A stretch of 64,000 nt of DNA from an uncultured Prevotella sp. (lineage in GTDB: Bacteria; Bacteroidota; Bacteroidia; Bacteroidales; Bacteroidaceae), in assembly GCA_900315835.1 (NCBI GenBank), contig ONAR01000003.1:28725-92724 (forward strand), written 5' to 3'. Below, in pieces: positions 1-64,000 of the stretch (position 1 is the stretch's first letter; every line of letters starts with the position of its first letter). Made by a program: the position numbers and the translations under genes. Below the pieces are notes generated by a model. That model worked only from the letters and a program-made list of their open reading frames with translations, searched no databases and was not told the DNA's origin.

Positions 1-12
1 GTGGTTGTTGCC

Positions 13-612
13 TTAGCTGTTAATGTGGTCGAGGAAATTGCGTAAGAGCTGTTCACCGACCTTACCGCTCTTCTCGGGGTGGAACTGCGTAGTCCAGAAG
101 TTGTCCTTGTGCAGGGCCGCGGAGTAGGGCAGGATGTAGTCGGCCTGGGCAATGGTGTAAGGGCAGAGGGGTACATAGTAGCTGTGAACGAAGTAGACGT
201 AGGCGCCCTCGTCGATGCCCGTAAAGAGCGGGGAGTCGAGCCGATGCAGCGCCTGCCACCCCATGGCCGGAACTTTGTCCTCGTGGCGTGTGGGCTGGAA
301 GCGCTTCACGTCGGCGGGGAAGACGCCGATGCAGTCGACATCGCCCTCCTCGGAGTGGCGGCAGAGCAGTTGCTGCCCTACGCAGATGCCGAGCACCGGT
401 TGCCGCAGACTGCGGATGAGCTCGTCCAACTTATGGGCACGCAGATAGGTCATCGTGGTCAGGGCGCTGCCTTGGCCGGGGAAGACCACTTTGTCGGCTT
501 GGGCAATGCGCTCGGCGTCGTCGGTGATGACCGGCTCAACGCCTAAGCGCCGGAAGGCGTTCACTACCGAATAGAGGTTGCCCGCATTGTATTTGACGAT
601 TGCTATGTCCAT
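13..612 (-). CDS. hisH: Imidazole glycerol phosphate synthase, glutamine amidotransferase subunit HisH
   Basis: HisH releases ammonia from glutamine for HisF in histidine synthesis (cytoplasm). The 199-residue protein is full length for the family. The class I glutaminase triad is visible: nucleophile Cys77 in GICVGQ, and His178/Glu180 in TQFHPEKSG. The oxyanion-strand motif near residue 44 (FPGQGSA) is also present. The gene ends 12 bases from the window edge on the minus strand, so hisA/hisF and other his genes are expected to the left (inference). A CAAATTTA motif at 641-648, the reverse complement of the -7 element TAAATTTG, lies about 30 bases upstream of the start and is a plausible promoter element. 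Confidence 0.95.
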   Translation of the reverse strand: MDIAIVKYNAGNLYSVVNAFRRLGVEPVITDDAERIAQADKVVFPGQGSALTTMTYLRAHKLDELIRSLRQPVLGICVGQQLLCRHSEEGDVDCIGVFPADVKRFQPTRHEDKVPAMGWQALHRLDSPLFTGIDEGAYVYFVHSYYVPLCPYTIAQADYILPYSAALHKDNFWTTQFHPEKSGKVGEQLLRNFLDHINS

Positions 613-739
613 ACTTGTTGATACGCGTTTTATTTTGCTGCAAATTTACGCAATATAATTGAAAGTTGAAAGAAAAGGACTGCTTTTATTGGTCAGACCT
701 TTATCTCAATGGGGTAAAATGCAACATTTCTGCTCAAAG

Positions 740-1555
740 CTATACCAATTCGAATATCTCCGACGGCGTTTTGCGTTTGAGTACATCGAGCGCGAAGTCG
801 GCGCCTTTCTCGTTGCCGGCCACGATGCCATGCTGGCGGAGCAGCTGCTTCACGGTCTTGGCAGCCAAGTCGGGGTGATTGTTCTCATCGCTCAGATGAC
901 AGAGCCAGACATGCCGCAGGTTGGGCGTGGCATACTTGTAAAGAGCCTCGGCGCACTCCGTATTGCTCTGATGGCCGTAGGGCCCCGCAATGCGGTCTTT
1001 CAGGTGCTGTGGATAGGGTCCGGCCTCCAGCATCTGCTGCTCGTAGTCGGCCTCGATGACGAGGTAGTTGGCCTCGGAGATATACGACTTCATCTCGTCG
1101 GTGAGATGACCGATATCCGTCATCAGCACAAAGACGATGCCGTTGCAGACAATGCGGTAGCCTACGTTGTCGGTGCTGTCGTGGGGAATGCCGAAGGGGG
1201 TGATGTCAAACTGCCCGAGCTTGAACGACGTGCCCTTCTCAATGACTTTAACGAGGTCGGGCTCAATCTTCTTCCTCACGCTCCAGTTCTTGGTTATTCC
1301 CTCGTGCGCTCCCACGGTGGTGTAGACCGGCAGGGCATAGTCGTGGCTCAGACAGCCCACCGAGCGCACGTGGTCGGCATGGTCGTGGGTGATGAGAATG
1401 CCGAGCGCCTCGCGTATGGACAAACCATAACTCTTAAGGTGCTTTTTCAGGACGCGGACGCCAACGCCTGCGTCGAGAATGAGCATCTCGTCATCGGTAT
1501 AGAGTAAGCTGCAGTTCCCACTGCTGCCACTCCCAAACGATACAAAATGTAGCAT
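740..1555 (-). CDS. MBL-fold metal-dependent hydrolase (WalJ/YycJ-like)
   Basis: A 271-residue cytoplasmic metallo-beta-lactamase-fold protein. The zinc-binding motif HxHxDH is complete (His57, His59, Asp61, His62 in ITHDHADHV). A second metal Asp is probable in FVLMTDIGHL, and the late histidine in WLCHLSDENN. The overall pattern (FGSGSSGNCSLL at the N-terminus) matches the YycJ/WalJ group of phosphodiesterase-like hydrolases. The substrate cannot be read from sequence. The gene stands alone, diverging from the lipoprotein at 1667. A TAACTTTG-type -7 element is present on the minus strand at 1575-1582, about 20 bases before the start. Confidence 0.9.
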   Translation of the reverse strand: MLHFVSFGSGSSGNCSLLYTDDEMLILDAGVGVRVLKKHLKSYGLSIREALGILITHDHADHVRSVGCLSHDYALPVYTTVGAHEGITKNWSVRKKIEPDLVKVIEKGTSFKLGQFDITPFGIPHDSTDNVGYRIVCNGIVFVLMTDIGHLTDEMKSYISEANYLVIEADYEQQMLEAGPYPQHLKDRIAGPYGHQSNTECAEALYKYATPNLRHVWLCHLSDENNHPDLAAKTVKQLLRQHGIVAGNEKGADFALDVLKRKTPSEIFELV

Positions 1556-1666
1556 TATATGGTGTATTTTTCTACAAAGTTATGAAAAACAATCCATATT
1601 TGTCGACTGCTTATGTACAAAAATGTTTAACTTTGCATCGTATCTTACGATTTCAAAGATTTATCA

Positions 1667-2137
1667 ATGAGAAGACGCCTTTTCAACTTTGTCAGTGCTG
1701 CATTCTTCCTGCTCGTGTTCGTCATTGGCCTTGCATCTTGCCACAAGGGCAGTGAAGGACAGATGAAGGAGACGGCGGACTCGTTTGCCGTAGCTTATTT
1801 CAATTGGCAATTTCAAAAGGCGCTGCCCTATGTCTCACCCGGTTCGGCGCCGTGGCTGCACTATGCGGCCTCACAGGTGACCCAGGAGGATGTCGACTCG
1901 CTGCGCGCCATGAGCGAGGGTGCCGGCTGCCACATTGAATCACTGGACTACGCCGACGCCGATACGTTGGCGACGGTAACCGTCAGCGTCAGCCATTTCC
2001 TTTCGATGGACACCATCGGGCGCCCGAGCCACGTCGTCGATGAGGCCGTCTACCGGTTGCCGATGATCTACAGCAACGATCAGTGGAGGGTGCACCTCAC
2101 TGCCTTGCCCCGCGCCGAGAGAGCTGTAGGCGGGTGA
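1667..2137 (+). CDS. Putative lipoprotein, unknown function
   Basis: A 156-residue protein with a basic N-terminus, a hydrophobic segment (about residues 9-22) and a lipobox LASC ending at Cys25, so it should be a signal peptidase II lipoprotein. The mature part begins with SEGQMKETADSFAVAYFNWQFQKALPYV, shortened here to the point that it resembles small NTF2-like/DUF4878-type domains found in Bacteroidota lipoproteins; that is inference. A -7 element TAACTTTG lies at 1628-1635. Its 3' end overlaps the convergent glycosyltransferase gene by 41 bases. Confidence 0.75.
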   Translation: MRRRLFNFVSAAFFLLVFVIGLASCHKGSEGQMKETADSFAVAYFNWQFQKALPYVSPGSAPWLHYAASQVTQEDVDSLRAMSEGAGCHIESLDYADADTLATVTVSVSHFLSMDTIGRPSHVVDEAVYRLPMIYSNDQWRVHLTALPRAERAVGG

Positions 2138-3002
2138 GCAGATAGCCCAGTTTATAGAGCTTGAACACTAACAGCGAGGGATTGGCGGAGCGCAGGTTGC
2201 GCCGCCATCGGCTTTCATTGTGGCGATAGAGCCATCGCAGCAGTCGGCCAGCCGCGGTGCCGCTGAGACGGTCGGCCAACCGCAGTATCGGCGCCAAGTC
2301 AACCAACTCATCATGGAATTGGCAAAGGGTATCCATTGCCTCCAAAGTCTTGCTCACGAAGCTGTCGTTCGACTCAAAGCGGTTGAAGCCGACGGGGGCG
2401 TCAATATGGCGGATGGTGTAGCCCGCGGCTTGCAGCGACTTACCCAACAACACGTCCTCATAGCCATATTTCTGAAACCGCTCGTCGAAGCGGTGGCTTT
2501 GCAGCACCTCACGACGGAAGAGGGTGTTGCTCACCTTGAAGTTGGCCCACGGATGGCGGCTGCGGTACCCGGCGCTCTGCAGCTGTCGGGTCTTCCATTC
2601 GTAGCGGTGTCGGAGGTTGCCCCGCGGCCCCGGCAATACGCGGTAGCCGCCGCAGATGATGTCGGCTGAGTCCATTGCCTCGACGAAATGGCGCACCAAC
2701 TGCCGGTCGACCACCGTCAGGTCGGCATCGATGAGCAACAGCCACTGGCCCCGGGCGTGGTCGACGAGGAAGTTGCGGATGGCCGCGCGACCGTCGTTGG
2801 TCGGCTTGGGAAGATACCGGCAATGGGGCAGCAGCGCTATCGAACGGTTGGCTTCGATGACGCGCCGGTCGGTCGAAACGTCGTCGGCCACGATGAGCTC
2901 CCACGCCAATCCCTCAATGCTGTCGGCTTGCTGAATGAGTGCCTTGACCAGCGCCGTGCAGTCGTCGTTGTAGGTGGGCAGAAGGATGGAGAGCGTGGTC
3001 AT
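2097..3002 (-). CDS. Glycosyltransferase family 2 protein
   Basis: A 301-residue GT-A fold glycosyltransferase. The N-terminus SILLPTYNDD is the usual GT2 start. The metal and sugar-nucleotide motif is DAD at residues 92-94 (LLLIDADLTVVD), and a nucleotide-binding Asp lies at 40-41. A galactosyltransferase-like C-terminal motif is visible around HPWANFKVSN and the following EDV/GKSL stretch. No membrane segment is evident. Its start overlaps the stop of uvrA by 4 bases (ATGA type), so it is probably translated with uvrA. Donor and acceptor sugars are unknown. Confidence 0.88.
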   Translation of the reverse strand: MTTLSILLPTYNDDCTALVKALIQQADSIEGLAWELIVADDVSTDRRVIEANRSIALLPHCRYLPKPTNDGRAAIRNFLVDHARGQWLLLIDADLTVVDRQLVRHFVEAMDSADIICGGYRVLPGPRGNLRHRYEWKTRQLQSAGYRSRHPWANFKVSNTLFRREVLQSHRFDERFQKYGYEDVLLGKSLQAAGYTIRHIDAPVGFNRFESNDSFVSKTLEAMDTLCQFHDELVDLAPILRLADRLSGTAAGRLLRWLYRHNESRWRRNLRSANPSLLVFKLYKLGYLLTRLQLSRRGARQ

Positions 3003-5842
3003 GCAAGCTGGTTTTTGAGGTATTGCCCGGTGATGCTCTTTTTGTTTTTGGCAATCTGCTCGGGTGTTCCCGTGGCCACGATGGTACCGCCGGCGTTGCC
3101 ACCGTCGGGGCCGAGGTCAACCACCCAGTCGGCGCATTTGATGACCTCCATATTGTGCTCGATGACCAGCACGGTGTGGCCACGCTGCAGCAGGGCATCA
3201 AACGACCTCAGCAGCCGGTCGATGTCGTGGAAGTGGAGGCCGGTCGTCGGTTCGTCAAATATAAATAAGGTGGGATCCTGCTGTTCCTGGCCAATGAAAT
3301 AAGCCAGTTTGACGCGCTGGTTCTCGCCGCCCGACAGCGTGGAAGAGTTCTGACCCAACTGAATATAACCCAATCCGACATCCGACAGCGGCTTCAGGCG
3401 GTTGACGATGGCTTTCTGCTTGTGGGCGGCGAAGAATTCAATGGCCTCGTCGACGGTCATGTTGAGCACGTCGTCGATGTTCTTTCCCTCATAGCGCACG
3501 TCGAGCACCTCTTTCTTAAACCGTTTGCCGTGACAAGCCTCGCAGGTGAGGGTGATGTCGGCCATGAACTGCATCTCGACGGTGATGACGCCCGCGCCCT
3601 TGCATTCCTCGCACCGGCCGCCCTCGGCGTTGAACGAGAAATACTGCGCGGTGAAGCCGAGCTGCTTGGCCAGCGGCTGTTCGGCGAAGAGCTGGCGTAT
3701 GGCGTCGTAAGCCTTCAGATAGGTGGCGGGGTTCGACCGCGTGCTTTTGCCGATGGGATTCTGGTCGACAAACTCCACATGCTTGATGGAAGTCCAGTCG
3801 CCTTCCAAGGCGAGATACTCACCGGGAAGGTCGGCCACCTCGTTCATCTTACGCTTCAATGCCGGGAAGAGAATACCGCGGATGAGGCTCGATTTACCCG
3901 AACCCGAGACGCCCGTGACGGCAGTCAGCACGTTGAGCGGCAGTTCGAAGTCAACGTTCTTGAGGTTGTTCATGCGGCATCCGCGCAGCAGGATATGCTT
4001 ATTCCACTGGCGACGCGAAGTGGGCACCGCAATGCGCTCCTCGTGGGTGAGGTATTTCAATGTATAGCTGTGGGGCCACTGCTCAATCAGCGGCTTATAG
4101 TCGTTGCGGTCGCCCTCCTTAATGGCCTCGGGCACAGGGCCCTCATACACGATTTCGCCGCCATGACGGCCGGCGTCGGGCCCGATGTCGATGATCCAGT
4201 CGGCTGCGCGCATAATCTCCTCGTCGTGTTCCACCACGATGACGGTGTTGCCCTGCTGCTGCAGCTCGCGCAATACGCGGATGAGGCGGTCGGTGTCGCG
4301 GCTGTGGAGGCCGATGCTGGGCTCGTCGAGGATGTAGAGACTGCCCACGAGCGGTGAGCCGAGCGAGGTGGTGAGCCTTGCACGCTGACTCTCGCCGCCC
4401 GATAGCGTCGAGGCCTGACGGGCAAGGGTGAGGTAGCCCAAACCCACGTCGCAGAGGAAGCCCAGGCGCGAACGGATTTCGGTCAGCAGCCGCTTGGCCA
4501 CATGCTGCTCATGCTCGGTCAGCTCAAGGTGGTCAAACCATTCTCTGAGCCGGTCGATGGGTATCTCCACCAGGTCGGTGATGGCGCGGCCGCCAATCTT
4601 CACCCATGTCGACTCCTTCTTCAACCGGGTGCCGTGGCAGTCGGGGCAAAGGGTCTTGCCCCGGTAGCGGCTCATCATGACGCGGTACTGAATCTTATAC
4701 ATATTCTCCTTCACCATGTTGAAGAAGGCGTCAATGCATACGGCGTCGGCGCGCAGCTTGCCGTCCTTGCGCTTGTCTGTGGGCAATCCATGCCAAAGCA
4801 GGTCCTTCTCCTTCTGCGACAGCTCGAAATAGGGCTTGAAGATGGGGAAGTTGACGGCGGCTGCACGGCGGCAGAACTCCTCCTGCCACATCTTCATCTT
4901 GTCGCCATGCCAGCACTGCACGCAGCCCTCGTAGACCGACAGCGTGGAGTTGGGGATGACGAGGCGCTCGTCGATGCCGATGACGCTGCCGAAGCCCTCG
5001 CAGGTGGGGCAGGCGCCGGCCGGTGAGTTGAACGAGAACATGTTGTCGTTGGGTTCCTCAAACACGATGCCGTCGGCCTCGTAGCGTGAGGAGAAGTCGA
5101 AGGAGATATTCGACGGCAGGAAGACGAGCCGACAGGCGCCGTGACCCTCATACATAGCGGTTTCGGCCGAGTCGGTGAGTCGTGAGACGGCATCTTTCTC
5201 ATCAGAGACGCTCATGCGGTCGATGACGAGCCAGAGTCCGTCGTCGGGTACGCCGTCGCCGCTGTCGAGGTCGAAGTCCTCAATGCGCTTCACCTCGTCG
5301 CCCTCCATGACGCGCGTGTAGCCCTCCTGCAGGTAGGTCGTCAGTTGCTTGGCCATGGTGCGGTTGCCGGTGGGTACGATGGGAGCCAGCACCATGAAGC
5401 GTGTGCCGGGACTGAAGGTCAGCGCCTTGGCGACCACATCCTCGGCCGACTGCTTCTTCACCTCCTGACCGGAGACCGGCGAATAGGTGCGGCCGATGCG
5501 GGCAAAGAGCATGCGCAGGTAGTCGTAGATTTCGGTGGCGGTGCCCACGGTGGACCGGGGATTGCGTGAGGCCACTTTCTGCTCGATGGCGATGGCCGGC
5601 GGCAGCCCTTTGATGTAGTCGCACTCCGGCTTCTTCATGCGGCCGAGGAACTGCCGCGCATAGCTCGACAGACTCTCCACGTAGCGGCGCTGGCCTTCGG
5701 CGTAGAGCGTATCGAAAGCCAGCGAGGACTTGCCCGAACCCGACACGCCCGTGATGACGACGAGCTTGCCGCGCGGTATCTTCAGACTGATATTCTTCAG
5801 GTTGTTGACCCTGGCGCCTTTTATCTCAATATAGGAATCCAT
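2999..5842 (-). CDS. uvrA: Excinuclease ABC subunit A (UvrA)
   Basis: DNA damage recognition ATPase of nucleotide excision repair, 947 residues from the ATG at 5842. The chosen start gives [14 protein letters not shown], the normal UvrA N-terminus; an upstream in-frame extension to 5881 would run into asparaginase. Two ABC ATPase halves are seen: Walker [10 protein letters not shown] near residue 33 and again in the second half, LSGGE signatures in both halves, and CxxC zinc-finger pairs (CPTC, CPDC, CEEC, CEAC). It lies 4 bases downstream of the asparaginase stop and 4 bases overlapping with the GT2 gene. uvrB is at 50091-52145 in the same window but not linked. Confidence 0.97.
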
Positions 5843-5846
5843 TCTT

Positions 5847-6884
5847 TTAATCGTTATTTGGAATTGTAATCTCGCCCGCAAGCGACTGCATCATCAAGTT
5901 GCGCACGACGTTGGAGTCGTTGTATTGGGCAAAGAGGAACATCATCTTGGTGACGGCAGCCTCCACGGTGCTGTCCAACCCCGATATTACGCCCATGTTC
6001 ATGAGTTGGTAACCGGTATCGTAGCGGCTCATGACGACCGATCCGGCGACGCACTGGCTGATGTTGACTACTACGACGCCGCGCTCGGCAGCTTCCCTCA
6101 GCAGATGGGCCAGCCAACGGCTCTTAGGTGCATTGCCGCTGCCGAAGGTGCGCATCACGATGCCGCGCAGGTCGCGCGTCTGGAGGAAGTTGTGCACCGT
6201 GCGCTCCTGAATGCCGGGGAACAGACTGAAGATGGCGACGTTGGGGTTGAGCGAGAAGTGGGGGATGACCCGCTTGTCGAAGTGGGGCCGGAGGATGCAG
6301 TGGTCGTTGAACTTGAACGTGACGCCCGCCTCGCAGAGGTGGGGGTAGTTGAAACTGTCGAAGGCGTAGAAGCCGTCGGCGTTGATCTTGGTCGAGCGGT
6401 TGCCGCGCAGCAGGTGGCCGCTGAAGTAGATACACACCTCGGGGATGCGCGCATGCCCCTCGTCGTCTTTGAGCGTAGCCAGCTCAATGCTCGTGATCAG
6501 ATTCTCCTTGCCGTCGGTGCGCAGTTGGCCGATGGGCAGCTGAGAGCCGGTGAGGATGACGGGTTTGGTGAGGTTCTCCAGCATGAACGACAGTGCCGAG
6601 GCCGTGTAGGCCATGGTGTCGGTGCCGTGGAGGATGACGAAGCCGTCGTAGTCGTCGTAGTTGCGGTAGATGATGCGCACCATCTGAGCCCAGTCTTTCG
6701 GCTGCATGTCGCTGGAGTCGATGGGCTGGCTGAACTGATAGACGTCGATATGGGTGCTGATGAGCCTGAACTCGGGCATGGAGTCCTCGAGATGGTTGAA
6801 GTCGAGCGGCTCCAATGCGCCGGTCTGCGGGTTGCGCCCCATACCGATGGTGCCGCCAGTATAGATAAGCAATACGTTATTCAT
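5847..6884 (-). CDS. ansA: Type I L-asparaginase
   Basis: Hydrolyses asparagine to aspartate and ammonia. 345 residues from the ATG at 6884, which gives MNNVLLIYTGGTIGM. An in-frame upstream start exists at 6956 but adds an unsupported cysteine-rich tail. The first catalytic Thr is Thr12 in TGGTIG. The second Thr/Asp pair is in HGTDTMAYTAS near residue 93. No signal peptide is seen, which fits the cytoplasmic type I (low-affinity) enzyme. The gene leads a probable unit ansA-uvrA-GT2. Confidence 0.94.
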   Translation of the reverse strand: MNNVLLIYTGGTIGMGRNPQTGALEPLDFNHLEDSMPEFRLISTHIDVYQFSQPIDSSDMQPKDWAQMVRIIYRNYDDYDGFVILHGTDTMAYTASALSFMLENLTKPVILTGSQLPIGQLRTDGKENLITSIELATLKDDEGHARIPEVCIYFSGHLLRGNRSTKINADGFYAFDSFNYPHLCEAGVTFKFNDHCILRPHFDKRVIPHFSLNPNVAIFSLFPGIQERTVHNFLQTRDLRGIVMRTFGSGNAPKSRWLAHLLREAAERGVVVVNISQCVAGSVVMSRYDTGYQLMNMGVISGLDSTVEAAVTKMMFLFAQYNDSNVVRNLMMQSLAGEITIPNND

Positions 6885-7220
6885 TTGTCCAAAGACGCTC
6901 ACTGAATATGTTTTCTTTTGGCAAATGTAACAACATTTCCGCGTATATACAAGCAATTGAATGAAAAATTAGGTCGCATCGGCTCCTGTTTTCTATTTTA
7001 TCAGGAAAATTGATATTTAACAGGCGCATCGAAAGGAATATGATGGGAAAAGGTTATAAATGCAAGACGAAGACCAATGAATCAGATGGTCATTGAATAC
7101 GAAAATAGCTGACAAAGCGACCTCATTTTCACGCCTCATTTTGGGGTCTAAAAAATCACGAAATAGATATGTCGAAGCAATCAAAATGTTGGCGAGACAG
7201 CTTTTCAGCGTTGCCGAATC

Positions 7221-7352
7221 GCGATAGGTATCGAATCGCGTTGCGATAACTATGGTATCGCACATCGATAGCTATGGTATCGCACTTCGATAGCTATGGT
7301 ATCGCACTTCGATAGCTATGGTATCGCACCGCCATAACTATGGTTTCGCGGC
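7221..7352. repeat. Tandem array, six units of 22 bp
   Basis: Six consecutive units start at 7221, 7243, 7265, 7287, 7309 and 7331, each exactly 22 bp. The central three are nearly identical, with core GATAGCTATGGTATCGCAC. The outer units are degenerate, as expected of an old tandem duplication. There is no spacer, so it is not CRISPR. The core contains the palindromic hexamer-like sequence ATAGCTAT. Confidence 0.9.
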
Positions 7353-7543
7353 GTCAGATGGGCCTTTTCGCATCATCAGAAGTATCGATTGACGATGTCA
7401 GCTATGTCTGCGAAGCCTATGATTTGTGTCTTGTTTTATTAAGTTGTTGATTGTCAGATGATTGCATAAATACGCTCAGAATCGCGTATTTCGGAGCAAT
7501 GGAGGTGCTTGTGGCTTTCGAGGCCATTCTCAGCACCTTAAAA

Positions 7544-7562
7544 TTGCCAAAAAATTTGACAA
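7544..7562. other. Imperfect inverted repeat in non-coding DNA
   Basis: TTGCCAAA and TTTGACAA face each other across three A residues with one mismatch. It could be a hairpin in an RNA transcribed from this gap, or an operator. No gene is assigned to it. Confidence 0.35.
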
Positions 7563-7729
7563 GTCAGATTTTCTTAGACGAACGCTTTCAACGCATCATT
7601 CCGGTGGAGTGCAGTTACGGCCACCTTTTTAGATGATGTGCATCTTATTGTTATAATTTAATAGCCAAAGCGCAATGGATTACAAAAAAAGTAGTATCTT
7701 TGCCGTTAGAAAACAAATCTCTAAATGTT

Positions 7730-9754
7730 ATGAACGATATTGAACTAATGAATCGTGCTGCCGACAACATCCGTATATTGGCAGCGAGCATGGTAGAAAA
7801 GGCTAAGTCGGGCCACCCCGGTGGTGCGATGGGTGGAGCCGATTTCATCAATGTGCTCTTCTCGGAGTACTTGGTTTATGACCCTGCCGATCCTTATTGG
7901 ACAGGCCGCGACCGCTTCTTCCTCGACCCCGGCCACATGAGTCCCATGCTCTACGCCGTGCTGACGCTGCAGGGCAAGTTCACGATGGATGACATTAAGC
8001 AGTTGCGCCAGTGGGGCAGCATCTGTCCCGGTCACCCTGAGCTTGATGTCGCTCATGGCATTGAGAACTCATCAGGTCCTCTCGGTCAGGGGCATGCCCT
8101 CGCTGCAGGCGCTGCCGTGGCCGAGCGGTTCCTTGAGGCCCGTCTCGGACATGAGGTGATGCAGCACCACATCTATGCCTACATCTCCGACGGTGGCGTT
8201 GAGGAGGAAATCTCACAGGGCGTCGGCCGTATTGCCGGCAAACTCGGACTGAGCAACCTCATCATGTTCTACGACGCCAACGACATCCAACTGTCGACCA
8301 CCGTTTCTGAGGTGATGGCCGAGGATACGGCTGCCAAATACCGCGCTTGGAACTGGAACGTCATCGAGATTGACGGCAGCGATGTCAACGCCATCCGCAA
8401 GGCTCTCGACGCCGCACTGGCCGAGACTGAGCGGCCGACGCTCATCATCGGTCATACGGTGATGGGTAAGGGCGCGCTGAAAGCCGACGGTACCAGTTAT
8501 GAGCACAGCATCAAGACCCACGGTGCCCCGCTTGGCGACGGCGCCTACGTGAACACCATCAAGCACCTCGGCGGTGACCCCGAGAACCCGTTTGTTATCT
8601 TCGACGACGTGAAGGCACTCTACGCCAAGCGCAATGAGGAACTGAAGCAGATTGTGGCCGGGCGCCGCGCTGAGGAAGCCGCATGGGCCAAGGCCAATCC
8701 AGAGCGCAAGGCGCTGATGGATGAGTGGTTCTCAGGACGCTCGCCGAAAGTGGACTGGAGCCAGGTGGAGCTGAAGCCGGACTCGGCCACCCGTGCCGCC
8801 TCATCGGCATGCCTGAAGGTGCTGGCCCGGCAGGTGCCAAACATGATTTGCGCCAGTGCCGACCTGAGCAACAGCGACAAGACCGACGGCTTCCTCAAGG
8901 AGACCCACGACCTGCAGAAGGGCGACTTCACCGGTGCCTTCTTCCAGGCCGGTGTGTCGGAGCTGACGATGACCGACATGTGCATCGGCATGATGCTTCA
9001 CGGCGGTGTCATCGCGGCAATGGGCACCTTCTTCGTATTCTCTGATTATATGAAACCGGCCATACGTCTGGCTGCCCTCATGGGAGTGCCGGTGAAGTTC
9101 ATCTGGACTCACGACGCTTTCCGCGTGGGTGAGGACGGGCCTACCCACGAGCCAGTGGAGCAGGAGGCGCAAATCCGCCTCATGGAAAAGCTGAGAAACC
9201 ACAAGGGGCAGGACAGCGTGCGCGTGTTCCGTCCTGCCGACTGCTACGAGGCCAAGGTATGCTGGGAGATGGCAATGGAGAACACCGCAACGCCGACAGC
9301 CCTCATCTTCTCGCGTCAGAATATCCAGTGTCTGCCCGAGGGCAACGACTATGAGCAGGCCCGCAAGGGTGCTTACATCGTGGCCGGAAGCGACGCCAAC
9401 CCCGACGTGGTGCTGGTGGCCAGCGGTTCTGAGGTGTCTACGCTTGAGGCCGGAGCGGTGCTGCTGCGTAAGGATGGCTTGAAGGTGCGCGTCGTGAGTG
9501 CGCCGTCAGAGGGGCTCTTCCGCCGTCAGCCGAAGGCTTATCAGGAAGAGGTGCTGCCTTATGGCGTGAAGAAGTTCGGAATGACCGCCGGTCTGCCCGT
9601 GACCCTCGAGGGCTTGGTGGGCATCGGACCCAACAGCCGCATCTATGGCTTGGAGAGCTTCGGCTTCTCCGCTCCCTACAAGGTGCTCGATGAGAAGCTG
9701 GGCTTCACCGGTGACAATGTGTATAAACAAGTGAAGGCCTTTTTAGGCGACTGA
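7730..9754 (+). CDS. tkt: Transketolase
   Basis: Thiamine diphosphate enzyme of the pentose phosphate pathway, 674 residues from the ATG at 7730 (MNDIELMNRAADNIRIL). The frame is open upstream from a TTG at 7700, but that codon overlaps the -7 element TATCTTTG (7695-7702), so 7730 is preferred. Motifs: KSGHPGGAMG at the N-terminus, DPGHMSP, GPLGQGHALAAG, and C-terminal GxGSEVS-type stretch. The ThDP-binding GDG motif reads SDGG (ISDGGVEEEIS), a variant form. It is followed after 3 bases by the Sel1-like gene. Confidence 0.95.
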   Translation: MNDIELMNRAADNIRILAASMVEKAKSGHPGGAMGGADFINVLFSEYLVYDPADPYWTGRDRFFLDPGHMSPMLYAVLTLQGKFTMDDIKQLRQWGSICPGHPELDVAHGIENSSGPLGQGHALAAGAAVAERFLEARLGHEVMQHHIYAYISDGGVEEEISQGVGRIAGKLGLSNLIMFYDANDIQLSTTVSEVMAEDTAAKYRAWNWNVIEIDGSDVNAIRKALDAALAETERPTLIIGHTVMGKGALKADGTSYEHSIKTHGAPLGDGAYVNTIKHLGGDPENPFVIFDDVKALYAKRNEELKQIVAGRRAEEAAWAKANPERKALMDEWFSGRSPKVDWSQVELKPDSATRAASSACLKVLARQVPNMICASADLSNSDKTDGFLKETHDLQKGDFTGAFFQAGVSELTMTDMCIGMMLHGGVIAAMGTFFVFSDYMKPAIRLAALMGVPVKFIWTHDAFRVGEDGPTHEPVEQEAQIRLMEKLRNHKGQDSVRVFRPADCYEAKVCWEMAMENTATPTALIFSRQNIQCLPEGNDYEQARKGAYIVAGSDANPDVVLVASGSEVSTLEAGAVLLRKDGLKVRVVSAPSEGLFRRQPKAYQEEVLPYGVKKFGMTAGLPVTLEGLVGIGPNSRIYGLESFGFSAPYKVLDEKLGFTGDNVYKQVKAFLGD

Positions 9755-9757
9755 GGC

Positions 9758-10072
9758 ATGAGTAATCTTTGGCGAAGTTTCCTGGGGTTTTCTGACGATG
9801 ACCCCAAGGAGACTTACGAGCATGCCGTGGGGCGTGCGAAGCATCTCCTTGAAGAAGAAAACTACGAGGATGCCTGCCGCATTCTCCGTTATGCAGAGCG
9901 CTTTCACCATGCCGAGGCGATGTTTCTCCTCGGGTGGTGCTATTGGCGTGGTCAGGGCGTAGTAGAGGATGCCGGTCGCGCTGTCAAGCTTTGGCAGCAG
10001 TCCGCGGCGTTGAACTATGCGCCGGCCGCAAAGCGGTGTGAGGAGATTAAGGATTTTATCAATTCATTATGA
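9758..10072 (+). CDS. Sel1-like/TPR repeat protein, small
   Basis: A 104-residue soluble protein. Residues about 50-95 (EAMFLLGWCYWRGQGV...AVKLWQQSA) match the Sel1-like repeat pattern, an alpha/alpha helical repeat for protein contacts. The preceding segment (EENYEDACRILRYAERF) looks like one more degenerate helix pair. There is no signal peptide. It starts 3 bases after transketolase and its stop overlaps the start of the protease gene by 4 bases (ATGA), so the three genes are probably co-transcribed. The partner is unknown. Confidence 0.8.
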   Translation: MSNLWRSFLGFSDDDPKETYEHAVGRAKHLLEEENYEDACRILRYAERFHHAEAMFLLGWCYWRGQGVVEDAGRAVKLWQQSAALNYAPAAKRCEEIKDFINSL

Positions 10073-11484
10073 TGAGGCTGCGGTTATTGATTTTAGGTTT
10101 GACGCTGGGCTTATCGGCGTCGTCTGCGCTGTCGCAGCCAGTCGCATCGTCGAAGAAACCGGATGCGGTGGCGGTGGTGAGAACCTATCTTTATCGCGTT
10201 TATCTGCACGATAAACAGGGTACGCCTTATCGGGTGAGTCAACCGTCGAAGTTTCTTTCGCCCCGGGCTATTGCGCGGCGGCAGCGGCAGGGCATCGCCA
10301 TCGATTCATTGGATTTGCCCGTCAACCCTGCTTATGTGCAGCAATTGCAAGGCCTCGGCGTTAAAGTCAGGGGCACCAGCCGCTGGCACAACACGGTAAT
10401 GGTGGCCTCAAACGACAGTAATATGGTGGGGCGCGTGAGTCAGCTCGCGTTTGTCGACAGTTGCAAGTTGCTCTATCAGTCGCCGGTCATGCCCGATGCG
10501 GTGAAGCGAACGAAGGTGGAGAGCAGTCTGTTCCCCGACTCGTTGGCTTTCGGTCGCTATGGCAATGGTTATCAGCAGATTAAGCAACTCGGTGGGATCG
10601 CCCTGCATGAGGCTGGCTTTACGGGTAAGGGCATGCGCATCGCCATACTCGACGCCGGTTTCAGGAATGAAGACCGTATTCCGGCTTTCGGCAATGTGCG
10701 TATCGTGGCAACGAAGGACTTTGCCCCGCGGCCGACGAAAGACATCTTCGAGGAGCACTACCATGGAACGATGGTGCTGTCGACGATGGCAATGAACCGA
10801 CCCGATACGATGATAGGCACTGCGCCCGATGCCGACTATGTATTGATCCGCACCGAGGACATTCCGACGGAGACGCCCGCAGAGGAAGATACGTGGACGA
10901 TGGGCGTGGAGTTTGCCGACTCCATCGGCGCCGACGTCATCAACTCCTCGTTGGGTTACCACAAGTGGGATAACGATACGGTGAACATTCGGCTGCGCGA
11001 CCTTGACGGCCGCTCGACTTACATTTCCCGGACAGCATCGATGATAGCGTCGAAAGGAATGGTGCTTTGCAACAGCGCCGGCAACGACGGAACCTCGTCA
11101 TGGCACAAGATCAATGTGCCCGCTGATGCCCCCGATATCCTCACCGTCGGCGCTGTCGACTTCGCCGGTGAGATTGCGCCTTTCTCCAGCCTCGGCCCTG
11201 CTCAGGACGGTAGGGTGAAGCCCGATGTCTGCAGTCGTGGGCGTATGGCTTATGTGGTCAACGGAGAGGGAATGATTACCACCGCCAATGGAACGTCGTT
11301 TGCCTCACCGATTATGTGTGGCATGGTGGCGTGTCTGTGGCAGGCCAATCCTCAGCTCACCGCCCGACAGCTCATTGCACTGGTGCGCCGCTGCAGCGAC
11401 CGCTGGCAGTGGCCCGACAATGTTTATGGCTATGGCATTCCCGACTTCTCCAAATACTGTCGCTATTTGAAAGACATTGAATAA
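10069..11484 (+). CDS. Exported S8 family serine peptidase (subtilisin-like)
   Basis: A 471-residue secreted or periplasmic protease. It has a signal peptide (residues 1-22, cut near ALSQP). A Bacteroidota-type N-terminal domain (about 37-145, with FLSPRAIARRQRQ) precedes the peptidase_S8 domain. The catalytic residues are all visible: Asp195 (AILDAGF), His232 (HYHGTMV), oxyanion Asn335 (CNSAGNDG) and Ser410 (NGTSFASP). No type IX secretion C-terminal domain follows, since the protein ends with the catalytic domain. It is translationally coupled to the Sel1-like gene and ends upstream of a 22-bp array and a strong bidirectional terminator. Confidence 0.92.
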   Translation: MMRLRLLILGLTLGLSASSALSQPVASSKKPDAVAVVRTYLYRVYLHDKQGTPYRVSQPSKFLSPRAIARRQRQGIAIDSLDLPVNPAYVQQLQGLGVKVRGTSRWHNTVMVASNDSNMVGRVSQLAFVDSCKLLYQSPVMPDAVKRTKVESSLFPDSLAFGRYGNGYQQIKQLGGIALHEAGFTGKGMRIAILDAGFRNEDRIPAFGNVRIVATKDFAPRPTKDIFEEHYHGTMVLSTMAMNRPDTMIGTAPDADYVLIRTEDIPTETPAEEDTWTMGVEFADSIGADVINSSLGYHKWDNDTVNIRLRDLDGRSTYISRTASMIASKGMVLCNSAGNDGTSSWHKINVPADAPDILTVGAVDFAGEIAPFSSLGPAQDGRVKPDVCSRGRMAYVVNGEGMITTANGTSFASPIMCGMVACLWQANPQLTARQLIALVRRCSDRWQWPDNVYGYGIPDFSKYCRYLKDIE

Positions 11485-11498
11485 GAAGGAATTGATGG

Positions 11499-11563
11499 TG
11501 CGCGACCTGCAGTTTTGAGACGCGTGACCTGCAGTTTTGAGACGCGCAACCTCCAATAACGAG
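11499..11563. repeat. Tandem array, about three units of 22 bp
   Basis: Units start at 11499, 11521 and 11543. The first two share GACCTGCAGTTTTGAGA exactly at a 22-bp spacing; the third (starting CGCGCAACCTCCAATAAC) is degenerate. The array sits between the protease stop and the terminator hairpin, so it is transcribed in the protease mRNA. Confidence 0.85.
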
Positions 11564-11595
11564 TAAAGCCTGCTTCCGGTTGGAAACAGGCTTTA
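11564..11595. terminator. Bidirectional intrinsic terminator between protease and rpmA
   Basis: TAAAGCCTG (11564-11572) pairs with CAGGCTTTA (11587-11595). An inner stem TTCC/GGAA closes a GGTT loop. A T-rich run follows on the plus strand and an A/T-rich stretch on the other side, as expected for two convergent genes. Confidence 0.85.
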
Positions 11596-11627
11596 TGTTT
11601 GTTTGGAATAAGTTTCTTTTGTTTTGT

Positions 11628-11918
11628 TTATGCCTCGGCTTTCTTAGTCTTTTCAGCGTAAGCCTCGGGGCTGAGCACAGAAACGGTGCTCTTGTCGTGA
11701 GAACCCTTGTGGAAGTAAACGACGCCGTCGGTCAATGCATACAGCGTATCGTCCTTACCCTGAGCTACGTTCTCACCGGGGAAGTGCTTGTTGCCGCGCT
11801 GGCGAACGATGATGTTGCCGGCTGCAATAGCCTGTCCACCCCAAATCTTAACACCTAAACGCTTGGATGCCGATTCACGACCGTTCCTTGAACTGGTTTG
11901 TCCTTTCTTGTGAGCCAT
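11628..11918 (-). CDS. rpmA: 50S ribosomal protein L27
   Basis: A 96-residue L27. It starts directly with the mature-type N-terminus MAHKKG, so no N-terminal cleavage extension of the Firmicutes type is present. The conserved blocks [14 protein letters not shown] and GNIIVRQRG are intact. It lies 16 bases after rplU, the standard rplU-rpmA pair. The Ser/Thr-rich TSSRNG at residues 8-13 replaces the more usual GVGSSKNG-like loop. Confidence 0.97.
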
Positions 11919-11934
11919 TGTTCTACCTCCTCTT

Positions 11935-12252
11935 TTAAGCGTTAATTGATTTTACTTCAACCTCGGTGAAGTGAGTGCGATGGCCATTCTTCACACGGTA
12001 GTCCTTACGGCGCTTCATCTTGAACACCACTACCTTCTCGCCCTTTACGAGCGGATTCACCACTTCGGCTACTACTTTAGCGCCCTCAACGGTGGGGGCA
12101 CCGACCTTCACTGCTCCATCATTGTCTACGAGCAGCACACGATCAAACTCAACAGTCTTACCGGCCTCGACGTCCTTCATGTGGTGGACGAAGAGCTTCT
12201 TTCCAGCTTCAGCCTTGAACTGCTGACCGTTAATCTCTACGATTGCGTACAT
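11935..12252 (-). CDS. rplU: 50S ribosomal protein L21
   Basis: A 105-residue L21 with the N-terminal [12 protein letters not shown] and the C-terminal signature [13 protein letters not shown] (23S rRNA binding). It is the first gene of the rplU-rpmA unit. A -7 element (CAAAATTA on plus, 12339-12346) implies a leader of roughly 80 bases. That leader carries a small hairpin (CCGC, CTT, GCGG) about 30 bases before the start codon, which could be a control site. Confidence 0.97.
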
Positions 12253-12338
12253 TTTGAATTATTAATAAACGGGTTTTTCCGCAAGGCGGATGGCCTATAC
12301 CACCACTTATTCAAGCCTCCACGGACTATAATCGGCTG

Positions 12339-12346
12339 CAAAATTA
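12339..12346 (-). promoter_or_regulatory. Probable -7 element of the rplU promoter
   Basis: CAAAATTA on the plus strand is TAATTTTG on the minus strand, matching TAnnTTTG. I find no clear -33 TTTG 19-21 bases further upstream, so confidence is limited. Confidence 0.45.
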
Positions 12347-12410
12347 CTAAATCTTTACGACATAGCCTGCTTGCAGCCTTATTTATTTTCGTATTTTATG
12401 AATATTTATG

Positions 12411-12476
12411 GGTGTAGCTCAGCGTTTGAGCAGGTGTAGCTCAGTTCTTGAACGAATGCGGCTTAGTTCTTGAACG
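12411..12476. repeat. Tandem array, three units of 22 bp, crossing a stop codon
   Basis: Units start at 12411, 12433 and 12455, each 22 bp. Units 1 and 2 share GGTGTAGCTCAG; units 2 and 3 share TAGTTCTTGAACG or CAGTTCTTGAACG. The third unit contains the stop codon (12463-12465) and last codons of the UPF0210 gene on the minus strand, so the array appears to have grown out of, or into, the gene end. Confidence 0.88.
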
Positions 12477-13863
12477 AGTGCACCGGTGCCGGAATGCGGC
12501 CGCCGCGGTTGACGAACGTCTCGCTGGAGAAGCTGTTGACGCCCATGATGGGGGCGTGACCTAACAAGCCACCCCATTCGATGTGTTCACCGACGGTCTT
12601 GCCGATGACCGGAATGACGCGCACGGCGGTTGTCTTCTGATTGACCATACCGATGGCGCTCTCGTCGGCAATGATGCCGGCAATGGTCGTGGCGGGGGTA
12701 TCGCCGGGAATGGCAATCATGTCGAGGCCCACCGAGCATACGCAGGTCATGGCCTCGAGCTTCTCGATGTTCAGGGCTCCGGCCTCGACAGCGTCGATCA
12801 TGCCCTGATCCTCGCTGACGGGGATGAAGGCACCCGAGAGACCACCTACATAGGAGCTGGCCATGATGCCGCCTTTCTTCACCTGGTCGTTGAGCATAGC
12901 CAAAGCGGCTGTGGTTCCGGGAGCACCCGGCTGCTCTACGCCGATGCATTTGAGAATATCGGCTACGGAGTCGCCTACGGCCGGTGTCGGGGCCAACGAG
13001 AGGTCGATGATGCCGAAGGGAACATTCAACCGACGGCTGGCTTCCTGGGCAACGAACTGTCCGACGCGCGTAATCTTGAACGCCGTCTGCTTGATGGTCT
13101 CGCAGAGGAGCTCGAAGTTGGCGGTGGCGTTCTCATCATTCTGGTCAATCTTCACCTGCTTATCCATCTGCTCGAGGGCGTATTTCACTACGCCGGGGCC
13201 CGAGACACCGACGTTGATGATGGCGTCGGCCTCGCTCACGCCGTGGAAGGCGCCGGCCATGAAGGGGTTGTCGTCGGGGGCATTGCAGAATACGACGAGC
13301 TTCGCCGGACCGATGCATTGCTTGTCTTTGGTGGCTTCGGCCGCATCCTTCACGATGTCGCCCATCAACCGGACGGCATCCATGTTGATGCCGGTCTTGG
13401 TGGAGCCCACGTTGACGCTGGAGCAAACCACGTCGGTAGTGGCGAGTGCCTGGGGAATGGAGCGGATGAGCAACTCATCGCTGCGCGTCATGCCCTTGCT
13501 GACGATGGCTGAGAAGCCACCGAGGAAGTTGACACCAATGGTCTTGGCCGCTTTGTCGAGGGTCTGCGCGATGCGTACGTAGTCGCCGACGGTGTGGCAG
13601 CAAGCGGCGCCAATGAGCGCAATGGGGGTGACGCTGACGCGCTTGTGGACGATGGGGATGCCAATCTCGCGGGAGATGGACTCACCCGTCTTCACCAAAT
13701 CCTTGGCCAGTGTGGTAATCTTATTGAAGATCTTCTCGCAGGTGGCGTTGAGGTCGCTGTCGGCGCAGTCGAGCAGACTGATGCCCATCGTAATGGTTCT
13801 TACGTCGAGGTTCTCCTCTTCAACCATGCGGTTGGTCTCAAGTACTTCTGATGCTGTTATCAT
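12463..13863 (-). CDS. PFL family protein, UPF0210/DUF711
   Basis: A 466-residue cytoplasmic protein of the UPF0210 (DUF711) family, found in many bacteria and structurally related to pyruvate formate-lyase-type barrels. Its reaction is not established. Conserved blocks include [14 protein letters not shown] near the N-terminus, [13 protein letters not shown], and [11 protein letters not shown]. The upstream neighbour is an ACT-domain protein (UPF0237), a pairing widely conserved and suggesting that the ACT protein senses a small ligand for it (inference). The final codons lie within a 22-bp tandem array. Confidence 0.9.
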
Positions 13864-13907
13864 GTTAAAGTCCTTATTTTAAACCAATTAGAACACGATG
13901 ATGGCGC

Positions 13908-14192
13908 TTAAACGCGGTGCATCTTGTTGAAGATCTCCTCCAACTGTATCTTAACCTGAACACCAATCGATTTACCTTTGTCCTCCAGCTCGCTGCTGAT
14001 GGTGTCGAAGGTGGATGTGGCCTCCGTCAGATCAACGATCATAATCATGTTGAAGTACCCGTCGACAATCGTCTGGGTGATGTTGAGGATGTTGATGTGA
14101 TGGTCGGCGAGGTAAGAGCATACGCAGGCGATGATGCCCACGTTGTCTTTACCCACTACGGTAATGATGGCCTTTGTCATGTTGTTGTTCAT
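13908..14192 (-). CDS. ACT domain-containing protein, UPF0237
   Basis: A 94-residue single ACT domain (ITVVGKDNVGIIACVCSYL, then NILNITQTIVDGYFNMIM). ACT domains bind amino acids or other small ligands. The start at 14192 gives MNNNMTKAI; the internal Met5 is an equally possible start. It lies 44 bases upstream of the UPF0210 gene and 5 bases after PBP1a, so the three are likely one transcript. Confidence 0.9.
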   Translation of the reverse strand: MNNNMTKAIITVVGKDNVGIIACVCSYLADHHINILNITQTIVDGYFNMIMIVDLTEATSTFDTISSELEDKGKSIGVQVKIQLEEIFNKMHRV

Positions 14193-14197
14193 CGTTT

Positions 14198-16753
14198 TTA
14201 TAAATTGTCTAGATTAATCTGTTCTTCCGTTGGCTTATGTTTCTTCTCAGCCTTCTTCTCGGTGGCCTTAGCCTTTTGATCGGTGGCTGCCGGCTGTTGT
14301 CCGGCCTCAGACTTATTGATTGGCTCACCATCCTCACCGAGCTCCACCTCTTCATTAGAGATGATGCGGGTGCTGTCGACCCTTGTGGTGTCGTGCCTTA
14401 CGGGTGCGTAATAGCTTTGGCAGACATACATATCATTGGTGATGCCGTCGTCGGCGGTAGGCTTGCGGAAATGGCCGTGGTATTTCTTAAACGCGGGGTC
14501 AGCCATCAGCGCCTGCATGAAGTAGCCGGTGATGGGCAACGCGGTGCGCGATCCTTGTCCAAGCGCTCCGGTTCGGAAGTGGATGCTGCGGTATTCGCCG
14601 CCAACCCACGCGCCGACCACGAGCTTTGGTGATACGCATTCGAACCACGCGTCGGAGTGGTTGTTGGAGGTACCCGTCTTACCGCCGAAGTCGGTATCGC
14701 GGTAAGGGCTGACGTAGCCCCACAGACTCATGCTGGTGCCACCGGGCTCGCGCATGCCACCCATGAGCATCTGCTGCATGAGGAAGGCGCTCTTGTAGGG
14801 GATGACCTGCTCAGCTTGGCTTCTGTCGGCGTAAACTTCTTTGCCATCCTTATCGACGATGCGGGTGACGAGCACGGGGTCGTGGTGCATACCGTTGTTG
14901 GCGACGGTGCAATAGGCGTCGGTCAGCTCGAGCAACTGTACGTCGCTTGATCCCAAAGCCAGCGACGGCTCATCGTCGAGCGGACTCTTGATGCCCATAG
15001 CCTGAGCCGTGGCGATGATGCGCTTGATGCCCATTTCCTGACCCAATCTGACGGCAATGGAGTTGATACTCTTGGCGAAGGCACTCTTCAGCGGCAGTGA
15101 GTCGCCGGAGAACGAACCATTGGCGTTGCCAGGGGTCCAGGTGACCATCTCGTTCTTCTTCTTGTCAAACACCTGCATCGAGATGTATTCATCGCGGCGC
15201 TTGTCGCAGGGCGTAAGGCCTTGGTTCATGGCTTCGGTGTAGACGAAGAGCTTGAACGTGGAACCGGGCTGACGCTCGGCCGTTACCTTATCGTATTTCC
15301 ACGTCTTGAAGTCGATGTCGCCCACCCATGCTTTCACAGCGCCGGTCTGCGGTTCCATGGCCACCATAGCGCAGTGCATGAACGACACCATGTATTTGAT
15401 GGAGTCCTCCGAGGTCATCTCCTTGATGACGGTGCCCTTGTCGTAGTCGAACAACTTCACCGGATGCACCCACTCCTTATAATAGTAGCGGATGGAGTCG
15501 GGGTGGTCGGCGTATCTTGCTTGCAGCGCCTTGTAGAAAGGCTGACGCTCGGCAATCTGGTCGATGAAGCCGGGTATCTCGTTGCCGTTCTCATCGCGCC
15601 ACGGCGCCATACGCATCCAGTTCTTGTTTTGGTTGCGGAAGATGCCCCAGTGGTTGTTGAAGTTGTTCTGCACCTGCTTCATCTGCTTCATGGCAGCTTG
15701 CTCGGCGTATTTCTGCATCCGCGTATCGAGCGTGGTGTAGATCTTCAGACCGGAGCTGTAGAGGTCGTAGCCATTCTCTTCACACCAGTCCTTGAGATAG
15801 TCGGCAATGGCCTCGCGGAAGTACATGGCCTGACCGTCGTAGTTCTCCTCCACCTTGAAGTGGAGTTCGATGGGCAGTTCCTTGAGCGAGTCGCAGGCGG
15901 CTTTCGTGAGGTCGCCATGCGAATACATATTCGTCAGCACCACATTGCGGCGGCGCTTGCTGTTCTCTGGATTGGTCTTTGGATTATACATCGTTGTGGC
16001 CTTCAGCATACCGACGAGCACGGCGCAGTCTTGCGTAGAGAGGCTGTCGGGTGAGGTGCCGAAGTAAGTCTTCGACGCGGTCTTGATGCCGTAGGCGTTG
16101 TTGCCGAAGTCGACGGTGTTGGCGTACATCGTGATGATATCGCGCTTATTATAAACCGTTTCCAGCTTTGTAGCGATAATCCATTCCTTGCTCTTGACGA
16201 TGAGAATCTTCAAGCCGGGGATTTTACCCAACAGTCCGGTGCTATACTGCGAACGCACGCGGAACATGTTCTTGGCCAACTGCTGGGAGATGGTCGATGC
16301 ACCGCGGCCGTCGTGACGGAGTATGGCGTCTTTGACCGAGGCAAAGATACCCAACACGTCGACAGCCATGCCGCGTGGCCGCTTGTAGTAGCGCTCATCC
16401 TCGGTGTCGACGAGGGCTTTGAAGAAGTCGGGGTTGATTTCCTCGTATTTGACTGGTGTGCGGTTCTCGTTGAAGTATTTACCAATGAGCACGCCGTCGG
16501 CACTGTAAATCTCAGAGGCTTGGCTTGAGGGTGGATCCATGATGCCCGAGAAATAGCCGGGGCTCTTACCAAACAGCCAGAGGAAGTTGATGTCGACAGC
16601 TCCTAAGTAAATAAGAATCAAGGCAAAAAAAGAAACGATACCGATAAGGGTCTTGGTATACCAGGCACGTCCCTTGTACAGGCCTTTGTACCAAGGCCAG
16701 AAGCCGCGCGCCTTGCGCCAGCACCAACCCAGAAAGGCTTTTACTTTTTTCAT
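14198..16753 (-). CDS. Penicillin-binding protein 1A (glycosyltransferase/transpeptidase)
   Basis: Class A PBP, 851 residues, anchored by one N-terminal membrane segment (about 36-55). The GT51 domain carries the catalytic Glu motif DTEDERYYKRP and then GASTISQQLAKNMF. The transpeptidase domain shows all three motifs: STFK (GSTFKLFVY), SIN (KSINSIAVR) and KTG (GGKTGTSNNHSDAWF). The C-terminus is a Lys/Glu-rich tail. It polymerises and cross-links peptidoglycan at the outer face of the inner membrane. A possible own promoter is at 16812-16842. Confidence 0.95.
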   Translation of the reverse strand: MKKVKAFLGWCWRKARGFWPWYKGLYKGRAWYTKTLIGIVSFFALILIYLGAVDINFLWLFGKSPGYFSGIMDPPSSQASEIYSADGVLIGKYFNENRTPVKYEEINPDFFKALVDTEDERYYKRPRGMAVDVLGIFASVKDAILRHDGRGASTISQQLAKNMFRVRSQYSTGLLGKIPGLKILIVKSKEWIIATKLETVYNKRDIITMYANTVDFGNNAYGIKTASKTYFGTSPDSLSTQDCAVLVGMLKATTMYNPKTNPENSKRRRNVVLTNMYSHGDLTKAACDSLKELPIELHFKVEENYDGQAMYFREAIADYLKDWCEENGYDLYSSGLKIYTTLDTRMQKYAEQAAMKQMKQVQNNFNNHWGIFRNQNKNWMRMAPWRDENGNEIPGFIDQIAERQPFYKALQARYADHPDSIRYYYKEWVHPVKLFDYDKGTVIKEMTSEDSIKYMVSFMHCAMVAMEPQTGAVKAWVGDIDFKTWKYDKVTAERQPGSTFKLFVYTEAMNQGLTPCDKRRDEYISMQVFDKKKNEMVTWTPGNANGSFSGDSLPLKSAFAKSINSIAVRLGQEMGIKRIIATAQAMGIKSPLDDEPSLALGSSDVQLLELTDAYCTVANNGMHHDPVLVTRIVDKDGKEVYADRSQAEQVIPYKSAFLMQQMLMGGMREPGGTSMSLWGYVSPYRDTDFGGKTGTSNNHSDAWFECVSPKLVVGAWVGGEYRSIHFRTGALGQGSRTALPITGYFMQALMADPAFKKYHGHFRKPTADDGITNDMYVCQSYYAPVRHDTTRVDSTRIISNEEVELGEDGEPINKSEAGQQPAATDQKAKATEKKAEKKHKPTEEQINLDNL

Positions 16754-16811
16754 GTTTGCTTATTATAATAAGTATTGCCGGAATTGATTCCGAACAACGT
16801 ATAGATTAATG

Positions 16812-16842
16812 CAAAATTAGGAAATAACGCCGTTATATCAAC
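16812..16842 (-). promoter_or_regulatory. Possible promoter of the PBP1A gene
   Basis: On the minus strand TAATTTTG (16812-16819) is preceded at 19 bp by GTTG (16839-16842), an imperfect -33 element. It lies between miaA and the PBP gene and would give a leader of about 50 bases. Confidence 0.4.
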
Positions 16843-17795
16843 ATCCCGTCTATATAATTTAAGATTTCTTCAATGTTGGAGGGCAGGAACCATTTGATGT
16901 CGGCGTCTTTCTTAAACCATGTGAGCTGTTTGCGCATGTAGCGGCGGGTGTTGGACTGTATCTCTCGGATGGCTTCCTCGCGGGTGATGAGTCCGTCGAG
17001 ATAGTCGAACATCTCCTTGTAACCCACGGTGTTGAGGGCGTTGAGGTCGCGGTGGGGGTAGACGCTCAGCGCTTCCTGTTCGAGGCCTTGGTCCATCATC
17101 TGCACCACCCGCTGATTGATGCGCTCGTACATTTCCTCGCGTGGCCGGTTGAGTCCAATCTTCACGATGCGGAAGGGGCGCTGCTTGACGGCGTTGGTGC
17201 GGAAAGAGGTGTAGGTGCGCCCCGTCATGTGACAAATCTCGAGGGCGTGGACGACGCGGCGGGGGTTGTTGCGGTCAACGATGGCCCAGTGATCGGGGTC
17301 GAGGCGGTGAAGCTCCTCAACGAGCGCGGGCAGCCCCTCATTGGCCAACCGCTGCTTCATCAAGGCGCGGGTCCGGTCGTCGACGGTGGGGATGTCGTCG
17401 ATGCCCTTGCATACGGCGTCGATATACATCATGCTGCCACCCGAGAGCAGGGCCGTGGAGTGGGCGATGCCGTCTTCCTTACCGCTGAAGAGCCGGTCGA
17501 GGAGCTGCAGACAGTCTTCCTCAAAGCGCGAGGCACTGTAGTAGTCGGTGACGTGGTGGTTGCCGACGAAATAGTGCTTCACTGCGGCTTGCTGCGCGGG
17601 CGTCGGTGCTGCGGTGCCGATGGGCAACTCGCTGAAAATCTGACGGGAGTCGGCATTGACGACGGGCACACCGAGGTGCCGGGCCACTTGAATGGCCACT
17701 TCCGTCTTGCCGACTCCCGTAGGTCCGAGGAGAACGAAGAGCGTTGGTTTCGTATCCTTATCGGATGTTGCGTTTGCTATCTTTTCGGATGCCAC
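16833..17795 (-). CDS. miaA: tRNA dimethylallyltransferase (MiaA)
   Basis: Transfers dimethylallyl to A37 of tRNAs reading UNN codons. 320 residues. P-loop GPTGVGKTEVA near residue 24, DSRQIF motif (NADSRQIFSELPIGT) and the ALEICHMTGRTYT region are typical. The C-terminal RRYMRKQLTWFKKD segment is also family specific. It lies 9 bases downstream of lpxA and is probably in the lpxD-lpxC/fabZ-lpxA-miaA unit. Confidence 0.96.
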   Translation of the reverse strand: MASEKIANATSDKDTKPTLFVLLGPTGVGKTEVAIQVARHLGVPVVNADSRQIFSELPIGTAAPTPAQQAAVKHYFVGNHHVTDYYSASRFEEDCLQLLDRLFSGKEDGIAHSTALLSGGSMMYIDAVCKGIDDIPTVDDRTRALMKQRLANEGLPALVEELHRLDPDHWAIVDRNNPRRVVHALEICHMTGRTYTSFRTNAVKQRPFRIVKIGLNRPREEMYERINQRVVQMMDQGLEQEALSVYPHRDLNALNTVGYKEMFDYLDGLITREEAIREIQSNTRRYMRKQLTWFKKDADIKWFLPSNIEEILNYIDGMLI

Positions 17796-17804
17796 GCGTA
17801 TAGT

Positions 17805-18575
17805 TTATCTAATGATGCCACGCTTGGAGGCACTGACAAAGTCGATGATGTATTGCACCTCGGGCGTTACCTGGAGCTCACTCTTGATTTTCTTGATGCC
17901 GTCGGCCAGAATGCCCTCGCTGTAGAGCGTACGGTAGGCGTTGTGGATGAGCTCAATCAAGTCGTTGCTGAAGCCGTGGCGACGCAGTCCGACGAGGTTG
18001 ACGCCGGCATAGCGCGTGGGTTCCTTGCCTGCTATAATATAAGGTGGAATGTCCTGACTGAAGCGGCAGCCGCCCTGAATCATCACATAGCCGCCGATGT
18101 GGCAGAACTGATGACAGAGCACCGTAGCTGAGATGATGGCGTTGTCGTCGATGGTCACCTCACCGGCGAACTTCGTGGAGTTGCCGATGATGCAGTGGCT
18201 GCCAAGCACGCAGTCGTGAGCCAGGTGCATGTTCTCCATCAGCAGGTTGTGGTCGCCGACGATGGTCTTACCCTTCGACGCGGTGCCCCGTGAGATGGTT
18301 ACGTTCTCGCGGATGCTGTTGAAGTCGCCAATCTCGCAGATGGTGTCCTCGCCTTTGAACTTCAGATCCTGGGGCTTCGTCGAGATGCTGGCCCCGGGGA
18401 AGATCTCGTTGTTGTTGCCGATGCGGGCGCCATAGTTGATGGTCACGCTGTTTTGCAGCACATTGTTGTCGCCCATGACCGTATTGCGGTCGATGTAGCA
18501 AAAGGGCCCGATGATGTTGTTGTCACCGAGTTTGGCTTCGGGGTGGACGTATGCTAAAGGACTGATTTGATTCAT
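17805..18575 (-). CDS. lpxA: UDP-N-acetylglucosamine acyltransferase (LpxA)
   Basis: First enzyme of lipid A synthesis, adding a hydroxyacyl chain to UDP-GlcNAc. 256 residues; the left-handed beta-helix is clear from hexapeptide repeats (e.g. LGDNNIIGPFCYIDRN). The catalytic His is in MENMHLAHDCVLG, near residue 120. The C-terminal helical domain is present. It sits 9 bases after lpxC/fabZ and 9 bases before miaA. Confidence 0.97.
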   Translation of the reverse strand: MNQISPLAYVHPEAKLGDNNIIGPFCYIDRNTVMGDNNVLQNSVTINYGARIGNNNEIFPGASISTKPQDLKFKGEDTICEIGDFNSIRENVTISRGTASKGKTIVGDHNLLMENMHLAHDCVLGSHCIIGNSTKFAGEVTIDDNAIISATVLCHQFCHIGGYVMIQGGCRFSQDIPPYIIAGKEPTRYAGVNLVGLRRHGFSNDLIELIHNAYRTLYSEGILADGIKKIKSELQVTPEVQYIIDFVSASKRGIIR

Positions 18576-18584
18576 AGTCTGAGC

Positions 18585-19976
18585 TTATTTGTTTTTTACA
18601 ATCTGCGCGGTGAACGTGGCTTCCGATACCACTTGATCGCCGACAAACATGTAGCCCTTCATCGAACTGATGCCGTGGCGCACAGGGCTGAGCAGTTCCA
18701 CGCGGAAGAGCAGGGTGTCGCCGGGTACCACCTTGCGGCGGAACTTCACGCCGTCAATCTTGAGGAAATACGTCGACCACTTCTCCGGTTCCTCGAGCTG
18801 ACTGAGCACCAGCAAGCCGCCGCATTGGGCCATGGCCTCAATCTGCAATACGCCGGGCATCACCGGTTCCTCGGGGAAGTGACCCTGGAAGAAGGGCTCG
18901 TTGGCTGTGACGTTCTTCACGCCGACGATGGTGGTGGCGCCCATGGCTACCACCTTGTCGATGAGCTGCATGGGATAGCGGTGGGGCAACAGCTGGCGGA
19001 TGCGCACATTGTCCATCAGCGGCTCGTCGTTGGGGTCGTAGATGGGTGCCTGCACCTCATGCTTGCGAATCTCGCGGCGCATCTGACGGGCAAATTTATT
19101 GTTGATGGAGTGACCCGGGCGCGTGGCGATGATGCGGCCCTTGATGGGCTTGCCGATGAGCGCCATGTCGCCGATGATGTCGAGCAGCTTGTGGCGGGTG
19201 CACTCGTTATCCCACTGCAGTGGGCGGTGCTGGATGTAGCCAATCTTCGTGGCGTCGATATGGGGCACATGGAGCAGGTCGGCGAGCTTATCCAACTGCT
19301 GCTGCCCAACCTGACGCTCGTAGATGACGATGGCATTGTCGAGGTCGCCGCCCTTGATGAGGTTGGCCTCAAGCAATGGCACCACGTCGCGAACGAAGAC
19401 GAAGGTGCGCGCAGGGGCTATCTCGGTGGCGTATTTGTCGATGTTGTCGAGGGTGGCGAACTGCGAACTGATAAACTTGGAGTCGAACGAGCACATCGCA
19501 GTGATGGAGAAGTCCTCATCGGGCAAGATGGTGATGATGGAGCCGCTCTTATCGTCGCGCACCTCAATCTTCTTGCGGATGATGTAGTAGTCCTTCGGAG
19601 CGGTCTGCTTCACGATGCCAACGCTCATGATCTTCTTGACGTAGGCATCGGCGGCGCCGTCGAGGATAGGGAACTCGGGGCCATTGACCTGAATGAGGCA
19701 GTTGTCAACGCCGAGGGCATAGAGCGCCGACATACCGTGTTCGATGGTAGAGACGCGGGCGTCGCCACTCTGCACCACGGTGCCGCGGTTGGTCTCGACC
19801 ACGTTCTCGGCGATGGCGTCGATGATGGGTTGGTCCTCCATATCGATGCGCTGTATCTTATAGCCGTAGTTCTCGGGTGCAGGATTGAAGGTGACGGTCA
19901 GACTGAGGCCCGTATGCAGGCCTTTGCCGAAAAGCGAAAAGCTGCCGCCAAGGGTGGTTTGTTTTTCAGTATCCAT
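18585..19976 (-). CDS. lpxC/fabZ: Bifunctional LpxC deacetylase / FabZ dehydratase
   Basis: A 463-residue fusion typical of Bacteroidota. Residues 1 to about 305 are LpxC: zinc ligands His80 (STIEHGMSA), His262 and Asp266 (HKLLD), with Glu101 and His289 as probable catalytic residues. Residues about 320-463 are FabZ, with catalytic His332 (LPHRYPMQLID) and Glu380 (VLQIEAMAQ). The fusion links lipid A commitment to the hydroxyacyl-ACP pool, which both steps use. It lies 9 bases after lpxD and 9 before lpxA. Confidence 0.97.
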   Translation of the reverse strand: MDTEKQTTLGGSFSLFGKGLHTGLSLTVTFNPAPENYGYKIQRIDMEDQPIIDAIAENVVETNRGTVVQSGDARVSTIEHGMSALYALGVDNCLIQVNGPEFPILDGAADAYVKKIMSVGIVKQTAPKDYYIIRKKIEVRDDKSGSIITILPDEDFSITAMCSFDSKFISSQFATLDNIDKYATEIAPARTFVFVRDVVPLLEANLIKGGDLDNAIVIYERQVGQQQLDKLADLLHVPHIDATKIGYIQHRPLQWDNECTRHKLLDIIGDMALIGKPIKGRIIATRPGHSINNKFARQMRREIRKHEVQAPIYDPNDEPLMDNVRIRQLLPHRYPMQLIDKVVAMGATTIVGVKNVTANEPFFQGHFPEEPVMPGVLQIEAMAQCGGLLVLSQLEEPEKWSTYFLKIDGVKFRRKVVPGDTLLFRVELLSPVRHGISSMKGYMFVGDQVVSEATFTAQIVKNK

Positions 19977-19985
19977 AGTGTCTGG

Positions 19986-21029
19986 TTATTTCTGTTGGTT
20001 GCGAAGTTCATCGACTTCTTTCTGTAGCGCGTTGAGCTGCTTGTAAATCTCGGGTAAGCGGCGGAAGATGGCCTGGCTCTTGAAGTAGTTCATCTTCGGC
20101 ATCGGTGGTGTGCCGATGAGCGTCTGGTTGCTCTTCAGTGAGCCGGGAACGCCCGACTGTGCACCGAGCAATACGCGGTCGCCGATGGTGATGTGGCCGG
20201 AGATGCCCACCTGACCGCCAAACATACACCACTCACCGACCTTCGTTGATCCGGCTACGCCTACCTGCGACGACATCACTGTGTTTGCGCCGATGTCGGT
20301 GTTGTGGGCAATCTGTACGAGGTTGTCGAGCTTGACGCCCTTGCGCACGATGGTGGAGCCCATCGTGGAGCGGTCGACGCAGGTGTTGGCGCCAATCTCC
20401 ACATCGTCTTCGATGGTCACGATGCCAATCTGGGGAATCTTATCGTACTGCTTCGTCTCCATGTTGGGCGCGAAGCCGAAGCCGTCGGCGCCGATGACGG
20501 CACCCGAGTGGAGCACGACGTTGTTGCCCAGACGGCAGTCGTGGTAGATGGAGACGTGGGGATAGAAGAGGCAGTTGTTGCCCACCTTGACGTTCTCCAT
20601 GATGGTCACGTTGGGGTAGATCTGGCAGCCGTCGCCAATCTCGACGCCGTCAGCGATGTAGGCAAAGGCGCCGATGTAGCAGTCGTTGCCGACTTTGGCC
20701 TTGGGCGAGATGAAAGCGAGTGGGTCGATGCCCTTCTTCTTTGGCTGGGCCGAGGCGTAGAGCTGCAGCAATTTGGCCACGCAGTCGCGGGCGTTGTCCA
20801 CGCGGATGAGCGTCGTGGTCACGGGCTCGGTGAGGGCGATGCTGCTGTCAATTAGGACTATGCTCGATTTGGTTTGATAAACGTAGTGAATATATTTCTC
20901 GTTGGCAAGGAACGAGATGGCTCCGGGTACGCCCTCCTCAATCTTGGCGAAGGTATGAACACTGGCGTTTTCGTCGCCTTCCACCTTGCCTCCGATGAAC
21001 TGGGCTATTTGCTTAGCGGTAAACTCCAT
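19986..21029 (-). CDS. lpxD: UDP-3-O-acylglucosamine N-acyltransferase (LpxD)
   Basis: Third step of lipid A synthesis. 347 residues: an N-terminal uridine-binding domain (1-100), a hexapeptide beta-helix (about 105-290) and a C-terminal helix. The catalytic His lies in [11 protein letters not shown]. First gene of the lipid A cluster; a -7 element TATATTTG (minus strand, 21056-21063) is about 27 bases upstream of the start, so the cluster probably has its own promoter after the terminator-like hairpin at 21178-21196. Confidence 0.97.
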
Positions 21030-21177
21030 TTTCGATATGGTTTGAAATATTTTTGCAAATATAGCAATTTATGCGCTAATAACCGCCCCGGCGGTGGTTT
21101 ATTTTCTATTTTTTATGAGAGAAGGGGGAAAAATTGCACAATGGGGGCCGCTTTGTGTAAAGACGATAGACAATAGA

Positions 21178-21196
21178 GCCGCTGCACAGCAGCGGC
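21178..21196 (-). terminator. Hairpin downstream of pyrF
   Basis: GCCGCTGC (21178-21185), loop ACA, GCAGCGGC (21189-21196): a perfect 8-bp stem 20 bases after the pyrF stop. The following T-tract is weak (TCTATTGTCT on the minus strand), so termination is likely but not certain. Confidence 0.55.
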
Positions 21197-21215
21197 CTAC
21201 TGAACCGGAGGCTGT

Positions 21216-22037
21216 TTATAGGGCTGCGAGCTCGACGACCATCTGCTCCTGCAGCTTCTTGGCGGCGGCAGCGGAGGCGGCGGCGAAGTCGGCATCGTGG
21301 CCGGCGTAGATGATGCCGCGGCTGGAGTTGACCAAGAGGCCGCAGTCCTTGATGATGCCATATTTGCAGACCTCCTGCAAGCTGCCACCCTGCGCACCGA
21401 CGCCGGGCACCAGGAGGAAGCTGTCGGGCGCCACACGGCGGATGTCCTTGAACATCTCCCCACGGGTGGCTCCGACGACGTACATCATGTTGTCGGGCGA
21501 GCCCCACTGCTGCGTCTTGCGGATGACCTTCTCAAACAGCCGTTCGCCGTCGCGGTCCTCGGTGAGCTGGAAGTCGAGCGAACCCTTGTTGCTCGTCAGC
21601 GCCAACACGATGACCCACTTGTCTTTATACGCGAGGAAGGGCGTTACGCTGTCCTCGCCCATGTAGGGCGCCACGGTGAGCGCGTCGACGCCGTAGGTAT
21701 CGAAGAAGGTTTTGGCGTACATGGCCGACGTATTGCCGATGTCGCCGCGCTTGGCATCGGCGATGATGAAGTGGTCGGGGTAGAACTTCCGCAGATAGTC
21801 GATGGTCTTCTCGAAAGCCGCCATACCGTCGAGGCCGTAGCATTCGTAGAAGGCCAGGTTCGGCTTATAGGCTACGCAATAGGGCGCCGTGGCGTCGATG
21901 ATGGCCTTGTTGAAGGCGAAGATAGGGTCGTCCTCCGTCTTGAGGCATTCGGGTATCTTATTGGTATCGGTATCGAGACCTACACAGAGGAAGGTCTTCT
22001 TCCGGAAGATCTCCTTCACGAGTTCTGCTCTGTTCAT
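21216..22037 (-). CDS. pyrF: Orotidine 5'-phosphate decarboxylase (long, type 2)
   Basis: Makes UMP from OMP. 273 residues, the longer PyrF subgroup. The catalytic tetrad motif [11 protein letters not shown] is intact (Lys in the middle), with LCVGLDTD near the N-terminus and PGVGAQGG in the phosphate-binding loop. It is the last gene of the phoH-to-pyrF operon, 81 bases after a 47-residue ORF. A/T-rich direct repeats (ACTTAAAA) fill the gap at 22060-22105. Confidence 0.95.
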
Positions 22038-22118
22038 CGTGCTTATAACTAATAACTTATAAACTTAAAACTAACCTGCTTAAAACTTAAAAACTTAAAA
22101 ACTTACCAGCTCATGAGC

Positions 22119-22262
22119 TTACTTGCTATTCTCGATTTTAGGCTCCTCGCCCTTTGCCGGTTCCTTTTGCAACTTCGTCCACCGCAGGAGGAAATCATCC
22201 GACTGCATGGTCTCCTCTTCCTTGCTGTGGTCCTCTTTTCGCTTTGTCCAAAACTGACCCAT
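22119..22262 (-). CDS. Small hypothetical protein (47 residues) between prfA and pyrF
   Basis: An open frame starting with ATG at 22262 and ending with TAA at 22119-22121. The peptide begins MGQFWTKRKEDHSKEEE and ends EPKIENSK. It is very rich in charged residues and has two Trp (positions 5 and 28), with no membrane segment or signal. It starts 11 bases after the prfA stop, in the same direction, exactly where an operon gene would be. Otherwise the 236 bases between prfA and pyrF would be an unusually long gap in a tight operon. I do not recognise it. Coding status is an inference from position and composition. Confidence 0.6.
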   Translation of the reverse strand: MGQFWTKRKEDHSKEEETMQSDDFLLRWTKLQKEPAKGEEPKIENSK

Positions 22263-22273
22263 AACGCTTCTGT

Positions 22274-23386
22274 TTAGAGTTCGTTCTCTTTCAGTTTCTC
22301 GGCATTCTCGGCCACGGTGAGGTGGTCAATCATATCTTGGATATCGCCGTTGAGGAAGCCTTGCAGGTCGTGGATGGTGTAGCCGATGCGGTGGTCGGTG
22401 ACGCGGCCCTGCGGGAAGTTGTAGGTGCGGATCTTGGCCGAGCGGTCACCCGTAGAGACGAGCGACTTACGGCGGCTCTGGATGTCGTTGACGTATTTCG
22501 AATGCTCGCGGTCGTAGACGAAGGTGTAGAGGCGGCTCAGTGCGCGCTCCTTGTTCTTCGGCTGGTCGCGGGTCTCAGTACACTCGATGAGGATTTCCTC
22601 CACCTCCCCGGTCTCGGGGTTCTTCCAAGGGTAGCGCAGACGCACGCCCGAGCTCACCTTGTTGACGTTCTGACCACCGGCACCACTCGATCGGAAGGTA
22701 TCCCACTTGATGGCGCTCTCGTCGATATGCACCTCAAACTTCTCGGCCTCGGGCAACACGGCCACGGTGGCGGCGCTGGTGTGCATACGGCCTTGTGTTT
22801 CGGTGGCGGGCACACGCTGCACGCGGTGGACGCCTGACTCGTATTTGAGGGTGCCATAGACATTGTCGCCGGTCACGGCGAAGTCAATCTCCTTGTAGCC
22901 GCCGACGGCGCCCTCGTTGAACGAGGTGACGCTAATCTGCCAGCCCTTCGACTCGCAGAAACGCTTGTACATATTGAACAGGTCGCCCGCAAACAGGGCA
23001 GCCTCGTCGCCGCCGGTACCGGCGCGTATCTCCATCTGCACGTTCTTGGCGTCCTCGGGGTCCTTGGGCACAAGGTCAAGCTTGATCTCCTCCTCGAGCT
23101 TCGGCTGCAGCGCCTCATTCTCCTGCAGCTCCTCGCGCGCCATGGCCTTCATGTCGGGGTCACTCTCGTTGGCGATGATGTCCTTGGCCTCCTTGATGGC
23201 GTTGAGGCAGGCAATATAGCGCTTGCGCGCGTCCATGATGTCGCCGAGCTCCTTATACTCCTTGGTGAGCTTGACGTAGCGCCGCTGGTCGGCGATGACG
23301 TCGGGGTCGGTGATGAGCGTCGATACTTCCTGAAAGCGGGCATCGAGGCCGTCGAGCTTTTGCAGTATGCTGTTTTCTTCTGCCAT
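22274..23386 (-). CDS. prfA: Peptide chain release factor 1
   Basis: Reads UAA and UAG stops. 370 residues. The codon-recognition tripeptide PAT is at 193-195 (HRVQRVPATETQGR), which marks RF1 rather than RF2. The peptidyl-tRNA hydrolysis motif GGQ is at 237-239 (SSGAGGQNVNK). The gene overlaps purM by one base (TAATG), so translation is coupled. Confidence 0.97.
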   Translation of the reverse strand: MAEENSILQKLDGLDARFQEVSTLITDPDVIADQRRYVKLTKEYKELGDIMDARKRYIACLNAIKEAKDIIANESDPDMKAMAREELQENEALQPKLEEEIKLDLVPKDPEDAKNVQMEIRAGTGGDEAALFAGDLFNMYKRFCESKGWQISVTSFNEGAVGGYKEIDFAVTGDNVYGTLKYESGVHRVQRVPATETQGRMHTSAATVAVLPEAEKFEVHIDESAIKWDTFRSSGAGGQNVNKVSSGVRLRYPWKNPETGEVEEILIECTETRDQPKNKERALSRLYTFVYDREHSKYVNDIQSRRKSLVSTGDRSAKIRTYNFPQGRVTDHRIGYTIHDLQGFLNGDIQDMIDHLTVAENAEKLKENEL

Positions 23387-24549
23387 TAGTAATTAAATTC
23401 TCCGTATTCTGATTTGATGGTTAACGACTTCTTGCCCTCCTCGATGTGGCCGATGACCTGCGCGTCGATGTTGAATCGGCGGCTGACGGCGATAACCTTG
23501 TCGGCCGTCTCGGGGCTGACGTAGATCTCCATGCGGTGACCCATGTTGAACACCTGATACATCTCTTTCCAGTCGGTGCCGGAGCAGTCGTGGATGATCT
23601 TGAACAGTGGTGGAATGGGGAACATATTGTCTTTGACTACATGGCAGTTGTCACCGACGAAGTTCATTACCTTCGTCTGGGCGCCGCCGGTGCAGTGGAT
23701 CATGCCGTGGATCTCGGGCCTGAGCTCCTCGAGCAGCTGACGGATGACGGGCGCATAGGTGCGGGTAGGAGAGAGCACCAGCTGACCGGCGTCGACGGTC
23801 AGGCCGTCAATCTTGTCGGTGAGGTGGTACTTGCCGCTGTAGACCAGTTCGTCGGGCACCTGATGGTCGTAGCTCTCGGGGAACTTCTCGGCGAGGTATT
23901 TGGCGAAGACGTCGTGACGGGCCGAGGTCAATCCGTTGCTGCCCATGCCGCCGTTGTAGCGGCTTTCGTAGGTAGCCTGCCCGGTGGAGCTGAGACCGAC
24001 GATGACGTCGCCGGGCCGGATGTTGGCGTTGTTGATGACGTCGCTGCGCTTCATGCGGCAGGTGACGGTGGAGTCGACGATAATGGTGCGCACGAGGTCG
24101 CCCACGTCGGCCGTCTCGCCGCCGGTGGGCCATATGCCGATGCCCATCTCACGCAGTTGGGCGAGCAGTTCGTCGGTGCCGTTGATGATGGCCGAGATGA
24201 CCTCGCCGGGGATGAGCATCTTGTTGCGGCCGATGGTCGACGAGATGAGGATGTTGTCGACGGCTCCCACGCAGAGCAGGTCGTCGGTGTTCATCACGAT
24301 GGCGTCTTGGGCAATGCCCTTCCACACGCTGAGGTCGCCGGTTTCCTTCCAGTACATGTAAGCTAACGACGACTTGGTTCCGGCGCCGTCGGCATGCATG
24401 ATGTTGCAGTAGTCGGGGTCGCCGCCGAGGATGTCGGGCATAATCTTACAGAAGGCCTGCGGGAAGATACCCTTGTCAATGTTTTTGATGGCGTTGTGGA
24501 CATCTTCCTTTGCCGCACTGACGCCGCGCATCATATATCGGTTGTTCAT
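23386..24549 (-). CDS. purM: Phosphoribosylformylglycinamidine cyclo-ligase (AIR synthase)
   Basis: Closes the imidazole ring in purine synthesis. 387 residues of the PurM/ATP-grasp-unrelated AIRS fold; blocks such as MHADGAGTKSSLAYMYWKE, LLCVGAVDNILISS and GGETADVGD are typical. The protein is slightly longer than the E. coli enzyme (345), as in other Bacteroidota (family knowledge). It is 15 bases after aroE and overlaps prfA by one base. Confidence 0.95.
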   Translation of the reverse strand: MNNRYMMRGVSAAKEDVHNAIKNIDKGIFPQAFCKIMPDILGGDPDYCNIMHADGAGTKSSLAYMYWKETGDLSVWKGIAQDAIVMNTDDLLCVGAVDNILISSTIGRNKMLIPGEVISAIINGTDELLAQLREMGIGIWPTGGETADVGDLVRTIIVDSTVTCRMKRSDVINNANIRPGDVIVGLSSTGQATYESRYNGGMGSNGLTSARHDVFAKYLAEKFPESYDHQVPDELVYSGKYHLTDKIDGLTVDAGQLVLSPTRTYAPVIRQLLEELRPEIHGMIHCTGGAQTKVMNFVGDNCHVVKDNMFPIPPLFKIIHDCSGTDWKEMYQVFNMGHRMEIYVSPETADKVIAVSRRFNIDAQVIGHIEEGKKSLTIKSEYGEFNY

Positions 24550-24564
24550 AATTATAAATAATCT

Positions 24565-25308
24565 TTATTCTTTCGTCCAAAACTCCCAACTGTCGAAGGC
24601 CTGTAGGAGGAGCATCTCCAAACCGTTCTTGACCATGGCGCCGTGGGCCTTGCCGCGGCTCATGAACTGCGTCTCGTCGGGGTTGTAGATGAGGTCATAT
24701 AATAAGGTGTGGCTGTCCATGGCCTCGTAGGGCAGGTCGGGCGACTCGTCGCTGTGGGGATACATGCCGCAAGGCGTGCAGTTGACGATTACCTTCCACT
24801 CCTTCATCATCTCGGGGGTGATGTCCTGGTAGCGAATGGTGCCGGGCTTGACCGACCGGCTCACCTTCAGCGTCTCCAGTCCGAGCGACCGCAGTCCGAA
24901 GTCGATGGCCTTCGAAGCGCCGCCGGTGCCGAGGATGAGCGCCTTCTTGTGGAAGCTCTCGAGCAGCGGTTCGATGCTGCGCGTGAAGCCGGTGACATCG
25001 CTGTTGTAGCCCTTGAGAATGGCTTTCTTGCCTTTGTGGGTGATCTTGATGACGTTGACCGCACCAATCTCGCTGGCCTCCGGACTGATGGCGTCGAGGT
25101 AACCGATGACCTTACCCTTGTAGGGGATGGTCACGTTGAGACCCCGCAGGTCAGGGTTGGTGTCGATGATCTCGGGCAGTTGCTCGATGGTGGGAATCTC
25201 GAAGTTCTCATACACGGCGTCGATGCCCTCATTCTTGAATTTCTCGTTGAAATAGCTGATAGAGAACGAGTGCACCAGCGGGTAGCCAATCAATCCGTAC
25301 TTATCCAT
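24565..25308 (-). CDS. aroE: Shikimate dehydrogenase
   Basis: Reduces 3-dehydroshikimate to shikimate with NADPH. 247 residues. Substrate-binding block YGLIGYPLVHSFSISYFNEKF, catalytic Lys in NVTIPYKGKVIGYLD, and nucleotide-binding loop LGTGGASKAIDFGL are visible. The stop lies 15 bases before purM. Co-operonic with menG; no functional tie is obvious beyond chorismate supply to menaquinone. Confidence 0.95.
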   Translation of the reverse strand: MDKYGLIGYPLVHSFSISYFNEKFKNEGIDAVYENFEIPTIEQLPEIIDTNPDLRGLNVTIPYKGKVIGYLDAISPEASEIGAVNVIKITHKGKKAILKGYNSDVTGFTRSIEPLLESFHKKALILGTGGASKAIDFGLRSLGLETLKVSRSVKPGTIRYQDITPEMMKEWKVIVNCTPCGMYPHSDESPDLPYEAMDSHTLLYDLIYNPDETQFMSRGKAHGAMVKNGLEMLLLQAFDSWEFWTKE

Positions 25309-25321
25309 AGTCAGTCAATCT

Positions 25322-26056
25322 TTATTTTTCGGCGAAATATATTGTGCAGATGCCGAAGGTGAGTCGTTTGAAGCTTACCTTGGAGAAGCCTGCCTTGCGC
25401 AGAATCTCCATCATGCGCTCGCCCTGAGGGAAGGCCTCGATGGTGGCGGTGAGGTAGTCGTAGGCGCTGCGGTCCTTGCTGATGAGCCGGCCGTAGACGG
25501 GCAGCACCGTGTGGGCGTAGATGTGGAACAGCTGGCGCATGGGGAAGGCGACGGGTGTCGTGAGTTCGGCGATGCTCAGGTGGCCTCCGGGCTTGGTCAC
25601 TCGGCACATCTCCCGGAGTCCCTGGTCGAGGTTCTGGAAGTTGCGTATGCCGAAGGCGGCGGTCACGGCATCGAAGCTGTTGTCGGGGAAGGAGAGTGCC
25701 ATGCAGTCCTCTTTCTGGAAGGAGATGACGGGGCTCAGTCCCAGTTGCTCCACCTTCTTCCGCCCGATGTTCATCATGCCTTCGGAGATGTCGGCGCCGA
25801 CGAGTTTGTCGGGCCTGAGCATCGACGCGGCGAGGATGGCAAAGTCGCCCGTACCCGTGGCGATGTCGAGCATTGTGCGGGGGTGGTAGGGCTGGAGCTG
25901 ACCGATGGCCTTGCGGCGCCAGCGCTTGTCGATGTCCCACGAAAGCCGGTGGTTGAGGGTGTCGTAAGTGGGGGCGATGTTGTCGAACATCTCCTCCACC
26001 TGTTTGCCTTTGCCCTCACTGGCGTTGTAGGGCTTTATCTGCTCTTGCTGATACAT
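25322..26056 (-). CDS. menG: Demethylmenaquinone methyltransferase
   Basis: SAM-dependent C-methyltransferase of menaquinone synthesis (UbiE/MenG family), 244 residues. The SAM motif is [26 protein letters not shown] and the [17 protein letters not shown] block are diagnostic. Bacteroidota have menaquinone, not ubiquinone, so menG is preferred (inference). It abuts purC without a gap (purC stop 26057). menA is at 45777. Confidence 0.94.
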
Positions 26057-27007
26057 TTATTTTCTTGAAGCGAGGTAAGCCTTCACGTTGCGCTCGATGC
26101 GTGCGGCGATGTCGCCTTCCTCGGCAGCCTTGTCAAACTTCTCGCCGGTGATGTGCTCGTAGAGTTCGATGTAGCGCTCGCTGACGCTCTCGGCGTATTC
26201 GTCGGTAATCTCGGGCATCACCTGTCCGGGCTGGTTCATGAAGTTGTGCTCAATGAGCCACTGGCGGACGAACTCCTTCGACAGCTGCTTCTGGGGCTCA
26301 CCCTTGGCGAAGCGCTCCTCGTAGCCGTCGGCGTAGAAGTAACGGCTGGAGTCGGGGGTATGGATCTCGTCGATGAGGTAGAGCTGGCCGTTGCGCTTGC
26401 CGAACTCGTATTTGGTGTCGACGAGGATGAGGCCGTGCTTGGCGGCAATCTCCTGACCGCGCTGGAAGAGCTTACGGGTCCAGTCCTCGATGACGGCGTA
26501 GTCCTCAGCCGAGACGATGCCCTGCTTGATGATCTCCTCGCGCGAGATGTTCATGTCGTGGCCCTCGTCAGCCTTCGTTGTCGGGGTGATGATGGGCTCG
26601 GGGAAGCGCTCGTTCTCGCGCATGCCGTCGGGCAGTTTCACGCCGCAGAGCTCACGGCAGCCGTCCTTGTAGGCGCGCCATGCCGAACCGGTGAGGATGG
26701 ATCGGATGATCATCTCCACGCGGAATCCCTCGCATTTCAGGCCCACGGTGACCATCGGGTCGGGCGTGGCCAACTTCCAGTTGGGGCAGATGTCGGCAGT
26801 GAGGTCGAGAAATTTCGATGCAATCTGGTTGAGCACCTGACCCTTGAAGGGAATGCCCTTCGGCAGCACGACGTCGAAGGCCGAGATGCGGTCGGTAGCC
26901 ACCATGACGATGAGGTCGTCGTTGATGTCATACACATCACGAACCTTGCCGTGATAAACACTCTTCTGCCCATCAAAATGGAAATCAGTCTTTGTTAAAG
27001 CTTTCAT
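26057..27007 (-). CDS. purC: Phosphoribosylaminoimidazole-succinocarboxamide synthase
   Basis: Adds aspartate to CAIR in purine synthesis. 316 residues, the longer eukaryote/Bacteroidota-like form. [35 protein letters not shown] and LVDTKYEFG motifs are present. The start overlaps the phoH stop by 4 bases (ATGA). Confidence 0.96.
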
Positions 27008-27984
27008 TTTTCCTCTCCTTTGTTATCTTTGTTTGATTTTTCTTTCATTCGTTTGTCGTAAGCATCGTAGGCATTGACGATGCGGGTGACGAGCTTGTGC
27101 CGCACGATGTCTTTCTGGGTGAGGCGGACGACGCTGATGCCCTCCACCCCCGACAGTATTTCGAGCGCCTCGCGAAGTCCGCTTTTCTGCTCGCGTGGCA
27201 GGTCGATCTGTGTCATGTCGCCGGTGATGATCATCTTCGTGTTCCACCCCATGCGTGTGAGGAACATACGTATCTGCGCCGGTGTGGTATTCTGTGCCTC
27301 ATCGAGGATGACCACGGCGTCGCTCAGCGTACGGCCGCGCATGAAGGCCAGCGGCGCAATCTGAATGATGTGTTTCTCCATCATGTCCTGCAGTCGTGTG
27401 GCAGGTATCATGTCCTCTAACGCGTCGTAGAGTGGTTGCAGGTAGGGGTCTATCTTGTCCTTCATGTCGCCCGGCAGGAATCCAAGCTTCTCACCGGCCT
27501 CGACGGCGGGTCGGCTGAGGATGATTTTCTTGATGGCCTTCTCCTTGAGTGCCTTCACCGCCAGGGCGATGCTGAGGTAGGTCTTACCCGTTCCGGCCGG
27601 TCCTACGGCGAAGATCATGTCGTCGCGGTCGAAGGCAGAGACGAGCTTCTGCTGGTTCTCCGAGCGTGGCTTCACCGGGCGGCCTGAGATGCTGTAGACC
27701 AGCACGTCCTTTATGGCGTCGGCTTTGGTCTTGTTGCCTTTGACGATGTCGAGGATGTCCTCGTCGGTGAGGGTGTTGTATTTGAGCACGTGGCGGCGTA
27801 TTTTCTCCAGGTCCTCCTCCACCTTGGCCATATCCTCCTCGTCGCCCAGGACGCGTATGACGTTGCCCCTGGCCACGATGCGCAGCTTGGGGAAGAGCGA
27901 CTTAATCATCTGCAGGTGGGCGTTGTTGACGCCGTAAAAGATGATGGGCTCAATGTCCTCTAATACGATATGCTTCTCTATCAA
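27004..27984 (-). CDS. PhoH family ATPase (YbeZ/PhoL-like)
   Basis: A 326-residue P-loop ATPase with an N-terminal KH-like region and C-terminal PhoH domain. Walker A is [16 protein letters not shown], Walker B is [12 protein letters not shown]; the [20 protein letters not shown] stretch is characteristic. Family members act with the YbeY endoribonuclease in RNA processing (family knowledge), though no ybeY is nearby here. It is the first gene of the operon ending in pyrF and has a clear promoter at 28037-28067. Confidence 0.93.
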
Positions 27985-28036
27985 GACTCTTTCCGTTAAA
28001 TTTAGACCAAGCCTTCCGGCCGTATTGTTTACGCAG

Positions 28037-28067
28037 CAAAATTAATACATTTTCTTGATTTAACAAA
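28037..28067 (-). promoter_or_regulatory. Promoter of the phoH-purC-menG-aroE-purM-prfA-pyrF operon
   Basis: On the minus strand TTTG (28064-28067) is followed after 19 bp by TAATTTTG (28037-28044), an exact match to the Bacteroidota -33/-7 pair. The expected transcript start is near 28030, about 46 bases before the phoH ATG. Confidence 0.8.
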
Positions 28068-28249
28068 CACCTTATTCATAAATGTTTGAAAAAGCTGGCG
28101 GATAGTTTCAATCCGGGGCACCTGATGGGGCAGTTTTCAATATTCCCATTTTGGGAACTTAGGATTTTCCTGCCGCATGTCAGAATGCACCTTATGTTAC
28201 GTTGTTACGCTGTTACGTTGTTACGCATCGTTAATTTGCTTGCGAATGA

Positions 28250-28300
28250 TTTGGGTATTGCCAGCCATTTGACTGGACTTCCGGACTTCTGTGACTTCTG
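28250..28300. repeat. Dispersed repeat, copy 1
   Basis: GGGTATTGCCAGCCATTTGA followed by CTGGACTTCCGGACTTCTGTGA recurs in inverted orientation at 29986-30060 with only a few changes. It leads straight into the 17-bp array. This is the boundary of a mobile or recombining repeat element. Confidence 0.8.
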
Positions 28301-28514
28301 GACTTCTGTGACTTCTGGACTTCTGTGACTTCTGGACTTCTGTGACTTCTGGACTTCTGTGACTTCTGGACTTCTCTGACTTCTGGACTTCTGTGACTTC
28401 TGGACTTCTGTGACTTCTGGACTTCTGTGACTTCTGGACTTCTGTGACTTCTGGACTTCTAAGATCTTCCGGACTTCTAAAATCGTCCAGACTTCCAAAA
28501 TCGTCCAGACTTCC
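28283..28514. repeat. 17-bp minisatellite with 18-bp degenerate tail
   Basis: Ten units of GGACTTCTGTGACTTCT begin every 17 bp from 28283 to 28452, with a single change (TCTCTG) in the sixth. They are followed by three 18-bp relatives of the form GGACTTCTAAAATCGTCC and a partial one. Each unit is itself two halves of GACTTCT. There are no spacers. Near identity among central units indicates recent expansion. Confidence 0.92.
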
Positions 28515-28596
28515 AACTGTAATGACTGGATTGCAGCCATGAAAACTGAAAAATCATCACCTCAGATCACCTTGCTGTCTGTCAGATAGATAGGTA

Positions 28597-28622
28597 GGGG
28601 TGCCCTGTTTTAGGGCATCCCC
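28597..28622. terminator. Hairpin resembling a terminator in the repeat island
   Basis: GGGGTGCCCT (28597-28606) pairs with AGGGCATCCCC (28612-28622), with one bulged A and a T-rich loop. No gene clearly reads into it, so it may end an unannotated RNA or be a dispersed element. Confidence 0.4.
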
Positions 28623-28633
28623 AACCGCCACAT

Positions 28634-28860
28634 CGCTACACCGCTACACCGCTACATTTATAGCTACTGCATGTCTGAATCATCGGGTTTGTAAAATAAG
28701 AAGATGTAACATGAAGAATATATAAAATACTAATTATTAATATATTAATTAATATTATAATATATAATAATATAATATATTTTTACTCTTTAGTCTCATT
28801 TTCTGTGTTTTTCTCGTTGCATGTCTGTATCGCCCTTATGTAGCGGTGTAGCGGTGTAGC
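28634..28860. repeat. Long inverted repeat around an AT-only core
   Basis: The left arm (28634-28657) is made of CGCTACAC units ending in GCTACAT. The right arm (28838-28860) is its reverse complement over 23 bases without mismatch. Inside, a direct repeat TGCATGTCTGnATC occurs at 28668-28681 and 28818-28831, and a core near 28720-28790 is almost purely A/T. Confidence 0.85.
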
Positions 28861-28879
28861 AGTGTAGCGCAAGTTGAAG

Positions 28880-28960
28880 TTAGGAGTTAGGAGTTAGAAA
28901 TTAGGAGTTAGAAATTAGGAGTTAGAAATTAGGAGTTAGGAGATAGGAGTTAGGAGTTAC
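28880..28960. repeat. 7-bp AGTTAGG-type tandem repeat
   Basis: AGTTAGG, AGTTAGA and AATTAGG heptamers alternate, giving an apparent 14-bp period. Simple-sequence expansion; no function visible. Confidence 0.75.
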
Positions 28961-29084
28961 GTCCTGCCAAACGATGTGTTTGCTATGAACGAATAATAAT
29001 TACGCGCCTCGCAAACCCTAAATATAGAAAAATGAGGTTTAAGGCTTGCTGTTAACAGATTTTAACCGTAATAAAAGCCCGTAA

Positions 29085-29116
29085 TTTGGAAACGAAGTAA
29101 TTACATAGTATCTTTG
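29085..29116 (+). promoter_or_regulatory. Promoter of the HU-like gene
   Basis: TTTG (29085-29088), 20 bp, TATCTTTG (29109-29116). The transcript would start near 29123 and have an unusually long leader of about 160 bases with two hairpins: CTCCCCCT/AGGGGGAG (29151-29169) and CCCCCT/AGGGGG (29246-29260). Confidence 0.75.
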
Positions 29117-29283
29117 CAATGTAAACGAGAAACGAACAGACCCTCTCTAGCTCCCCCTAAAAGGGGGAGGACCTCGATGTCAAACAAAACAATATATTAA
29201 CCCTTTAGAAAAATCCCTACCAGCCCACTGTCGGGTTTGCGCGCTCCCCCTCTTAGGGGGCTGGGGGGGTCTCCAATTCGCTT

Positions 29284-29772
29284 ATGCTACACTACAAAGT
29301 CTATCAAAACAAAACCAAGACGAGCAAGGCCTACGGCAAGTGGTTCGGCCGCGCGGTGGTCAACCAGACCATCAGCCTGGAGAAGCTCGCCGAGCACATG
29401 GCCAACCATAACACCCCTTATTCCAAAGGCGCCATCCAGGGCGTGCTGACCGACATGGTCGCCTGCATCCGCGAGCTCGTACTCGACGGCAATGCCGTGA
29501 AAATTCCCAACCTTGCCATCTTCTCTGCCGGACTCACCACCGAGGGTGCAGACGACAGATATAGTTTCACGACGGGGAAGAACATCAGGTCGGTACACCT
29601 CCGGGCCCGCTCCACCGGCAGCTTCACCCGTGCCGAGCTGTCGCGTGCGGCCAACGTGACCGAATACGGAACGTACGACCCCGCGGCAACAGGCGGAAGC
29701 ACCTCCGACGGCGGCTCAACCTCCGACGGCGGCGCAACCTCCGACGGCGAAATAATCTCCGGCGGGAAATGA
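29284..29772 (+). CDS. HU family DNA-binding protein with repeat tail
   Basis: 162 residues. Residues 1 to about 125 are the Bacteroidota HU/IHF-like domain (HYKVYQNKTKTSKAYGKWFG, then EKLAEHMANHNTPYSKGAIQ and the LRARSTGSFTRAELS region). The C-terminus (137-155) is three repeats of GSTSDG/GATSDG, a low-complexity tail. It is a candidate nucleoid protein whose DNA specificity is unknown. It is followed after 85 bases by a smalltalk-like ORF, the usual partner in this phylum (family knowledge). Confidence 0.88.
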   Translation: MLHYKVYQNKTKTSKAYGKWFGRAVVNQTISLEKLAEHMANHNTPYSKGAIQGVLTDMVACIRELVLDGNAVKIPNLAIFSAGLTTEGADDRYSFTTGKNIRSVHLRARSTGSFTRAELSRAANVTEYGTYDPAATGGSTSDGGSTSDGGATSDGEIISGGK

Positions 29773-29857
29773 CGCCAGGGTGTCAGTGTAGTGTAGTGGC
29801 CGGCACCAGGCCGGCCACTACACTGCCACCAATGCTAACTCTTAAATCCTTACCATT

Positions 29858-30505
29858 ATGTCAGCAAACAGCAAGAAAGAGACGTGGAAGATGGTCATCA
29901 ACATGATTATCTCCGTACTCACCGCCATCGCCACCACCTTGGGCGTGACCAGCTGCATGAGTGCAGCAAGGGAGGAAGCGTTGGGGAAGTCCGGAAGTTA
30001 TTTGGAAGTCCGGAAGTCACAGAAGTCCGGAAGTCCGGTCAAATGGCCGGCAATACCCAATTCAAATATCTCAAGGAGTTTATCAACCGCTCCGTGGTTG
30101 ATCGACGTAGAGAAAGACGAACTATTTCATGAACACCAGGTACACGGCGGCCACGAGGCAGGCGAAGGCGAGGAAATGGTTCCAATGGAGCGACTGGCCC
30201 TGGAACAAGAGGTTGGCCACCACGGCGAAGACTACCAGCGAGACGCACTCCTGGATGACCTTGAGCTGGACCAGCGAGAACGGACCGCCGTTGCCCTCAA
30301 AGCCGATGCGGTTGGCCGGCACCTGACAACAGTATTCGAAGAAAGCGATGCACCACGAGAAGACGATGACGCCGATGAGTGGCCAGTGGGTGCTCACGCC
30401 CGTCTGCTGCAGTTTGAGATGGCCATACCAGGCCAGTGTCATGAAGATGTTGCTGCAGAAGAGCAGCAGGATGGTATAGAAGCCGTAGAAGTTCATGCGT
30501 GGTAA
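29858..30505 (+). CDS. Smalltalk-like peptide with abnormal extension
   Basis: The first 34 residues (MSANSKKETWKMVINMI, then a hydrophobic SVLTAIATTLGVTSCM) match the 'smalltalk' family, tiny membrane-associated peptides next to HU-like genes; normal members end about here. In this locus no stop follows. The frame continues through a dispersed repeat (residues about 43-66) and then antisense through the whole DUF486 gene, to 215 residues. Only the N-terminal part is supported as coding; the tail is probably an accident of repeat insertion. A lipoprotein-like TSC is present at residue 31-33 but lacks a clear lipobox. Confidence 0.55.
   Translation: MSANSKKETWKMVINMIISVLTAIATTLGVTSCMSAAREEALGKSGSYLEVRKSQKSGSPVKWPAIPNSNISRSLSTAPWLIDVEKDELFHEHQVHGGHEAGEGEEMVPMERLALEQEVGHHGEDYQRDALLDDLELDQRERTAVALKADAVGRHLTTVFEESDAPREDDDADEWPVGAHARLLQFEMAIPGQCHEDVAAEEQQDGIEAVEVHAW
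29986..30060. repeat. Dispersed repeat, copy 2 (inverted)
   Basis: Contains AAGTCCGGAAGTCACAGAAG and GTCAAATGGCCGGCAATACC, the reverse complement, with few changes, of 28250-28300. It lies within the smalltalk reading frame and translates there as SQKSGSPVKWPAIPNS. Confidence 0.8.
30122..30496 (-). CDS. DUF486 family (DMT-type) membrane protein
   Basis: A 124-residue integral membrane protein with four hydrophobic segments (about 4-24, 36-54, 72-95, 105-122) and the signature CCQVPANRIGFEGNGGPFSL. It belongs to the DUF486 group of small DMT-superfamily proteins of unknown transport substrate. Its start overlaps the fmt stop by 4 bases (ATGA). Confidence 0.9.
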   Translation of the reverse strand: MNFYGFYTILLLFCSNIFMTLAWYGHLKLQQTGVSTHWPLIGVIVFSWCIAFFEYCCQVPANRIGFEGNGGPFSLVQLKVIQECVSLVVFAVVANLLFQGQSLHWNHFLAFACLVAAVYLVFMK

Positions 30506-31476
30506 GCCTCTATGTTTCTGTTGCCGTTGAGGAAGTCAGCAGCCTTCATGCGTTTCTTGCCCGACATTTGCAGTTCGTCAATCTGCAGCCAACGGTCGGC
30601 TGTTGCGATGCAGAGCTGCGCTTTACCGGTTTTGATGGTGCCCGGCTGCGCTCCGGCGGTGGGCTCGTCGAGCAGCGTCGTATGGAACAGCTTCAGCACC
30701 GACGTCTGACCGGTAGCCTCGGCGGTGAGCGTTGTCCAGGCGCCGGGGTAGGGCGAGAGGCCGCGCACGAAGTCGTGAACGCGCTTCGCCGGTTGGTTCC
30801 AGTTGACTTCGCAGGTCTCCTTGAATATCTTCGGCGCCGGATGGAGCACCGTCTCCTTGCCCTCGGTGAGGCTGCTTTGGTCGATGGCGTCGACCTTGCC
30901 GTCGCCCTCCAACACGAGGTTGATGGTCTCCTCAGCAATGTCGGCGCCGAGCTTCATCAGTCCGTCGTAGACGTATTCCACATTGGCGTCGTCGGGGATG
31001 GCGAAGTGCTTCTGCCGGATGATGCGCCCCGTGTCGATGTTCTGGTCGAGGAAGAACGTCGTCACGCCGGTCTCCTTCTCGCCGTTGATGATGGCCCAGT
31101 TGATGGGCGCAGCGCCACGGTATTGCGGCAGCAGGGCGGCGTGAACATTGAAGGTGCCGAAGCGCGGCATCGACCACACCACCTCGGGCAGCATGCGGAA
31201 GGCTACCACTACTTGTAGGTCGGCCTTGTAACTGGCCAGCTCACTGACGAATGCGGGGTCTTTCATCTTCACCGGTTGCAGCACGGGGATGTTGTGGGCC
31301 ACCGCATACTGCTTCACCTCTGAAGGCTGCAGGTGGTCCTGGTGGCGGCCAACGGGCTTGTCGGGTTGCGTCACCACTGCCACGATGTTATAGCCGTCGT
31401 CGACGAGGCGGCTGAGCGTACCCACGGCAAACTCGGGGGTACCCATAAACACGATCCTTAACTCTTCTTTCTTCAT
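30493..31476 (-). CDS. fmt: Methionyl-tRNA formyltransferase
   Basis: Formylates initiator Met-tRNA. 327 residues from the ATG at 31476 (MKKEELRIVFMGTPEFA); an in-frame ATG at 31500 adds eight residues with no conservation evidence. The formyl-transferase core NVHAALLPQYRGAAPINWAI contains the usual Asn-His pair, and the Asp in FFLDQNIDTG is present. The C-terminal anticodon-arm domain follows. The next gene is DUF486. Confidence 0.95.
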   Translation of the reverse strand: MKKEELRIVFMGTPEFAVGTLSRLVDDGYNIVAVVTQPDKPVGRHQDHLQPSEVKQYAVAHNIPVLQPVKMKDPAFVSELASYKADLQVVVAFRMLPEVVWSMPRFGTFNVHAALLPQYRGAAPINWAIINGEKETGVTTFFLDQNIDTGRIIRQKHFAIPDDANVEYVYDGLMKLGADIAEETINLVLEGDGKVDAIDQSSLTEGKETVLHPAPKIFKETCEVNWNQPAKRVHDFVRGLSPYPGAWTTLTAEATGQTSVLKLFHTTLLDEPTAGAQPGTIKTGKAQLCIATADRWLQIDELQMSGKKRMKAADFLNGNRNIEAYHA

Positions 31477-31500
31477 TGCTATTATTTCAAATTCGGTCAA

Positions 31501-31587
31501 ACGCAGATTCCGCAGCGTTTATTGGTTTTCACGCAGATTCCGCAGTGTTTATTGGTCTCACGCAGATTCTGCAGATTTCGCAGATGG
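31501..31587. repeat. CGCAGATT-type dispersed repeats
   Basis: Three copies of ACGCAGATTC/T at 31501, 31531 and 31560, spaced 30 and 29 bp. The same words make up the inverted repeat at 35220-35400, so this is a dispersed family of this genome. Confidence 0.8.
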
Positions 31588-31628
31588 TGGTACCCTTCAC
31601 GTAATTAAGAGCTCAAGAGCTCAAGAAC

Positions 31629-32045
31629 TCAGAAATTCCACCAATGCTTCTTCTTGCTCCCTTCACCGCTTTGTTCTCGTAGAAGGTCGGCGTAAGACTT
31701 ATGCTCGTGGATGATGCGGTAGATCTGACCCCAGTCAGGCAGTCCGCCGATGTTGCGGTCGTCGATGAAATAATCCACTTTCAGTTTACGCGTGAAGTGG
31801 TGACCCTTGTCGAGGTCGTCATCGGGGTGGTCGGCGTTGACGGCGTAAAACGTCACGCCACGCTGGCGGCACCACTCAATCGCCTCATCCAACAGCTCCC
31901 CTTCACGCACCGTCCACAGAATGAGCTTGTGGTTCTCTGCCAGGAGCATGCGGAGCGTCTCGGTGGCAAACGGTATCTCCTTGCCAATCTTCGGGTATTC
32001 GTGTTCGACGATGGTTCCGTCGAAATCAACTGCAATCTTTGCCAT
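31629..32045 (-). CDS. HAD-superfamily-like hydrolase, small
   Basis: 138 residues from the ATG at 32045 (MAKIAVDFDGTIVEH). The DxDGT nucleophile motif, the DDR motif (YFIDDRNIGGLPD) and WTVREG in place of motif II are seen, but no cap domain. It resembles the small HAD-like proteins of Bacteroidales with unknown substrate. A -7 element (CAAAGTTA on plus, 32067-32074) is just upstream. It stands alone downstream of repeats. Confidence 0.85.
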   Translation of the reverse strand: MAKIAVDFDGTIVEHEYPKIGKEIPFATETLRMLLAENHKLILWTVREGELLDEAIEWCRQRGVTFYAVNADHPDDDLDKGHHFTRKLKVDYFIDDRNIGGLPDWGQIYRIIHEHKSYADLLREQSGEGSKKKHWWNF

Positions 32046-32145
32046 ATTCTTTTGTGTTTTTTCCTGCAAAGTTACGAATTATTCCTCATATCGGACTCCA
32101 GCCCTGCTTAAATTTTGTGTGGCAAGCAATTTTATAATCCTTTGT

Positions 32146-32176
32146 TTTGTCTTTTCAGTTAAAATGATTAGTTTTG
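32146..32176 (+). promoter_or_regulatory. Promoter upstream of the 32220 gene
   Basis: TTTG (32146-32149), 19 bp, TAGTTTTG (32169-32176). A second -7-like element, TAACTTTG, lies at 32204-32211, close to the start codon. Confidence 0.7.
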
Positions 32177-32219
32177 CAGGAAGAATTCAAATATGAACTA
32201 AAATAACTTTGAAGTACTT

Positions 32220-32873
32220 ATGAATTTGTTGACCAAACTATTCAATAGAAAAGCGAAGGAAACCAAGGTCGGTGGCATGGAAGACTATATGTCGCTGGTG
32301 AGGGTCTATTTCCAGGCATCCATCGCCGCTCAGGTAGGCATCACCAATCTGGCCATGTTCCCCGACCTGCGCATGTTCAAGACTACGCTGCATGTGCCCA
32401 CGCAGGGCAATAAGCTCGGAGTGGGTGAGAAGGCCCACTGCCGTAAGATGATGAAGGAGATTTACCACACCGACGACAGCTTCTTCAAGGAGATTGACCA
32501 GAGCATCCGCCACAACTGCAAGCGCATCACCGATGTGCAGGCTTACCTCATTCAGTTTCAGAATTTTACGCAGGATTTGATGATGCTCACCGGCAACCTG
32601 ATGAAGTTCAAGCTGCGCGTGCCCTCCATCTTCAAGAAAACTATCTACGCCATGACCGAGAAGACGGTGGGGGATATCTTCATGAAGAACGACTTCAAAG
32701 ACCCCAGCGTCATCAAGTCGGTGATGAATGTGCGCAAGTATAACACGCGCCTCAGTTTCTCGCAGAAGTGGATTACCGACTTCATCTATCAGGTGGTGAT
32801 GCTCGCCAAGAAAGAGCCCGCGCCATCGAAAGAGGAGGCCGAGGCTGCCGAAAAGAAATTGGGAAAGAAATAA
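32220..32873 (+). CDS. Conserved-looking hypothetical protein, 217 residues
   Basis: I do not recognise it. It is a soluble protein, alpha-helical by composition, basic (the C-terminal tail is Lys/Glu rich), without signal or membrane segment. The central part LMMLTGNLMKFKLRVPSIFKK and YNTRLSFSQKWITDF are the most distinctive. It lies just upstream of the coiled-coil/zapA/rny cluster, in the same direction, and has its own promoter. A role linked to cell division or RNA turnover is only a positional guess. Confidence 0.8.
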   Translation: MNLLTKLFNRKAKETKVGGMEDYMSLVRVYFQASIAAQVGITNLAMFPDLRMFKTTLHVPTQGNKLGVGEKAHCRKMMKEIYHTDDSFFKEIDQSIRHNCKRITDVQAYLIQFQNFTQDLMMLTGNLMKFKLRVPSIFKKTIYAMTEKTVGDIFMKNDFKDPSVIKSVMNVRKYNTRLSFSQKWITDFIYQVVMLAKKEPAPSKEEAEAAEKKLGKK

Positions 32874-32915
32874 ATAAATTAATTGACGGCTTTTTACGAA
32901 AAAGTGGCCAAATCT

Positions 32916-32947
32916 TTTGGATTTATCACTTTTTAAAGCTAAATTTG
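32916..32947 (+). promoter_or_regulatory. Promoter of the coiled-coil/zapA/rny cluster
   Basis: TTTG (32916-32919), 20 bp, TAAATTTG (32940-32947). It implies a start of transcription near 32954, about 11 bases before the ATG at 32965. Confidence 0.8.
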
Positions 32948-32964
32948 CACAAATTTATGTTGTC

Positions 32965-33261
32965 ATGGATTCCAAAGAACAAGCTATCAATACGTTCGCG
33001 ACTCGTGTGAGACAGTTGATTCTGCAATACGAAGACCTGAGAAGAGAGAACATGAGGCTCCGCACTCAGTGTGCCCGGCGTGAGGAGCGCATCAAGGCTT
33101 TGGAAGACAAGACTGCCCGTGTCCAGCATGATTACGACACATTGAAGATGGCAAGGATGATGCAGCTCACCGACGGCGACGTTGAGGATGCCAAGAAGCG
33201 CGTCAACCACCTCATCAGAAGTGTGAACAGGTGCATCACGCTGCTCAGTGAGAAACCTTAA
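32965..33261 (+). CDS. Coiled-coil protein upstream of zapA
   Basis: 98 residues from the ATG at 32965 (MDSKEQAINTF); the frame is open to 32917, but that would lie within the promoter. Residues about 20-60 form a heptad-like coiled coil (RENMRLRTQCARREERIKAL). The position directly before zapA suggests a ZapB-like or cell-division role (inference only). The C-terminus is helical with RVNHLIRSVNRC. Confidence 0.8.
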   Translation: MDSKEQAINTFATRVRQLILQYEDLRRENMRLRTQCARREERIKALEDKTARVQHDYDTLKMARMMQLTDGDVEDAKKRVNHLIRSVNRCITLLSEKP

Positions 33262-33278
33262 GAGCGACGACGAAGAAA

Positions 33279-33578
33279 GTGGATCAGGAAAAAATCAACA
33301 TAAGGCTACATATCTACGATACCGACATCAGCGTCAGGGTGCCGCGTGAGGAAGAACCTCTCTATCGGAAAGATGCGGAGCTCATCAACGAGCTCCTCAA
33401 TGTGTATTACTCCAACTTCAAGGGAAGCAAGAGCGATAAGGAGATTATCTACTTCGCTATGATTGACCTCGGACTGCGACTGCAGAAGGCCAATCAGAAG
33501 AACGACACCAAGCCTTATGAGGATATTCTAAGTAAACTTACTTCCGAGATTGAGGACGAACTGAAACGGGGGGAGTAA
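33279..33578 (+). CDS. zapA: Cell division protein ZapA
   Basis: 99 residues. The ZapA fold is visible: an N-terminal beta strand (KINIRLHIYDTDISVRV), then EEEPLYRKDAELINELL and a C-terminal coiled coil. ZapA bundles FtsZ filaments at the division site. The start codon is GTG at 33279-33281, 17 bases after the coiled-coil gene. Followed after 41 bases by rny. Confidence 0.9.
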   Translation: MDQEKINIRLHIYDTDISVRVPREEEPLYRKDAELINELLNVYYSNFKGSKSDKEIIYFAMIDLGLRLQKANQKNDTKPYEDILSKLTSEIEDELKRGE

Positions 33579-33619
33579 AGGTTACCTGGAATATGAATCA
33601 ATTTAAATATACAGAATAA

Positions 33620-35155
33620 ATGAGTACTATAATCATCACCGCTGCAGCCGCGTTGGTTGTGGGCGGAGTGGCTGGATATGCCATATTCCGTTATGTATTG
33701 ACGGAAATCTATAAGAAGAAAATGGCTGAGGCAGAGAAAGATGCCGATGTAATAAAGGAAAAGAAACTGCTCGAGGTCAAGGAGAAATTCCTCAATAAGA
33801 AGAATGAACTGGACAAGGAGGTGCAGCTGCGCAACCAGAAGATGCAGGCTGTGGAGAACCGCTTGAAGCAGCGTGAGCTGACGCTGAACCAGCGTCAGGA
33901 AGAGATTGGCCGCAGCAAGCAGGATGTGGAGCGCGAGCAGCAGCGACTGGAGAACGAGAAGAGTCTGCTCGAGGTGAAGCGTCAGGATCTCGACAAGATG
34001 CAGGATCAGGAGCGCGCCAAGCTCGAGGAGCTCTCGGGGCTGTCGGCTGAAGAAGCCAAGACCCGGCTGGTAGAGAGCATGAAGGATAAGGCCCGCATGG
34101 ATGCAGCAAGCTATATTAATGAGGTGGTCGACCAGGCTAAGCTCGACGCCAACATGAAAGCGAAGAAGATTGTCATTCAGACCATCCAGCGTGTGGCCAC
34201 CGAGACCGCCATTGAGAATTCGGTCAGCGTCTTCCATATCGACAACGATGAGGTGAAAGGCCGCATCATCGGTCGCGAGGGACGCAACATCCGCGCCCTG
34301 GAAGCTGCCTGCGGCGTTGAGATTGTGGTCGACGATACGCCCGAGAGCATCGTTATCTCTGCCTTCGATCCTGTGCGTCGTGAGGTCTGCCGTCTGGCGC
34401 TCCACCAGTTGGTGGCCGACGGCCGTATCCATCCCGCCCGTATCGAGGAAGTGGTGGCCAAGGTGAAGAAGCAGTTGGACAACGAGATTATCGAAACCGG
34501 TAAGCGCACCGCCATCGACCTCGGTATCCACGGTCTACACCCTGAGCTCATCCGTATCATCGGTAAGATGAAGTACCGCTCCTCTTACGGTCAGAACCTG
34601 CTGCAGCATGCCCGCGAGACGGCCAACCTCTGCGCTGTGATGGCTGCCGAACTGGGATTGAACCCGAAGAAAGCAAAGCGCGCCGGTCTGCTGCACGATA
34701 TCGGTAAGGTGCCCGATGAGGAGAGCGAGCTGCCGCACGCATTGCTCGGCGCCAAGATTGCGGAGAAATATAAGGAGAAGCCAGACATCGTCAACGCCAT
34801 CGCCGCTCACCACGATGAGGTGGAGATGAAGACGTTGCTGGCTCCGATTGTGCAGGTCTGCGATGCCATCTCCGGTGCCCGTCCGGGTGCCCGTCGTGAG
34901 ATTGTCGAGGCTTACATCAAACGTCTCAACGACCTCGAGGCTATCGCCATGAGCTACCCCGGTGTGACCAAGACCTACGCCATTCAGGCTGGCCGCGAGC
35001 TGCGCGTCATCGTCGGCGCCGACAAGATGACCGACGACGAGAGCAATAAGCTCAGCTCGGAGATTGCCGAGAAGATTCAGAATGAGATGACCTATCCGGG
35101 TCAGGTGAAGATCACCGTCATCCGCGAAACCCGATCGGTGGCGTACGCGAAGTAA
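33620..35155 (+). CDS. rny: Ribonuclease Y
   Basis: Endoribonuclease initiating mRNA decay. 511 residues: an N-terminal membrane anchor (about 3-25), a long coiled coil (25-150), a KH domain ([17 protein letters not shown]) and an HD domain ([13 protein letters not shown], then AAHHDEVE). The catalytic HD dyad is His-Asp in LLHDIG. Downstream is the CAGAT inverted repeat and a terminator. The zapA neighbour is common in this phylum. Confidence 0.96.
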
Positions 35156-35219
35156 TCCCCGTTCTTGTCTCACGCAGATTGGTCTCATGTAGATTGGTCT
35201 CATTCAGATGAATTTTGTC

Positions 35220-35400
35220 TCACGCAGATTTCGCAGATAACGCAGATTTCCTGCCCACCCTTGATTTCGCAGATTTTTCTCATCACCCTTGGGCACTGAG
35301 AAACACCAATATTGAGAAAATCAGAGAGCCCGGTATTGAGATAAATCTGCGAGATCAGAAGGTATTGCATAAATCTGCGAGATCTGCGAAATCAGCGTGA
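35220..35400. repeat. Inverted repeat of CGCAGATT words
   Basis: Left arm 35220-35249 and right arm 35371-35400 are complementary over 27 of 30 positions. The spacer is 121 bp and contains another partial copy at 35343-35356. Related copies occur at 31501-31587. Confidence 0.88.
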
Positions 35401-35442
35401 AAAAATAATCGCGAGATTAGCGTAAAGATAGACTTCAACAAT

Positions 35443-35480
35443 AACCGGCTCTGTCAGTTTTTTTGCTGATGGAGCCGGTT
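35443..35480. terminator. Bidirectional terminator between rny and ispE
   Basis: AACCGGCTC (35443-35451) pairs with GAGCCGGTT (35472-35480), with a T-rich loop and an inner CAG/CTG pair. It serves convergent genes. Confidence 0.8.
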
Positions 35481-35496
35481 TCGTTATTGTAGGAGC

Positions 35497-35514
35497 GTCG
35501 GCATTCCTGCCGAC
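35497..35514. terminator. Second hairpin before ispE
   Basis: GTCGGCA, loop TTCC, TGCCGAC: a perfect 7-bp stem, 24 bases from the ispE stop codon. Probable ispE terminator or a dispersed palindrome. Confidence 0.5.
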
Positions 35515-35537
35515 CATATAATATAATAAGGTGTAGG

Positions 35538-36377
35538 TCAGAGCGCGGCGGTGAAAGTGAAGCAACCGCTGAACGCCTTGTCAACACCTGTCGGCTCTTC
35601 GCGGAAGATGCCGAAGAGGGCACTACCGCTGCCACTCATCTGCGCATAGACGGCGCCGAGGTCGTAGAGCCGCTGCTTGATGTCGGCCAACTCCGGGTGC
35701 GCTTTGAACACCGGCCCTTCGAAATCATTGCTCAGGTCATCTTTCCACGTGTCGATGGGCTGCCTCACCACCTCACGGCAGCATTTGGCGGGCTTCCGGC
35801 AGACAATCTGCTGATAGGCTGCACCCGTAGAGACGGCGACGTCGGGTTTGACGATGGCGATGAAGTAGCCGTCGAGGTTACCCTTGGGGCCGTCGGCGGG
35901 CTCAAGCACCTCACCCCTTCCAACGGCAAACGACGGCTCCGCCGTGATGAAGAAGGGGCAGTCGGAACCCAGTTTGGCTGCATAGCGCTCCATCTCCGCA
36001 ATGCCGATGTTGAGCCGGAAGCGCTCGTCGAGGAGCCTGATCATGTAGGCGCCATCAGATGAACCCCCACCGAGCCCCGCTTGCATCGGAATGCGCTTGA
36101 CCAGATGAGCGTGGATGCGAGGCAGCTCATAGTCTGCGGCAAGCAGCTTGTAGGCCTTCGTAACCAGGTTGTGTTGCTCATCGCAATCAACGGCGTTGCC
36201 CGTAATCTTCAGATCACAGGGATACTCGGACGGGAAGTGCTCGTCCATATACTTAATCTCGAGCGCATCGGTCAAAGGAATAGGGTAGAACACGGTCTCA
36301 ATATCGTGGTAACCATCCTCGCGTGCGGCTATGACGTTGAGTCCAAGATTTATCTTGGCGCATGGAAATGTTATCAT
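35538..36377 (-). CDS. ispE: 4-diphosphocytidyl-2-C-methyl-D-erythritol kinase
   Basis: Isoprenoid (MEP pathway) kinase of the GHMP family, 279 residues from the ATG at 36377 (MITFPCAKINLGLNV). The GHMP loop PMQAGLGGGSSDGAY is intact, with catalytic Lys in CAKINLGL and Asp in GSDCPFFI. The longer in-frame ATG at 36404 would place the start on top of a -7 element (CAAATATA on plus, 36382-36389), so the shorter start is used. That leaves almost no leader. Confidence 0.94.
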   Translation of the reverse strand: MITFPCAKINLGLNVIAAREDGYHDIETVFYPIPLTDALEIKYMDEHFPSEYPCDLKITGNAVDCDEQHNLVTKAYKLLAADYELPRIHAHLVKRIPMQAGLGGGSSDGAYMIRLLDERFRLNIGIAEMERYAAKLGSDCPFFITAEPSFAVGRGEVLEPADGPKGNLDGYFIAIVKPDVAVSTGAAYQQIVCRKPAKCCREVVRQPIDTWKDDLSNDFEGPVFKAHPELADIKQRLYDLGAVYAQMSGSGSALFGIFREEPTGVDKAFSGCFTFTAAL

Positions 36378-36491
36378 GCCACAAATATAATCTATTTTCC
36401 TCAAAAGTGGTCCGTCATCTCATCTAAAATTTGTAAATTTGCATCACTTTCTATAGATATCACTCGTTGTTAATATTACTTTGTTCAAACA

Positions 36492-38006
36492 ATGCCCGAA
36501 CAAAATCATTCCAATAGTACCCGTCAGCGCCGTAAGACTTCGACGCCCATTGACCCGAGCTTCGGCCATCTGCAGCCACAAGCCACTGATATAGAGAAGG
36601 TGGTGCTGGGTGCACTGATGATAGACAAAGATGCTTTCTCTGTGGTCTCAGACATGCTCTCGCCCGACAGCTTCTATGAGCCCCGCCATCAAAAGATATT
36701 CCAAGCCATTCAGGAACTCAACCTCGAGGAGAATCCGGTCGACATCATGACCGTGACCAACCAACTCATGAAGGATGGCACCCTCGACGAGGTGGGTGGA
36801 CCCGCGTATGTTGTTGACCTCTCCTCACACGTGGCTTCGTCGGCGCATATTGAGTATCATGCGAAGATTCTGCAGCAGAAATACATTGCCCGACAGCTCA
36901 TCTCCTTCGCCAGCGTCATCGAGACGAAGGCTTTCGACCCGATGATTGACACCGACGAACTGATGCAGGAGGCCGAGAGCTCGCTCTTCGAGATCTCTCA
37001 GAAGAATATGCAGCAGGACTACACCCAGATTGACCCGGTGCTGGCTCAGGCGGTGAAGATCATGGAGAATGCATCATCCAACAAGACGGGTCTGACGGGT
37101 ATCCCCTCGGGCTTCCATAAGTTGGACGCCATCACCTCGGGTTGGCAGAAGAGTGACCTCATCATTATCGCCGGTCGCCCGGCCATGGGTAAGACCTCGT
37201 TCGCGCTCTCCATCGCCAAGAATGTGGCCATCGACTATCAGATACCCGTTGCGTTCTTCTCTTTGGAGATGAACAATGTGCAGCTGGTCAACCGATTGAT
37301 TTCCAATGTGTGTGAGATTGACGGTAAGAAAGTAATGAACGGTCAGCTGTCGAAAGAGGAGTGGGCCCGCTTGGATAAGAGCGTGCGCAAGATGATGGGT
37401 AAGCCGCTTTACATCGATGAGACGCCGGGTATGTCGATTTTCGAACTGCGTACGAAGGCCCGCCGACTGGTGCGTGAGAAAGGTGTGCAGTTGATTATGA
37501 TTGACTACCTGCAGCTGATGAACGCCAGCGGTGCGCGCTTCGGCAACCGTCAGGAGGAGGTCTCCACCATCTCGCGGTCGCTGAAGCAGTTGGCCAAGGA
37601 ACTCGACATCCCCATCATCGCCCTCTCGCAGTTGAACCGTTCGGTAGAGACGCGTGACTCCAATCTCGAAGCCAAGCGGCCGCAGTTGAGCGACCTGCGT
37701 GAGTCGGGAGCCATTGAGCAGGATGCCGATATGGTGATGTTCGTGCACCGCCCTGAATACTACCATCTGCTGCAAGACGAGAAAGGCAACGACCTGCGGG
37801 GTAAAGCGCAGATCATCATCGCCAAGCACCGTAAGGGCGCTACCGGCGATGTGTTGCTCGCCTTCGAGGGGCAGTATACGCGCTTCTCCAACATCGAGGA
37901 TGTCTCTACGCCTTCGATTGACAGCGGCTTCGGCGGTGAGATTGTGAGCTCACGCCTCAATCAGGAGGATCCGCTGAGTCCACAAGACGTCACGACGCCG
38001 TTCTAA
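36492..38006 (+). CDS. dnaB: Replicative DNA helicase DnaB
   Basis: 504 residues. N-terminal DnaB domain (EKVVLGALMIDKDAFS) and C-terminal RecA-like domain with Walker A GRPAMGKTSFAL, Walker B MIDYLQLM, and ESGAIEQDADMVMFVHRP. No intein is visible. A -7 element TAAATTTG lies at 36434-36441. Downstream comes the leu leader. Confidence 0.96.
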   Translation: MPEQNHSNSTRQRRKTSTPIDPSFGHLQPQATDIEKVVLGALMIDKDAFSVVSDMLSPDSFYEPRHQKIFQAIQELNLEENPVDIMTVTNQLMKDGTLDEVGGPAYVVDLSSHVASSAHIEYHAKILQQKYIARQLISFASVIETKAFDPMIDTDELMQEAESSLFEISQKNMQQDYTQIDPVLAQAVKIMENASSNKTGLTGIPSGFHKLDAITSGWQKSDLIIIAGRPAMGKTSFALSIAKNVAIDYQIPVAFFSLEMNNVQLVNRLISNVCEIDGKKVMNGQLSKEEWARLDKSVRKMMGKPLYIDETPGMSIFELRTKARRLVREKGVQLIMIDYLQLMNASGARFGNRQEEVSTISRSLKQLAKELDIPIIALSQLNRSVETRDSNLEAKRPQLSDLRESGAIEQDADMVMFVHRPEYYHLLQDEKGNDLRGKAQIIIAKHRKGATGDVLLAFEGQYTRFSNIEDVSTPSIDSGFGGEIVSSRLNQEDPLSPQDVTTPF

Positions 38007-38092
38007 AGCAGAAAAATCGAGGTTATTATAAGGTATCAGCGCCATAATGATGATGATTTGTTAGAATAATCAGCAAATAAGTTATAAATTAT

Positions 38093-38123
38093 TTTGGTAG
38101 CTCATATTTATTATATAACTTTG
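38093..38123 (+). promoter_or_regulatory. Promoter of the leu operon
   Basis: TTTG (38093-38096), 19 bp, TAACTTTG (38116-38123). The expected start near 38130 is about 10 bases before the leader peptide ATG. This is the best-placed promoter in the window. Confidence 0.85.
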
Positions 38124-38139
38124 CAACCGAAAATAATAA

Positions 38140-38238
38140 ATGAACACAATGATTGCATTATACGCCATCCTGAGCATTATTATTAGCATTCGACTGCGGA
38201 AGGTAGCCGGAAGTGAGATGGCGTGTGTGCATGTTTAA
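38140..38238 (+). CDS. leuL: Leu operon leader peptide (attenuator peptide), 32 residues
   Basis: The frame from ATG 38140 to TAA 38236-38238 gives MNTMIALYAILSIIISIRLR (first 20 of 32). Six Ile, three Leu and three Val make up 12 of the 32 residues, including three consecutive Ile codons ATT at 38176-38184. It lies right after a promoter and before an antiterminator and terminator, in front of leuA. A ribosome stalled at the Ile run would sit upstream of 38207, leaving the antiterminator arm free; a ribosome at the stop codon would cover it. The symbol leuL is by analogy. Confidence 0.85.
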   Translation: MNTMIALYAILSIIISIRLRKVAGSEMACVHV

Positions 38239-38292
38239 GAAGATATTGCATGATAAAGCCTTTCCACTTCCGGTAAGTGGAAAGGCTTTTTT
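38207..38292 (+). promoter_or_regulatory. Transcription attenuator of the leu operon
   Basis: The antiterminator arm CCGGAAGTG (38207-38215) is complementary over nine bases to CACTTCCGG (38265-38273), which spans the 3' part of the terminator 5' arm and its loop. The terminator is AAAGCCTTTCCACTT (38255-38269), loop CCGGT, AAGTGGAAAGGCTTT (38275-38289), a perfect 15-bp stem followed by T residues to 38292. The two structures exclude each other. Confidence 0.88.
38255..38292 (+). terminator. Intrinsic terminator within the leu leader
   Basis: Perfect 15-bp stem, 5-base loop and a run of six T. It lies 45 bases upstream of leuA and 17 bases after the leader peptide stop, so it acts as an attenuator rather than as the end of dnaB. 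Confidence 0.93.
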
Positions 38293-38336
38293 AATTGTAG
38301 AACATTAAAACAGAAAGCGAAATAAATTCTTATCTT

Positions 38337-39839
38337 ATGAGCGAAAGACTTTATATTTTTGACACAACCCTTCGTGATGGCGAGCAGGTACCTGGCTGCC
38401 AGTTGAACACAGTGGAAAAGATTCAGGTGGCAAAGCAGTTGGAACTCCTCGGCGTAGATGTTATCGAGGCCGGCTTCCCTATTTCGTCTCCGGGCGATTT
38501 CAATTCGGTGGTTGAGATTTCCAAGGCAGTGACGTGGCCCACCATCTGCGCACTGACGCGCGCGGTGGAGAAAGATATTGACTGCGCCGCTGAAGCACTG
38601 AAATTTGCCAAGCATAAGCGCATCCACACGGGTATCGGAACCAGCGACTACCACATCAAATATAAGTTCAATTCCGACCGCGACGATATCTTGGAGCGTG
38701 CAGTGCGCGCCGTGGCTTACGCCAAGAAGTATGTCGAGGATGTCGAGTTCTATGCAGAGGACGCCGGTCGTACAGACAACGAGTATTTAGCTAAGGTCGT
38801 CGAAGCCGTCATCAAGGCGGGCGCTACGGTGGTCAACATTCCCGATACCACCGGCTACTGCCTGCCGAGCGAATACGGTGCAAAGATCAAGTATCTGAAG
38901 GAGCATGTCGACGGCATCGACAAAGCCATCATCTCCACCCACTGCCACAACGACCTGGGCATGGCCACGGCCAACACCCTCGAGGGTGTGCTCAACGGCG
39001 CCCGCCAGGTGGAGGTTACCGTCAACGGCATCGGTGAGCGCGCAGGCAACACCTCGCTCGAGGAAATCGCCATGATCTTGAAGTGCCACAAGGGTATCGG
39101 CATCGATACCAACATCAATACGAGAAAGATTTATCCCATCTCGCGTATGGTCTCCTCGCTGATGAATATGCCCGTTCAGCCAAACAAAGCCATCGTCGGT
39201 CGCAATGCCTTCGCTCATTCGAGCGGCATCCATCAGGATGGTGTGTTGAAGAATGTGCAGACTTACGAGATTATTGATCCTAAGGATATTGGCTTGGAGA
39301 ACAACGAGATCGTGCTCACTGCCCGCTCCGGTCGCGCTGCGTTGAAGTATCGCCTCGAGGTCAACGGCGTCGACATCAAGGATGAGGACCGCCTTGACAA
39401 GATTTATCAGGAATTCCTCAAGCTCGCCGACAAGAAGAAGGAAATTACCGACGACGACATCCTCGTGCTTGCCGGCGCTGACAAGGCTGCCAACCACTCG
39501 GTGAAGCTCGACTACCTGCAGGTGGTCTCCGGCAAGGATGTGCGCAATGTCGCCTCCATTGGACTCGACATCGCCGGTGAGAAGTTTGAGGAAAGCGCTA
39601 CGGGTAATGGCCCTGTCGACGCTGCCATTAAGGCGTTGAAGCGCATCATCCACAAGCAGATGACGCTGAAGGAATTCACCATTCAAGCCATTACGCAGGG
39701 CTCCGACGACGTCGGTAAGGTTCACATGCAGGTGGAATACGACGGCCACGTCTACTATGGCTTCGGCGCCAACACCGATATCGTAACGGCCTCTGTTGAA
39801 GCTTATCTTGATTGTATTAATAAGTTTAGAAATAAGTAA
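38337..39839 (+). CDS. leuA: 2-isopropylmalate synthase
   Basis: Condenses acetyl-CoA and 2-ketoisovalerate, the first step of leucine synthesis. 500 residues: catalytic TIM barrel with metal/substrate motif [11 protein letters not shown] and the [12 protein letters not shown] site, plus a C-terminal LeuA regulatory domain (from about 385). Full length, so leucine feedback is likely. First structural gene of the operon, 3 bases before leuC. Confidence 0.95.
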
Positions 39840-39842
39840 ACG

Positions 39843-41240
39843 ATGAACACTTTATTCGATAAGATTTGGGATAGCCACGTTGTTCAGATTGTCAAAGATG
39901 GTCCCACACAGCTTTATATCGACCGCCTCTACGGTCATGAAGTCACCACGCCTCAGGCCTTTGAGGGGTTGCGTCAGCGTGGGTTGAAGGTCTTCCGCCC
40001 GAAGCAGAACTTCTTCATGCCCGACCACAATATTCCCACTCACGACCAAGACAAGCCCATCGAGGATCCGATTGGCCGCAAGCAGGTGGAAACCCTCGAC
40101 CGTAACTGCGAGGAGTTTGGCTTGAAGGAGTTTAAGATGAACACTAAAGACAATGGTATCATCCACGTCATCGGTTCGGAGAAGGGCCTTTCCTTACCTG
40201 GTATGACGATTGTCTGCGGCGACTCCCACACCTCTACGCATGGCGCTGTCGGCGCTGTGGCCTTCGGCATCGGTACCTCTGAGGTGGAGATGGTGCTGGC
40301 TTCGCAGTGCATTCTCCAGCAGAAGCCGAAGTCGATGCGTATCAGCATCAACGGCGAACTGAAGCCGGGTGTTACCGCAAAGGATGTTGCCCTCTATCTG
40401 ATGAGTCAGCTGACGACCTCCGGCGCCACCGGTTACTTCGTCGAGTATGCTGGCGATGTGGTGCGTCATCTGTCGATGGATGGTCGTCTGACGCTCTGCA
40501 ACCTCTCCATTGAGATGGGTGCCCGCGGTGGCTTTGTGGCTCCCGACGAGACCACCTTCGAATACCTGAAGGGTCGCGAGTATGCACCCAAGGGCGAGGA
40601 CTGGGATAAGGCTGTGGCTTATTGGAAGACGCTGAAGAGCGGCGACGACGCTGTGTTCGATAAGGAGCTGACATTTGACGCAGCCGACATTGAGCCGCGC
40701 ATTACCTACGGTACCAACCCCGGTATGGGCATCGCCATCACCGGATCGATTCCAACCTTGGATGAGATTGACGACAATGAGAAGGCTTCCTTCGAGAAGA
40801 GCCTCCGCTATATGGGCTTTGAACCGGGTGAGAAGCTGCTCGGTCACCCGATTGACTACGTCTTCCTCGGCGCCTGCACCAATGGCCGCATTGAGGACTT
40901 CCGCGCTTTCACTCAGTTAGTGAAGGGTCATCATAAGGCACCCAACGTGGTGGCTTGGTTGGTTCCCGGTTCGTGGCATGTGCTCGACCAGATTAAAGCC
41001 GAGGGCCTTGACAAAGACCTTGAGGCCGCAGGCTTCGCCATTCGTCAGCCCGGTTGCTCAGCTTGTCTGGCTATGAACGACGATAAAGTGCCCGCTGGCA
41101 AATACTGCGTCTCCACCAGCAACCGCAACTTCGAAGGCCGTCAGGGTCCTGGCAGCCGCACCATTTTGGCTTCGCCGTTAGTGGCAGCCGCAGCCGCCAT
41201 CACCGGCAAAATCACTGATCCAAGGACGTTGTTAGATTGA
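39843..41240 (+). CDS. leuC: 3-isopropylmalate dehydratase large subunit
   Basis: 465 residues, aconitase family. [4Fe-4S] Cys ligands are visible in [10 protein letters not shown] and [25 protein letters not shown] is the substrate loop. Works with LeuD, next in the operon after 17 bases. Confidence 0.96.
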
Positions 41241-41257
41241 TAATAGTAGTAAATCTT

Positions 41258-41851
41258 ATGAAGCAGAAATTCAATGTCATCACATCCAGCTGCATTCCCT
41301 TGCCGCTGGAGAACGTAGATACCGACCAAATCATCCCCGCCCGCTTTCTGAAGGCAACCGATAAGAAAGGCTTTGGCGACAACCTCTTCCGCGACTGGCG
41401 CTATAACAAAGACGGCAGTCTGAAGAAAGACTTCGTGCTCAACGACCCCTCTTACAGCGGCGTCATCCTCGTCGCTGGCAAGAACTTCGGTTCGGGTTCA
41501 TCGCGTGAGCACGCTGCCTGGGCTATTGCCGGCTACGGCTTCCGCGTGGTCATCAGCTCATTCTTCGCTGATATCCACAAGAACAACGAGCTCAACAACT
41601 TCGTTTTACCCGTCGTCGTCAGCGAGCCCTTCCTCAAGGAGCTGTTCGACAGCATTGCCAAAGACCATAAGACGCAGGTCAGGGTTGATTTGCCCAACCA
41701 GACGGTGACCAATCTGGCCACCGGCCATAGTGAGCATTTTGAAATCAACGGCTATAAGAAGCACTGCCTCGAGAATGGTCTCGACGACGTTGACTTCCTC
41801 GTTCAGAATAGAGACAAGGTTGAAGCATGGGAAGCAGCACACGTGAAATAG
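41258..41851 (+). CDS. leuD: 3-isopropylmalate dehydratase small subunit
   Basis: 197 residues from the ATG at 41258 (MKQKFNVITSSCIPL); the frame is open upstream to 41237 within the end of leuC. The swivel-domain motif NFGSGSSREHAAWA is present. Its 3' end overlaps the next gene by 25 bases, so both are translationally linked. Confidence 0.95.
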   Translation: MKQKFNVITSSCIPLPLENVDTDQIIPARFLKATDKKGFGDNLFRDWRYNKDGSLKKDFVLNDPSYSGVILVAGKNFGSGSSREHAAWAIAGYGFRVVISSFFADIHKNNELNNFVLPVVVSEPFLKELFDSIAKDHKTQVRVDLPNQTVTNLATGHSEHFEINGYKKHCLENGLDDVDFLVQNRDKVEAWEAAHVK

Positions 41852-43368
41852 AGATCATGGACTCGACGCTCCGCGATGGTGAACAGACCAACGGAGTGAG
41901 TTTTCTGCCCCATGAGAAGCTGATGATCGCGCGCTACCTGCTCGCTGAAGTGGGTGTCGACCGCATTGAGGTGGCGTCGGCGCGCGTATCTGAAGGCGAG
42001 AAGGGGGCGGTGAGCATGATTTGTAAGTATGCCAAAGACCATGGCATGCTCGACCGCGTGGAGGTGCTTGGCTTCGTCGATGGCAATAAATCGGTCGATT
42101 GGATTGACGAGTGCGGCTGCCGCACCATCAACGTATTGGCTAAAGGTTCACTCCGCCATTGCACCTATCAGCTGAAGAAAACACCTGAGCAACACATTGC
42201 CGACATCAAGGCGGTCATCGACTATGCCCATTCCAAGGGTATGAACGTCAACCTCTATCTCGAGGACTGGTCGCAGGGTATGCGCGACAGCCGCGACTAC
42301 GTATGGCAGATGATGGATGGTTTGAAGGATGAGCACATCAACCGCTTCCTCTTACCTGATACGCTCGGCATCCTCAACCCCGACAACTCCTACGCCTACG
42401 TCAGGGCGATGACTGACCGCTATCCGGGCGTAAAGTTTGAATTCCATGCCCACAACGACTACGACATGGCTGTGGGCAACTCGTTTATGGCTGTTGAAGC
42501 TGGTGCCACTGGTTTGCATGTAACCGTCAATGGCTTGGGTGAGCGCTGTGGCAATGCGCCGCTGAGCAGCATCCATGTCATGCTCAAGGACCAGATGCAT
42601 GTGGCCGACCACATCGATGAATCCACGTTGATGGAAATCAGCAATATCGTGGCTGGCTACAGCGGCATTGGTTATTCACCCAATACGCCGGTCATCGGCG
42701 AGAATGTCTTTACGCAAGTGGCTGGCGTTCACGCTGATGGCGATAATAAGGCCCACCTCTACAGCAACGCGCTGGTGCCTGAGCGCTTCGGCCGCCACCG
42801 TGAGTTTGCATTGGGAAAGAACTCGGGTAAGGCCAATATCATCCGCAACTTAGCCGACTTAGGCCTTGAGCTCACCAAGGAGCAGACGCAGGCTGTCACC
42901 CGACGCATCACTGAGTTGGGCGACCGCAAGCAACTGGTCACGCAAGATGATTTGCCATATATCGTCAGCGATGTGTTGAAGCATTCTTCACCGAAGCAGC
43001 GCGTCAAACTGGTTAGCTACATGGTCTCAACGAGTTATGGCTTGAAGCCGATAGCCAGCTTGAAGATTCAGATCAATGGTAAAGAGTATGAGGCCGACTC
43101 CACTGGCGACGGTCAATACGATGCCTTTGTGAAGGCCCTGCGTAAGGTCTACAAAGAGAATCTCGACCGCACCTTCCCTCTGCTGCAGAACTACGCCGTT
43201 ACCATCCCCCCCGGCGGCCACACCGATGCCTTGGTGCAGACGGTCATTACGTGGAACGACGGCGAGAAGCAGTGGCGTACGCGTGGACTGGATGCAGACC
43301 AGACGGAGGCCGCTATTCAGGCTACCATCAAGATGCTGAATATGATAGAAGATGAAAACAACAATTAA
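41827..43368 (+). CDS. Second 2-isopropylmalate/citramalate synthase-like protein
   Basis: 513 residues of the same DRE-TIM family as Leu[42 protein letters not shown], and a C-terminal LeuA-type regulatory domain (about 400-510). It is clearly diverged from leuA in the same operon. Candidate function: (R)-citramalate synthase (pyruvate plus acetyl-CoA), which would let leuBCD also make 2-ketobutyrate for isoleucine; the Ile-rich leader supports this but does not prove it. The start at 41827 overlaps leuD; Met at 41857 is a weaker alternative because it would cut the conserved beta strand. Confidence 0.85.
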
Positions 43369-43388
43369 ATAATATATGGAGTGCATGC

Positions 43389-43406
43389 CTTCTTTTGCAA
43401 AAGAAG
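43389..43406 (+). promoter_or_regulatory. Palindrome before leuB
   Basis: CTTCTTTTGCAAAAGAAG is a perfect 18-base palindrome, flanked by ATGC and CAT which extend the stem with one bulge. It lies 28 bases before leuB, inside the operon. Possible mRNA processing or operator site. Confidence 0.45.
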
Positions 43407-43433
43407 CATCGGCTCTTACTAACAACAATTCAA

Positions 43434-44495
43434 ATGAAACTCAAAATTGCAGTTTTGCCGGGCGACGGTATAGGACCGGAGATTATGCCTCAGGCTATCA
43501 ATGTGTTGAACGTTGTGGCGAAGAAGTTCGGCCACGAGTTTACTTATAAGGAAGCCATCTGCGGTGCCCATGGCATCGATGCTTGTGGCGACCCCTTCCC
43601 CGATGAGACTTTCAAGACATGTATGGATGCTGACGCCGTGCTCTTTGCCGCTGTCGGCGACCCCCGTTTCGACAACAATCCCACGTTGAAGGTGCGCCCT
43701 GAGACCGGTCTGCTGGCCATGCGCAAGAAGCTCGGTCTCTTTGCCAATGTGCGTCCTGTAGCCACATTCGACTGCCTGCTTCATAAGAGCCCGCTGAAGG
43801 AAGAGCTCATCAAAGGCGCCGACTTCGTCGTTATCCGCGAGCTGACGGGTGGAATGTATTTCGGCGAGAAGTATCAGGACAATGAGAAGGCTTACGATAC
43901 CGACATCTATTATCGCCCTGAGATTGAGCGTATTCTGAAGGTTGCCTTCGACTTCGCCATGCGCCGCAACAAGCATCTGACCGTCGTCGACAAGGCTAAT
44001 GTATTGGCCAGCTCGCGTCTGTGGCGTCAGATTGCCAAGGAGATGGAACCAAAGTATCCTGAGGTTAAGGTTGACTATATGTTCATCGATAATGCTTCGA
44101 TGCGCGTGTTGACCGAGCCCCGCTTCTTCGATGTGATTGTAACCGAGAACACCTTCGGCGATATCCTCACCGATGAGACTAGCGCCATCACTGGCTCTAT
44201 GGGTTTGCAGCCGTCGGCTTCATTGGGTGAGCATACGCCGCTCTTCGAGCCGGTGCATGGCTCATGGCCGCAGGCTGCCGGCAAGAATATTGCCAACCCG
44301 TTGGCTGAGATTCTGTCTGCCGCTATGCTGTTGGAGCACTTCGGTCTCAAGGAAGAGGGTGCTGCCATTCGCAAGGCCTGCGATGCAAGTTTGGAGCAAA
44401 ACGTTCGTACACCTGAGATTCAGGTTGAGGGCGGCGCTCAATACGGCACCAAGGAAGTAGGCGAGTGGATTGCCAATTACATCGACCAGCACTAA
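43434..44495 (+). CDS. leuB: 3-isopropylmalate dehydrogenase
   Basis: 353 residues from the ATG at 43434 ([17 protein letters not shown]); an in-frame ATG at 43395 would include the palindrome. [24 protein letters not shown] and the [19 protein letters not shown] block are all LeuB typical. Last gene of the leu operon. A weak hairpin (44518-44555) follows. Confidence 0.96.
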
Positions 44496-44592
44496 ACCAA
44501 AAGTTTTTATAAATGCGTTCAGACCTACCTTTGAGCAATCAATGGCAGGCCTGAATTGGTTTATGGATTGCGAATCATCTGTAGAATGGAGA

Positions 44593-44985
44593 TTAATCGA
44601 GATGGTAGATGGCGTCTTTGTTTACCGTCAGTACCCCCTTGACTTTGCTAAAGTAGCTGATGGCTTGATCCAGCGTCATGTTGGCCGGCTTCTTTATGGC
44701 AAAGCCGTTGAACGATTTATAGTCGTAGATGATTTCAGCTCCAGTCTTTTTGAAAGCTTTTCTTAGTGCCCGGTCCCCTTTCTTGGCGTCGTAGAAGATG
44801 ATGAGGGTATTGGGGGTGTAGTTCTCCGCGGCTTTCTTTATTGCTTTCTGGTTGCTGCGGATGTCGGTCTTGCAGCAGTTGTTGCGCAGTGAATCATGGT
44901 TGCAGCATTGGCAATCAACCCGTTGTTGAGCATGAAGAATTATTGCCGTGGTTAGGCAGATGATGAGAAAAAGATGTCGCTTCAT
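44593..44985 (-). CDS. Exported cysteine-rich protein with peptidase inhibitor I9-like domain
   Basis: 130 residues with a signal peptide (1-20, cut after AQ). A short Cys-rich segment follows (Cys25, 27, 28, 37, 38). Residues about 59-128 (IIFYDAKKGD, then NGFAIKKPA and VKGVLTVNKDAIYHLD) have the beta-alpha-beta-beta-alpha-beta pattern of subtilisin propeptide/I9 domains. There is no peptidase domain attached, so it may be a stand-alone protease inhibitor or chaperone. The assignment is by pattern, not search. An S8 protease is in the window at 10069 but not linked. The HD gene is upstream. Confidence 0.7.
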   Translation of the reverse strand: MKRHLFLIICLTTAIILHAQQRVDCQCCNHDSLRNNCCKTDIRSNQKAIKKAAENYTPNTLIIFYDAKKGDRALRKAFKKTGAEIIYDYKSFNGFAIKKPANMTLDQAISYFSKVKGVLTVNKDAIYHLD

Positions 44986-44998
44986 TGTTCCCGAATAA

Positions 44999-45086
44999 AT
45001 GAATGTGTTGTTTGATTAAAATGAATGTATCATTTGAATGCAATGAATGCATCGTTTGATAGCAATGAATGTATTATTTGGATGTA
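44999..45086. repeat. Tandem array, four units of 22 bp, crossing a stop codon
   Basis: Units start at 44999, 45021, 45043 and 45065, each 22 bp, all starting ATGAATGT or ATGAATGC with TTTGA inside. The last unit contains the stop (45074-45076) and last codons of the HD gene on the minus strand. The array fills nearly the whole gap between the HD gene and the I9-like gene. Confidence 0.9.
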
Positions 45087-45727
45087 GGGTTTTGTGACTG
45101 CGCTTGTTCAAAGATGCGGTCGAAGACCTGACGCAGCTGCTTTTTATCGTCGATAATATCGCGCACTTTCTTCAATCGTCTCTCATTGATTGAACCGGGA
45201 ATCCACAGGCGTATGTAGCCGTGAGCGCTGTATTTATCTTCCATATGCTGGTTGAAGCGCTCCCATTGCTGCGTCTTGTCGAGCTCTGGATAATGCTCGA
45301 AGCCATATTCGATGCAGCGGGTGAACACCGTCTCGGGGTCGAGATCGCGGTCGGCATCAGATACAATCTTACCATAGATGCTGCGTGGCGTGTGAGAGGT
45401 GGAGGCGCGGTGATCCTCAACGGCTTCCTTCATGATTTGAAGCTGCTGCGGCGAGAACCATTTCTTGAGGCGTGCGTCGGTGGCCAGAATCTTTCCGCCA
45501 GTGATGTGGTGTATGGCGCGGGGCCCGCTCATACCCAAATCGTGGTAAGCGGCAATGACGTAAGCCATGTTGACGTCGACGCCGAGTGAGCGCGCCAATT
45601 CAAGCGAATTGCTGATGACGTGCTGCACGTGGGTCAGTCCGTGGGAGCGCCCAAAGGCATTGTAGCGGGGCAGAATCTGCTGCTCCACAAACTGCATGAT
45701 TTCCAAGTTTACGTTGTTCTCGGTCAT
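45074..45727 (-). CDS. HD domain-containing phosphohydrolase-like protein
   Basis: 217 residues. HD motif His33 (GLTHVQHV), His62-Asp63 (AAYHDLGMSG) and a distal Asp in VSDADRDLD give a full metal site. Similar to small HD hydrolases such as the YedJ group. Substrate is unknown. It lies 49 bases after menA in the same direction and ends inside a 22-bp tandem array. Confidence 0.88.
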   Translation of the reverse strand: MTENNVNLEIMQFVEQQILPRYNAFGRSHGLTHVQHVISNSLELARSLGVDVNMAYVIAAYHDLGMSGPRAIHHITGGKILATDARLKKWFSPQQLQIMKEAVEDHRASTSHTPRSIYGKIVSDADRDLDPETVFTRCIEYGFEHYPELDKTQQWERFNQHMEDKYSAHGYIRLWIPGSINERRLKKVRDIIDDKKQLRQVFDRIFEQAQSQNPTSK

Positions 45728-45776
45728 AGTCGGCGTTTGCTTATAGTGGTTGTGTTGTTAATTTCTATCAGCTAAC

Positions 45777-46724
45777 TCAAAGCGATGAGAAGTAGATGGC
45801 GACCACCGTCATCAATCCATAGATAAACATATCGCGCGCAGTCATACCCAATACTTGGTTAAGGGCCTTGCCATTCCATACCGCTTTCAGCTTCTCGTAG
45901 CTTTGGGAATGCTTGTAGGTATAGAAGAGGTAGGGAACGAAGCACATGACGTGCATCAGTTTGTTGTTGCAATTGACAAAGATGACGGCCATGGTGATGA
46001 AGGCTCCAGCGTAGCCGACGGCGTTGTAGAGTTGAGCGCCGCGCTTCTCGCCAAGTCTTACGATGAGCGTTCGCTTACCGTCACGCTCGTCGTTGTGTCG
46101 GTCGCGGAAGTTGTTGATGCAGAGCAGTGTGTCGATGACCAGACCGCAGCCGAAGCCACAGACCGCTACTTCTACCGTGATGCGTTGCATCTCCGAGGGC
46201 ATGATGACGTAGTAGGTGAAGATGACCGGCACCAAACCGAAAAACACCAAAACGAGGATGTCGCCCAATCCTTTATAAGAGAAAAAGGTGGTGTAGAGGA
46301 AGGCGAAGAGTACGCACGCGCCGCCGACGATCACCATCTCCCATCCGCCGTAGTAGATGAGCGGCAGGCCTACGAGGCAAGCGACGGCAGAGACTGCAAT
46401 GATGCCGATGCGCATGGCGCTTACTGTAATCCACCCTTCAGCGCAGGCGCGCTTAGGCCCGAGGCGAGAAGCAGGGTCGTCGTTGCCGTGGACGAAGTCG
46501 AAGTAGTCGTTGATGAGATTGGAATCAATCTGCATCAGAAACGCGAACAAAAAACACAAGATTGCCGGCAACAACTGGAAGTGTTCCCAGGTAGCGTCTT
46601 TCAACGCCAGTGCCACGCCAATCATGACGGGGACTGCTGCTCCCGACAACGTCTTTGGTCGTGCGGCTAAGAGCCACGCCTCCAATGAGTTGGTCGCTAT
46701 CTTATCATTTTCATTGATCATCAT
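45777..46724 (-). CDS. menA: 1,4-dihydroxy-2-naphthoate polyprenyltransferase
   Basis: Prenylates DHNA in menaquinone synthesis; inner membrane. 315 residues, UbiA superfamily, about eight membrane segments. Asp-rich motifs NDYFDFVHGNDD and NNFRDRHNDERDGKRT are intact. The start at 46724 could equally be Met2 at 46721. menG is at 25322; other men genes are not in the window. Confidence 0.94.
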   Translation of the reverse strand: MMINENDKIATNSLEAWLLAARPKTLSGAAVPVMIGVALALKDATWEHFQLLPAILCFLFAFLMQIDSNLINDYFDFVHGNDDPASRLGPKRACAEGWITVSAMRIGIIAVSAVACLVGLPLIYYGGWEMVIVGGACVLFAFLYTTFFSYKGLGDILVLVFFGLVPVIFTYYVIMPSEMQRITVEVAVCGFGCGLVIDTLLCINNFRDRHNDERDGKRTLIVRLGEKRGAQLYNAVGYAGAFITMAVIFVNCNNKLMHVMCFVPYLFYTYKHSQSYEKLKAVWNGKALNQVLGMTARDMFIYGLMTVVAIYFSSL

Positions 46725-46771
46725 TGCAATTGTCTTTCTTCGTTCATCTTTCCCTCAGCCAATACGCAGAT

Positions 46772-49099
46772 TTAGTTGGCGAAGTCCCAGCTGATGCCGA
46801 ATCGGAAGATGCGGGTGTTGAGCGGGTAGTGGGGTGTGAAGAAGTAATCCTTGTTGCCGGAGCCACCGTTGACGTGGCTCATCATCACGAAGAAACGGGC
46901 CTTCTTCAGTTTGAAGTTCAAGTAAACGTTGGCAAGTGGGTAGCCGCCAATCTTTACATTGGCGTCGTTGGCTTGCACCGCGTATTGCCCGAGCGAGGGT
47001 ACGTAGTCGGGCGCCGTGTATTTGGTGAAATAGCGTAGGTCGGCGCCGAAGTCGCAATGCAGTACGTGGGCAATCATAAAGCGCAGATAAAGATTGGTGT
47101 AGACGTTGATTGACGGCACCGGCAATACGCTCTGCGAGGTTGACTTCTGCCATGTGACCACCGACTCCCAGTTGAGGGGGCCAAAGGTAAAGTCTTGCGC
47201 TATCTCAGCCGTCAGCACGGTGATGGGGTCGCTCTCCTGACGCGAGTAAGCGGCGTTAAAGAGGCGGCCGTCGTCGCTCGTCGTGTAAGTGGTGGCGAAA
47301 TAAGTGTAGTTCTTTATCTCGTCGGCAGCGAAGCGCAGTCGCGTACGCGTCTTTTGATAGTTCAAAACACCTTGCACGCGGAAGTGGTCAATCATCGAGA
47401 GATCGTCATCATCCCACCACAGATGGCGGCTTTGGTAATGACGATAATAGAATGAGGGCTTCTCGTGGTGATAGAAGCCGGATGCAGCCAGCGTCATCGT
47501 ATCCTTAAACAGTGGGAAGTTGAGGTCGATGCCTCCGTCAACCTTGAATTCTCCGACGTTGTAGCCCAATGCAGCAAACTCACCGGTGACATTGTAGTGC
47601 AGTGTCTCTCCCTGCGTTTTACTGAGCTGCGCGCCTGCGGTGAAGCTGTGCTCATTCCATTTACGCTGACCGACGGAGTCGGGTAGGGTGTAGTGGTCGA
47701 GCGTATGCGAGGCGAAGAGCTTGGCGCCCATCTTCACCCATTTGTTGAATCCCTCGAGCAGAGAGATGGCAAACGTATTGCGCAGACTCCAGTGAGCGGT
47801 GCGGTCATAGATGGAGTCGTTGCCGAATTTCTCAGCCACATTATAGGTGTCGAGATAGTAATTGCTCGGTGTCTCATAGGCTTCGTAGATGCGGCGGTAG
47901 TTGTTGAACTCGACCGTATGGATGAAGCTCGTCACCGGAACGTATTCGTTCTTGAGCCACATGGTGTCTTCCTTCGCCTTCTTCTCGGCTGCGAGCAGAC
48001 TGTCGATGGCTTCCTTGCTATTGACTTTGAGCCTTGCCTCCGCCGTGGTGGAGTCGCGTGGAGCGGCTTTGTCAGCAATCTTGGCGTCGTCGGGTCTGCC
48101 GCTGAAGGTCTCGGGAACTTTTACGTTGCGGTCGTCTTTCTCACCGCGTTCGCGGGCACTCTTCATTGCCTCATCCTTCGCTTCGCGGGCAGCCTTCTCC
48201 TTGGCGGCTTCCATCGCGAACTTCTTCGCCTTAATCTCGTCGTCGGTCATGCGCACCTTACGGTTGAAGCCGAGGCTGTAGCGCTGAGAGAAGAAGAGGT
48301 GTTGGTTGTCGTTTCGATTCCAGTTGCGCTCGAGCATGGTGGGTATCTCCGAGTTGGTGTAGCTCTCATTGTACATCTCGGGGTGGGTGATGTAGTAGTC
48401 ATTGGTGATACCACCGTTCTCGGTGACCTTCTCATGCAGCGTTGAGAACAGCAGATGAGCCTGATAGCGGTCGCCCAGGTAGCTGCCATACATCGTGTAG
48501 TTGAAGTGGGAAGTGCTTTGGTTGCTGTAATAGCCGCGGCCGTAGATGTAATCGAAAAGAAACCCTACGCCAATGCGCTTACCCGCATTCACCGCGAACT
48601 TAGCCTTGAAATGGTCCTCGCCGTTGGTTCGGTTGCCGCAGTTGTTGTAGCTGATGTTGGTGAGCGGAGACAGCGTGTTGGTGAAGAGGAAGTTCTCCAC
48701 CGGTGTTACGAAATAGTCGTAGGGATTGACGAAGATGAATTTATCATTCTCTTTCCGGTCAACGAAGATACGGTTCTGACGTGGCGCCCCCAGGTTGCCG
48801 GTGGAGTTGTATTCCCCCCGCAAGCCCGTTGTGAAGATGGTGTTCTGAAACATATCGGTGAGCGTATCGGGCTGAGCGGGGATACGGTCGCCGAATCTGC
48901 GGTCAATCTTCCACACGTAGATGCCTTCGGGAATCTCCTTGTCGGTACCCAGAGAGTCGGCCGACTTCTTCCGGTTTTGGGCATTGGTGATATTGCCGTC
49001 GGGGTCTATCTGGTTGAACCCGTTGTTGTAATCGTCAACCTGCGCATGCGCTGACAGGGTGGCAACAGCCAATAAGAGAATGCTGAGCAGTTTCTTCAT
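46772..49099 (-). CDS. Porin_10 family putative outer membrane porin
   Basis: 775 residues with a signal peptide (1-20). Typical Bacteroidota 'putative porin' (Porin_10) pattern: many alternating amphipathic strands, Tyr/Phe-rich, ending in an aromatic-rich strand (FRFGISWDFAN). The segment about 284-384 (starting MTDDEIKAKK) is instead highly charged and helical, with Ala/Lys/Glu repeats, and looks like a large surface or periplasmic insertion. The gene overlaps the small membrane protein upstream by 4 bases. Confidence 0.85.
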   Translation of the reverse strand: MKKLLSILLLAVATLSAHAQVDDYNNGFNQIDPDGNITNAQNRKKSADSLGTDKEIPEGIYVWKIDRRFGDRIPAQPDTLTDMFQNTIFTTGLRGEYNSTGNLGAPRQNRIFVDRKENDKFIFVNPYDYFVTPVENFLFTNTLSPLTNISYNNCGNRTNGEDHFKAKFAVNAGKRIGVGFLFDYIYGRGYYSNQSTSHFNYTMYGSYLGDRYQAHLLFSTLHEKVTENGGITNDYYITHPEMYNESYTNSEIPTMLERNWNRNDNQHLFFSQRYSLGFNRKVRMTDDEIKAKKFAMEAAKEKAAREAKDEAMKSARERGEKDDRNVKVPETFSGRPDDAKIADKAAPRDSTTAEARLKVNSKEAIDSLLAAEKKAKEDTMWLKNEYVPVTSFIHTVEFNNYRRIYEAYETPSNYYLDTYNVAEKFGNDSIYDRTAHWSLRNTFAISLLEGFNKWVKMGAKLFASHTLDHYTLPDSVGQRKWNEHSFTAGAQLSKTQGETLHYNVTGEFAALGYNVGEFKVDGGIDLNFPLFKDTMTLAASGFYHHEKPSFYYRHYQSRHLWWDDDDLSMIDHFRVQGVLNYQKTRTRLRFAADEIKNYTYFATTYTTSDDGRLFNAAYSRQESDPITVLTAEIAQDFTFGPLNWESVVTWQKSTSQSVLPVPSINVYTNLYLRFMIAHVLHCDFGADLRYFTKYTAPDYVPSLGQYAVQANDANVKIGGYPLANVYLNFKLKKARFFVMMSHVNGGSGNKDYFFTPHYPLNTRIFRFGISWDFAN

Positions 49100-49305
49100 T
49101 TAATAAATCGTAAAGCACACTCAACAATCTTAAAGACCATTGCTGAGAGTATGATGATGATGCCTACCGTCTGAGGCGTGTAAAGGAGATAGAAAACGAC
49201 GCCCACAATGCCGCCAATCATAAAGATGATGTTGAGCCACTGTCTGACGTTTCTGAACTGGTCGGCTTTGGTGTTCTCCTCTCCCCGGTGCTTGCGTTCT
49301 ATCAT
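49096..49305 (-). CDS. Small two-helix membrane protein
   Basis: 69 residues with two hydrophobic segments (about 25-42 and 47-62) and a charged N-terminus. No recognisable domain. It overlaps the porin gene by 4 bases (ATGA), so it may be coupled to it. Confidence 0.7.
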   Translation of the reverse strand: MIERKHRGEENTKADQFRNVRQWLNIIFMIGGIVGVVFYLLYTPQTVGIIIILSAMVFKIVECALRFIK

Positions 49306-49348
49306 AGAAATGCGACTTATGTTAGATACCTGAAGCTTTAGGGTATGC

Positions 49349-50008
49349 TTAAATACCTAAAGCCTTACTGATTCTGCTGAAGATGTTATCCTTTCGGTCG
49401 ATGGTCTTCATACGGAATTTACCACTTGATTTAGCGAGCTTCGTCATCTTCTTGTTCAACCCCACCTTGTCGGTAATCCACTCCTCGGCCTTCACTTGCA
49501 TGCCGTTGTCGCCGCGGTTCATCTCGTAAGCGTAGTTGATGCGCTGCATAGTGACGTTGATATGATGATCTGATGCTGTGGCGACGAGGATGTAATTCAT
49601 CTGCGTACGGTCGAGCTGAATGAATGAAGACGAGAAGACGAGCCACTCCTTCATGTTGGCGACGATGGTGTGCTCGGCTTTGTTCACGGCTACGATGCGG
49701 CTGCCTGGGTCGATGTCTTTATTCTGGGTCTCAGCGACAAACTGCTGCATCACCGCATACACCTTCTGATAAATCTCGTCAGCGCTTTGGCCGGGAACAT
49801 CCTTGTCCAACGTAAAAACCACCTTGCCGTCGACCTCAGGCACTGCCCCAGCCAGATACTTCGCGTCGACAGTTGACTTGGGCTTCTCCTTCTTCACTTT
49901 CTTGGTTTGTTGCTGCTGCGTGGGGGCGTCGGGTATCTCCCATACGTTATTTTGAGCCATTCCCATCATCGGAAGGCAGGCTAAAAGGGCAATGATGATC
50001 TTTCTCAT
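49349..50008 (-). CDS. DUF4468 domain-containing exported protein
   Basis: 219 residues with a signal peptide (1-18, ending in MGMAQ), a short Gln/Lys-rich linker (34-48) and a DUF4468-type domain (FTLDKDVPGQSADEIYQKV and following). It is probably periplasmic or outer-membrane associated. Function unknown. First gene of the 50.0-45.0 kb minus-strand group; a -7 element (CAAAGTTA on plus, 50035-50042) is just upstream. Confidence 0.8.
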   Translation of the reverse strand: MRKIIIALLACLPMMGMAQNNVWEIPDAPTQQQQTKKVKKEKPKSTVDAKYLAGAVPEVDGKVVFTLDKDVPGQSADEIYQKVYAVMQQFVAETQNKDIDPGSRIVAVNKAEHTIVANMKEWLVFSSSFIQLDRTQMNYILVATASDHHINVTMQRINYAYEMNRGDNGMQVKAEEWITDKVGLNKKMTKLAKSSGKFRMKTIDRKDNIFSRISKALGI

Positions 50009-50090
50009 AGTCTTGAAGAATTTGTTTATATGAGCAAAGTTACGAAATATTTGCTCACTTCCCTAATGTTATGTTCTTTTTTTTGAATTC

Positions 50091-52145
50091 TCAACCTTTC
50101 TTTATACTATCGTTATCCTTCTGCTCCAACAGCGACTGCAGCCGCAGCATCTCGTCGCGGTATTGCGCGGCTTGGATGAAGTCGAGTTTCTTGGCGGCTT
50201 CCTCCATGAGCGCCTTGGTGTGGGCAATGCTCTTCTCGAGTTCGGACTTGCTCATCTCTCTGATGATGGGGTCAGCGGCAAAGGCGCCTTGATCAGGCTC
50301 GATATACACTTGCTGGGCATAAGCCTTGGTGCGGCTCGTCTCGGTGCTCTCCGATTGCGGCAGTGTGTCTTTGATGCTCTTTACAATCTGCTTCGGCGTG
50401 ATGTGGTGGTCGCTGTTGTATTTCAGCTGAATACTGCGGCGGCGGTTGGTCTCGTCGATGGTGCGCTGCATGCTCTCGGTGATGGTGTCGGCGTACATGA
50501 TGACCTTACCGTTGACATTGCGGGCTGCGCGGCCAGCGGTCTGCGTCAGACTGCGGTGGCTACGCAGGAATCCTTCCTTGTCGGCGTCGAGAATGGCGAC
50601 GAGCGATACCTCGGGCAGGTCGAGGCCCTCACGCAACAGGTTAACGCCGACAAGCACATCGTAGACACCGGCACGCAAGTCGTTCATAATCTTCACGCGG
50701 TCGAGCGTAGCCACGTCGCTGTGGATGTAAGCTGCCTTGATGTTGTGGTTGAGCAGGTATTCGGTCAACTCCTCAGCCATGCGCTTGGTCAGGGTCGTAA
50801 CCAATACGCGCTCGTTGCGGGCTGATCGGACCACAATCTCCTCGAGCAGGTCGTCAATCTGGTTTTCCGACGGTCTGACGTCAATCTCGGGATCAAGCAA
50901 CCCCGTCGGGCGGATGAGCTGCTCAACGACGACGCCTTCCGACTCCTGCAGCTCGTAGTCGGCAGGTGTGGCGGAGACGTAGATAATCTGATGAATCATG
51001 TCGTGGAATTCCTCGAAGCGCAACGGTCGGTTGTCGAAGGCTGCGGGCAAGCGGAAGCCGTATTCCACGAGGTTCTGCTTCCTGGCGCGGTCACCGCCAT
51101 ACATCGCGTTGATCTGAGGAACGGTGACGTGGCTCTCGTCGATGACCATCAGATAATCCTTGGGGAAGAAGTCGAGCAGACAGTAAGGCCGCTGCCCTGG
51201 CTCACGACCGTCAAAGTAGCGTGAGTAGTTCTCGATGCCGGAGCAGTGGCCCAGTTCCTTTATCATCTCTATATCGTATTCCACGCGCTCCTTAATGCGG
51301 TGAGCCTTAATGGCGTCGCCCATCTCGTTGAAGTAATCCACCTGCTTCACGAGGTCGTCTTGAATCATGCGTATGGCGTTCTCGGTCTGCTCCTTCGAGG
51401 TGACGAAGAGGTTGGCGGGGTAGATGTCGTAAGTAGCAAACTGCTGCAAGCTGTGCATTGATACGGCATCGACTTCCTCGATGCTGTCAATCTCATCATC
51501 CCACCAAGTGACCCGCAGGATGTTGTCGGAATAAGCCATGGCGATGTTAACCGTATCGCCTTTCACCGAGAAATAGCCTCGTTGCAGGTCGACGTCGTTG
51601 CGCAGATAGAGGGCGCTGACCAACCGACGGAGAAACTCGTTGCGGTCGAGTTTCTGCCCTACCTTGATGTGGATGACATTCTCCTGCATCGACACCGGTG
51701 CGCCCATACCATAGATACACGACACCGACGATACGACGATGACGTCCTTACGCCCTGAAAGCAAGTCGCTTACGGCTGCCAACCGCAGTTTGTCAATCTC
51801 GTCGTTGATGGCGAGGTCTTTCTCGATATAGGTGTCGGTCGAGGGCATGTAAGCCTCCGGCTGATAGTAATCGTAGTAGCTGACGTAGTAGTCAACGGCG
51901 TTGTGGGGGAAGAACCCCTTCATCTCCTCATAGAGCTGGGCGGCGAGCGTCTTGTTGTGGCTGAGGATGAGCGTGGGCTTTCCGACGTTTGCGATGACAT
52001 TGGCCACGGTAAACGTCTTACCCGAACCGGTAACGCCGAGCAGCACCTGAGCCGGGTCGCCACGTTTGATGCCGTCGGTGAGCTGCTTGATGGCCTCGGG
52101 CTGGTCACCGGTGGGCTTGAATTTTGAGGTTATCTGAAAATCCAT
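50091..52145 (-). CDS. uvrB: Excinuclease ABC subunit B (UvrB)
   Basis: 684 residues from the ATG at 52145 (MDFQITSKFKPTGDQPEA). Walker A GVTGSGKTFTVANV at 37-50, the beta-hairpin region YYDYYQPEAYMPSTDTYIEKD (quoted only in part here), helicase motifs (ILDADKEGFLRS, QTAGRAARN) and the C-terminal UVR motif are present. The promoter (52152-52182) puts the transcript start at or next to the ATG, so the mRNA may be leaderless. Confidence 0.97.
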   Translation of the reverse strand: MDFQITSKFKPTGDQPEAIKQLTDGIKRGDPAQVLLGVTGSGKTFTVANVIANVGKPTLILSHNKTLAAQLYEEMKGFFPHNAVDYYVSYYDYYQPEAYMPSTDTYIEKDLAINDEIDKLRLAAVSDLLSGRKDVIVVSSVSCIYGMGAPVSMQENVIHIKVGQKLDRNEFLRRLVSALYLRNDVDLQRGYFSVKGDTVNIAMAYSDNILRVTWWDDEIDSIEEVDAVSMHSLQQFATYDIYPANLFVTSKEQTENAIRMIQDDLVKQVDYFNEMGDAIKAHRIKERVEYDIEMIKELGHCSGIENYSRYFDGREPGQRPYCLLDFFPKDYLMVIDESHVTVPQINAMYGGDRARKQNLVEYGFRLPAAFDNRPLRFEEFHDMIHQIIYVSATPADYELQESEGVVVEQLIRPTGLLDPEIDVRPSENQIDDLLEEIVVRSARNERVLVTTLTKRMAEELTEYLLNHNIKAAYIHSDVATLDRVKIMNDLRAGVYDVLVGVNLLREGLDLPEVSLVAILDADKEGFLRSHRSLTQTAGRAARNVNGKVIMYADTITESMQRTIDETNRRRSIQLKYNSDHHITPKQIVKSIKDTLPQSESTETSRTKAYAQQVYIEPDQGAFAADPIIREMSKSELEKSIAHTKALMEEAAKKLDFIQAAQYRDEMLRLQSLLEQKDNDSIKKG

Positions 52146-52151
52146 AGTCCA

Positions 52152-52182
52152 CAAAGTTAAGCATTTTTTCGTTTATGGCAAT
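52152..52182 (-). promoter_or_regulatory. Promoter of uvrB
   Basis: On the minus strand ATTG (52179-52182), 19 bp, TAACTTTG (52152-52159). The -7 element ends 6 bases before the ATG at 52145. Confidence 0.6.
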
Positions 52183-52218
52183 GAAATTCGGTAAAATAAC
52201 TAAAAAAGCGGCTTTATA

Positions 52219-52251
52219 TTTGGATGATTAGCATTTTTAGTTGTAAATTTG
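52219..52251 (+). promoter_or_regulatory. Promoter of the bamD-rpoZ-DUF4293 operon
   Basis: TTTG (52219-52222), 21 bp, TAAATTTG (52244-52251), placing the start within a few bases of the bamD ATG at 52260. Confidence 0.75.
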
Positions 52252-52259
52252 CAGAATAA

Positions 52260-53105
52260 ATGACGAGAATGAAGAACATCAGTATACTGACTATGCTTGC
52301 GTTGCTGCTTCTGACCGGTTGTCAGAAGGAGTTCAATGCTGTGTATAAGTCCACCGACTACCGCTACAAGTACGAGTATGCAAAGCAATGCTATGCAGAG
52401 GGAAAGTATCAGCGCGCAGTAACGCTGCTTCAAGATCTTATCGTTCCCTTGAAGGGTAGCCAAGATGCGCAGGAGAGTCTCTATATGCTTGGCATGGCGG
52501 AGTATATGTCGCAGGACTATGAGACTGCAGCTGAGACGTTCAAGAAATATGTAAAGACTTACCCCAGAGGCGAATACACTGAAATGGCGCAGTTCTACGA
52601 CGGGCAGAGTCTCTACATGAGTACGCCGGAGCCCCGTCTTGACCAGACACAGACGGTGTCGGCCATCTCCGCTTTCCAGGAATACCTCGACCTCTTCCCC
52701 GATGCCAAGAACAAGGATTTGGCGCAGACCCGACTCTTTGCTTTGCAGGACAAACTGGTGGAGAAGGAGTTGCTCTCGGCAAAGCTCTACTACAATCTCG
52801 GGTCTTATTTCAACAACTGCTCGTATGGCGGCAACAACTACGAGGCTTGCATCGTGACCTCGCAGAATGCCCTGAAGGATTACCCCTATACCAACAAACG
52901 CGAGGAGTTTGCCACGCTCATCATGCGCAGCAAGTTCCATTTGGCTGAGCAGAGTGTGGAGTCGAAGAAGCTCGAGCGCTATCAGGATGCCGAAGACGAA
53001 TGCTACGGCTTCATCAACGAGTATCCTGACTCAAAGGAGCGTAAGGAAGCCGAGGAGTTTATCACAAAGTGTAAGAAAGTCACCGGCGAGACCAAGGAAG
53101 ACTAA
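52260..53105 (+). CDS. bamD: Outer membrane assembly lipoprotein BamD
   Basis: 281 residues. A lipobox (LLLTGC, Cys21) and TPR-like repeats (YKYEYAKQCYAEGKYQRAV, AQFYDGQSLYMS) match BamD/YfiO, a part of the BAM complex. The start of the transcript is very close to the ATG. It is followed by rpoZ. Confidence 0.92.
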   Translation: MTRMKNISILTMLALLLLTGCQKEFNAVYKSTDYRYKYEYAKQCYAEGKYQRAVTLLQDLIVPLKGSQDAQESLYMLGMAEYMSQDYETAAETFKKYVKTYPRGEYTEMAQFYDGQSLYMSTPEPRLDQTQTVSAISAFQEYLDLFPDAKNKDLAQTRLFALQDKLVEKELLSAKLYYNLGSYFNNCSYGGNNYEACIVTSQNALKDYPYTNKREEFATLIMRSKFHLAEQSVESKKLERYQDAEDECYGFINEYPDSKERKEAEEFITKCKKVTGETKED

Positions 53106-53161
53106 TGAGACCGATGAGGCCTAATCGAGAAAGTTTTATTATATAGACATTTTAATAATAT

Positions 53162-53512
53162 ATGGATTACAAGAAATCGAAAGCACCAGTCAACACCATT
53201 ACCCGCAACATCATGGATCTCTGCAAGGATACGGGCAATATCTATGAGAGTGTGGTTATCATTGGTAAGCGTGCCAATCAGATTGCTGTGGAGATAAAGT
53301 CCGACCTCAGCAAGAAGTTGGCTGAGTTTGCCTCTTACAACGACTCACTGGAGGAGGTTTTCGAGAACCGTGAGCAGATTGAGATCAGCCGTTACTATGA
53401 GCGTCTGCCGAAGCCTTCACTCTTGGCTACCCAGGAGTTTATCGAGGGCAACATCTATTGGAGAGACCCTTCCAAGGACAACGAAGACAATCAGCAGCAG
53501 GAGGAGGCTTAA
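53162..53512 (+). CDS. rpoZ: RNA polymerase omega/Rpb6-like subunit
   Basis: 116 residues of the Bacteroidota type: NTITRNIMDLCKDTGNIYESVVIIGKRANQIA corresponds to the omega/Rpb6 fold (shown over its first half), and the C-terminus is acidic and Gln/Glu rich. It is probably needed for RNA polymerase assembly. Placed 56 bases after bamD, and its stop abuts the next start codon at 53513. Confidence 0.88.
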   Translation: MDYKKSKAPVNTITRNIMDLCKDTGNIYESVVIIGKRANQIAVEIKSDLSKKLAEFASYNDSLEEVFENREQIEISRYYERLPKPSLLATQEFIEGNIYWRDPSKDNEDNQQQEEA

Positions 53513-53962
53513 ATGTTACAACGTAAGCAAACCATTTACCTGCTCCTGGCATTGGCTGCGCTCATCGTTTGCCTCTGCCTGCCTATCGGAAAGATAGACA
53601 CCACCGCAGGCAAGGTTGTAGCCGTGTGGTACAACTACGGATTGACGATGGACAATGCGCTCACTGCTCATCCGCTGCTCTTCGTTGAGTTGGTAGTGAC
53701 GGGAGTGCTTACGCTCATCACCATCTTCCTTTATCACCGCCGCAAACTGCAGATGGCGCTTTGCTTAGGCTGCATCTTCCTCTGTGGCGCATGGTATGGC
53801 AGCTATGTCTTCTACGCCTTGGAAACCTTCAATCAGTTGGGTGAGTTCCACATTAGCTTTGCCGCTTGTCTGCCGCTGGTGGCCGTCATCTTCTTTTTCC
53901 TCGCCAGAATGGGCGTCAAGCATGATGAGGAGCTGATTAAGTCAATGGACCGCATCAGATAA
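53513..53962 (+). CDS. DUF4293 family membrane protein
   Basis: 149 residues with four membrane segments (about 7-24, 52-72, 79-98, 113-133). Its partner in this phylum is normally rpoZ (family knowledge). Starts at the base after the rpoZ stop. Function unknown. Terminator at 54033-54076. Confidence 0.85.
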   Translation: MLQRKQTIYLLLALAALIVCLCLPIGKIDTTAGKVVAVWYNYGLTMDNALTAHPLLFVELVVTGVLTLITIFLYHRRKLQMALCLGCIFLCGAWYGSYVFYALETFNQLGEFHISFAACLPLVAVIFFFLARMGVKHDEELIKSMDRIR

Positions 53963-54032
53963 CCGGCGGGTCTTCGGTAAGCGAGAGCTTTCCGATACCG
54001 AAAGAATTATAGAAATTTGATTTTCCATAGCT

Positions 54033-54076
54033 AAGGCTGGGGCGAGGGCAATCTCCTTTCCCCAGCCTTTCTTTTG
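54033..54076 (+). terminator. Terminator of the bamD-rpoZ-DUF4293 operon
   Basis: AAGGCTGGGG (54033-54042) pairs with CCCCAGCCTT (54060-54069), followed by TTCTTTT. A second weaker hairpin, TTCGGTA/TACCGAA, lies at 53973-54002. Confidence 0.8.
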
Positions 54077-54156
54077 TAGATTTTGCCGTGGTTACCCCTG
54101 TGGTGGCACAATATTTGTTGTCAACTGAATGATTAACGAATGGAGGATTTATAACT

Positions 54157-54846
54157 ATGGCATTTATTGATTATTATAAGATTCTTGGCGTCGACCGCAA
54201 TATTCCTCAGAAGGATGTGCGTCGCGCTTTCTTGAAACGCGCTAAGCAGTTCCACCCCGATCTTCACCCCGATGACCCCAAGGCCAAGGCTAAGTTCCAG
54301 GCTTTGAACGAGGCTTATGAGGTGATTGGCGACCCCGAGAAGCGTAAGAAGTATGACCAGTTCGGTCAAAACTGGAAAGAGGCTGACGCCTTCAATCAGG
54401 CAGGTGGCAATGGTGGCGGTTCGTCGTTCCATTGGAGCTCGTCGGATGGCGGTTCGCCGTTTGACGGCTTTGACTTCTCCGGCTTTGGCCCTGGTGGCGG
54501 GTTCTCGAGCTTCTTCGAGGATTTGTTCGGTCATGGTGCGGGTCATGGCTTCTCATCGCATTCTGCGCGTACAAGTACCGGCGAGATGAATGCGAAGGTG
54601 AATATTGACCTATACACTGCATTGCTTGGCGGCGAAGTCATCATTCAGTTGAGGAATGGATCGAAGATTAAGTTGAAGGTAAAGCCAGAGACGCAAAACG
54701 GTACCCGCGTCAGATTGCGTGGCAAGGGCTACGACCGTGGCGATGGCACCTTTGGCGACTTGATCATCACCTTCAACGTTACATTGCCCACCAATCTCAG
54801 TGATCGCCAGAAGCAGTTGCTCAACGAGATGCGGTATGCGGGGTAG
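54157..54846 (+). CDS. Short DnaJ-like (CbpA-type) co-chaperone
   Basis: 229 residues. The J domain (1-70) has the HPD motif (QFHPDLHPDD). A Gly/Phe-rich linker (85-140) follows, then one DnaJ C-terminal domain (about 145-229). There is no zinc finger and only one of the two usual C-terminal subdomains, so it is shorter than CbpA (about 300). It probably stimulates DnaK. Monocistronic by position. Confidence 0.88.
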   Translation: MAFIDYYKILGVDRNIPQKDVRRAFLKRAKQFHPDLHPDDPKAKAKFQALNEAYEVIGDPEKRKKYDQFGQNWKEADAFNQAGGNGGGSSFHWSSSDGGSPFDGFDFSGFGPGGGFSSFFEDLFGHGAGHGFSSHSARTSTGEMNAKVNIDLYTALLGGEVIIQLRNGSKIKLKVKPETQNGTRVRLRGKGYDRGDGTFGDLIITFNVTLPTNLSDRQKQLLNEMRYAG

Positions 54847-54856
54847 AAGTATTTCA

Positions 54857-54903
54857 CAACCCCGGAGGGGTTGCGGGAAATAGCCGCAATCGCTCCGGGG
54901 TTG
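54857..54903. terminator. Bipartite terminator between dnaJ-like gene and thiL
   Basis: Outer stem CAACCCCGGAG (54857-54867) / CTCCGGGGTTG (54893-54903), perfect over 11 bp, encloses an inner stem TTGCGG/CCGCAA. Suits both convergent genes. Confidence 0.7.
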
Positions 54904-54965
54904 ATTGTTTTGTCTTGAACTTATCAGCCTATCTGATAAACGCCGATTGACTTTCGAATCAATTA

Positions 54966-56096
54966 TTATTTCTCTTCTCCTGCGCCACCCAGTGCCCAGC
55001 CCTGCGCGGTGATGTCGAACTCCTCGCCGTCGCCACGTGAGATGAGGCGGCAGCCGAGCTCTTCCTTGGTGATGTAGCCAATCTGATGGATGCCCTTGCT
55101 TTCGAGGGCGTCGAGCTTGTCGTGGTCACCGATGGGGCAGGTGAAGAGCAGTTCATAGTCCTCGCCGCCGTTCATGGCGCAGGTGGTGACATTCATGTTG
55201 AATTCCTCTGCGGTGACCGCTGTCTGATAGTCTATGGGGATGTTCTTCTCATAGATGCGGCAACCGCAGTGGCTCTGCTTACAGATGTGGATGAGCTCCG
55301 AGCTGAGGCCGTCGCTGATATCCATCATCGCCGTTGGCCGGATGTTGTTCTCGCGCAGCAGTTGGATGATGTCGCCACGGGCCTCTGGCTTGAGCTGCCG
55401 CTCGATGAGATACTCCTTACCGGCGAAGTCGGGTTGGAAGTCGGTGAGCTTCATGCCTTCTTCCTGCAGATGCTTGACGAGTGCCTTGTTGCCCTCGCTG
55501 TTGGCTTTGCGTATCTTCGCGTTGATTTTGTCCAACTGTTGGTAATAGACGCTCTTCTCGCGCTCGAGGAGCTGCAAGCCCATGTAGGCCGCACCGAGGT
55601 CGCCGGAGACGCAGACGAGGTCGGTCTCATTGGCGCCACTCCGATAGACGATGTCTTTCTCCTCAGCCTCACCGATGCAGGTGATGCTGATGGCCAGACC
55701 GGTGAGTGAGGGGCAGGTGTCACCGCCGACAATATCGACGCCCCACTTGTCGCAGGCCGCATGCAGACCGCGGTAGAAGTCGTCGAGATCCTCCACCTTG
55801 AAGCGCTTGCTCAGGGCAATGCTCACCAATAGCTGACGCGGTTGGCCGTTCATGGCAAAGATATCACTGAGATTTACCATTGCGCTCTTATAGCCCAATT
55901 GCGCCATATTGTTGTAGGTCAGGTCAAAATGAACGCCTTCCATCAGCATGTCGGTGGTGACCAGCACCTTGCGGTCGGGGTAGGAGAGCACGGTGCAGTC
56001 ATCACCGACGCCTTTCAGCGTGGAAGGGTTCTTCGGCTCGGCGTCTTTCGTCAGCCTATGGATGAGGCCAAATTCACCTAATTCTTTGATTTCCAT
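54966..56096 (-). CDS. thiL: Thiamine-monophosphate kinase
   Basis: Makes thiamine diphosphate from TMP. 376 residues, PurM-like fold. Metal/nucleotide blocks GVGDDCTVLSYPDRKVLVTTDM (start only cited), GGDTCPSLTG and MDISDGLSSEL are visible. Somewhat longer than the E. coli enzyme (325). Overlaps PNP by one base (stop of PNP at 56096). Confidence 0.95.
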   Translation of the reverse strand: MEIKELGEFGLIHRLTKDAEPKNPSTLKGVGDDCTVLSYPDRKVLVTTDMLMEGVHFDLTYNNMAQLGYKSAMVNLSDIFAMNGQPRQLLVSIALSKRFKVEDLDDFYRGLHAACDKWGVDIVGGDTCPSLTGLAISITCIGEAEEKDIVYRSGANETDLVCVSGDLGAAYMGLQLLEREKSVYYQQLDKINAKIRKANSEGNKALVKHLQEEGMKLTDFQPDFAGKEYLIERQLKPEARGDIIQLLRENNIRPTAMMDISDGLSSELIHICKQSHCGCRIYEKNIPIDYQTAVTAEEFNMNVTTCAMNGGEDYELLFTCPIGDHDKLDALESKGIHQIGYITKEELGCRLISRGDGEEFDITAQGWALGGAGEEK

Positions 56097-56905
56097 TAGC
56101 TTCGCTTTATGATTTCACGGAAGATCTCACACATCAGCGGCTGCGATGCATTGGCAGCCTGCTGCACCTCCTCGTGGCTCACCTCAACGGGCTTGTCGAA
56201 GCCGCCGAGGTCGGTGATGACGCTGATGCCGAAGACGCGGATGCCGCAGTGGCGCGCTACGATGACCTCGGGCACGGTGCTCATGCCCACGGCGTCGGCG
56301 CCTAACAGATGATACATGCGGTATTCGGCGGGTGTCTCAAAGGTGGGGCCCTGGGTGCCGAGGTAGACGCCATGCACCACGCGGATGCCTTTCTCGCGGG
56401 CTATCTCGTTGGCCATATCGCGGAGCTTACGGTCGTAGGCCTCGTGCATGTCGGGGAAGCGGGGACCCGTGGGGAAGTTCTTGCCGCGCAGCGGATGCTC
56501 GGGGAAGAAATTGATGTGGTCGTCGATGATCATCAGGTCGCCAATCTTGAAGTTGGGGTTCATGCCACCCGACGCATTGCTGACGAAGAGCGTCTTGATG
56601 CCGAGCTCATACATGATGCGGATGGGGAAGGTCACCTCTTTCATCGAGTAACCCTCGTAGAAGTGGAAGCGGCCGTCCATGGCGAGGATATCCTTACCGC
56701 CGAGCTTACCGAAAATCAGCTTGCCGGCGTGGCCCTCAACGGTCGACACGGGGAAGTTGGGAATGTCCTTATAGGGTATCTCCGTTGCGTCAGCTATCTC
56801 TGAAGCTAATCGTCCCAGGCCGGTTCCCAAGATGATTGCGGTCTGCGGATGGCTCGTCATGCGCTCCTTGAGCCATGCGGCCGTCTCTTGAATTTTCTCG
56901 TACAT
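56096..56905 (-). CDS. Purine nucleoside phosphorylase (trimeric type)
   Basis: 269 residues of the PNP/MTAP family: ILGTGLGRLASEI, SNASGGMNPNFKIGDL, YLGTQGPTFETPAEY and STVPEVIVARHCG. Salvages guanosine and inosine. The start at 56905 agrees with the conserved N-terminal helix (MYEKIQETAAWLKER) but lies 116 bases inside the lpxK frame. Confidence 0.94.
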   Translation of the reverse strand: MYEKIQETAAWLKERMTSHPQTAIILGTGLGRLASEIADATEIPYKDIPNFPVSTVEGHAGKLIFGKLGGKDILAMDGRFHFYEGYSMKEVTFPIRIMYELGIKTLFVSNASGGMNPNFKIGDLMIIDDHINFFPEHPLRGKNFPTGPRFPDMHEAYDRKLRDMANEIAREKGIRVVHGVYLGTQGPTFETPAEYRMYHLLGADAVGMSTVPEVIVARHCGIRVFGISVITDLGGFDKPVEVSHEEVQQAANASQPLMCEIFREIIKRS

Positions 56906-58022
56906 AAGCTAATATTTTTGAATTGAATGTTTCTTCTTGTCCATTGAGGAAGGCCACCTTGACAGGCATCACGTAGAGCCGTTCGCGCACCTCCTGGCTC
57001 AATCCGTCGAGCAGCCGCAGCCGCGAGGCGTCTTTCTCCGTAGTGAGAATGACGCGGGGCGAGGGCAGGGCCTCAAACGAACGGTTGATGAGCGAGGCAT
57101 CGGCGTCGGTGAATGCATGGTGGTCGGCAAAGAACAGTGGTGTCAGTTGCTTGCACTGCTGGCTGAGGTCAGCCGCCATCTCCTGTGGCGCAGCGATGCC
57201 GGTGAGCAACAATACATGCTGCTGAGACAAGGGCAAAGCCGATGCCAAAGCCGATGTTGAAGATGAAGATAAAGCCGATGACTGATGGTCGGCGCTAGTC
57301 TTGCCAGATGGCGGGGTAAATAGCGGATAGGGATCGCCATAGTTCAGTGTCGTAAAGTAGAGCGACTGATAGGGGTAGAGCGCCAGTTGCTTGGCCAATA
57401 CGCGGAAATCCATCGGTTTGAGCGTCTTCGGGCATTTGGTCACGATGACGATGTTGGCCCGCTTCTTCCCCGATGCCGGTTCGCGGAGCCGACCGGCAGG
57501 CAACAGCAAGTCATTGATGAAAAGACGGTTGTAGTCGGTCAGCAAGATGTTGACGCCGGGCTTGACGTAGCGGTGCTGAAAAGCGTCGTCGAGGATGACG
57601 ACACCGGTGTCGGCCGTAGCCTCGTCGGTAGTGAGGCGGGTGATGCCCTCAGGGCGGTGCTCATCCACAGCGACGTGGATCTGAGGGAATTTCAGCTTCA
57701 TCTGATAAGGCTCATCGCCAATCTCGCGCGAGGTGGAGCTATCGGTAGCCAAGCGGTAGCCGGTGGTCTTACGCTTATACCCGCGCGAGAGCACGGCAAC
57801 CTGTGTTACCGGCGAGAGCAAGCGGATGAGGTATTCCACATGGGGCGTCTTGCCGGTGCCGCCGACGGTGAGGTTGCCCACGTTGATGACGGGCAGGTCA
57901 AACGACTGCTCCTTGAGCACATGCTTGTCGAACAGCCAGTTGCGGATGGCCACACCTAACCCATACAGCCAACTCAATGGCAGCAGCCAAGGATAAGTCT
58001 TGAAGGTGGGTTGAGGTGTCAT
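56790..58022 (-). CDS. lpxK: Tetraacyldisaccharide 4'-kinase (LpxK)
   Basis: Phosphorylates lipid A precursor at the inner membrane. 410 residues. N-terminal membrane anchor (about 12-27), P-loop VGGTGKTPHVEYL. The catalytic core ends near residue 375 (NGQEETFNSKILAYV). The last 35 residues, rich in charged and polar residues, lie over the start of PNP in another frame, an overlap of 116 bases. lpxA, lpxC and lpxD are at 17.8-21.0 kb. Confidence 0.92.
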   Translation of the reverse strand: MTPQPTFKTYPWLLPLSWLYGLGVAIRNWLFDKHVLKEQSFDLPVINVGNLTVGGTGKTPHVEYLIRLLSPVTQVAVLSRGYKRKTTGYRLATDSSTSREIGDEPYQMKLKFPQIHVAVDEHRPEGITRLTTDEATADTGVVILDDAFQHRYVKPGVNILLTDYNRLFINDLLLPAGRLREPASGKKRANIVIVTKCPKTLKPMDFRVLAKQLALYPYQSLYFTTLNYGDPYPLFTPPSGKTSADHQSSALSSSSTSALASALPLSQQHVLLLTGIAAPQEMAADLSQQCKQLTPLFFADHHAFTDADASLINRSFEALPSPRVILTTEKDASRLRLLDGLSQEVRERLYVMPVKVAFLNGQEETFNSKILAYVRENSRDGRMAQGAHDEPSADRNHLGNRPGTISFRDS

Positions 58023-58031
58023 AGTTCTGAT

Positions 58032-58910
58032 TTAAATAAAACGCTTTAAGATGTTGTCATACTGGTCGATACGGCGGTCGCGGAGGAATGGCCACCACCG
58101 CCTCACCTGCTCGCTGTGGGCCAGGTCGATGTCGACGATGCCGAGGGCTTCCTCGCTGTTGGATGCACGATAAAGCAGCTCACCCTGCGGACCGGCGACG
58201 AAGCTCGAGCCCCAGAACTGTATGCCATTGGTCTGATGGCTCGGGTCGGGCTCAAAACCTACGCGGTTGACGGCAACGACGGGCAGTCCGTTGGCTACGG
58301 CGTGGCCGCGCTGCACGGTGGTCCACGCCTCACGCTGCCGCTCCTGCTCCTCCTTGGTGTCGGTCGACTCGTAGCCGATGGCGGTGGGGTAGATGAGCAG
58401 GTCGGCGCCCTGCAGCGCCATCAGCCGCGCAGCCTCGGGGAACCACTGGTCCCAGCAGACCAAGACGCCCAGACGGCCGACCGACGTGTCGATGGGGTGG
58501 AAACCCAGGTCGCCGGGTGTGAAGTAGAACTTCTCGTAGTAAGCGGGGTCGTCGGGGATGTGCATCTTGCGGTAGCGGCCCGCGATGGAGCCGTCTTTCT
58601 CGAAGACGACCGCCGTGTTGTGGTAGAGCCCGGCGGCGCGGCGCTCAAATAGCGAGGTGACCAGAACCACGCCCAACTCCTTGGCCAACTGACCGTAGAA
58701 TGCGGTCGACGGACTGGGTATCGGCTCGGCGAGGTCGAAGTTGTAAACGCTTTCTACTTGGCAGAAATAGAGCGAGTTGTGCAACTCCTGTAAAACAATG
58801 AGTTGAGCGCCGAGGCCCGCAGCTTTCCTGATGCTGTCGGCCAAGCGCTGCTTGTTGGTTTCGATGTCAGCCACATTGTGCTGCTGTATGAGTGCGGTCT
58901 TTATCGTCAT
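58032..58910 (-). CDS. aguB: N-carbamoylputrescine amidase
   Basis: 292 residues, nitrilase superfamily. Catalytic triad Glu42 (LQELHNS), Lys115 (YRKMHIPDDP) and Cys152 (LVCWDQWFPEA) is visible. It makes putrescine from N-carbamoylputrescine. Lies 45 bases after aguA, giving a two-step agmatine to putrescine path. Confidence 0.94.
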   Translation of the reverse strand: MTIKTALIQQHNVADIETNKQRLADSIRKAAGLGAQLIVLQELHNSLYFCQVESVYNFDLAEPIPSPSTAFYGQLAKELGVVLVTSLFERRAAGLYHNTAVVFEKDGSIAGRYRKMHIPDDPAYYEKFYFTPGDLGFHPIDTSVGRLGVLVCWDQWFPEAARLMALQGADLLIYPTAIGYESTDTKEEQERQREAWTTVQRGHAVANGLPVVAVNRVGFEPDPSHQTNGIQFWGSSFVAGPQGELLYRASNSEEALGIVDIDLAHSEQVRRWWPFLRDRRIDQYDNILKRFI

Positions 58911-58955
58911 AGTTGTGGATTATTTTAATGGATGGTGGGTCGGCTGAAACGCTGT

Positions 58956-60005
58956 TCAGTCGGCGGGAAACTGCATCGTGAGGCAGTGGAGCGACCCATG
59001 CTGGCGCACCACCGTCGAGGCGTCGATGCCGATGATGTCCCTGTCGGGGAAGGCCTTGGCGATGACGGCCTTGGCTTGTTCGTCGTTGTCGGGTTGCTGA
59101 TAGGTGGGCACCAAAACGGCGCCGTTGAGGATGACGAAGTTGGCGTAGGTTGCCGGCAGTCGATAGCCGTCGTCTTCCATGCGGCGGGGCATCGGCAGGG
59201 GCAGCAGCCGGTAGGGGCGGCCGTCGAGGGTGGTGAGCGTCTTCAACTCCTCCTCCAGCGCACGGAAGTCGGCGTATTGCTCATCCTCGGGGTCATCGCA
59301 GCTGACGTAGGCCAGCGTGTCGTTGGGGCATGTACGCACGATGGTGTCGATGTGGCCGTCGGTATCGTCGCCCCGGAGCTGACCGTGATGCAGCCAGACG
59401 ATGCGGTCGGCATGTAGCCAAAGTTTCAGCCGTTCGGTAATCCCGGCCTCGGTCAATGGCTGGTTGCGGTGGGGCGCGAGCAGACAGCAGGCCGTCGTAA
59501 ACACCGTGCCCTTGCCGTCGCTTTCCACCGATCCGCCTTCGAGCACGAAGTCGTCGTGGTCCTCCAGCTCACCGTTGTAGGCGCCTTGGCGGTAGAGGTT
59601 GGCGCTGATTTGGTTGTCTTTCTGCCAGTCGAACTTCTCGCCCCAACCGTTGAAACGGAAGTTGAGCAGCCGATGGCGTGGCCTCTTGGAGGGCTGACCG
59701 TCGTGGCTGGTGAGCGTCAGCGGGGCATGGTCGCGTGCCCACGTATCATTGATGGGGCAGGGATAGACCTTCACCCTTGACCGCTGGTTGGGGTCCAACA
59801 CCTTATCTAATAAGCTGCGCACAGCGTCGGCGTCGGCTGCGGCAATGATGAGCCGCTCGTAGCGCGTGATGGCTTGGGCCAATTCAATGAATGTCTTGGT
59901 GATGGCATCAAGATAGGGCGCCCAGTCGGTGTGGCCGTCGGGCCAGGTCAACTGAATGCAGCTTTGCGGTTCCCATTCAGCAGGTAGATACAGAGGTGAT
60001 GCCAT
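58956..60005 (-). CDS. aguA: Agmatine deiminase
   Basis: 349 residues, guanidino-modifying superfamily. Substrate/catalytic blocks YPCPINDTWARDHAPL, VLEGGSVESDGKGTV and the C-terminal nucleophile Cys341 (GSLHCLTMQ) are present. It releases ammonia from agmatine. Diverges from the FetA-like gene at 60163; a TAATTTTG element (minus, 60044-60051) is a possible -7. Confidence 0.94.
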   Translation of the reverse strand: MASPLYLPAEWEPQSCIQLTWPDGHTDWAPYLDAITKTFIELAQAITRYERLIIAAADADAVRSLLDKVLDPNQRSRVKVYPCPINDTWARDHAPLTLTSHDGQPSKRPRHRLLNFRFNGWGEKFDWQKDNQISANLYRQGAYNGELEDHDDFVLEGGSVESDGKGTVFTTACCLLAPHRNQPLTEAGITERLKLWLHADRIVWLHHGQLRGDDTDGHIDTIVRTCPNDTLAYVSCDDPEDEQYADFRALEEELKTLTTLDGRPYRLLPLPMPRRMEDDGYRLPATYANFVILNGAVLVPTYQQPDNDEQAKAVIAKAFPDRDIIGIDASTVVRQHGSLHCLTMQFPAD

Positions 60006-60162
60006 ACTTCGGTGTTGCTTTAGAGTTCATATTGCTTATCTTGCAAAATTATAAAATTAAATCGTAAAAGTAGGACTGCGTTGCAAGAAAAATGGAATTT
60101 TACAACCAATTACGGAAAAAAGCCTTAACTTTGTAAAAGAAAAGGTTAATGCGGTAAATGCG

Positions 60163-60747
60163 ATGTTGGAATTCAAGAACACAAGCGTGAGATGCGCCGA
60201 GGGTCGGTTGTCGTCGCCTTTCTCCCTTATCGTGGAGCCGGGTGAGGTGGTCTGCGTCAATGGTCCGGCTGGCAGTGGCAAGAGCCGTCTGCTGTTGGCG
60301 GTGATGGGACTGGCTCCGGTCGAGCAAGGCTTCATCACGCTTGACGGCGAACTGATTACCTCGGGTGCAGGGTTCTATTTCAGACGGATGATGGCCTATG
60401 TGCCGCAGGAGCTGCCGCGCAATCCCATTACCGTCGGCGACCTTTTCGACATGATCGTCACCGGGGATCAGGCTCAGGCGAAGGAAGCGTTCCTGTCGGA
60501 GCTGAAGGTCTTGGGCATGGATAAGGCCGTGCTGGAGAAGAAGCTGTGTGACATGGCCGACCTCGATTACCGCTTGCTGCTGCTCTGCGTGGCCTTGGTG
60601 CAACGGGGACCCATCGTGTTGATCGACGACCTGCCGCAGGTGATGCAGGCCGATAGGCTGGTGCACAGCCTGGCATCGAATGGCGCTGAGGTCATCTACA
60701 CGTGCAGGGAGAATAAGTTGAATTGTCAGAAAACCATTAATCTATAG
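60163..60747 (+). CDS. ABC-type ATPase (FetA/YbbL-like), degenerate
   Basis: 194 residues. Walker A GPAGSGKS (34-41) and the Q-loop Gln82 are intact. The signature LSGGQ is replaced by DMADL (130-134), Walker B ends Asp-Asp (IVLIDD, 151-156) instead of Asp-Glu, and the H-loop His is a Cys at 181. It pairs with the FetB-like permease 5 bases downstream, so it probably belongs to a FetAB-type (iron or metal export) system, but its ATPase activity is doubtful. A -7 element TAACTTTG is at 60126-60133. Confidence 0.85.
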   Translation: MLEFKNTSVRCAEGRLSSPFSLIVEPGEVVCVNGPAGSGKSRLLLAVMGLAPVEQGFITLDGELITSGAGFYFRRMMAYVPQELPRNPITVGDLFDMIVTGDQAQAKEAFLSELKVLGMDKAVLEKKLCDMADLDYRLLLLCVALVQRGPIVLIDDLPQVMQADRLVHSLASNGAEVIYTCRENKLNCQKTINL

Positions 60748-60752
60748 GAAAC

Positions 60753-61514
60753 ATGAAGGTGTTGTTATCGGGTATCATCCTTGGATTGCTGTTGCTCGCG
60801 GTCCCTTTCTATATCGACTATCGTTACCGGCTGAAGATTGGTGAGAAGATGCTGCTGGTGTTTGGTCGGGCCATCGTTGTCATGGCCTTGGTGGCCCTGG
60901 TGGTTTATGGCGGTCTGGCGCTGAACAGCATCGTCTATGATGTGGTGGCCGGACTGGTCTTCTGTCTCTGTGCAACCTACCTGACGCTGGTGAAAGCCAA
61001 TATGAAGCCCCGTCGGCTCTTCCTGCCTCTGCTTGGCGGCAATGTGGTGGCGGTGGCTGTGGTGAGCGTGTATGCCCTGCTCTTGGTGGTGAGCGCTGCG
61101 CAGCCGTTCTCGCCGCGTCTGTTGTTGCCCTTCGTGGGTATCATCTCGGGTGGCATCATCGTGAGCAACGCTAAGGCGCTTGACTTTTTCTTCGTCGGCT
61201 TGCGCAACCACGGGCAACTCTATTATTACCTTCTCGGCAATGGGAGCAGCCATCGTCAGGCTGTGAGCTATTTTGTGCGCCGCAGTTTGAAGTCCGCCAT
61301 TGTCTCGGTGCTTCGCCGCTTGTCGCTGCTCTGCTTTGCTACGGCTCCGGTGCTGTTCTTCGGATTGGTGATGGCAGGTGTTGATGTCGTAACCGCTGCT
61401 GCGCTTCAACTGCTGCTCATGGTAATGGAACTGACGGCATCGCTGCTGTCTATTGCCTTCACGCTGGTGGTGGGGCGGAAATACTGCTTCGATGAGTATG
61501 AGCGACTGAAGTAG
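60753..61514 (+). CDS. FetB/YbbM-like (UPF0014) ABC permease
   Basis: 253 residues with about seven membrane segments and the UPF0014-type segments (VGIISGGIIVSNAKALDFF). In E. coli the FetAB pair exports iron under stress (family knowledge). Starts 5 bases after the ATPase. Converges with the next gene with only 13 bases between stops. Confidence 0.87.
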   Translation: MKVLLSGIILGLLLLAVPFYIDYRYRLKIGEKMLLVFGRAIVVMALVALVVYGGLALNSIVYDVVAGLVFCLCATYLTLVKANMKPRRLFLPLLGGNVVAVAVVSVYALLLVVSAAQPFSPRLLLPFVGIISGGIIVSNAKALDFFFVGLRNHGQLYYYLLGNGSSHRQAVSYFVRRSLKSAIVSVLRRLSLLCFATAPVLFFGLVMAGVDVVTAAALQLLLMVMELTASLLSIAFTLVVGRKYCFDEYERLK

Positions 61515-61527
61515 TGTCTTCTCAAGG

Positions 61528-62505
61528 TCAGCGTTGTGACAGCCGCAGGCTCTTTAGCCAGTCTTTCAACACGCCCTTGTACTGATCCTGCGAGTCGGCC
61601 ACCACCAAGATGACGCGCGAGCCGCCTTTGAGCGTCGGGCCCAGGCACATGCCTTCGTAGTTGGCAAGGCCCCGGCCAAGGAGCGTCAGCTTAGTCTTCC
61701 ATTGGGTAAGCAACATTTTTTGCGGACTGACTGGCGTAGATGCTGCTGCATGGCGCTGTTCGGCGGGCAGCTGGTTGATGTCCAACAGAAAGAGCTTACA
61801 GTTGACGAAGGCGCCCAGCTTCTTTTTCGGTACGTAGAACTCGCGCTCGAGTAACAGCAGATTGCCGTCGGGTAGGGCGCAGATGGTGCCAATGCCATGG
61901 GCATAAAACAAGGCCTTCTGCGCATCGGCTATCGGGGCGTCGAGCTGATAGGCATAGGTGTCGCAGGGCTGCAGCGCATCGTCGTAAGACTGGATAAACA
62001 CGTTGCCGCTTTCGTTGCAGGTCCATAGCCGATGGGCGACGGAGTCGTAGCTCAAGGCCTCGAGTCCGAGGTTGCCGGGCAGATGCCGGAAGTGGTCGGT
62101 CGGAGGAATGGTGCGGCCGGTCAGACTGCCGTCCATCCGGTGCTCGCGGATGACGTTGTCGGTCTCGCCGCTAATGAAAAGGGTGTTGGTTTGTGGACGG
62201 TAGGCGATGCCTTCATCGTCGCGGTTGGCTTGGCCGCTGCTGTAGAATCCGGTGTTGCGGGCATGGGTGATCTCGCCGGTGATGGAGTCGATGTCGATCT
62301 CAAAGATGAAGAAGCCATCCTCGGCCGACTTGTCGCTCACCACGGCGTAGCGGTTGCCGCCCAGCCATGTGATGCCGCTGTAGTTGCCCGGTGGTATGGA
62401 TTCCGGGAATGCTTTCTGGGGCAGTGGGGTGACGGAAATGGTCTCCTGCGCCATGGCTACGGCGGATAGGGTGAACAGCAATAAAGTCAGTGCAAGGTGT
62501 TTCAT
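61528..62505 (-). CDS. Exported phytase-esterase-like protein
   Basis: 325 residues from the ATG at 62505 (MKHLALTLLLFTLSAVAMAQ), which gives a normal signal peptide; an upstream in-frame ATG at 62613 adds a non-conserved 36 residues. The rest resembles the esterase-like activity of phytase family (PF13449): LGGNRYAVVSDKS, YSSGQANRDDEGIAY, NLGLEALSYD. It is a beta-propeller-like periplasmic or surface protein. The substrate is unknown. Confidence 0.8.
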   Translation of the reverse strand: MKHLALTLLLFTLSAVAMAQETISVTPLPQKAFPESIPPGNYSGITWLGGNRYAVVSDKSAEDGFFIFEIDIDSITGEITHARNTGFYSSGQANRDDEGIAYRPQTNTLFISGETDNVIREHRMDGSLTGRTIPPTDHFRHLPGNLGLEALSYDSVAHRLWTCNESGNVFIQSYDDALQPCDTYAYQLDAPIADAQKALFYAHGIGTICALPDGNLLLLEREFYVPKKKLGAFVNCKLFLLDINQLPAEQRHAAASTPVSPQKMLLTQWKTKLTLLGRGLANYEGMCLGPTLKGGSRVILVVADSQDQYKGVLKDWLKSLRLSQR

Positions 62506-62611
62506 AGAATAACCATTCAAGTTATCATTCATGAAAAAATCGTGGGTAATTCCTGGGCATTCATGTTCAAGAAAGAAAACCAAAGGAGGGACCGATGATT
62601 TATCTTTAAAC

Positions 62612-62678
62612 ACGAATTATCCATGAATTACCCACGCATTAATTCACGCATTACTCACGAATTATTCATCAATTCATG
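62612..62678. repeat. 11-bp periodic array downstream of rpoD
   Basis: Six successive 11- to 12-bp units of the form ACGAATTATCC, ATGAATTACCC, ACGCATTAATTC, ACGCATTACTC, ACGAATTATTC, ATCAATTCATG. The first two pairs give a 22-bp spacing. The array lies 18 bases after the rpoD stop. Confidence 0.7.
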
Positions 62679-62695
62679 TGTAGCGGAGAGGGTGT

Positions 62696-63568
62696 TTATC
62701 CCAGGTACTTGATGAGCAGCTTGGCGTAACCGCTCTCGCGCAGCTTGACGATGCTCTTCTCGCGAATCTGGCGCACGCGCTCACGGGTCAGACCGAGCTG
62801 GTCACCAATCTCCTCGAGTCCTTTCTCGTGGCAGCCAATGCCGAAGCACTCCTTGACGATAGTGATCTCGCGGTCCTTGAGCACATTGCTCAATACGGTG
62901 TTGAGCTCCTTGGCCATGCTCTCGTAGTCCACCTGCTTGTCGGCGCGGCTGTCCTCACCCGAGGCCAGTACGTCGGCCATGCTGTTGTCGTCGTCTTCCT
63001 GGAAAGGCGCATCGATGCTCATGTGGTGGTTGTCGGCCTTGATAGTCTGGTCGAGCTTGGCCTCATCAATGTTGGTCAAACTGCTCAGCTCCTGCACCGA
63101 CGGACGGCGCTGGTTCTTCTGCTCGAACTTCGAAATCTCGGAATTGATCTTCGACAGCGCGCCGACCTGATTGAGCGGCAGTCTGACGATACGGCTTTGC
63201 TCTGCAATAGCCTGCAGGATGCTCTGACGGATCCACCAAACCGCATAGGAGATAAATTTAAAGCCTCGGGTCTCATCAAATTTCTCGGCTGCTTTCACCA
63301 GTCCGATGTTACCCTCGTCGATTAAGTCGGTGAGTCCCAATCCTTGATGCTGATACTGCTTGGCCACAGAGACCACGAAGCGCAGGTTGGCTTTGACGAG
63401 CTTCTCTTTCGCGCGCTCGCCTTCCTTTCCTCCCTTCCTGATGGTCTGTGCCAGTTCAATCTCCTCATCAACGCTAATCATTGGAACGCGACCGATCTCA
63501 ACCAGATACTTGTCCAAAGCCTCGCTGGAACGGTTTGTAATACTCTTCTGAATCTTAAGTTGACGCAT
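62696..63568 (-). CDS. rpoD: Primary RNA polymerase sigma factor, Bacteroidota type
   Basis: 290 residues, sigma-70 without region 1.1. Region 1.2 begins near 16 (SEALDKYLVEIGRVPMIS). Region 2 contains LIDEGNIGLVKAAEKFDE and SYAVWWIRQSI; region 4 contains LEEIGDQLGLTRERVRQIRE. The lack of E. coli-type promoters and the TAnnTTTG elements throughout the window fit this sigma factor. A -7 element (CAAAATTA on plus, 63645-63652) and a hairpin (GGGCATA 63613-63619/TATGCCC 63627-63633) lie in the leader. Confidence 0.95.
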   Translation of the reverse strand: MRQLKIQKSITNRSSEALDKYLVEIGRVPMISVDEEIELAQTIRKGGKEGERAKEKLVKANLRFVVSVAKQYQHQGLGLTDLIDEGNIGLVKAAEKFDETRGFKFISYAVWWIRQSILQAIAEQSRIVRLPLNQVGALSKINSEISKFEQKNQRRPSVQELSSLTNIDEAKLDQTIKADNHHMSIDAPFQEDDDNSMADVLASGEDSRADKQVDYESMAKELNTVLSNVLKDREITIVKECFGIGCHEKGLEEIGDQLGLTRERVRQIREKSIVKLRESGYAKLLIKYLG

Positions 63569-64000
63569 CCTAACCTAACGTTTTTTATACCTATTGTTTT
63601 TCCTTTGTTTAAGGGCATAATTCATCTATGCCCAAAATAGATTGCAAAATTAAGCATTTTATTTCAAAGCTGTTGCGCTATTTTGAATAGTTTATAGATA
63701 TTAAACATTTAGTAAGAGTTTATGAGCTTGTTAGTTTATAAGTTTATGAGTTGGTTTGTAAGTTAGTTAGTTTATGAGTTAGTTCATTAGTTTAAAGTTA
63801 GTTGGATAGTTGAAGTTATCGATTTAGCGTAGTGTCCGCATTATCAACCGCGAGCGGTTGGTGGTAGCCGCGTGAGGATAATATTCCTTGCGCCTACTTT
63901 ATGTTGTACTAATTTCCGCTACGGCGTAAAAGCTAAAGCCGTCCGCCAATAGCAGTTGTCTGTTATTTGTTACTTCATTCTTTCTGTGTATATTAGTGCA
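63569..64000. other. Upstream region of rpoD, no gene seen
   Basis: 432 bases. It contains the rpoD promoter and leader hairpin, a stretch of degenerate GTTTATGAGTTAGTT words (63718-63800), and a 16-base palindrome CAACCGCGAGCGGTTG (63845-63860). I see no open frame with coding character; the next gene must start beyond the window. Confidence 0.65.
63718..63800. repeat. Degenerate GTTTATGAG repeats
   Basis: GTTTATGAG starts at 63718, 63742 and 63770 (spacing 24 and 28), with AGTTAGTT words between. Unlike the 22-bp arrays, the spacing is irregular. Confidence 0.6.

Follow-up and report, generated by a model that had tools for sequence, protein, structure and literature searches.

A predicted leader-peptide transcription attenuator before the leucine operon of an uncultured Prevotella sp., with relatives across Bacteroidota

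Background

The window (the whole stretch of DNA analysed, 64,000 nucleotides from an uncultured Prevotella sp.) carries a leucine operon downstream of dnaB (36492-38006, plus strand). Between dnaB and leuA there are 330 nt without a long plus-strand gene. Do the short reading frame and the hairpin found there control the operon, or do they belong to something else? Sensing of amino-acid supply at the biosynthetic operons of Bacteroidota is little described in the literature searched. In 2010 a passage of one paper stated that leader-peptide systems had been demonstrated in Proteobacteria and Actinobacteria alone, and it added Firmicutes (PMC2965389). A study of B. thetaiotaomicron refers in one passage to small open reading frames (sORFs) reminiscent of leader peptides (PMC7366714).

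A preliminary description of the locus read it as a leader-peptide attenuator that would be unusual for the phylum. The analysis presented here supports that reading, which was made from the sequence alone, and indicates that the rarity was overstated. Judged from sequence comparison, the element in the window very likely attenuates transcription of the leu operon by way of a ribosome that translates a leader peptide.

The leucine operon and its leader

The genes that directly follow the leader are, in order, leuA-leuC-leuD-(citramalate synthase-like)-leuB, all on the plus strand. leuA (38337..39839) encodes 2-isopropylmalate synthase (IPMS; NCBIfam NF002086, 743.9 bits; TIGR00973, 677.1 bits) and is very probably the gene that the leader element is predicted to regulate. 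It is followed by leuC (39843..41240; TIGR00170, 637.2 bits), leuD (41258..41851; TIGR00171, 185.5 bits) and, beyond one further gene, leuB (43431..44495; TIGR00169, 441.2 bits), and all of these scores exceed the cut-offs. The gene in between (41827..43368) overlaps leuD and is a second member of the IPMS family, probably a citramalate synthase. Its best NCBIfam match is NF042433 (CimA) at 615.2 bits, under the cut-off of 950; the best IPMS model gives 354.6 bits, far under the CimA score, and the product is 27% identical to LeuA. The citramalate route leads to the isoleucine precursor branch. Since this gene scores best as citramalate synthase, the operon probably feeds isoleucine as well as leucine.

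A candidate promoter, read from the sequence, lies at 38093..38123 on the plus strand and consists of TTTG (38093-38096), a 19-nt spacer and TAACTTTG (38116-38123). The preliminary description counted the non-sigma70 promoter among what made the case unusual; TTTG / TAnnTTTG is what we take to be the ordinary promoter consensus of Bacteroidota. TAnnTTTG stands within 110 nt upstream of 42 of the 46 leaders examined (rate in shuffled sequences, 9%), and TTTG-N18..22-TAnnTTTG upstream of 40 of the 46 (shuffled, 0.2%). These 46 belong to the 47 leaders compared below; L071 was left out, its upstream sequence being too short as scored.

The leader peptide ORF (38140..38238, plus strand; stop codon 38236-38238) has 32 codons and reads MNTMIALYAILSIIISIRLRKVAGSEMACVHV. 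Six Ile, three Leu and three Val make up 12 branched-chain residues, and three consecutive Ile codons stand at 38176-38184. The window's leader ORF has no Shine-Dalgarno-like motif upstream, and GGAG, GAGG or AGGA is found at -18 to -4 in only one of 46 leaders examined. The leader ORF alone is not decisive, because 3 of the 547 short ATG ORFs in the six frames of the window, the leader ORF included, have an Ile-Ile-Ile run together with at least 37% Ile, Leu and Val (ILV).

The control codons Ile Ile Ile Ser Ile Arg Leu occupy 38176..38196 (plus strand). Counted from the first base of the last Leu codon, the GGAAGTG core (at 38209) is 15 nt downstream. This core is part of the antiterminator arm GCCGGAAGTG (38206..38215, plus strand), which pairs with 38265..38274 on the same strand, within the 5' arm and loop of the terminator. 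Nine bases of the arm, CCGGAAGTG (38207-38215), are the exact reverse complement of CACTTCCGG (38265-38273). The intrinsic terminator (38255..38292, plus strand) has a perfect 15-bp stem and a 5-nt loop (38255-38289) followed by a T-tract. A possible protector stem enclosing the arm (38154..38237, plus strand), in which 38154-38169 would pair with part of 38217-38237, is not universal and is uncertain here. The 2.96-Mb genome to which the window belongs has a single location with the pattern GGAAGTG-N20..50-CACTTCC, and the arm-partner duplex is matched by 1 of 200 shuffled upstream sequences. Thus the parts named in the preliminary description, that is, promoter, 32-codon frame with 12 branched-chain residues and three Ile codons, 9-base arm complementary to part of the terminator, perfect 15-bp stem and T-tract, are all present in 38093-38292.

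The layout predicts the following course of events. RNA polymerase would start just downstream of 38123 and transcribe the leader ORF with a ribosome trailing it. A shortage of charged tRNA-Ile (and Leu) would stall the ribosome at the Ile/Leu codons of 38176-38196 with its front edge short of 38206, leaving the arm (38206-38215) free. The free arm could pair with 38265-38274 once these bases are made, the terminator would be prevented, and leuACD-cimA-leuB would be transcribed. When the tRNAs are charged, the ribosome would cross the arm to the stop codon, which in the window means the space between the two arms; the arm would be kept from its partner, the 15-bp terminator would form and transcription would end near 38292. 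Read-through dependent on amino-acid supply is predicted from this leader layout. Isoleucine may be the main signal because the operon's probable citramalate synthase would feed the isoleucine branch.

Conservation and covariation in relatives

The comparison with relatives gives the strongest evidence. A contig scan with LeuA gave 80 loci, 79 of them with usable upstream sequence (L082 has 2 nt). The preliminary description had looked to relatives for a conserved Ile/Leu-rich frame with a covarying antiterminator and terminator, and the comparison is positive: the same series of parts, scored by script and by eye, is found at 46 of the 79 leuA loci. The element was not seen, as scored, at the other 33, including L003, which has the closest LeuA among the contigs scanned. 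Since these 33 loci, L003 among them, have none as scored, the leu operon can do without the element.

The comparison set consists of the window and the 46 relatives (47 leaders). The 46 loci were chosen partly by the arm and terminator motifs, and the leader ORFs by ILV content. Because the motifs partly guided the choice, the set leans towards pairing, and the following figures are to be read with this in mind: in the antiterminator (nine pairs) 91.9% of 383 cells are paired and 8 of the 9 pairs change on both sides, and in the terminator 92.0% of 510 cells are paired and 10 of 11 pairs change on both sides. The counts by covariance model and by genus given below are less affected by this choice. 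When the partner of the antiterminator arm is slid, pairing falls to 36-62%. Covarying antiterminators are seen, for example, in L053 (GGTAGTAAGA/TCTTGCTACC) and in L044. None of 500 shuffles reaches the antiterminator covariation by any of five measures, and single-duplex shuffle p is weak in L007 (0.18), L052 (0.25), L058 (0.56), L059 (0.395) and L068 (0.19); as the sequences are related, neither these shuffle counts nor the p-values can be read as probabilities. Applied to the entire alignment, RNAalifold recovered part of the terminator alone (7 pairs), so that the antiterminator was counted as a named structure. Terminator positions were set by hand; an automatic search over 81 upstream stretches chose wrong hairpins in several. 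Note that the ORFs of L006, L039, L043 and L081 probably begin further downstream than scored, that the arm of L079 is uncertain, and that L040 is misaligned in the 47-sequence alignment yet was kept in the counts.

Leaders of Prevotella-like genomes are of the type IIIRIRL..VGS(V/E/D), those of Bacteroides of the type ILLCGIIILLA..GSE, and those of other relatives end in NRK stop or DRK stop. The bases of the arm are read in two frames, either as Gly-Ser-Glu/Asp or as Arg/Lys-Lys-stop, with the TGA stop inside GGAAGTGAG. Because the arm nucleotides are kept though they are read in two frames, selection at the arm appears to act on the RNA.

Folding of the leader

For 38093-38300 the predicted folding energy is -61.5 kcal/mol (z = -4.49), a value that none of 200 shuffles reaches; the minimum-free-energy fold contains the protector-like stem. 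When the window leader is folded without the 3' arm of the terminator, the antiterminator arm pairs with its partner and not with the protector. In 30 of the 47 leaders, not including that of the window, the naked leader pairs most of the arm with its own bases (protector fold), and there is no universal protector helix across the 47.

A predicted structure was counted as formed at five or more expected pairs. With the arm free and the 3' arm of the terminator not yet made, the antiterminator is predicted in 47/47 leaders; with the arm covered, the terminator is predicted in 46/47. In the full RNA at equilibrium with the arm free, the terminator is formed in 37/47 and the antiterminator in 12/47. 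Since equilibrium favours the terminator in most sequences, the decision of such a switch must be kinetic and fall during RNA synthesis.

Control codons and stop position

If a ribosome operates the switch, control codons and stop codon should keep particular distances from the arm. A rule picked the leader ORFs: it required three ILV residues in a row and a stop codon no more than 14 nt upstream of the arm and no further downstream than the terminator. Part of their ILV richness is there by construction; the ORF of L008 was set by hand for the geometry but not for the codon-choice counts. The rule succeeds in 47/47 real leaders (all ATG) and in 312/1880 shuffled ones (149 with ATG). In the 47 leaders the share of Ile, Leu and Val is 0.77, 0.81, 0.89, 0.64 and 0.77 at -27, -24, -21, -18 and -15 nt from the arm, and next to the arm it is 0.13 at -12 and 0.04 at -9. 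Measured from the arm start, their stop codons range from -5 to +30 nt and cluster at +5 and at +18 to +22. The ORFs that the rule picks in shuffled sequence show an even ILV share (0.33-0.46 throughout -27 to -9), and their stops are scattered from -14 to +54. The rule therefore does not account for the ILV peak, for its fall ahead of the arm or for the narrow spread of the stops.

The size of the ribosome footprint underlies the reading of these distances. A ribosome stalled at the last control codon would reach about the edge of the arm, and the proposed geometry, with control codons before the arm and the stop shortly before or beyond its start, fits all 47 sequences. One detail has to be amended. 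It had been proposed that full translation covers the arm. This holds for most relatives, in which a ribosome at the stop codon would cover it; in the window and a few other leaders (stop at +26 to +30) the ribosome would come to rest between the two arms, where it should still block pairing.

Codon choice also bears on the control region. Leu is kept at -18 and -15 while its codons vary among CTA, CTG, CTC, CTT and TTG. Because Leu is kept through five codons, selection in this region appears to act on the peptide. Ile is encoded by ATT in 172 of 224 cases in the leaders and in 694 of 1892 in 46 leuA genes, and Leu by CTA in 67 of 209 (32%) and 28 of 1486 (1.9%), respectively. The leader of the window has no CTA codon; its control codons are mainly ATT.

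These observations bear on whether the leader RNA itself might sense an amino acid or uncharged tRNA, as a riboswitch or T-box does, or bind a protein, with the ORF being incidental. Conserved RNA around the arm and terminator and the strong structure would suit such a sensor, yet what is conserved includes codons for the matching amino acids, the Leu codons being synonymously changed, and the position of the stop. Among 4227 Rfam families none matches the window over its gathering score, and even at E up to 10 the leader has weak matches alone, far below gathering scores. Nor does any family match the leaders of 20 relatives scanned at gathering score; the one riboswitch found there is a separate SAM element at L203. 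Direct sensing by the RNA is therefore very improbable.

Distribution and linkage to leuA

Of the 47 sequences, 41 went into a covariance model, R1 (L022, L025, L026, L040, L058 and L064 were omitted). In the genome of the window it scores 85.4 bits at the element and 27.0 bits at the next place, excluding the same terminator read backwards. In the family sample R1 matches at E <= 0.01 in 185 of 301 genomes, in 114 of 169 good genomes and in 25 of 30 genera; leuA is found at E <= 1e-150 in 243 of the 301. Among the matches listed with at least 64.6 bits (n = 84), at least 72 lie upstream of leuA, and in 71 of these the gap is no more than 80 nt. Ten of the other 12 are in genomes whose leuA lies beyond the matches listed; G234 has a second R1 place with its leuA elsewhere, and G266 is an incomplete genome without a leuA match. 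In contig G074:C21 the element (1161-1276) and leuA (2602) are 1325 nt apart, whereas the gap in the other 71 never exceeds 80 nt.

Within the genus of the window, 22 genomes were sampled. Element and leuA (E <= 1e-100) occur together in 12, and neither occurs in 10. Near-complete genus members without leuA are G056, G092, G136, G178, G192, G206, G258, G270, G291 and G299; as these 10 near-complete genomes have no leuA match at E <= 1e-100, leucine synthesis seems patchy in the genus. In Bacteroidales at large, R1 is found at E <= 0.001 in 106 of 392 genomes and 63 of 204 genera, and in a sample of the phylum in 29 of 392 genomes, 23 of them outside the order.

Related leaders before other biosynthetic genes

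Many further matches precede genes of other amino-acid pathways. The 20 weaker family matches picked lie before ilvD (17) and leuA (3). In other families of the order, 44 picked matches at 39 loci, mostly second or weaker ones, lie before ilvD (30), leuA (10), trpE (1) and cysJ (1), and two (L155 on the plus strand, and L161) were rejected as chance matches. Outside the order, 21 matches in 20 of the 23 genomes lie before ilvE or ilvD (7), trpE (3), thrA (2), the acetolactate synthase small subunit (1) and O-acetylhomoserine/O-acetylserine (OAH/OAS) sulfhydrylase (1), and seven (L198, L204, L206, L209, L211, L213 and L214) were rejected as chance. Ten of the downstream genes were checked by NCBIfam and two also by Pfam; the other gene names rest on first residues. 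NCBIfam supports TrpE, CysJ, OAH/OAS sulfhydrylase, aspartate kinase-homoserine dehydrogenase, IlvE and IlvD, and Pfam only the acetolactate synthase small subunit.

The codons of these leaders change with the pathway. Over the last 22 residues, the mean share of Val is 0.189 in ilvD leaders and 0.043 in leuA leaders (rank test, p 2.7e-13, relatedness ignored), and VV is present in 37/45 and 5/47, respectively. Ile (0.171 vs 0.194) and Leu (0.168 vs 0.191) are similar, so that Val alone separates the two sets clearly. The ilvD set comprises 45 of 47 matches, L127 and L159 being dropped as copies of L126 and L158. Val-rich ilvD leaders are seen in many Bacteroidales (L123-L139, L145-L183), e.g., MNLHTSINLAVLHIIRVVVVASRA, and many of these have the arm's partner in the lower part of the terminator. 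Two tandem attenuators before a single operon, each with a leader frame and a terminator of its own, are seen at L156, L162 and L163 (ilvD) and at L205 (ilvE-ilvD). In the genome of the window, the attenuator expected before ilvD (G000:C26:57339, L144) was not seen; a promoter-like TACCTTTG ends 24 nt before the start codon of this gene.

Other amino acids are represented as well. At L197, L201, L207 and L157 runs of 2-4 Trp codons and a terminator precede trpE. L210 and L212 have Thr/Ile-rich leaders (MNFIITTTTISTTTTISSCRKVCL; MTINNTIITTIITTGIKDGGR) and terminators before bifunctional aspartate kinase-homoserine dehydrogenase. At L172 a Cys/Met-rich leader, MNFTTSVNMTTCSTNMMMCMCCGSFLQKERS (match 393-498), and a terminator are followed by cysJ of assimilatory sulfite reductase from 819. 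At L203 a Cys/Met-rich leader, MKFSKPNTACKPACTCMCMCMMCT (385-494), is followed by a SAM riboswitch (537-659, 70.6 bits), and both precede the OAH/OAS sulfhydrylase gene, which starts at 779.

Could the hairpin in the window simply be an ordinary terminator, of dnaB or of an independent small gene, with leuA having its own start and no regulation taking place? dnaB lies upstream on the same strand and no plus-strand terminator was called between its end at 38006 and the leader, and the 33 leuA loci without the element would agree with such a dispensable part. In the window, however, the sequence from the terminator to leuA has no TAnnTTTG that could serve a separate start. A covarying antiterminator and pathway-matched control codons would have no reason to exist beside an ordinary terminator, and the element tracks leuA in the genus and is found before ilvD as well as leuA. 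This explanation is thus highly unlikely. Equally remote is a leader ORF whose small product has a function of its own, for instance in trans, and whose messenger the hairpins would terminate or protect: the Gly-Ser-Glu/Asp C-terminus does recur in many leaders, but this tail is the arm nucleotides in one frame, read as Arg/Lys-Lys-stop in other relatives, and the rest of the peptide varies and switches to Val, Trp, Thr or Cys/Met by pathway.

Attenuation by the translating ribosome remains the preferred reading for the window, and its leader combines what marks such attenuators: an amino-acid-rich leader ORF, a terminator before the first gene, an antiterminator that covaries and excludes the terminator, and control codons placed accordingly. 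The claim that this would be unusual for Bacteroidota does not stand. Same and sibling leaders recur across Bacteroidales (106/392 genomes for the element itself) and elsewhere in the phylum, and for Flavobacterium psychrophilum such control had already been suggested (PMC9723704). The mechanism seems widespread in Bacteroidota, as far as leader layouts tell, and hardly described in the literature searched. We consider it somewhat probable that leader-peptide attenuation is general for amino-acid biosynthesis throughout the phylum, one mutable family serving leu and ilv in Bacteroidales and the same layout serving ilvE-ilvD, trpE, thrA, cysJ and OAH/OAS sulfhydrylase across the phylum, with tandem copies in some cases and in one case combined with a SAM riboswitch. 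If this is true, the leading ribosome has to stay close behind RNA polymerase though the leaders start without Shine-Dalgarno motifs, and the attenuator predicts close coupling of transcription and translation where such motifs are absent. With the attenuator and its covariance model, the sensing of amino-acid supply becomes testable in gut and rumen species, and the response of each operon to a given amino acid can be predicted; the element is a candidate Rfam family.

Comparison with known systems

No description of the leu/ilv element was found in the literature searched, most subscription journals being outside its reach. Bacteroid-trp RNA (RF01692) is given as a likely cis-regulatory RNA of Bacteroidetes in Table 1 of one paper (PMC2864571). 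Its name implies trp genes. Unlike the window element, it has no match in the genome of the window (E <= 0.001), and none was found at gathering score in four trpE loci (three from the phylum sample, one from the order).

For F. psychrophilum a transcriptome study reports strong indications of leader-peptide attenuation upstream of amino-acid operons (PMC9723704). Phylum and proposed mechanism are the same, and some of the new 5' elements there are said to have no Rfam hits; the section in question speaks of the attenuators in general terms, mentions pheA and hisG elements as conserved and has no leu element of Bacteroidales (PMC9723704). The ilvB-II uORF of Corynebacterium, as described in part of one paper, is ILV-rich and followed by a terminator and a complementary antiterminator, and stalling is predicted to favour read-through (PMC11109978). 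This is, by its description, a similar layout in another phylum and before another gene.

A counterpart in function is leuL of Escherichia coli and Salmonella, summarised in a passage of one paper as a short leader with adjacent Leu control codons and competing antiterminator and terminator (PMC3783181). The likeness lies in a leader with Leu control codons before leu genes and in the choice between antiterminator and terminator. In the Salmonella leu attenuator the control codons are CUA, and according to the part of the report concerned their replacement by CUG lowered sensitivity (PMC1183508). The leaders of the relatives also prefer CTA, which the window's own leader does not contain. In contrast to leuL, the leaders described here have a Bacteroidota promoter, mostly no Shine-Dalgarno-like motif and no Rfam match. 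Their Ile (ATT) codons come first and Leu codons after, and the antiterminator arm falls within the leader ORF or overlaps the stop codon of this ORF.
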